This document shows, in pieces, positions 1-31,222 of a stretch of 31,222 nucleotides of DNA. Origin of the DNA: Plicaturopsis crispa FD-325 SS-3 (Eukaryota; Basidiomycota; Agaricomycetes; Amylocorticiales; Amylocorticiaceae); NCBI GenBank assembly GCA_000827205.1, contig KN832563.1, positions 508,677-539,898 on the forward strand, in the 5' to 3' direction. The position numbers and the translations under genes are program-made. The notes beneath the pieces were generated by a model that saw only the letters and a program-made list of their open reading frames with translations, was not told the DNA's origin and did no database searches. Position 1 is the first letter of the stretch. The number at the start of each line of letters is the position of its first letter.

Positions 1-90
1 GGGGGCAGGAGCGACGACGGGGGCAGGAGCGACGACGGGGGCAGGAGCGACGACGGGGGCAGGAGCGACGACGGGGGCAGGAGCGACGAC
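1..90. repeat. 18-bp perfect minisatellite, five copies
   Basis: Five identical head-to-tail copies of GGGGGCAGGAGCGACGAC start at base 1 and are cut by the window edge. Decayed copies follow to about 150. The period is a multiple of three, and on the - strand it reads VVAPAP in the frame of the hypothetical gene that spans it, so length changes would alter the protein by six residues without breaking frame. Confidence 0.95.
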
Positions 91-635
91 GGCAGGAGCG
101 ACAGCGGCAGCGGTCACGGCGGAGGCCGCGACAGGAGCAGTAGCAATGGCGGGAGTGACGATAGCAGGAGCAGGGATGGCAGGCGTGGTTACGACAGGCG
201 TGGCGATGGGAGCGACGGATGCCCCTCCATTCTCACCACGAGCCTGCGAGACGATCGTAGGGGCAAGACTGCCGTCGTCTAGTGCCGCCAATACGTTGTT
301 GAACTCCTGGAGATTAAGTCCCGACGACGGTATGGAGTCGCCGGACGCATCACTGCCGAAACAGCTGCTACCCCACCCCGCTGAGTGACCGTCAGGAACC
401 TGTACAATGGTTTGAAAGGAAACCTATGGCTTACAGTAGTCCTCAGTGTCGGTAATGGACTGGTCCCCGTCAACTTCCGTGCTAGGGCCCGGCGCAGGTT
501 GAAGAGGCGTAGTTGAAGCCGGGGGTGACCAAGTAACTGCATGGCGGTTAGTTGAGTTGATTATAAGAGCGAAAGAAACGTACTGTCGCGGTCGGCAGTT
601 ATGCCCAGGGCGCCCAGGAACTCAGCAAGTGACAT
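1..635 (-). CDS. Hypothetical Pro/Ala-rich low-complexity protein, 5' part only (runs off the left edge)
   Basis: I do not recognise this gene. Reading leftward, an ATG at 635 opens exon 1 (635-584, MSLAEFLGALGITADRD), followed by a 47-nt intron (583-537, GTACGT...CAG with CTAAC branch), exon 2 (536-435, ending in an acidic DGDQSITDTEDY stretch), a 54-nt intron (434-381) and exon 3 (380-1), which stays open to the window edge. Both introns keep frame, and the frame is the only one giving a continuous low-complexity protein. After residue ~75 there is a short ordered-looking segment (LNLQEFNNVLAALDDG), then a long Val/Ala/Pro/Thr-rich tail that ends in five perfect VVAPAP hexapeptides. The C-terminus is missing. 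Most of the visible part is probably disordered. It is divergent from the hypothetical gene starting at 986, which also carries Pro-Val-Ala repeats; the two may be relatives or simply share composition. Function unknown. Confidence 0.5.
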
Positions 636-985
636 AGACGCGGGAACACGGAACGAGATGGTCGCGTCTTTATCACTCGAAGGGAGTCCTTGAGCCATTT
701 GGTCGGTCTCGGTAGTATAAGTGTGTGTGTGAGGGTTAAGGGGAAGAGGAGTTTAGCGACAACACGGCGATAGGCGCGGTCTTTATAGACCGTCCGAGCA
801 AAAAAAAACCTTATCCTTGCCCTGCGATTGGCTGATAAGAAAAAAACCCTGAACCCTAAGAAGCATGGCGTGCAAAAAAACTGGGGAGTACGTACGCGCA
901 GAGATCTCGGGCGCACTTTTACATCCCTGTCTCCAGATTGCCGTACCCCCCGTTAATTTTACTACCGCTAGAAAAAACCGACAAC
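636..985. promoter_or_regulatory. Shared divergent promoter region
   Basis: This 350-bp gap lies between the start codons of two divergently read hypothetical genes (ATG at 635 on -, ATG at 986 on +). It holds an inverted CCAAT box (ATTGG at 827-831), overlapping a GATAAG word at 834-839, and poly-A runs near 800 and 840. A TTTATAG word at 782-788 could serve as a TATA element. Use as a two-way promoter is inferred from geometry only. Confidence 0.4.
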
Positions 986-3895
986 ATGGTCACTGTCGCC
1001 GCTAAGAGTGGCGCGAAACGATGGACGACGTCCGACGAGCTCGCATTCCTTGTAGAGAGGAAAGAGGAATATATCAAGCATCGAGAGGGTGACAAGCGCT
1101 ACACGAATTTTTGGCCCACCTTGGATGCGGACTGGTTTGCACAGTTTTCAGAGCGAGAGAGGCTTTTCCCAGGTCAATCCGAGCGACTGCTGGATAAGCA
1201 GGAGAGCCTCCTCCTCTCGACGGATATAGACAAACGCCGTAAGGTCGGTTATTCCGTACTTATGTTCTCGGCATGATATTGATACGTGGCTTTCATTAAT
1301 AATAGCAACTTCGTACCTGGTACCGAAACAATGTCAAAACCTCCGTGCGAGAGCGGAAAACAGTAGCCAAGGCCACCATACTCGAGAATATCACAAAGTC
1401 GACCAGAAAAAGGCACCTTCAACCCGTAGAGGTGTTCATGTTGCTGCATTACGAGGATATGATTCGGCACCTAGTTCGTGAAGCGATAGAGAACGCGACA
1501 CCAAAGATGGACAAAAAGCAAATTATGGCGACCATCAAGCAGATTGCTACAAACGTGTTCGAAGTGCAGGGTGAAGAGATTCACGCGGAAGTTAAGGAGA
1601 AGATGGAGGAACTGAGAAAGCCAGGCGCCCCACTGAGCGAGGAACAGTCGCCGGAGGACTACCAGCGGTAAGCCTCTAAACCTTTACATAACTCGGATCG
1701 AAACTAAATCTCAAGATTTCGGCAACAGAGCGATTGACGGCATGAAAGACATCCTTGCGGTGATTCTCGGCGAGATTGCTCGGACCACCGGCTGGAAGTT
1801 TGCCCTCTACTGCGGTGGGCCAATGCCCATGAACGGAGGGAAACTCAGCTTTCAATCGTGCGTCCCGTATTTTGCCCATGCTCATCACCGTCTGACAGTA
1901 TATTCAGCTTACAATACGGAACTTCCGAGCTAGGACATGATTTCTCAGAGGCGAACTGCGTCTTCCACGACAAGATGATGTCTCGCTTTGGGAAATGGCT
2001 CGCCACCGCAATTCGTCAGTGCCCATTCTGTCGTATTCACCGTTAGCATCGTCGCTGACCAGCAGGATAGCTGACTCTGTCTGCAAATCACGAGCCTTAC
2101 GGCCGGACGCACCCGCTATGGCGCCAGGAGACATGGATTCCCTGGTTGCTCTTGAAGATAGCTTCTCTGCAGCCGGCGGCGAAATGGAGGATGTTACGAG
2201 CTCTCCCATGCCGACAGACGACGACACCCAGCCCAGCACCAGCACCTCCTTCGCTCAGCCCCCCGTCGCTAAGGCTCCCGTCGCTCAGCCCCCCGTTACT
2301 CAGCCCCTCGTCGCTCAGCCTCCCGTCAATCAGCCCCTCGTCGCTCAGCCTCCCATCGACGATCAGAGCCCCGTCAACGATCAGTACCCCGCCGACAAGC
2401 AGGCTACAGAGGCGTTCTCATCATTCGCCGAGGACCTCAAGGGAGACGCCTTCACTTTCCCACTGTTCAACGGCGACCTCGACAGTGAGATCTCTGCCTT
2501 CGACCCGTTTGCCGGCCTAGATGGCCCAGCGCTGTCGACAGACGACTCTTCATTTGACATGATGGAAGGCCTGGATGCGTACAATGATTTCGCTATGAAT
2601 GACCTCGCCATGCGGAGTACGATGGCGGGTTCAAGCGATGATCTTAGCTGGATGGACGACACCGGGGATTTCCTAAGCATGCTGGGGCTGTCACCCAAAA
2701 GTTCTGACCTTGGCCTCCACGCGGCCCCTAGCTCTGACCCAGTCGTTAACGCGCCTGCGGCTCCAGTCGTGTCTGCAGCGCCAATCTCACCTGTAGCAGC
2801 ATCTTCTATCGTCGCTAAAGTCCCCGCAGTCGTCCGTCCTCCCGCAGTGACGTCTCATGCAGAATCAGCGACCGCGACAACTGCCATGATGGCGCACCTG
2901 ATGTGTCCACCTCCTCCACCTCCTCCCGTACTTCGCCCTATCCAACCCGAACCGACCACTGATCGTACGGCTGCACAGACACCCCTTGGCATGCGCCTCG
3001 CCCGTCTTCGCAAACCATTTGAAGAATCTCTTCCTATCGTCAAAGACGTCGTTGATCCTGGCGCGGAAGGTCGCGGAGGGGCAGCTGTAGCCACAATCCC
3101 GCCGACAATCTCGCCAACAATCCCGCCGACAATCCCGCCGACAAGCTCGCCGACATCTCCGGGACGTGTGATGGGCACCGTAGGGGAGAAGCCAGAGTGG
3201 TTCTCCCTCGCTCTTTCTCATATACGCGATGACACGCTGGGAGCTGACTGGTCAAAGGCGGTTGGTCTCTGGGAAGTGATGGAGAGCGCGCTGAACTACG
3301 GGGATAACAAACACAAGGTACGTACCGCCTATACTCCGGCGCAACGTTCTCGAATTAATAAAGGTGGGGTCGTGAACAGAGTGCTCTCCGCCCCAAGGAT
3401 CGCCCCGCTCTCTTGAGCGCATGGGTGACCAAACGGCGCAACTACGGGAAGATCCCTGCTGTCGATGACCGTTCTGCTTACGGGATGGCTTGTCGAAAGT
3501 GGTGGCACACCATCCAGCCCGTTTGGCGCCAGGGTGAAGACAGGCTCCCGCCTGCAATCTACGTCACCGACAGTGAAGAGGGCTGGAGTACTCTCCGCGT
3601 CGGTGGCCAGAATGGGTTCGTCCTGGTAATGATCGCCTTCGCATGGCTAGGGCGTCTAGGTTGCGACGACGTGTGGCTTGCACTGACAAAAGACTTGTGC
3701 TGCTGCTTGGAGAGGATGGCATACTCGCAAAAGCGGAGCGGCGCGGCTGATATAGAGAAACCAGCGACGTCGCGCTCGAAGGGAGCGTCGAAGGGAAAAG
3801 CCAAGTCGACGGCCGTCGACGTCGAGTCCTCGAAGGCTACCGATCCTCTTGCTGGGGATCTCACGAACATCATTACCACCACGCGAAAGAGGTAA
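986..3895 (+). CDS. Hypothetical protein of an expanded Agaricomycete family (homeodomain-like N-terminal part, Trp-rich C-terminal domain)
   Basis: Six exons give 872 codons in frame: 986-1243, 1306-1667, 1729-1857, 1908-2014, 2071-3317 and 3380-3895. The N-terminal part has a TNFWPTLDADWFAQF segment (~residues 41-55) followed by KRRKQLRTWYRNN at the exon 1-2 junction (~82-94), which looks like the recognition helix of a homeodomain-type fold. Next come a basic helical segment and a GWKFALYCGGPMPMNGG motif (~230), then a FGKWLATA motif. Exon 5 is a long disordered, Pro/Gln/Val-rich region with degenerate PVAQP repeats (2250-2370) and PTIPPT repeats (3100-3160). The last exon is ordered: KDRPALLSAWVTKRRNYGK, then WWHTIQPVWR and GGQNGFVLVMIAFAWLG. 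From memory, this order of motifs marks a large hypothetical family in mushroom genomes; no function is established for it. Intron 1 uses a weak GTCGGT donor, chosen because it alone joins KRRK to QLRTWY. The CDS could continue past 3895 if the GTAAGC overlapping the stop is a donor. Confidence 0.7.
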
Positions 3896-4359
3896 GCACT
3901 CTCGTGATATATGTTTTTGTCTAGCGCTGTAGACTGATACATCGCGAGCTTTAGAATCCCGAAAAATTATTCTGCTATGCACCGCGGTGTGCCGGCGTAG
4001 GTGCTACACCTCCCTCGGTGAGATACGTCGACCCTTGTCTTGTCTACTCTTGCGCGCGCATGTTCCCATTTGTACTCATATTGCTTTTGATAATCTGTCA
4101 TATATCTACTCCGTATATTTCTTGTCCCCTCTCCGATTGATATATCTACCAACTAATTAGTCCCATGTATATACGCTATGAAATCTTGCATCTTGACGAC
4201 TGTGACCGCTTCGCTGGGTGCCGGGTGAGAGTATGTTGCGCATAGCTGAAGCCCTGCGAGACGGCGGTAGATTAACAGGCCAAGACTAAGATGTACGTTT
4301 TTTGCACATCGCGCAAGGCAGGTGCATCTGGGGCCTAAATTCTGAGAGGACACGGTAGA
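3896..4359. other. No gene seen
   Basis: AT-rich non-coding stretch after the hypothetical gene. It likely includes its 3' untranslated region. I see no convincing ORF, RNA gene or element here. Confidence 0.6.
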
Positions 4360-5052
4360 GTGATGTATCAACCGTGCAGGATTTGAGACGGCTATGTGAT
4401 ACATCAGGTTAGCTAACACCCTGAAAAAGTGCACGGTCGGTAACATGATACATCAAACGATTGGATGGCAAGAGGAAGGAGAGGGAAAGGCCAATGGTAG
4501 CGTAATGCACCGAAATACATTGAAATCGGGAGCGAGAGCGTCCAAAGTGCTAGGGAGTCGGTAACATGATACATGAACGATTCGACGGGAAGGGGAAGGG
4601 GAGCTCGAGGGGAGGAGCCAATCGGTAACATGATACATCAAACGATTCGACGGGAAGGGGAAGGGGAGGGGAGGAGCCAATGGTAGTGTGATGCACCGAA
4701 ATATGCTGCAATCGCGAGGAGGTGGGAGCGGCATAGGGCGTCGGTAATTTGATGCAACAATTCGAGGGGCAGCAAGGATCAGTGATCACACGCGGGTGGG
4801 TAATCTGATGCATGGATTAATTTCCGGTGCAACGCCGGATCGTACTGGCGACGATAAAGTCATGTATTCAACGGCCACGATGATTGCAGTGGATACTGAA
4901 TCAAATGCGGAAGGGTAACCTGATGCATGGATTAATTTCCGGGGCCACGACGGATCGTAGGGGCGTCGCTAAAGGGATGCATTCAACAACAACGATGATT
5001 GGAGTGGATGGTGCATCACCATGTGTAGGTAGGACAATACAATGATACATCA
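4360..5052. repeat. Degenerate tandem array with TGATRCAT-headed units
   Basis: The word TGATRCATC or a close variant recurs at about 4361, 4397, 4446, 4567, 4631, 4689, 4750, 4806, 4921 and 5043. From 4440 on, units begin with GTAAxxTGATRCAT. Units at 4440-4559 and 4624-4742 (about 120 bp) share most of their length, including an internal ATGCACCGAAATAY block; a shorter copy (4560-4623) sits between them. Units at 4800-4915 and 4916-5032 (about 117 bp) match each other through GATGCATGGATTAATTTCCG and a later CAACGATGATT-type block. The copies are diverged, so this is an old minisatellite or satellite. The several short ORFs across it on the - strand are frame echoes of the repeat and are not genes. 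Confidence 0.8.
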
Positions 5053-5381
5053 TTATGCCAGTCTTGCCTGGAGAACGAGTGAACATCATAGTCGAGGATA
5101 GAGGATGTAAGTACAAAGACGAACGCAACTCTACGGACGTTGTTTGTATGTGTTAGGATCAAGTGGCAACGGTGGCGAGTCTCATACCCAATACCGCCGC
5201 ATATTCCAACAAGGCTGCAGCCTCCATCGTCGACCGTGACGGGGCGAACCCCGCATGTGCCGGGGAATAGTACTCACTTGTTGGTAAGCAGCGTCAGAAG
5301 TAAGTGGATCGATATGTGGGTCGTCTTGGGATACTTAAACGGCGTCCATTTCTAGATGATATTTCAGGCTCTTTCTTTATC
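5053..5381. other. Gap upstream of the SDR gene
   Basis: About 330 bp with no supported gene. It should hold the promoter and leader of the SDR gene that starts at 5382, but no clear TATA box or other known site stands out. Confidence 0.4.
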
Positions 5382-6255
5382 ATGGCTGCCACCCAAGACA
5401 AATTGTTCGGGAAGAGGATCGTCATTATTGGCGGTGCTTCAGGTTATTTACGGTTGCAAAGATGCAGACGACATATCACTTACCCCTTTTCTCTCTTCAG
5501 GCATTGGATTCGGCGTCGCGAAAGCAGTCCTTCCGTTAGGAGCCCGTGTCGTTCTCTCTTCTAGAAGTAGTCAGAAGGTCAAGGACGCGATCCAGCGTCT
5601 TGAGCCTTTGACTGCTACGGGAGGTGGTTCTGTAGAAGGGTTTACGCTGGATGGCTTGGAGGAGGCCGACGTCACTGCCTTCTTCAACAAGGTCGGTGCA
5701 TTTGACCACCTCATCTACACCGCCGGAGGTATGTCGCGTTTTCTCGTATAAGCAAAGACGCTAAGACATGATGGGCCATCTCCAGATATACCCGGAATGG
5801 GGCCAGTCCTCGAGACCCCCGTGGAGGAGATGAAGAAGGCATTCGACGTCCGCCTATGGGGCGCCATCTCTGCCGTCAAGGCTGCGCATCCGCACCTCAA
5901 TCCGCGAGGAAGCATCACCCTCATCGGTGGCATCGCACCTTACCGACCGCAGAAGAATTGGTCTATCTTTGCCTCGTGCGCAGGTGCCCTGCAGACTCTC
6001 ACCCGCGGGCTTGCCGTCGACCTGGCACCCATCCGCGTTAATCTGGTTGAGCCCGGAGCCATACACACGGAGATGTGGGACTCGCTTGGGCCGATGGAAG
6101 TGCAGGAGAAGGTTCTGGCTCTGTGGGCAGAGAAGTCTCTGCTCAAGAAAGTGGGCCAAACTGCGGACACGGCAGAGACGTACCTTTATCTCTTGAAGGC
6201 TGACTTTGTCACGGGTACATGCTCTGTAGTCGATGGGGGTTCCCTGCTCACTTGA
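5382..6255 (+). CDS. Short-chain dehydrogenase/reductase (SDR) without the usual catalytic residues
   Basis: Three exons (5382-5442, 5501-5728, 5786-6255) encode 252 aa, the normal length for a classical SDR. The Rossmann dinucleotide motif is intact, GGASGIGFG at residues ~17-25, with intron 1 splitting the glycine motif. YTAGG at ~93-97 stands for the NNAG motif. A VNLVEPGAIHTEMW segment and a C-terminal GTCSVVDGG are standard. The active-site region is not: where classical SDRs have YxxxK, this protein reads FASCA (Phe158, Ala162), and the catalytic Ser position reads IGGIAP. Known SDR subgroups such as Lin1944-like proteins keep the cofactor fold without these residues and have no assigned reaction, so substrate and activity cannot be inferred. 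A start at 5382 fits because the glycine motif follows at the usual distance. The next gene starts close downstream on the same strand. Confidence 0.85.
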
Positions 6256-6512
6256 ATAAAATGACAAGCGAACTTGACTTATTCAAGTTGTGCTCGACTC
6301 TCCCCACTCGTCCGACCACTGCTTTTATACTCGATGTGAGGTATGTTGTGCAAATTCTACCAAAGCTTGGATTCTTGAGCAAATACAGTGGATCTACTGA
6401 CCTACTCTTAAAGTTACTGGCCCCGAATTCGAACTTGTTATCACTCGCGAATGCACACGCGCGTCGTGCGCCTACAACCATCCTGCCAAAATATCGCGAC
6501 GGATTCTTGTCC

Positions 6513-7835
6513 ATGTACTCGCAGGCGCGGCGGCCGCTGTCTCTCCTGGGCATTCCTCTCGAACTTCGTCTAGCAATCTACGAGGAATTTCTGGAGGATC
6601 ACTTGCTGATCACGCAAAGTGGCAAACATCCTGGCGTCCAACCCTCCAACGCGCACATAATCTTCCTCCACACCTGCAGACAGATTGCCATCGAAGCTGG
6701 CCCTATCCTCCGTCGATACGTGTCGTTTAAGTGCAGTCGACACTGGGATAATTTCTGCAGCAATGTCACCGACGCCGAGGCGCAGTATATTCACCACGCC
6801 GACGTCGCGAACGACGGGCGAACCTTCCGAGACCTTGCCCGTATCAGATGGAGTGGTGTTGAGGCTATTGACAATGTAAAATCGCCTTTACTCCGTGCTT
6901 GTACTATTCTCGATAACTGACGCGTCTTTTGCTGGTAGACTCGGGGTGCTGCACGTAGTGTTCCAGTGTCTGGCCTCCACTACGCGCTCGCAGCTTTACG
7001 GAGCCTGAAAAGGCTGCGAGTGTTTGACGATCAGCACCCCCAACCAGGGGCAGCATCCGCGCAGGCAAGATATGCCCTCGACTTCGAAGGGGCAATGTTC
7101 CCCCGCGCATTGCCTGATCTTGAGGTGTATGAACTCTACGTCGACCCTACCACACGAGCTACGGTCGCAGACAAAGTACGCACGCACAAACTGCAACGCC
7201 TAAGGCTCTCGGGACAATGCTTGTTCAAAACGCTGCACGTATATCCATGCCTACGCCACCTAGTTCTGCATACACTGCCCCCTATCAGTTTCCTCGACAC
7301 ACGGCGCCTCGACGACGTCTTTCGGGGGATGGATCTCGAGTCCTTCTACTACGCCCAAGCTCACAGATTGGGCTTTGAGATGATGGACCACCATCTCGAA
7401 TCATTGGTCTCCGGCGCCCATCCACGATTGAAGAAACTCGTCCTCTTGAGCTGCAGCAAGCTCTCGACGGCCGCTATTGCGTCCTGCGTCTCGAAGATGA
7501 AGCGCCTCGAGTACTTCGCACTCTCCTTGTTCACGGTCACTGAGCTACGCGTCAATTTCATCGAGGCCGTTCCACCATCGGTGTCGGTGTTCAAGCTTCA
7601 AGTGCTTCCAGGTCTCTGGTCGATCCCCTTCTTCCACGAGGAAGAGTTGATGGCGGATACCCTCGAGTCTATGCTGCTCCTTCGACAGCCGCCGCCCCGA
7701 GCGGTGTCTCTTTGGCTGCGAGATGAGCTCGTGATGGCCAATGATAGGCTGAAGCGCTGGAGCGCAATTGCCGACGCTGGGAACTACACCTTATCGACAG
7801 ACCACTGGGAGGATGCCGAGCTTGGTCGCGGATAG
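6513..7835 (+). CDS. F-box-like / leucine-rich-repeat-like protein
   Basis: Two exons (6513-6875 and 6939-7835, 63-nt phase-0 intron) give 419 aa. The start at 6513 puts PLSLLGIPLELRLAIYEEFL right at the N-terminus, the usual place and form of a divergent fungal F-box-type motif, and a TTTTATAC word lies about 185 bp upstream (6323-6330). The frame is open further 5', to an ATG at 6261 only 5 bp after the SDR stop, so a 84-residue longer protein is possible but its extra part looks non-coding. The C-terminal part has leucine-spaced segments such as LKKLVLLSCSKLSTAAIASC and LEYFALSLFTV, like irregular LRRs. If the F-box is real it would bind Skp1 and present a target to an SCF ubiquitin ligase; the target is unknown. 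Confidence 0.65.
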
Positions 7836-8212
7836 CAGGGTAAATGCTCGGGCAGTGGGGCGGACTACTTACTCAGCTCTCGTCATTTTTGGATGGTGTT
7901 ACTTATCGATGTACACTTTTAGACCAGTCTCTTCATGGCCTCCTCTGACCGTTTGCTGCGTGAATTGCTGGAGGAATGGTGAGCGTTCTCATGAAACCCG
8001 GATGAAACGGCAAAGCTCAGGACAGGGGCTTCCGGCGCCACAAGCGACCCCAGCTTACATCATTTTCCGGCAGCGCAGTCCGGGACCGTCGACGGATTTT
8101 TTTTCATCAAACGGTGACAACTGCGTTTCCTGTCTCCCCCCACCATCTCCCATAGACAAAACACACCTCTCTCTCTACAAAAAAGAACATTTCAGTTCAC
8201 CTTCCTCTTAAT
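7836..8212 (+). promoter_or_regulatory. Upstream region of DED1
   Basis: About 375 bp between the F-box-like gene and DED1. The last 60 bases before the ATG are CT-rich (CACACCTCTCTCTCT near 8161-8175) and then A-rich, a common layout around transcription starts of highly expressed fungal genes. No TATA box is clear. Confidence 0.4.
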
Positions 8213-10372
<2,160 letters not shown>

Positions 10373-11280
10373 AGGGTGTCCGACATCCCCTCCCCGTCTA
10401 CAAATTCTATGCTTGCCGCTCGTTCTCTCCATTCGAAGTCTCTTCCCTCGCACACTCGCTTCCCCGGATCGCACTTTCCCTTCTCCCGTGACCTGGCCCG
10501 ACTGCCAAAGAAAACAGAAAACCCAAATCACTAGCCCCGCTTTCCATCTGCTTATCGACTCTCCGAACTCTGCGCTGCTCTTAACGAACATACAGTGGTT
10601 TTGTCTCATTGCTTTCTGCTCATTGATATGACTATACGGCTCTATCTTATTCTCCCGTCCCCTTGTGTGTCTATTATTGGGCGTCCGTAATCGTGTCACC
10701 CACCCACCCCCCATGCCCTCATGATCGTATCACTAGACGTAGACGGACGTTTGGACGGCAGGGGCCGCCGCACATCTCTTTCATATTATGAGCAGTTTCT
10801 TACAGTGTCCACATCTTCGTTTCGCGATACCCTCTTCTGTTTATTGCGACGCGCAGTCACGGACATTATTGATACCACCCCGAGCATTATTACGAGACAA
10901 TTATCTGTTCTAGAGCATCGCACATCTTGTACTTTAGTATCTCTCTTACAACCGATTCTAGTAGCGATCCAGCTGTAGCTGCAGTATTTTTTTGCGTGTG
11001 CTCGGGCCCCAGGGAGTCAATTTGATTCTTGCAGGGTACAAAGGCCGAGCGAAGGTGGCCGCGTATACTTTGAGTCTGACACAAGAAAAATCAAAGCGTC
11101 CACGTTTCCAAGTTGTTTCTAAGCATAGACTTGGCTTGTCACCGTCCCATCTCTTTCTCCACACTCCTACAGCCCACAGTGCCACCGGTTTTTGAAGAGA
11201 GAAAAGCTATCTTTTACTACACACGTCAGCATAAACATTACCCTCCTTTGACCCCGTTTCCGCGCAAAACCGCTCAGTTG
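10373..11280. other. Intergenic region, no gene seen
   Basis: About 900 bp made up of the DED1 3' region and the upstream region of the next + strand gene. It is T/C-rich after the DED1 stop. The open frames here are short and lack any recognisable domain. A TATACTTT word near 11066 is a weak promoter candidate for the gene starting at 11281. Confidence 0.5.
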
Positions 11281-13100
11281 ATGCTACAGCACAGTCCACA
11301 CGCCGTCCAGGGCGACATGTATCGCGAATCGTCCCCGATATTCGACGTCCCAGAGTATCCTACTCTCCGGCGGGTCAAGCCCCTTCCCAAACGCAGGCGC
11401 ACGTCCGATTCCAGCCCGGCCTTTCCCCAGGACGTAACCGGTGGTGTACCACCGATACCATCTGCTTTGCCAGCACTCAGTCCGGACGCTACAGCAGAGG
11501 AGCTGCTCGCCCACGCAGAAATACTGTCGGCGCAGATGGCGCTGCAGTCGTACTACATGCCCATCTTGGGTGGCATGCAGGATCTGCTCCGAAATGAGGG
11601 CAATGCCCCACCGCCAGGTCCCATCGATTTCGGTGGCGGGTACGGAGTGGCGGATGGCCGCAATGGGGACATTGGCGATGATGACAATGGCGACGGGGAT
11701 TACATGGATCATCTGCAGCAGCCAGGGAATACGAAAAAGAGAAAGGTGCCCGCGAATGCAGCATCGCAGCATGGGCATGATCCAGGCATAGGTGGCGAGG
11801 GTGAGGACGAGCCGACAGAACGAGGCGTGCCCTCAGGTGGAGGCAGGCTCGATCGCGAAGTCACCGACCTGTTCGTTCCGCCATCATCGCCTACCGTATG
11901 GCATGGGCAACGAAGGGGAAAGGTGTCGGCCGCGACATCAGCGGGGCTGCTGCACAAAGAAATGCTGAGGAACCGGAAGCGTCAGCTGCAAGCGGTGCTC
12001 GGAGCGCTGTCGCATGGAGACACTCTTGCCATGGACCAGGCACTCTTGGCCAGTCTCAACTTTGCCCATGCTGGTCTCAATGGCGACCTGAGGCCGGCCT
12101 CAACCCTTCCCGTTCGACTCTCCCGCCGTCCAGGTCCTCGCTTGGCACGTGCTGCAAAGTACATGCAGAAAGCGCTCCCTCCTGCAGATCGTCCCGATGG
12201 GGTCGCCTTCCCAGAATGTGACTTTACCTTCACGTATAGCAGCCCGAGTGAGTTGTGGTGTTGTATTTTTGCTGAGGGTGAAGCCTGATCATACGGGCCG
12301 TATCTGTCTCAGCGTCTGAACGCCTCATCGCCACAAAGGAGGAAGTGGCCGTATTGCGTTCCCGGTTCGAGGCGGAGCTTTCGCGACAAGCATCTAATGC
12401 TGCGAAGGCCGCTGCGCTTGCTAAACTGGCCGCTGCGGCTCCTGTAAAGGGCGCGCGCAGCAAGCGAGCGGACCGCACGCAGCAGCGAGCTCGCACCGCC
12501 GGCATCGGCGGCAGGGACCAAAATACAGATTATCTGGAACAGTCGCTTGTAGGCACGAAAGCGCGGGGCAAGAAAAAGAAACGCTCCGCGCTTGCCAACG
12601 CGTCTAATCCGCACCATCTCAAGAACTACGTCCCGTCGCGCCTCCCGCACTCAGGGCAGGGTACGCCCAACCAGGCAGCCCTCAACGCGCAAAACTATCT
12701 CGGCCCAGCCCCTTTGCGTTTCCTCTCTGCTGAGATCCCGCCGCGCCGCCGCAAGAAATCACAGACAACGCCGTTGGCGCAGATCACCAACCCAGCCGAC
12801 GAGTGGATATGCCCCTTCTGCGAGTACGGGCTGTTCTACGGCGACGAACAAGAGTACCGCCGTGCGATCCGTAACCGCAAGAAGATCCTGAAGCGCAGGC
12901 AGCGGGCACAGGAGCGTGCTGCCGCCGCCGCCAGCGGGAACAGCGCCGCAAAGGGCCCAGAGAAGGCTAACCAGGAGGAGTACGATGCGGAGTTCGAGCC
13001 TTCTGTTGGCGGAGACTACGAGAACGTCCACAGGCAGGGGAAGTGGCGGGCTGAAGGGAGGGGCGGGACTGGAGATCCCCTGGACCACTCATTTGGATAA
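11281..13100 (+). CDS. Uncharacterised basic, coiled-coil protein with a C-terminal CPFC motif
   Basis: Two exons (11281-12247, 12313-13100; 65-nt intron GTGAGT...CAG) give 584 aa. I do not recognise the family. Near the N-terminus a short basic KPLPKRRR looks like a nuclear localisation signal; residues ~75-105 form a helical Ala/Leu-rich segment; an acidic Asp/Gly-rich linker follows (DIGDDDNGDGD) and then KKRK. A helical basic segment around HKEMLRNRKRQLQAVLGAL precedes exon 2. Exon 2 opens with a probable coiled coil (SERLIATKEEVAVLRSRFEAEL, then Ala/Lys-rich), has a KARGKKKKR cluster, an FLSAEIPPRRRKK segment, and a WICPFCEYGLFYGDEQEYRRA block near residue 490 that is the best conserved-looking part. 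Only one CxxC is present, so a lone zinc ribbon is not supported. The basic clusters suggest a nuclear protein, perhaps chromatin-associated; that is inference. The open frame extends upstream to 11113 with no conserved content. Confidence 0.75.
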
Positions 13101-13317
13101 ATCACATTGCATTGCATTGTCTACGTCTCATTCATTCTACACCACTCGTGTGACTCGTTTGTACACGTTCTAATAAATTATCTGGATAGGAACCTAATCT
13201 CGACTATGTCTATGGGTTTTGCAAGGTTGTGCAGCGTACTGGTTTGCTCGACTGCGAACTACACAACGACAGGGGTATTCCCATTTCGAGCGATGCGAGC
13301 CTCGAGTCGGCCGAAGC

Positions 13318-13323
13318 GAGTCA
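13318..13323 (-). promoter_or_regulatory. Gcn4/CPC1-type site upstream of ARG1
   Basis: GAGTCA on the + strand is TGACTC read on -, the core of the Gcn4/CPC1 general amino-acid-control site. It lies 76-81 bp before the ARG1 start codon, inside a small inverted repeat (GAGT...ACTC). A second TGACTC is at 13151-13156. These sites are expected at arginine biosynthesis genes; binding itself is not shown. Confidence 0.5.
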
Positions 13324-13398
13324 TTCACTCGATAGCATTTTCATCCGATAAACCTTTGCTCTACCCCCTCATCACTTCCCAAAAAATACATCGGCAAT

Positions 13399-15115
13399 AT
13401 GTCGTCCACACAGAGCACCGGCCGTGTCCTGCTTGCGTACTCAGGCGGATTGGGTGCGTCCATTTTGCTATGGCCTGGATTCATTCTCAATTGCTTTGCC
13501 CGCAGATACATCGTGCATCCTTGCATGGCTCATCGAGCAAGGTTATGAAGTATACGCGTTTATGGCAGATGTCGGTCAGGAGGAGGTGTGTGCCCAGTAA
13601 TTACCCTCAGATGCACGCGACTTACACGGATGCAGGACTTTGTGGCCGCAGAAAAGAAGGCATTAGCCGTCGGCGCAAAGAAATTTTTCCTAGAGGTCCG
13701 CCCCCTCATTACCTATTGGAAATATAGTGGTGTTTATGTTACTGTCACAGGATCTCAAGAGTGAATTCGTCAAGGAGCTCATCTACCCCGCCGTTCAGGC
13801 CAACTGCATCTACGAGGTGTGTACCCTTGCAATTTGAAAATGCACCTCCCAATTTGATCTCGCTATAGAATGTTTACCTCCTCGGAACGTCTCTCGCTCG
13901 ACCAGTTATTGCTCGTGGCATGATCGCGGTCGCTGACAGGGAAGGCTGCGAGTAAGTATTCTCATCCACTTAGCCCCGTTCCGACGCTGATATGCTGTGA
14001 TCAGCTTTGTGTCGCATGGGTGCACTGGAAAAGGAAACGACCAGGTCCGCTTCGAGCTCGCATTCTACGGATTGAAGCCCGATATCAAAGTTATCGCCCC
14101 GTGGCGAATTCCTGGTCAGCACGCCCCGTTTTGTTAGCATTCCGTCTCGTCTGCTCACCGTTTCACAAAGAATTCTACCACCGATTTGCTGGACGACAGG
14201 CCCTCCTCGCCTATGCTGCCGAGAACAAAATCCCCGTCCAGCAAACCGCCGCGAAGCCGTGGTCCACCGACGAGAACCTCTTCCACATCTCGTACGAAGC
14301 AGGCATCCTTGAAGACCCCGACACCACACCCCCTGTCGACATGTGGAAGCTCACGACCGCGCCGGAGGACGCGCCGACGACGCCAGAGCGGATATCCATC
14401 GAGTTCGCGGCCGGGCTGCCCGTCAAGGTCACCATACCCGATCAGCAGAAGACCATCACCGACCCCGTCGAGATATTCCTCGCGCTCAACGCCCTCGGGC
14501 GCAAGCACGGCGTGGGGCGTATCGACATCGTCGAGAACAGGTTCATCGGCGTCAAGTCGCGCGGGTGCTACGAGTCGCCGGGCGCGACCATCCTGCGCGT
14601 CGCGCATGTGGACCTTGAGGGCCTTACTCTCGACCGCAATGTCCGTGCTCTCCGTGACCAATTTGTCACCGTCGAGTTCAGCCGGATTTTGTACAACGGA
14701 CACTTCTTCACGCCTGAGAGGGAGTTTGTGACGAGTGCTATCCCCGCCAGCCAGCGGACCGTCAACGGTCTCGTCAGGCTCAAGCTATACAAGGGCAACG
14801 TTGTCGTCGAAGGCCGGTCGTCTGCGGAGGTGAGCTCACTTTACTTCGTGTAAGCCACAGCCACTAAGTGTCGTGCTTTACTAGGGTCTTTACGATGAGC
14901 GTGAATCCTCTATGGATGAGATGGGTGGTTTCGAGCCCACCGACACCACTGGATTCATCCAGATTGAATCTATCCGGATCAAAAAGTAAGTGCATATTGC
15001 TCGGACATCCACTATAGCCGTCTAATCTCGCGATTCGAATAGGTGGGCACAGGCCAACATCCGCAAAGGTCAGGCTGGCGTCGAGCCAAAAGATGTCTAC
15101 GGCACCCGCGTCTAG
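13399..15115 (+). CDS. ARG1: Argininosuccinate synthase
   Basis: Nine exons (13399-13453, 13506-13585, 13636-13695, 13751-13816, 13869-13951, 14005-14114, 14171-14829, 14885-14985, 15043-15115) add up to 428 aa, within the family range. The enzyme joins citrulline and aspartate with ATP to make argininosuccinate in arginine synthesis and the urea-type cycle, in the cytosol in fungi. The N-type ATP pyrophosphatase loop AYSGGLDTS is at residues 13-21, split by intron 1 after the second glycine-leucine. [14 protein letters not shown] (~119-132) is the second family signature; [16 protein letters not shown] and [16 protein letters not shown] are also diagnostic. All key segments are present, so it should be functional. 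Small exons of 55-110 nt crowd the 5' third while exon 7 carries most of the protein. A Gcn4/CPC1-like site sits 75 bp upstream. It ends convergently with the F-box gene on the - strand, 230 bp apart. Confidence 0.97.
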
Positions 15116-15345
15116 GCTGTTCAAGCAAGAAAATTTTCTCAAAATGTATCCATTGTGTACGATCTTTCCGCTACGTCTGCTTTCGGTTCTTGGATATCGT
15201 CTTTCCGACAAATAATGTACTTGCATCCGCCCCTAGAGTTATATCACATCTGAATGAAAAGCTATGATCCACTATGGAGGTAGGACCGATGGTGTCTGTC
15301 TAGGAGAGACTAACGTCCCGCGTCATGTCGCGGAGGTTGTGCCCG

Positions 15346-17092
15346 TCACACAGTCAAAATCTCGACATCGCCAGACCGCGTACCGAGCACGACCGTCCCA
15401 CTGACCTCCGCGAGCGCACAGTGCGTCATGTCATCTGTATGGTCTGTCAAACACCGACACCCGGTACAAAAATTGAGACAAAGCACACCTCGCAGATCAT
15501 AAGAAGCAACCTCATACACTGTCCGTCCGTCAATCTGATTCGCTTCGGACCCTGCCGGATCGTCCCTGTGACGGGCATCCCGAGTGTATGTAGAGCGGTA
15601 AACGCACGCATCGTCTTCGGAGAGTCGCAGCCCAGTAGGATCGAGCGGAGGAGGCGGGGCACCGTCAGCCGTGAATGCTACTACTCGCCGGCGCATGGTG
15701 CTCCGTGTGCGCTCGATCCACACCCCCCGTTTCCCTTGCGGCCCAAGGGCGCAGGCGCTCACAAAGCCCCGGCTCTGGCCGTGGCTCGTGCCCATGCCTC
15801 CAGATGAAACGACCTCTGCACCCATGGAATGCGCCTCCAGGAGGTCCACGTTGAACATGGGGATCGCGTCGCCGGAGAGGCGCATACGCACGCGGTGGAG
15901 GAAAAGACCGCGAAGCAGATCGTGCGCTAGGAAAGATACGGAGAGGACTAGCGTCGGCAATTCCTCAATGGGGCTCACATCGACAGAAGACACGGAGACG
16001 TCGCGAAAAGCCACGTCGGGCATTGCGTGTTTGAATACGGGAAGTTGGCAGTAAGGTCCTGTTAAGAACTCGTTCGGGATGGGGTGTAGCTCCACGGATC
16101 GAGTCTTGACACAGAGAACGTATGCACCGCAGAATTCGACCGAGACGATGCCGTTCCACTATTCAGAACTTGTGTTAACAGGCATAGTCCACGGGCACGG
16201 AGAACGCACCATCTCGTCCAGCTCTTCGCTCTGCGTGTTGATGGTGATGTCTTGGTGGGTACTCCAGTCATAGAACCCAATATAGCATGAGTTCGAATAA
16301 GCAACGAGATTCATACTAGGGCAAACGGCTCGCATGGAGACAGGAAAAGCAGTGGAGAATGCATGGATTAGAGCAATCGGTTCACTTCCATCGCTGAAGA
16401 TAGAGCTTTGTCTCTGAGGGCGACACGGTATACGCGATGGGTGGCAGGGCTAGCGAGGCTGGTCTTCTGTAAGTATGCTACCATGGGATATTTGCAAATC
16501 TCACCCTCCTGCACGGGTCATCGCCAATATAGCTGAGCAGTTATCTGGCTCGGCGGACACGGCACAAGACGTCCATCCAGTGAATCCGATGTCTAGACTT
16601 GCACAGCGTTGGACATTGACCCGCGCTCCCGGTCGTCCAAGGTCCCATAGATAAATCAGACCTTCACAATAGACTATTAACAGCCACCTGTCGCAAAGAA
16701 CCTGCATGGCTAAGATGGCGTTTCCGGCTTTGGGGTAAAGCCTCGAGGGTGCGCCCTGTCGAGGCAGCTGCCATTTCTGTTGAGTAGAGTGCCCATACGC
16801 GACAATATCTTCCAATTGGGACGCGGTGTAAGTGCAGAGGACGTCCGGGTCACGAACTCCAGGTTCAAATGGAATATGTGATTTCTGTCGGTGCAATAAG
16901 GATAGCCAGATAGTTCTGTCTCGTGTGATGTCTAGGAATAAGATGCAGGCCTGTAAGATGCGTCAAAATGAGGACTGCTGATAAGGCGGCGACGAGAAAG
17001 CTTGCCTTTCGTAGCGCCAATATATCTTGGATTTCCAAATGTTCAGCGATAAGGAGGAACAGTTCTTGGGGGACATCCAGTAGGTTTGGCAT
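15346..17092 (-). CDS. F-box protein with divergent beta-propeller-like C-terminal part; frame uncertain in exon 3
   Basis: Exon 1 (17092-17006) encodes MPNLLDVPQELFLLIAEHLE and the rest of an F-box up to LALRK. Intron 1 (17005-16951, 55 nt) starts with GC rather than GT (AAG|GCAAGC) and ends CAG; splicing it gives K-ACILFLDITRDRTIWLSLL, the standard continuation of this F-box class. Exon 2 is 16950-16505. Exon 4 (16158-15489) follows a 51-nt intron, and a 45-nt intron precedes exon 5 (15443-15346), which ends THCALAEVSGTVVLGTRSGD. In exon 3 (about 16449-16210) a 55-nt intron gives PATHRVYRVALRDK, but then the frame must shift by one base near 16400-16412 to reach DGSEPIALIHAFSTAFPVS. A 111-nt intron from 16504 skips the first part and needs no shift. 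Total length is about 510 aa if read through. An SCF substrate adaptor role is inferred from the F-box. Convergent with ARG1, divergent from DSC1. Confidence 0.7.
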
Positions 17093-17302
17093 GGGTCTGC
17101 ATGAGTGTTAGAAAGAAAGAGCGCTTGCGAGCGCGCGCGGAGTCTGCGCGACTTCTTGATTCGGACTTCGTCTTGACGTCGACTTCCTGTCAAGGTCAAT
17201 TGCAAGGCACTTCAATCTTTCTGGCACAAGCTCTCTGGTACTGCCCGTCGATCTTGTGGAGATACTCGGTCTACCGGGCTCCCAAATATTTCTAGCCAGA
17301 CG
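17093..17302. promoter_or_regulatory. Divergent promoter between the F-box gene and DSC1
   Basis: Only 210 bp separate the two start codons, so both promoters must fit here or overlap. No TATA box is evident. Two ubiquitin-pathway genes sharing this gap may be coincidence. Confidence 0.4.
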
Positions 17303-20264
17303 ATGGACAACCCCACGGCCGAGGAGGATGCAGCAGGACCCCAGCCTCGGCATGCGCGCAGCTCGATTCCATCCTTCCTGTTCATCAGCTTCATGCTCTT
17401 CATGCTCACGAACCACAATTCCGACGAGTTTCTGGCACGAACCCAGTACCAGAATGCGTTGCAAAGCCTTGAGTGGCAGGCGACGAACTACACCTCCTGG
17501 CTAAATGGCACAGGCGGCAATTTCACCATGGTGAGTAGCACCAGTCTACTTCATCTCCGGATACGCGCCTACCGAATCTCTATGTATACAGCCAGCGCGC
17601 AATGCGGCGGTAGAACCTCTGCTCGACTCATTTATGCACTTTGGTCCAACCCTCGATCCCGTACACGCGTCATATTATCCCAACGTGACAGGATTTATTC
17701 GCGGGGATGCCCAATTTCACAACATAACGCCCGCCTACTTGTTCAATGCTTCCAATGTGCCATGGAAGTCACCTGCAGAAACCTTGACCTCTGCGCTGAA
17801 CATGTCAGATGTCAGCCGTCGGCTAGGGTCATGGAACTGGACTGCCTCCAAGAAGATATCTCTGAGCGTTGTGGAGAAATTGCTGATGCCCGCCACAGAG
17901 AAGATTGCCATGATTCATGTATGTCCCTTCAGTCTCATTTGAAGGCTACTATAATCGATGTGTGACAGGGTAGAATTGAGCTCACTGATTCAATTACCGA
18001 CGATGACCTCCATCTGGAATTCGAGGGCGTTCACTTCCTTGCAAACGGTTCCATTTATGGCTTCGCTGAACCCAGCGGGTAAGCAGAATAGCATTGCAGC
18101 CCATGATTTCTCTCACACCGAACAAACAGACGCAAGATCGACATTAGGCTTCTACCGTCGCTTGTTCCTGAGGCTATAGCAAACAGCACGGCGCATGCAA
18201 TTGAGCCAGAGTTGAGCGCACGCATTTCCAAGCTAAAGACATTCATCGATGCGGGCAGCATCGACCAGGAGATCACCAATAATGGTATGACCCTCCCTGT
18301 CCTCATTCGTTTCATACTGACAAGAGTTGACCTAGAGGATAACCTTCAAACGACATGCCCGTTCACGTTTTACGGGCAAATAGAACCTTCCGAGGTACCA
18401 GAGGTGCTGATGCTTGACCTTGAAGAGGAGCTGCAAAAGCCGACCGGCATATGGACAGTACCCATACCGAAGCTGAGCATTGGTGGCGTGTTGCTCAGCC
18501 AGGAATGTGGACTGTTATTTGACATGAAAGAAAGTGAAGGCCTTCGGTAGGTTATCATCCAATTTGCCAGCTGGATTGTGCTCATGTTTTCTTCAGTTCT
18601 CGCACCTTCTTCCGCAAGGTGACTACGTGTACGTAGAGTTTTGGTAGGCTTTGGGAGCGTGTAAGCTGATCACCTGCGCCTCAGATGCCGGTCTCGCTGC
18701 CGTCTGCTACCTCGCGCTGCTTGTACTGCTCTCGCGCCAAGTCACGCATTCTCGTACGCCAGCAGGGCTTGCTCGCCTGTCACGCTGGACCTTCCTCACG
18801 CAGGCTTTCATTGACGCTGTGTCCTTTGCCGGACACATTACGTTCGCTATCCTCGCAGAGGGGCGCGTTAGTATCAGTCTCGTCGCGCCTGCATTCTTGT
18901 CGTGCATGCTGTTTGTTCATGAGGCTGTGAGCAATTCTCCTCTTCTTTTATCACTGCTCAACATACTAATGTTAACTGGTACTCTTTAGCAATTTGGTCT
19001 CCTTATACATCAGGTTCAGTTGCCGGAAGAAGCTGTACCATCTCCACCACAGCCAACTCCATCTCAGCCAACTCCTAGCGTTGCTGCGCCGGCCGTTACG
19101 CCAGCTACTGACCCGTCTGAGCAGACCGTATATCCGCCGCCTTCCGCACCGGCAAGCCCACCTGCACCTACACCCGCACCCCGAGCCCCGACGCCAATGC
19201 CGTCTCCCAACAACCCTTCGTTCTGGACACTGCTCATTGCCCATTTACGGACCGACCCGCAAGCACGTCTTTGTACGCTCGGTCTCTATTTTTCTGGATC
19301 GCAACCTACTAAACCCCCAACAGGGCTCTTTCTGTTTCTCTTCCTGACATTCATAGTGCGCATCGTGCTGTCTCCTTCTTTGGCCCTGTTCGTTGTGGGG
19401 AGCATGTATTCGTCGTTTTGGACGGTGCAGATTGTTCGTGCTGCCAGACGCGGCCGTAGTGGGGCGCTCACTACGGAATACCTAATCGGAACGACTGTCT
19501 GCCGTTTGGGAATCGCAATGTGTGAGTGGGCCTTGATATCTCTGCGGATACGGAACCTGACGTTTTATCCGCGTAGATTATCTGGCATACCCCGGGAACG
19601 TGCTCGACGTAGAGCCTCGTTGTAAGTATTTCCTCGCATCCGTACGTCCTCTCTGCTCACGCGTATAACAGCATGGGTGTATCTACTCGCCCTCGTCATG
19701 TTCCTCCAGATCGGCATCCTCGTACTGCAAGATCGCATCGGACCTGCGTTTTTCTTGCCCGCGCGATACGCCGCAGTGCAAACGTACGACTATCACCCGC
19801 CGCTTCCCATGGTAGACTCCGAAGCACCAGAGCAATCCCTCGGCGACTGCGCCATCTGTATGGATACAATCACCATTGATGTCCCTGCGCGTACACGGTC
19901 GAAGTCGCTCGATGGGCTGGAGAAGGGCGACGAGCGGGAGCGTCTGGGACTGCTGGGCATTGCACAGATGAATGCGGCGCGGAAAAACTACAGTCTTGCA
20001 CCGTGTCATCATCTATTCGTGAGTCGTCGATCTGTTTACCGTTGCATATTGGTGCACTGACGCGCTCTGACCCAGCATACGGAATGTCTTGAACGGGTGC
20101 GTATTTTCCTGCCCTACCTTCAAAGCATTGACTCGTGTCTCATTTTTTGTTCTTGAAGTGGCTTGCTATCAAGGTTAGTTCCAACCTCGATACCATAACA
20201 AACTTGCTGATAGTAGTTGTAGAATATCTGTCCGCAGTGTAGAAGGCCCTTGCCTCCGCTCTAA
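17303..20264 (+). CDS. DSC1: DSC E3 ubiquitin ligase subunit 1 (Dsc1/Tul1), transmembrane RING-H2 protein
   Basis: Fourteen exons (17303-17530, 17592-17918, 17969-18078, 18130-18284, 18336-18546, 18597-18628, 18685-18926, 18990-19266, 19324-19521, 19577-19621, 19672-20018, 20076-20096, 20159-20173, 20223-20264) give 749 aa; yeast Tul1 is about the same length. The N-terminal hydrophobic stretch (~22-35) is a signal anchor, followed by a lumenal domain with several N-glycosylation sites (NYTSW, NGTGG, NVTG, NASN). A Pro-rich loop lies at ~265-330 after the first membrane segments, and in all about six or seven hydrophobic helices follow the lumenal domain. The C-terminal RING-H2 reads CAIC...LAPCHHLFHTECLERW...CPQC. 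In yeast this ligase works in Golgi, endosome and vacuole membranes; in fission yeast and Aspergillus the Dsc complex is needed for SREBP activation. The RING is split by introns into exons of 21 and 15 nt. Exon 6 is only 32 nt. The other Dsc subunits are not in this window. Confidence 0.93.
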
Positions 20265-20610
20265 GCAGGTGACACCTCCTTTTAAAACCTTCTTGCTCTC
20301 CACCGGATGTACTCTCTAATCTACCACCGCAACTGTACCACTACCATAGCATTTAGCAATATTAATGGACGTTCAACGGACATGTGTGTTCGAGTCAGTA
20401 GGTTCCCTATCGGCAATCGGAACTCGGAACCTGGGACAATGGCGCCCATTGTCCTGCGACGCCGCCGCCCTCGATACTTACCTGTTTTCTTTGTCTTACC
20501 ACCACCTGCGTGGTCAGTAAAGGCTACAGCTTTCGTCCATTATCCAGCCCTATCGGACAAGATAACGCTACACTAAATCCCGGCACTCGTACACTTCTCG
20601 ACGGTTCAAC
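20265..20610. other. Gap between DSC1 and the second RING gene
   Basis: About 345 bp with no gene. It holds two dyads: an AGGTTCC/GGAACCT pair at 20400-20432 and, directly next to it, a perfect palindrome at 20434-20454 (listed separately). It should contain the promoter of the RING gene at 20611. Confidence 0.5.
20434..20454. repeat. Perfect inverted repeat, possible operator
   Basis: GGACAATGG and CCATTGTCC are perfect 9-bp arms around a 3-bp CGC centre, 157-177 bp before the start codon of the downstream RING gene. A dimeric transcription factor site is the natural reading of so short a dyad; a hairpin would be too tight. The factor is unknown. Confidence 0.6.
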
Positions 20611-22443
20611 ATGAGCACCTCAGCAGCGCGTACCGCTCGCCACAACCACCCGCATCGTCGTACTGCTCACGCACTGCGCGTGCACGAGGACCCTGTCGTA
20701 CCCAGCGAAGCGTCCTCTTCAGTCCGCAGGCGCAAGTCGCGCTCCTCGGAACGCACAGGGCCCGCACTCGCACAGATCGTCGTCCCGAAGCTGCAGGCGG
20801 ACACGTCGCGCCACGGCTCCAAGAAGAAACGGCCTCTGCCGTCGTCGAGCTCGCGGCTGGTCGAGGCGGTCGAGATACCCGTGGATGATAATCGCGGTCG
20901 ACCGATCAAGCCGCGTCCAAAAGCGCGCTATCGGGTCCCTTTGTCGGAGAATGGCGAGCGCACCTCGCAAGCGCCGTTGAAACGGGAGGGTTCGAAGTCT
21001 AGGGACCCGCACCATCTGGCGAAGAAACATGCGTCATCGGAGATGGGCGTGCTGGAGAGTAATAGTGATGCCCATAGCGAGATAATGCCGGAAGTGTCGC
21101 GTCTGAAGCAGGAGATCGAGGTCTTGAAGAAGGTGTGTGCGAACTCAATCTCACGGGCATCCCCCTCTGACTGTTCTGTAGCAATTACATGATAGCAAGA
21201 AGATGGTCAAGAAGCATAATAAGGTATGTAAGATATGAGCATAGATGATGGTCGTGGGTCTCATACCAATGTAGACGATCGAAGAGATGAAGGCCGATGC
21301 ACTTACGAAAGCCAAGGTATGCCCCCAATAAGCTGCATGAGTTTTATGTGCTTACAACCATTCTCAGGCGATGAAGACGAACGAGCTAGCCGTTCAAAAG
21401 TACAAGACGAAGCTTAAGAAATCGGAAGAGGTACTGCTGAATGTCACGATATGATTGTCCGAGGTGCTAATATCTCTGCAGGTCGTGTCGAACATTGAAG
21501 GGAATATGCAATGCCTCATTTGTATGGAATTGTTGTTCAAGCCCTTCGCGTATGTCTGATTACATCTCCATTCGGACTCCACAAGTCTAACTCTACTGCT
21601 AGTCTTGCCCCCTGCGGACATGTCTTGTGTTTGGGCTGTCTGCAGGAATGGTTCCGCAAGGCGCCGCCGGTCGACGACGATATGTTCGACGAAGACGACC
21701 CAGACTACCTCCTCCACCGCCGCAAAACATGTCCGTGCTGTCGCGCGAGCGTCTTCAGCCGGCCCGCACCCGTCTTCGTTGTCAAAGCCGTCGCCACAAC
21801 GCTGAGTAAACACAAACCACCGGCGCAGGGCACGCCGCCGCGCGTCTCGCCGCCTCCTGACGCTGATCCGTGGGACGGCCTCTTCCCGCCCGTCGACGCC
21901 TATGGATATCCCATGGACGCGGACTCTGACGAGGAAGACTACGGGGAAGGTTCGGACGACGATGACGATGACGACATGGGGCTGTTTGCGTACGGCACGG
22001 ACAGCGACGAGGATTCATACGACGGTGTATACTATCCCGCGCAGTGGGCGCCCGCGAGCCTCGAGCTCGACGGCGAGGACCTCGTGTACGGCGAGCTCAC
22101 GGACAGCGACATATCGCTGCTGCGGCGCGGCGCGACGCTCGAGATGCTCGACACGTACGATATGTACTACCAGCACCAGCTCGGCGTCGTGCTGAGCCTC
22201 AGCGACGGGAACCGGCTCTTCCTCGGGTGGAACATTAACCTGCGCGCGGACGATCCGTCCGGAGACGCGTTTGTGGAGTGGGCGCTCGCGGATATGGAGG
22301 AGCGCCCGGAGCGCTGGGCGATTCAGGAGCATGAGGATGGGACGTGGGATGCGAAGAGGTTGCTGCGCGAGGACGAGGTCGAGGAATACGATACCACGGA
22401 CACGGAGGCATATGACGTAGATGATCTCGACTTGTTCGAGTGA
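20611..22443 (+). CDS. Coiled-coil RING-finger protein with acidic C-terminus (probable E3 ubiquitin ligase)
   Basis: Six exons (20611-21132, 21182-21223, 21275-21316, 21368-21430, 21482-21549, 21603-22443) give 525 aa. The first ~150 residues are basic, Arg/Ser/Pro-rich and probably disordered. From ~155 to 235 lies a Lys/Glu-rich coiled coil (LKQEIEVLKK onward) carried mostly by three small exons of 42, 42 and 63 nt, all phase 0, so each is a cassette of whole codons. The RING (C3HC4) follows: CLIC, then APCGHVLCLGC, then CPCC, with an acidic insert (DDDMFDEDDPDY) between the sixth and seventh ligands. The C-terminal ~200 residues are strongly acidic, with a run of seven Asp. A soluble E3 ligase with a self-associating coiled coil is the likely role; substrate unknown. 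The order coiled coil then RING recalls RNF8-type proteins but I see no FHA domain. Confidence 0.85.
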
Positions 22444-22915
22444 ACTGTTGGCAGGAGGGTTTGGATGTTAAATGCAAGTGTGTATGATGCTGGCTGTAAA
22501 ATTTGTAAAATTTATTCCCGCTCAATGTGCTGGGGACTTGACCGAAGCAATCTCGGCCGCCTCGGTGTCTCCTCGGCGCACATAAGTTCAACTTAGATTG
22601 CTATTTGAGGACGATGCAAGGTGATTGATACAGTCTAGCTATTGATACACAGATGTAGTATGCTATGCTAAGGGCGTCCGTGCGAGAGTCCTAGGATAGT
22701 CTAGGCGGGAAATGGTATGGTATAGATAATGTCCGTGAGGGTTGTGAGGTTGTGAGGTATACGTCGTCCGTGGTATCAGGATTGTCAATCAACATAGACC
22801 AGCTATGTAGTGCAGTGGGTATCAAAGATGCGGGTATCTAAACGAGATAATGAGTAAGAATGCGCACAGAAAAACGAATCAAAAGGAACGGCACACACCT
22901 ATGCTTTGCTCCATC
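22444..22915. other. Convergent intergenic region, no gene seen
   Basis: About 470 bp between two converging genes, expected to hold both 3' untranslated regions. Only short local repeats are visible (GTTGTGAGGTTGTGAGG near 22740, two GATTGATAC-like words near 22622). Confidence 0.5.
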
Positions 22916-24424
22916 CTACTTGCGCCTTCTATTTATCATGTCTGTGGCGCATTTCCTGCCGCTCCTGCTCCTCGCCCCTCCATTTGCTTCTAGGCGTTTG
23001 AAGGGCACAGCACCTTTCTTCCGGTGTGCAGCCTGAGGCAACCGTTTGCGGTATCGCGTCACACCGTGCTCCGCCAGGACGACATCGTCACAGTATTCTA
23101 TACGCAGCGGGAAGTACCACCCTTTGCCTCCAGGTGCAGGTAGGACGAGTTCGACATCGGGTGCGCGCGTGGGTACCACTGGCCGCTTGTGGTACGCGCG
23201 GTGCTTGGCATACGTGAACGGTGTGATGTGTGTCGTGGGCGGGAATTCCTTCTCGATCCTGTCGAGCTCCCTCATCCACGCACTGTCGAGCACGCGCGAC
23301 CGGCGCGTCTCGCGGCGGTAGGTGTGGTCATTCATCCAGCGCTTATTGGCGGAGTGGATCCGCGCGCAGATCTCGGGAGTCTGAGCGGACGTGTAGAGGG
23401 ACCGCCGGTCGGTGATAGCGCGGAGGCGCGTGCGGCGCGCACTTGCGAGGGATTTCTTGGCGGCAGAGAGGACTGGCCAGGGCGGGGCAGGCTTTGGGGA
23501 CGCCGTGGGCATTGGGCAGGCAGACGAGATCGAGGGCCGTACGCTGGAGCCGATGGACGATGCCGCGGTGTCGATGGATGCACGAGGGGTCCAGGTGCCG
23601 CCGAAGGCCGACGTGTGCGTCCCATCGGACGAGTGGGTGGTGTCCGTGGCAAAGGACGCACGAGGTCCAGATGCCACCGCTCGCGCGATCGAAGCAGCCA
23701 GGTTCTCCGCTAGCATACGCTGGTCCTCCAGTCTCATCTCCTCTACTACACTCTTGTGCCTAAAATAAGGCAGCTCGGGTACCCGTTCGGCGGGGGTCGC
23801 ATCGGCTAGTACTGGTGCAGTGGCGCGTGCTGGGTTATATGGCCGATTCCATACGGTGGCATCTTCAGCGACGTCCTCGTCAGGGAATACAGGTTCTCGC
23901 ACGCGGTCCCCGAACACGTCCTTCCAATTTTTATTGAGCCTCTTGGGATTGAACTGCCGCCCACCATCTGGCCTTGGCAGGGGTTCCATATTGGAGTCGA
24001 GAGGAATGAGCTCGCCAAACTCATCTCGCGGCATGTCGTACCGTTCAAGGCCTCTGTGATAGGTGACTTGGGGGATCGGGAGAAACTCGGCAAGATCTGG
24101 CATTTTGCGTATTATGATCTTGGGCTCTGGCTCTGGCTCGGGTGTGCGAAAGGAGAGCTTTGAGAAAACAGAGGATAAGGAAGGGCGTTTGGCGCGGGGT
24201 GTCTCAGATGATTCTGGGTTGCGTCCAGAAAGGGAACGGCGTAAGCGAGCGTAGAGGGAATTAGGCTGGGGACGGGGCTTTGGCATAGTGACATAGTTAT
24301 TGGGTGCGGCAGGGATGCGATCGAATGCTGATTGGGAAAGAGAGAATACGTTGATAGGTTGTTGTTCAGGTTCTGGTTTAGAAAGTGGTGAGACCGGTCT
24401 CGAGTGTTGGGAAGGAGAAGGCAT
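22916..24424 (-). CDS. Uncharacterised intronless basic protein, member 1 of a three-gene cluster
   Basis: A single exon of 502 aa; I do not recognise it. The N-terminal 100 residues are Pro/Ser/Arg-rich with a LYARLRRSLSGR segment. A central part (DAPRDEFGELIPLDSN-like stretch near residue 135, then KRLNKNWKDVFGDRVREP near 160) looks structured. A Ser-rich part contains PRASIDTAASS and KKSLASARRTRLR, which resemble RASLDTAATDS and ISLASARRRSRSS in the + strand gene at 27778. The C-terminal third has conserved-looking aromatic and basic segments (HITPFTYAKHRAYHKRPVV, GKGWYFPLRIEYCDD) and ends very basic. No signal peptide or membrane segment. A TATA-like word (GGTATAAAAC on -, 24488-24497) lies 64 bp upstream, and the cluster promoter word lies at 24586-24598. 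Relationship to the other two genes is tentative. Confidence 0.7.
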   Translation of the reverse strand: MPSPSQHSRPVSPLSKPEPEQQPINVFSLSQSAFDRIPAAPNNYVTMPKPRPQPNSLYARLRRSLSGRNPESSETPRAKRPSLSSVFSKLSFRTPEPEPEPKIIIRKMPDLAEFLPIPQVTYHRGLERYDMPRDEFGELIPLDSNMEPLPRPDGGRQFNPKRLNKNWKDVFGDRVREPVFPDEDVAEDATVWNRPYNPARATAPVLADATPAERVPELPYFRHKSVVEEMRLEDQRMLAENLAASIARAVASGPRASFATDTTHSSDGTHTSAFGGTWTPRASIDTAASSIGSSVRPSISSACPMPTASPKPAPPWPVLSAAKKSLASARRTRLRAITDRRSLYTSAQTPEICARIHSANKRWMNDHTYRRETRRSRVLDSAWMRELDRIEKEFPPTTHITPFTYAKHRAYHKRPVVPTRAPDVELVLPAPGGKGWYFPLRIEYCDDVVLAEHGVTRYRKRLPQAAHRKKGAVPFKRLEANGGARSRSGRKCATDMINRRRK

Positions 24425-24585
24425 GTTGGTAGTTTGTTGTTGTTCAGGTGGAGGAAGAGAGGAGACCGTTCTCGAGTGCGCACCAATGTTTTATACCCCA
24501 GGGCGTGCGGATGTAAATCTGCGAGTATATGCGACAACATATTGTTTTCTGTATAGTTCTGTGGTCCATTATAAAACGACGTTCC

Positions 24586-24612
24586 GAGACAATTTCCGAG
24601 GATCAATTTCCG
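24586..24612 (-). promoter_or_regulatory. Cluster promoter element, two CGGAAATT copies
   Basis: On the - strand CGGAAATTGTCTC (24598-24586) is preceded by a second CGGAAATT (24612-24605). They sit 162-188 bp upstream of the gene starting at 24424, with a TATA word between. The 13-mer recurs exactly upstream of the gene at 27778. Confidence 0.6.
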
Positions 24613-24856
24613 ACTTTGCTTCCGCTATGCTGTGCAATGACATCAGAAGTGCTGCGTCCCAGGAAGCTCTGGCGGATTCTCATAGGGGCGGCTGACGCTT
24701 TCATATACAGCTCCGTCTGGCGTGCAAGTCCGTCATAAGAGAGTCCTGAGACAATATGAATCGTTTTTAGAATTGAGCGTGTAGTACAACAAAACAACAT
24801 ACGGTATATCCTTGTAATAGCGTGGCAAAAGCGGATAATACCACATCGTATACAGC

Positions 24857-26320
24857 CTAGGTCTCATAGGTGAATCCCGCGTCCCACATTTTGAGATACC
24901 ACGCATCGAGCCTATCGTCTTCATTGCTCAGTGAGACTTCGCGCATTTTGCTCCAGCGGTACCCCAGACCGGCACCAGCCACTCTCCACTCCATCGGCGG
25001 TGGGCCGCGCATCCCTGGGACGAAAGGCGTTTCCTGCTCGTCTCGCCACAGGACGTACTTCCAGAAAAAGTTCTCCTTGCGCTGCGGAGCGTCGGCATCT
25101 GAACCAGACGTGGCCGAGGGAGTCTCGCTGGTGGTGTCTGATTCGGCGGAGGTGCGGTGAGATTGACAACTCGGGACACGAGCGTGCAACTCCGGGTGAT
25201 AGTCGGCGGCAAGCGCGGCGAGTTGGCCGTCAAAGTCGGTACCACAATCGTACTGCTCCCAGGACGGAGGCCCAGTCCTAGCAGTCGGCCCCTGAGCCTT
25301 GACTGCAGGGACAGTGTTGCCTTGTGCCTTTTCACTGACATGAGAGTCCACCTTAGGGGGAGCGAAAGCTGGGGCGCCGTGTTTTGCTTCCTTCTTTGCA
25401 GTGTAGCGCAGGTACGCAGCCTGTCTGGCGAGCGTCGCCTTGTCCTTGGTGTTAATCCCAACGCGCTGCATCGGATGCCGTGACCCCCGCGCGACCTCCA
25501 ACGCCACGAGCCCCTCATGCGCCGCCTCGCCCAGATCGACCGCCTCAAAGTCGGGCAGCGACGCGGGCGGGCGCGCCATGAGCGCACGCACGGCCCGCAC
25601 GACGTCGGCGTGCACGTCCTCCACGTATGCGTGGTGCTGCTTCTCGTCGTCCGCGCAGCCGGATGCCTCGGCTGTGATGGTGTCTGTGAGCTCGTGCCCC
25701 TGCCGCGTGCGGTACACGCTCGTGCGCGCGAGAGACACAAGCGCCCAGCGCGCGCGTGGGTTGCGGCGGCTGTATACGGCGCGCATGCGGTCGGCGACCC
25801 ATGCGTCGCGCGGATCGGAGCCTGGGCGTGGGCGTGCTGCGGCTGTGGACACGGAGAGGGTGTAGATGGCGCGCGGGACGTCGGCGAAGGTCACCTCGGG
25901 GCGCGCGTCGTGTGCGAGGGCGAGGTGCACGGTCGAGAGCCCAGGTGCAAGCGCACAGAAGTGTGCGAGGAAGAGCGGGAGATCTTGGGTATGTATCCGA
26001 GAAGATTTGTCGGCGAGGATGGTGAGAGAGTGGAGCGTGGGGTCTACGAGAGTTGTGCGGGCTTCGAGAGCAATCATTTCTGTGTATCGGACGTGGAGAT
26101 GAGAGGCGGTAGGCGGCTCGAGGACAAGATCTGAGTCAGGCCTGGAGGGCCTGCCCTCCACGTCAAAAAGAGAACGTAAACACGCGGTCATCGGTTTGGG
26201 TATAACTTGGAAGCTTGGGATTCTCAGTTTGAGAGGCCGTTGCTCACGGCGCCGTGCAAGCTTTAATCGGCGCTCGTAGTCGATGCTGACAAGTTGCAGG
26301 GGAGATATGGAGGTCGACAT
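24857..26320 (-). CDS. Uncharacterised intronless protein, member 2 of the cluster; paralogue of the gene at 27778 without its F-box-like part
   Basis: A single exon; the start at 26320 (MSTSIS) is preferred over an in-frame ATG at 26344 because its following SIDYERRLKLAR aligns with SIDYARRLEDAR of the paralogue at 27778. Length is 487 aa. A core from ~residue 75 to 270 aligns along its whole length: HVRYTEMIALE with HVPYADMVAFE, DLPLFLAHF with DLAPFLAHF, TLSVS with TLSVA, ARWALVSLARTSVYRTRQGHE with GRWALVYAARRSTFRTERGHE, and YVEDVHADVVRAVRALMARPP with YVDDLHKDVFAAVRAYMARPP. Near the C-terminus GLGYRWSKMREVS matches GRGFRWVKSRSVW. The F-box-like block of the paralogue is absent, replaced by about 40 unrelated residues. 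The last 60 residues (FFWKYVLWRDEQETPF onward) are unique. Function unknown. Confidence 0.75.
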   Translation of the reverse strand: MSTSISPLQLVSIDYERRLKLARRREQRPLKLRIPSFQVIPKPMTACLRSLFDVEGRPSRPDSDLVLEPPTASHLHVRYTEMIALEARTTLVDPTLHSLTILADKSSRIHTQDLPLFLAHFCALAPGLSTVHLALAHDARPEVTFADVPRAIYTLSVSTAAARPRPGSDPRDAWVADRMRAVYSRRNPRARWALVSLARTSVYRTRQGHELTDTITAEASGCADDEKQHHAYVEDVHADVVRAVRALMARPPASLPDFEAVDLGEAAHEGLVALEVARGSRHPMQRVGINTKDKATLARQAAYLRYTAKKEAKHGAPAFAPPKVDSHVSEKAQGNTVPAVKAQGPTARTGPPSWEQYDCGTDFDGQLAALAADYHPELHARVPSCQSHRTSAESDTTSETPSATSGSDADAPQRKENFFWKYVLWRDEQETPFVPGMRGPPPMEWRVAGAGLGYRWSKMREVSLSNEDDRLDAWYLKMWDAGFTYET

Positions 26321-26430
26321 AGTGGTTATGAGTGGGAAGTTCATAAAATGTGCGCACCTAGTACATGTTATAGTCAGAGATCGTCAGGTCCATTCAGGGA
26401 GGGATCGGAGACTGCGGGTGTCTCGAATTT

Positions 26431-26443
26431 GAGACAAGTCCCG
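26431..26443 (-). promoter_or_regulatory. Cluster promoter element, variant copy
   Basis: On the - strand CGGGACTTGTCTC lies 111 bp upstream of the start at 26320. It differs from the copies at the two other cluster genes (CGGAAATTGTCTC) at two of 13 positions. A second GTCTC-type half (GAGAC, - strand) sits just downstream, making a loose GTCTC...GAGAC dyad. Confidence 0.45.
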
Positions 26444-26479
26444 AAACCGTTTGGAGGAGTATTCGGCCCCAATGGCCCA

Positions 26480-27587
26480 AACCAAAATGTTTAGGTACAC
26501 CTTAAGAAATGCGTCTGGGAAAGCAAATTCGCTAGCCTTACACGCTTCAAGACTGGTAGCTGATTGAACGAGCGCGTCTACACGAGAGTCAAAAGTATAC
26601 GCAGTGAGGAGGGAAGATGCTCTGTTTGAAGACTGATATGTGCATACCTGCTGGGCCTTCTGAGGCCATTACCGATAACCCTCCACCATGCTATTCCTAG
26701 CTGTCACAGCTGATACAACTTGGATAGTTACCGGCCGCAAAAGCCCTCGCAGGACTTGCTGAACCGAGCAAAATGGGCGTGCACAGACTGCACGGCTGTA
26801 TCTGGTTACGAAGCCTGGAGAGAGTCGTCACGAAGACGCTGCAACGAGAAACCAGACGGCGAGAGAAGACATAGGCCAAGCATAGCAGTGTAGCAGAAAG
26901 AAGAAGGAAGATAGACGGAGCATAGGAAGTACAAACGAGTACAACAATGAAAATTGGTTGGGAAACCGGGCGAGTCAGACGAGAGTCGGTGAGGAGAAGA
27001 AATGGGTACCAGGGGTCCGAGTTATCAGAGTTTGGGGTCTGTCATGACGGAGTGCTCGCGCCGCTGGCGGGGGTTTTTCAACTTGCTTCTAGTTTTGGAC
27101 TCTCTTCAATCGCACTGCGTAGTTTCAATTCCTGTCTAACTAGACTAACAGAGTACCTCTTGGATGATGACTACACATCAAAGTCTCAGCCCTATATGCA
27201 CAAGGCGCGAAAGGAATCGCTGAGTCGTCTCTGCCTGAGCTAGCCGGCGAGCAAAAACAGGCTCAGGCCTCCGCCTCAGGGGGCAAGCCTTGGGAACTAC
27301 GCGTCGAAAATGTATTGGAACCACCGCAGTGTACTCCTAGACGAGGGTACCGATTAGGTATGCTGCTGTGTCTCACTACGCAGTGCCAGGATATAGGAGG
27401 ACTGCGGCACCATTTCAATCTTGACCAGATCGTCGCCGCCTGCTTCCGAGCCTGCATGCATTGGTCTCAATCCCACATATGCAGGTACGCAAATCGATTC
27501 TACTCAATGTATTGGATCTCTTGAACTCAAGTCGCTCAAGTCGATTCATGTAGTTAACTAACTGTATCGTTGCTGTCGAAACGTGCG
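26480..27587. other. Long intergenic region, no gene seen
   Basis: About 1.1 kb between the divergent cluster genes. The open frames are short, have no domain, and no tRNA or mobile element end could be recognised. A purine-rich patch runs from about 26880 to 26930. The region next to 27588 leads into the promoter of the + strand gene. Confidence 0.5.
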
Positions 27588-27661
27588 CGGAAATTACGAT
27601 GTCGGGAATTATTTTGTATCGAGTAAGTTTCGGGAATTAAAACAGTATCGGAAATTGTCTC
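27588..27661 (+). promoter_or_regulatory. Cluster promoter element, four CGGRAATT copies
   Basis: CGGAAATT at 27588-27595, CGGGAATT at 27603-27610 and 27631-27638, and CGGAAATTGTCTC at 27649-27661, all in the same orientation. The last is identical to the 13-mer upstream of the gene at 24424. A TATAAG word follows at 27711-27716, about 65 bp before the start codon. This looks like a repeated activator site plus TATA box. Confidence 0.6.
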
Positions 27662-27777
27662 ACCGTGTACATATAGCGATTTGCATCCGCTGCGTCTAAT
27701 TGGATCGAGCTATAAGATGGTCGCTTGCCCCTTACTGGCCTTCTTCCCAAACTACCACAAACCACAACCCACCCGCC

Positions 27778-29592
27778 ATGTCATCTCTACCCACTTTCGT
27801 GGCCCCTCCATCTCCTGACAGTATCGACTACGCACGCCGTCTTGAGGACGCACGCGCACAAGAGGTTGCCCCAGTCCCACCCACCCTGCGCCAGCGTCTG
27901 CGACGCACGCTCCGAAACATCCCCCGGTCCATAGCATCGATACCCCGGCCCACAAAGCTATCAAAATCTGCCCCTATCATACCCGCCACCCTCCCCCAGC
28001 TCCCGCTCACCATCGTTGCCCGCATCCTCGAAGAAGCGTGGTCGACGCCCCTGACGCACGCCGAGCGGGGGCAGCTCGTGTCCTCGAGCCGGCTAGTCAG
28101 CAAGCCGTGGGCGGCGCAGTTCCGGGATATCAGCACGCGGCACGCACACGTCCCCTATGCCGACATGGTCGCCTTCGAAACCCACGCCGCGCGCTGCGCC
28201 CGCGGCGAGTGCCCTTCCACCTACCCGCTCAGCACCACCACAGCCGGGCGCGGGCCCATGCGCACTCTCACCCTCGAGCTCGACGCGCACACCCCGCGCG
28301 CCAAGCCCGGCGACCTCGCGCCCTTCCTCGCCCACTTCGCGCACGCCGGCCACGCGCCGGACCTGCACACGCTGTTCGTGACGGCGGAGGGCGACGGCGC
28401 GCGGCCGGTGCTAGCGCTCGCGCAGGTGCCGCCGCAGGTGCACACGCTGAGCGTCGCGCTGGTGCCGCCCGCCCGGCGGCCGTGGACGGAGGACACGATG
28501 TGCGTCGCGTGGAGCCGTGCGAATGCGCGTGGGCGCTGGGCGCTCGTGTACGCTGCGCGCCGCAGCACGTTCCGCACCGAGCGCGGGCACGAGGTGCTCG
28601 ACGCCGCCGTTGCCCGCGCCGCCACCACCGACGATAACGAAGACGTGGAGTATGTGGATGATTTGCACAAAGACGTGTTCGCGGCGGTGCGCGCGTACAT
28701 GGCGCGGCCGCCGCGCGCGCAGGACCGGGGGACGCTGCGGGGCGCGGACGACCCGGCGGATATGTCGATGGGCGCGGCACTGCAGGCGGGGCTGTTTGCG
28801 GTCGCGGTGCAGTCAGCCGCGGAGAAGGAGGCTGCGGCGATTCGGTTTGCGCGGCCGCGTGCGGCGTCTGCGCCGAGGCCTATGGCCTTTAAGCCGATAG
28901 CCAGTGCGACAGCTTCGTCCTCGCGTGCTTCAATGCAATTGCCTACGCCCCCGTCAGCTTACACGGCTCCTCCCTCTGCGTACACCACCCCCTCCGCGTC
29001 TGCCCCCGCACCAGCGCTCAACGCGCAGGACGTCCCCACCTTCCTCGACAACGAGATCTCCCTCGCATCCGCGCGCCGCCGCAGCCGGTCGTCCACCGCC
29101 ACGAGCTACCTCTCGTCCATATTCAGCAAGCGCATGTCTGTGGACCACGGTGCGCGTGGGTCTATGGACATTGGTGCGCGTGCATCTCTAGACACTGCTG
29201 CGACAGACTCCCCCCGACCTTCGATTGACGTGTTGAGTGGGAGCTCCCCGATAGACGTCAAGAGTACACCGATGGACATCAAGAGCTCGCCGCTCGCCAT
29301 CGACAGCACGACGTCCGTCAAAGTCCTCGGCAAGCAGCGCGCCGCGTCCGAGTCCGCCGCTCCTCGTAAAGAGACCACGCCGCCACCAGTCAGCGCCGCT
29401 ATGAAAGAGGCACAGGCAGCAGCCCTCAGCCGCGCGTTCTTCGGCGAGATGACCGCCCCGCAGACGCACCATGCGCGCGCGCCGACCCCGAAGGCGTCGG
29501 ACGAGCACGGGGTGGGGCGTGGGTTTAGGTGGGTGAAGAGTCGGAGTGTGTGGAAGATTAGTACGGGTGGGGGTGGTGGGAGTTATTGGTGA
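27778..29592 (+). CDS. Uncharacterised F-box-like intronless protein, member 3 of the cluster
   Basis: A single exon of 604 aa from ATG 27778; the open frame runs further 5' but has no ATG and overlaps the TATA word. Residues ~72-117 (LPQLPLTIVARILEEAWSTP, then RLVSKPWAAQFRDIS) have the pattern of a fungal F-box: LP-hydrophobic-Ile-Leu, then a V-S-K-x-W close. The core from ~125 to 330 aligns throughout with the - strand gene at 24857 (see that entry for matching segments). From ~365 onward the protein is Ser/Ala/Pro-rich, with degenerate SAYTAPPSAYTTPSA and RxSMDIGARASLDT repeats and DIKSxP repeats, and is likely disordered. The end GRGFRWVKSRSVWKIS is shared with the paralogue. If the F-box is real, it may act as an SCF adaptor; no substrate-binding domain is recognised. 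Strong GC bias in the middle produces long antisense frames that are not genes. Confidence 0.75.
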   Translation: MSSLPTFVAPPSPDSIDYARRLEDARAQEVAPVPPTLRQRLRRTLRNIPRSIASIPRPTKLSKSAPIIPATLPQLPLTIVARILEEAWSTPLTHAERGQLVSSSRLVSKPWAAQFRDISTRHAHVPYADMVAFETHAARCARGECPSTYPLSTTTAGRGPMRTLTLELDAHTPRAKPGDLAPFLAHFAHAGHAPDLHTLFVTAEGDGARPVLALAQVPPQVHTLSVALVPPARRPWTEDTMCVAWSRANARGRWALVYAARRSTFRTERGHEVLDAAVARAATTDDNEDVEYVDDLHKDVFAAVRAYMARPPRAQDRGTLRGADDPADMSMGAALQAGLFAVAVQSAAEKEAAAIRFARPRAASAPRPMAFKPIASATASSSRASMQLPTPPSAYTAPPSAYTTPSASAPAPALNAQDVPTFLDNEISLASARRRSRSSTATSYLSSIFSKRMSVDHGARGSMDIGARASLDTAATDSPRPSIDVLSGSSPIDVKSTPMDIKSSPLAIDSTTSVKVLGKQRAASESAAPRKETTPPPVSAAMKEAQAAALSRAFFGEMTAPQTHHARAPTPKASDEHGVGRGFRWVKSRSVWKISTGGGGGSYW

Positions 29593-30147
29593 TGGGTCTG
29601 TGGAAGACTGAGAGCAAACAGGACATTCATTCTCGCTACTTAGATGCGGATGCTCGCTCGATGCGATGCACACTAGACTTTAGATTTGCATTGTCTGTAC
29701 CACAACCAAAGCATTGAGATACCAAACTGTAACAGTATACCCACTAGATGAAATTATACCTTTGAACATCTCCACATACAACAGCGCTGTTTGTTGGGAG
29801 CGGTGGTTTACAGTAAGTGCGTGATGCGAGTCTGCAGACTTGGAAGTCTAGCATTTCAAGATACTATATGGCGTTCAGCACTGGTTAGTTTGTACGGATA
29901 GAAGTAAGACGGCCCTGCGCACCGATGCAGGAAGCACGGGGAGCGACATGGCGCAGCGGCATGAACTAGTACAGCTACAAAAATTGGGGAAGGGAGACGA
30001 ATACCCTCGTTCTGGAAGAAAAGCATCAGGAAAACCTCGGATTGTGAATTCAGGTAAAGTCTATAGAAATCCTCTCAATCGATGATAAATCCAATAAACG
30101 CAACAAATCCGAAAAAATTGAAGTCGATTTAGCGTCAATTTGTACGA
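29593..30147. other. Intergenic region next to the transposon
   Basis: About 550 bp with no gene. It includes the 3' region of the F-box-like gene and probably the untranslated and terminal part of the Plavaka transposon. Two CACTAGA words (about 29670 and 29742) are candidates for its end, but neither can be tested without the other terminus. Confidence 0.4.
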
Positions 30148-31222
30148 TTAGTAGAGCGTGTAATACATGTATCTGTCGGACCAGCAACTAGCTAAAAATG
30201 AGGGGCACTCGTCTAGCACAGTACTGCTAGTCCATTCACGGGGTGCAACGGGGCCGAACTTAGGGAAAAGATGGACACTTGATCGGATGTCCTCCACAGG
30301 AACGATGCTGGCATACCGCTGACCTTCTCGGATGACACGAGAGACCTTGTACATCTCGTAATGTGCCTCCGGTAACGCAGTGAAAGGTGTGAACCATTCG
30401 ACATAGGCGAGATGTTTCGGAGGGCGGCGGACATCTGAGGGGAATAGCACGTCTAGGGCCGTTTCGGAAAGGGAGAACACAAGGCGAACTTGAGCAATGC
30501 GATGGCCTGCACATAAGTTAGATATGCGAGTGAGAATATAGGAAACAGGGACGCACCATGAACGCCTTTCTCGCCACCCGTTTCCAGACCGATATTTATC
30601 AATGCGGTATCAAATCGTCCAGGGACAAGCTTGCGTCGCTTGTTCTTGCGTGCAGGCTGAACATGAATAGAATCGACCGTAACTGGCCGCGCGTCGTCCA
30701 TGGCATATTCGGGCATCGTGCAAAACTTGATCCGATGGTAGACATCAACTTTCGGGGACTGGAAGTGGACCCCTGATGCCAGGTGCTCTGTTTGGGCGGC
30801 GGAAAGCGACGGATCGATTGTTTTCACGACGAAGCGAGCGAGAGCGGCGCGGAAGTAGGTGGCCCCATAGTCGTCAATGACACTCTTGATAGGCACGGTG
30901 GCTGACGGATGCCGTGTCATAGCGAGCTGGCGAGTCTCCGTGACACCAGGTGGACGATGATGAAGTGGCCCTTGCTGTCGACGAAGCCGCCACCGAATGA
31001 ACTTTGCGTGCCGAAGGATCTTCTCCTTGCGTTCTAGCCATAAAGTCATTTGCGGATACTCGTCCTTGTGATTAGTCGCACGATAAGCGTCTTTGGCAAG
31101 GTCAATATGGAGGCGTTCCGTGTACTCTGTGTTATAGTTGTCGGTCGTCCCGAATAGACGGATTTTTTCGGCGTAGTGTTGGCAGGAATGAAGTTTGGGA
31201 AGATTGTCGAAGTGAGCGCGTA
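30148..31222 (-). CDS. Plavaka-type (CACTA superfamily) transposase, C-terminal part, cut by the window edge
   Basis: Reading leftward from the right edge, the frame opens in HFDNLPKLHSCQHYAEKI, then FGTTDNYNTEYTERLHIDLA and DAYRATNHKDEYPQMTLWLE, the hallmark block of Plavaka-family transposases of Agaricomycetes. It continues to 30557, has a 50-nt intron (30556-30507, GTGCGT...CAG, phase 1), and ends in exon 2 (30506-30148) with HRIAQVRLVFSLSE, FPSDVRRPPKHLAYVEWFTPF and a Tyr-rich tail. The frame is open over the whole visible part with no stop or shift, so the copy is recent or still under constraint. The N-terminal and catalytic parts lie outside the window. Confidence 0.85.
30148..31222 (-). 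mobile_element. Plavaka DNA transposon, 3' portion
   Basis: Inferred from the transposase above. The element continues past the right edge; its left end is somewhere between about 29650 and 30148 and could not be placed, since terminal inverted repeats need both ends. Confidence 0.7.

Follow-up and report, generated by a model that had tools for sequence, protein, structure and literature searches.

Neighbouring intronless genes in Plicaturopsis crispa share rare promoter words that suggest a common regulator

The window, by which we mean the whole 31,222-nucleotide stretch of DNA that was analysed, contains three neighbouring genes that a first-pass annotation had described as single-exon and had treated as one family. 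Each of the three is indeed one open frame from ATG to stop, and their intronless status is read from these open frames only rather than from RNA.

22916..24424, minus strand: g1, intronless ORF of 502 amino acids; an orphan, for which a genome search returned g1 alone
24857..26320, minus strand: g2, intronless ORF of 487 amino acids from this ATG; paralogous to g3, with much of the F-box-like region missing
27778..29592, plus strand: g3, intronless ORF of 604 amino acids; its family has at least six members in the genome; F-box-like on weak evidence

An additional in-frame ATG for g2 is present at 26344. The g2 and g3 proteins are paralogues (34% identical) and four further paralogues lie elsewhere in the genome (pA, pB, pC and pD); pA, pB and pC are each a single long open frame, and the frame of pD is shorter, with 244 codons. 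No Pfam family was matched by the g1, g2 or g3 proteins. The implied single family did not survive protein comparison: BLASTP of g1 against g2 and g3 gave short stretches (E 0.039 and 0.29), hhalign gave a probability of 0.3%, and g1 found itself only in the genome, so no homology of g1 to the other two was found and, as judged from these comparisons, its protein is unrelated to theirs.

The annotation had also reported an oriented 13-base word upstream of each start, and the words were found at the positions that it gave. In the window CGGRAMTTGTCTC occurs exactly three times (24598-24586, 26443-26431 and 27649-27661), each time oriented towards its gene, and the mean in 100 shuffles of the window was 0.01 occurrences. 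These words lie among the following promoter features.

24605..24612, minus strand: g1 site 1, CGGAAATT (-188), 14 bp upstream of site 2 on the same strand
24586..24598, minus strand: g1 site 2, CGGAAATTGTCTC (-174)
24507..24519, minus strand: GATTTACATCCGC upstream of g1 (-95)
24491..24495, minus strand: TATAA of g1 (-71)
24476..24483, minus strand: GTGCGCAC of g1 (-59), directly after the TATA box; present in g2 too
26431..26443, minus strand: single g2 site, CGGGACTTGTCTC (-123)
26419..26436, no strand assigned: inverted repeat TGTCTC N6 GAGACA, which overlaps the g2 site
26368..26372, minus strand: TATAA of g2 (-52)
26350..26357, minus strand: GTGCGCAC of g2 (-37)
27588..27595, plus strand: g3 site 1, CGGAAATT (-190)
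27603..27610, plus strand: g3 site 2, CGGGAATT (-175)
27631..27638, plus strand: g3 site 3, CGGGAATT (-147)
27649..27661, plus strand: g3 site 4, CGGAAATTGTCTC (-129)
27678..27690, plus strand: GATTTGCATCCGC upstream of g3 (-100)
27711..27715, plus strand: TATAA of g3 (-67)

A scan of the genome showed that the 13-mer is not common in promoters, with five matches in 33.2 Mb. Three of these are upstream of g1, g2 and g3 and the other two lie within open frames, so that the only upstream copies are those of the three genes. Matches to CGGAAATTGTCTC with up to three mismatches numbered 11 in the window against 8.2 expected, a count near enough to expectation that only the close copies are informative.

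The 13-mer turned out to be the 3' unit of an array on the same strand, with two copies of CGGRAATT ahead of g1 and four ahead of g3. All seven sites start with CGG in the same orientation, which is weak as a test since the scan pattern required CGG. The distance from the start of one CGG to the next is irregular (14 bp in g1; 15, 28 and 18 bp in g3), and the fixed spacing expected of a dimer site was seen in neither g1 nor g3; monomer binding would need no fixed triplet spacing. Tandem TCGGRAATT pairs (gap 0-30) were found three times genome-wide, all at this locus, against about 0.09 expected by arithmetic from the 447 single copies, and the reversed-pattern control gave none. Pairs of the shorter CGGRAATT occupy 14 places in the genome, four of them at this locus; among the other ten, five are copies of two repeats, three make up an inverted cluster on C7, and the remaining two are unique. 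Long frames on C2 and C3 follow the two unique pairs, which means that the locus does not have the core pair entirely to itself. Three matches, in L030, L039 and L040, were considered as tRNA genes and rejected, as ARAGORN (bacterial code) reported none there and the three are one repeat.

Closer to the start codons, GATTTRCATCCGC has four copies genome-wide, two of which lie before g1 and g3; no CGGRAMTT was found within 1.5 kb of the other two. The array, GATTTRCATCCGC and the TATA box stand in identical order in the g1 and g3 promoters. At g2, the inverted repeat that overlaps the single site is of a form (TGTCTC/GAGACA, gap 4-8) with no occurrence in 228,966 strand-bases of background. Genome-wide, the 13-mer, the TCGGRAATT pairs and GATTTRCATCCGC are concentrated on the genes of the candidate cluster; the looser core has 4 of its 14 pair places there. 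The expected concentration on the gene family was not borne out: none of the four paralogues elsewhere has the array upstream, two (pA and pB) are without a core and two (pC and pD) have one isolated core each. As a grouping of three promoters the proposal holds strongly for g1 and g3, and g2, with one diverged word, is a weak member. The promoter-word observation is confirmed, in a stronger form than first described, and its interpretation as a co-regulated cluster is partly supported.

With gap-tolerant scoring, the similarity of the g1 and g3 promoters was equalled by none of 300 shuffles and none of 1798 background segments (score 38.6; the best background segment reached 37.8 against g1 and 33.5 against g3). 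With stricter scoring one shuffle in 300 did as well, and so did 11 of the 1798 background segments when compared with g1 and 1 of 1798 when compared with g3; the three best background segments against g1 overlap at one locus on C3, and this segment (L049) was inspected and is not the module. Under the stricter scoring the g1 promoter was almost as similar to that of pC (27.0 against 28.0; 4 of 300 shuffles). The g1-g2 similarity was not above chance, either with shuffles or with background segments. As the g1 and g3 proteins are unrelated, the likeness of their promoters comes without a visibly duplicated gene.

The annotation had likened the CGG start to sites of Zn2Cys6 factors, a reasonable suggestion given the direct-repeat CGG half-sites, the published AmyR site CGGAAATTTAA and the 29 Zn_clus matches above cut-off in the genome; none of the matches listed falls in the window. 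The Aspergillus Zn2Cys6 factor AmyR binds CGGAAATTTAA (PMC5468973), with a site form CGGN8(C/A)GG (PMC5468973, PMC12941744), so that it resembles the sites here in having the CGGAAATT core, in promoters, with a second triplet closely downstream. It differs in having 8 bases between triplets, where neighbouring CGG triplets here are separated by 11 to 25, and in serving ascomycete amylase genes, whereas no known carbohydrate genes are among the targets here. Similarly, the drug-responsive element of the Candida albicans Zn2Cys6 factor Tac1 has directly repeated CGG triplets in promoters that contain a TATA box (PMC10370356), but in that element (CGGATATCGG) the triplets are 7 bp apart rather than 14-28 bp and the targets are unrelated. 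In an unrestricted literature text search, the string TCGGAAATT also turned up in published papers.

Locally clustered fungal genes can be under the control of a cluster-specific regulator. The present locus resembles such clusters in that neighbouring genes, some of them unrelated, have rare upstream sites in common, and differs from them in that none of the listed Zn_clus matches lies in the window and the g1, g2 and g3 proteins have no Pfam match. The presence of shared rare words before neighbouring genes, two of them mutually unrelated, suggests that one regulator may switch the genes on together. We slightly favour a shared cis-regulatory module, strongly developed in g1 and g3 and weakly in g2, in which a Zn2Cys6 activator would act on the CGG half-sites and a second factor on GATTTRCATCCGC. 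Direct observation covers the words, the order in which they stand and the finding that the rest of the genome is nearly devoid of them: same-strand CGGRAATT half-sites 120-190 bp before the ATG, the final one extended to CGGAAATTGTCTC, then GATTTRCATCCGC at about 95-100 bp and a TATA box at about 70 bp. A sequence-specific activator, most likely of the Zn2Cys6 class, would bind the repeated half-sites of this near-private module, and together with the factor bound at GATTTRCATCCGC would bring g1 and g3 under regulated transcription; g2, with its one diverged site, would respond less. Such a module is an ordinary kind of system, the twist being one promoter design in two unrelated genes.

The same module could be read by a factor of another class that recognises CGGRAATT or TTGTCTC, a possibility that we consider unlikely but credible. 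The CGG-CGG spacing is not rigid, the shared sequence continues across AATT and TTGTCTC, and at g2 the inverted repeat overlaps the site; against this, published Zn2Cys6 sites have the same core or directly repeated CGG (PMC5468973, PMC10370356). It is less likely that the promoters of g1, g2 and g3 descend from one ancestor, by duplication or promoter capture, and that the words are functionless chance survivors. In the gapped alignment the g1 and g3 promoters are collinear as far as the 5'UTR, and g2 and g3 are paralogues, as such descent would have it, but with g2 and g3 only 34% identical, and the g3 promoter finding itself only when searched as DNA, unconstrained words should have vanished. 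The g1 and g3 arrays also differ in site number and spacing and so are not a simple copied block.

That the words arose by chance is very improbable. The degenerate pattern was indeed picked post hoc, after the three promoters had been viewed, and when g1 and g3 are taken alone, their 14 identical bases are matched or exceeded in 10 of 20000 random pairs of segments. However, in a post-hoc control 3000 random triples were taken from 454 promoter-like segments of 260 bp and none shared a 13-mer as well (summed mismatches 2 observed, 3 in the best random triple), and the tandem TCGGRAATT pairs and GATTTRCATCCGC, which lay outside the original claim, are so rare genome-wide that a chance origin is largely refuted. 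The idea that the words came with a mobile element or dispersed repeat inserted into the promoters is scarcely credible: two repeats do hold five of the ten other CGGRAATT pairs, but the promoters are alike in short words only, and for the g3 promoter, which is single-copy by DNA search, the idea is refuted.

A bolder extension of the favoured module, which we regard as speculative and on balance doubtful, would make it a private regulatory code: the array and partner site would be used essentially only here, the orphan g1 would have come or arisen under the promoter design of the F-box-like g3, and the two proteins would be made together and might pair. If the shared module is borne out, the locus would be a small, clean test case for the spread of a promoter design to an unrelated neighbour and for an orphan gene gaining regulation; if the words are relics only, it would be a case of ordinary promoter descent. 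A module that is borne out would also make positions 27580-27700 a defined bait with which to find the regulator of a gene family not yet characterised.

There is weak evidence that g3, and perhaps also g2, encodes an F-box-like protein, so that the locus may bring a ubiquitination substrate adaptor and an orphan protein under a common signal. The likeness consists of a weak match to PF12937 in one of five family members (E 0.0048) and of helices in the F-box-like region of AlphaFold models for g3 and pB, which are of low confidence (mean pLDDT 47.6 and 47.4); unlike F-box-like proteins, g3 itself has no Pfam match and g2 lacks much of the region. Foldseek with the low-confidence g3 model gave no match at E <= 0.001, and PDB sequence searches gave one chance-level match each (E 1 and 2.6). 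The g2/g3 family is not described in the accessible portions of the literature on F-box genes in Agaricomycetes and Polyporales, including PMC8893723. For g1, codon statistics gave two antisense frames that outscored its own frame.

The first-pass annotation had described three single-exon genes sharing a 13-base promoter word, with a likeness held unlikely to be fortuitous. An uninterrupted frame from ATG to stop was found for all three, and CGGRAMTTGTCTC has exactly three matches in the window, at the positions and orientations claimed, where shuffles give an expectation of 0.01. Promoter positions below are relative to ATG.

24424-22916, minus strand: g1; CGGAAATT at -188 and -174, both toward the gene; GATTTRCATCCGC at -95; TATAA at -71, with GTGCGCAC downstream
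26320-24857, minus strand: g2; single site CGGGACTT at -123, without further copies; TATAA at -52, with GTGCGCAC downstream
27778-29592, plus strand: g3; CGGRAATT at -190, -175, -147 and -129; GATTTRCATCCGC at -100; TATAA at -67

Because the pattern had been chosen post hoc, random triples were drawn from 454 promoter-like 260-bp genome segments, both strands included. None of 3000 matched as well (3 summed mismatches in the best random triple versus 2 for g1, g2 and g3), and a 14-base identical stretch such as that in g1 and g3 was reached in 10 of 20000 random segment pairs. A chance origin of the words is thus very unlikely, as had been proposed. The 13-mer occurs at five places in the genome (33.2 Mb on 49 contigs, the window being C10:508677-539898), and the two outside the window lie within open frames, on contig C6 encoding GDGNCL in what we take to be an OTU-type protease and on C7 encoding TEIVS near the start of a presumably dynamin-like frame. 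The gene-upstream copies are therefore those at g1, g2 and g3, and the word is not common in unrelated promoters, upstream status being judged hit by hit for the hits discussed here.

The 13-mer proved to be the final unit of a same-strand array. TCGGRAATT has 447 copies genome-wide (240 + 207), a density at which about 0.09 pairs (same strand, gap 0-30) would be expected; the three that were found are confined to the promoters of g1 and g3, and a reversed-pattern control gave none genome-wide. GATTTRCATCCGC has four genomic copies, two of them in these same promoters, and no CGGRAMTT was found within 1.5 kb of the other two. Pairs of the looser core CGGRAATT occur at 14 places, four of them at this locus. 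Elsewhere, two lie within one 376-bp repeat (copies 87% identical), three in an inverted cluster on C7, and three within a 420-439 bp repeat on C5, C19 and C25 (L030, L039, L040; 98.6-99.3% identical) that has internal short repeats and a tRNA-like stretch in which ARAGORN finds no tRNA. The remaining two are unique and precede long open frames: one (C2:3506841, L028) lies 120 bp upstream of the ATG of a presumed FAD oxidoreductase, in the same orientation and abutting CGGAAATTCGGAAATT, and the other (C3:347702, L029) about 134 bp upstream of an ATG, in opposite orientation. These may be further targets of the same control, so that the core pair by itself is not entirely confined to this locus; this slightly lowers the odds that array and partner site form a code near-exclusive to this locus, placing the orphan g1 under the promoter design of the putatively F-box-like g3, a reading we consider improbable. 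The inverted arrangement CGGRAATT/AATTYCCG occurs at a single place genome-wide, on C6. Overlapping the g2 site is an inverted repeat, TGTCTC N6 GAGACA (26419-26436), which with gaps of 4-8 was absent from 228,966 strand-bases of background.

At the protein level g2 is a paralogue of g3 (34% identity, alignment A1), and their family has further members pA (C10:992947), pB (C10:994672), pC (C10:765380) and pD (C21:146212). That the word follows this family held only in part: CGGRAMTT is absent within 400 bp of pA and pB, and occurs once at pC (-40, opposite strand) and once at pD (-212, right orientation), without an array. Against a background of 17 in 288,968 strand-bases, a set that takes in pC and both outside 13-mer loci, two of four outside paralogues is above expectation yet far short of an array; the module of CGGRAATT sites, GATTTRCATCCGC and TATA box is a property of the locus more than of the family. 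A Pfam search matched none of g1, g2 and g3; one of five aligned family members gave a weak F-box-like match (E 0.0048), and structure models were of low confidence. g1 matched only itself in the genome, showed no relation to the g2/g3 family, and is outscored in codon statistics by two antisense frames; its status as a putative gene rests on a 502-codon open frame and the promoter. On C28 (99000-107000, L017), fragments at 3812-3854, 4415-4477 and 4509-4564, opposite strand, are 43-63 bp long and 79-84% identical to the g3 coding sequence; they are a decayed partial g3 copy.

Whole promoters were compared under a gap-tolerant and a stricter scoring, with 1798 background segments (overlapping, both strands included). 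The gap-tolerant g1-g3 score of 38.6 was reached by 0/300 shuffles and no background segment, the margin being slim on the g1 side (best 37.8, from a C3 segment in which the module is absent). The stricter score of 28, the 14-base word itself, was reached by 1/300 shuffles and matched by 11 segments against g1 and one against g3; g1 against the pC promoter scored 27 (4/300 shuffles). The g2-g3 score was reached by 1/300 shuffles in the gap-tolerant and 3/300 in the strict scoring, the corresponding segment counts being 5 and 4, then 10 and 4; g1-g2 showed no excess over shuffles or background. The strong evidence is therefore the genome-wide rarity of the words, not overall alignability.

The g3 promoter, the one promoter used as a DNA query, matched only itself, which excludes its membership of a dispersed repeat. 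It is possible that the words are relics of promoter descent; g2 and g3 proteins have diverged down to 34% identity, however, and site number and spacing are unlike between g1 and g3, which favours maintained sites over a copied block. At window positions 4826 and 4941 (minus strand), two CGGAAATTAATCCATG copies 115 bp apart resemble the core of a C1/C19 repeat, the C1 copy of which gave no BLAST match to the window.

The words, their order and their rarity are observed; one activator would bind the sites. All sites start with CGG, which the scan pattern required. The Zn2Cys6 factor AmyR binds CGGAAATTTAA in amylase promoters (PMC5468973; table row in PMC12941744) and the Tac1 element carries CGG triplets as a direct repeat (PMC10370356); the array resembles these in its CGG-starting core and directly repeated CGG, respectively. 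By this analogy a Zn2Cys6 factor is likely, while the irregular spacings (14, 15, 28 and 18 bp) speak against a dimer site of fixed geometry. Zn_clus has at least 29 matches genome-wide, and not one of those listed lies in the window. Four fall within about 570 bp at C10:809015-809583, some 269 kb past the window end, and look like zinc clusters arranged in tandem.
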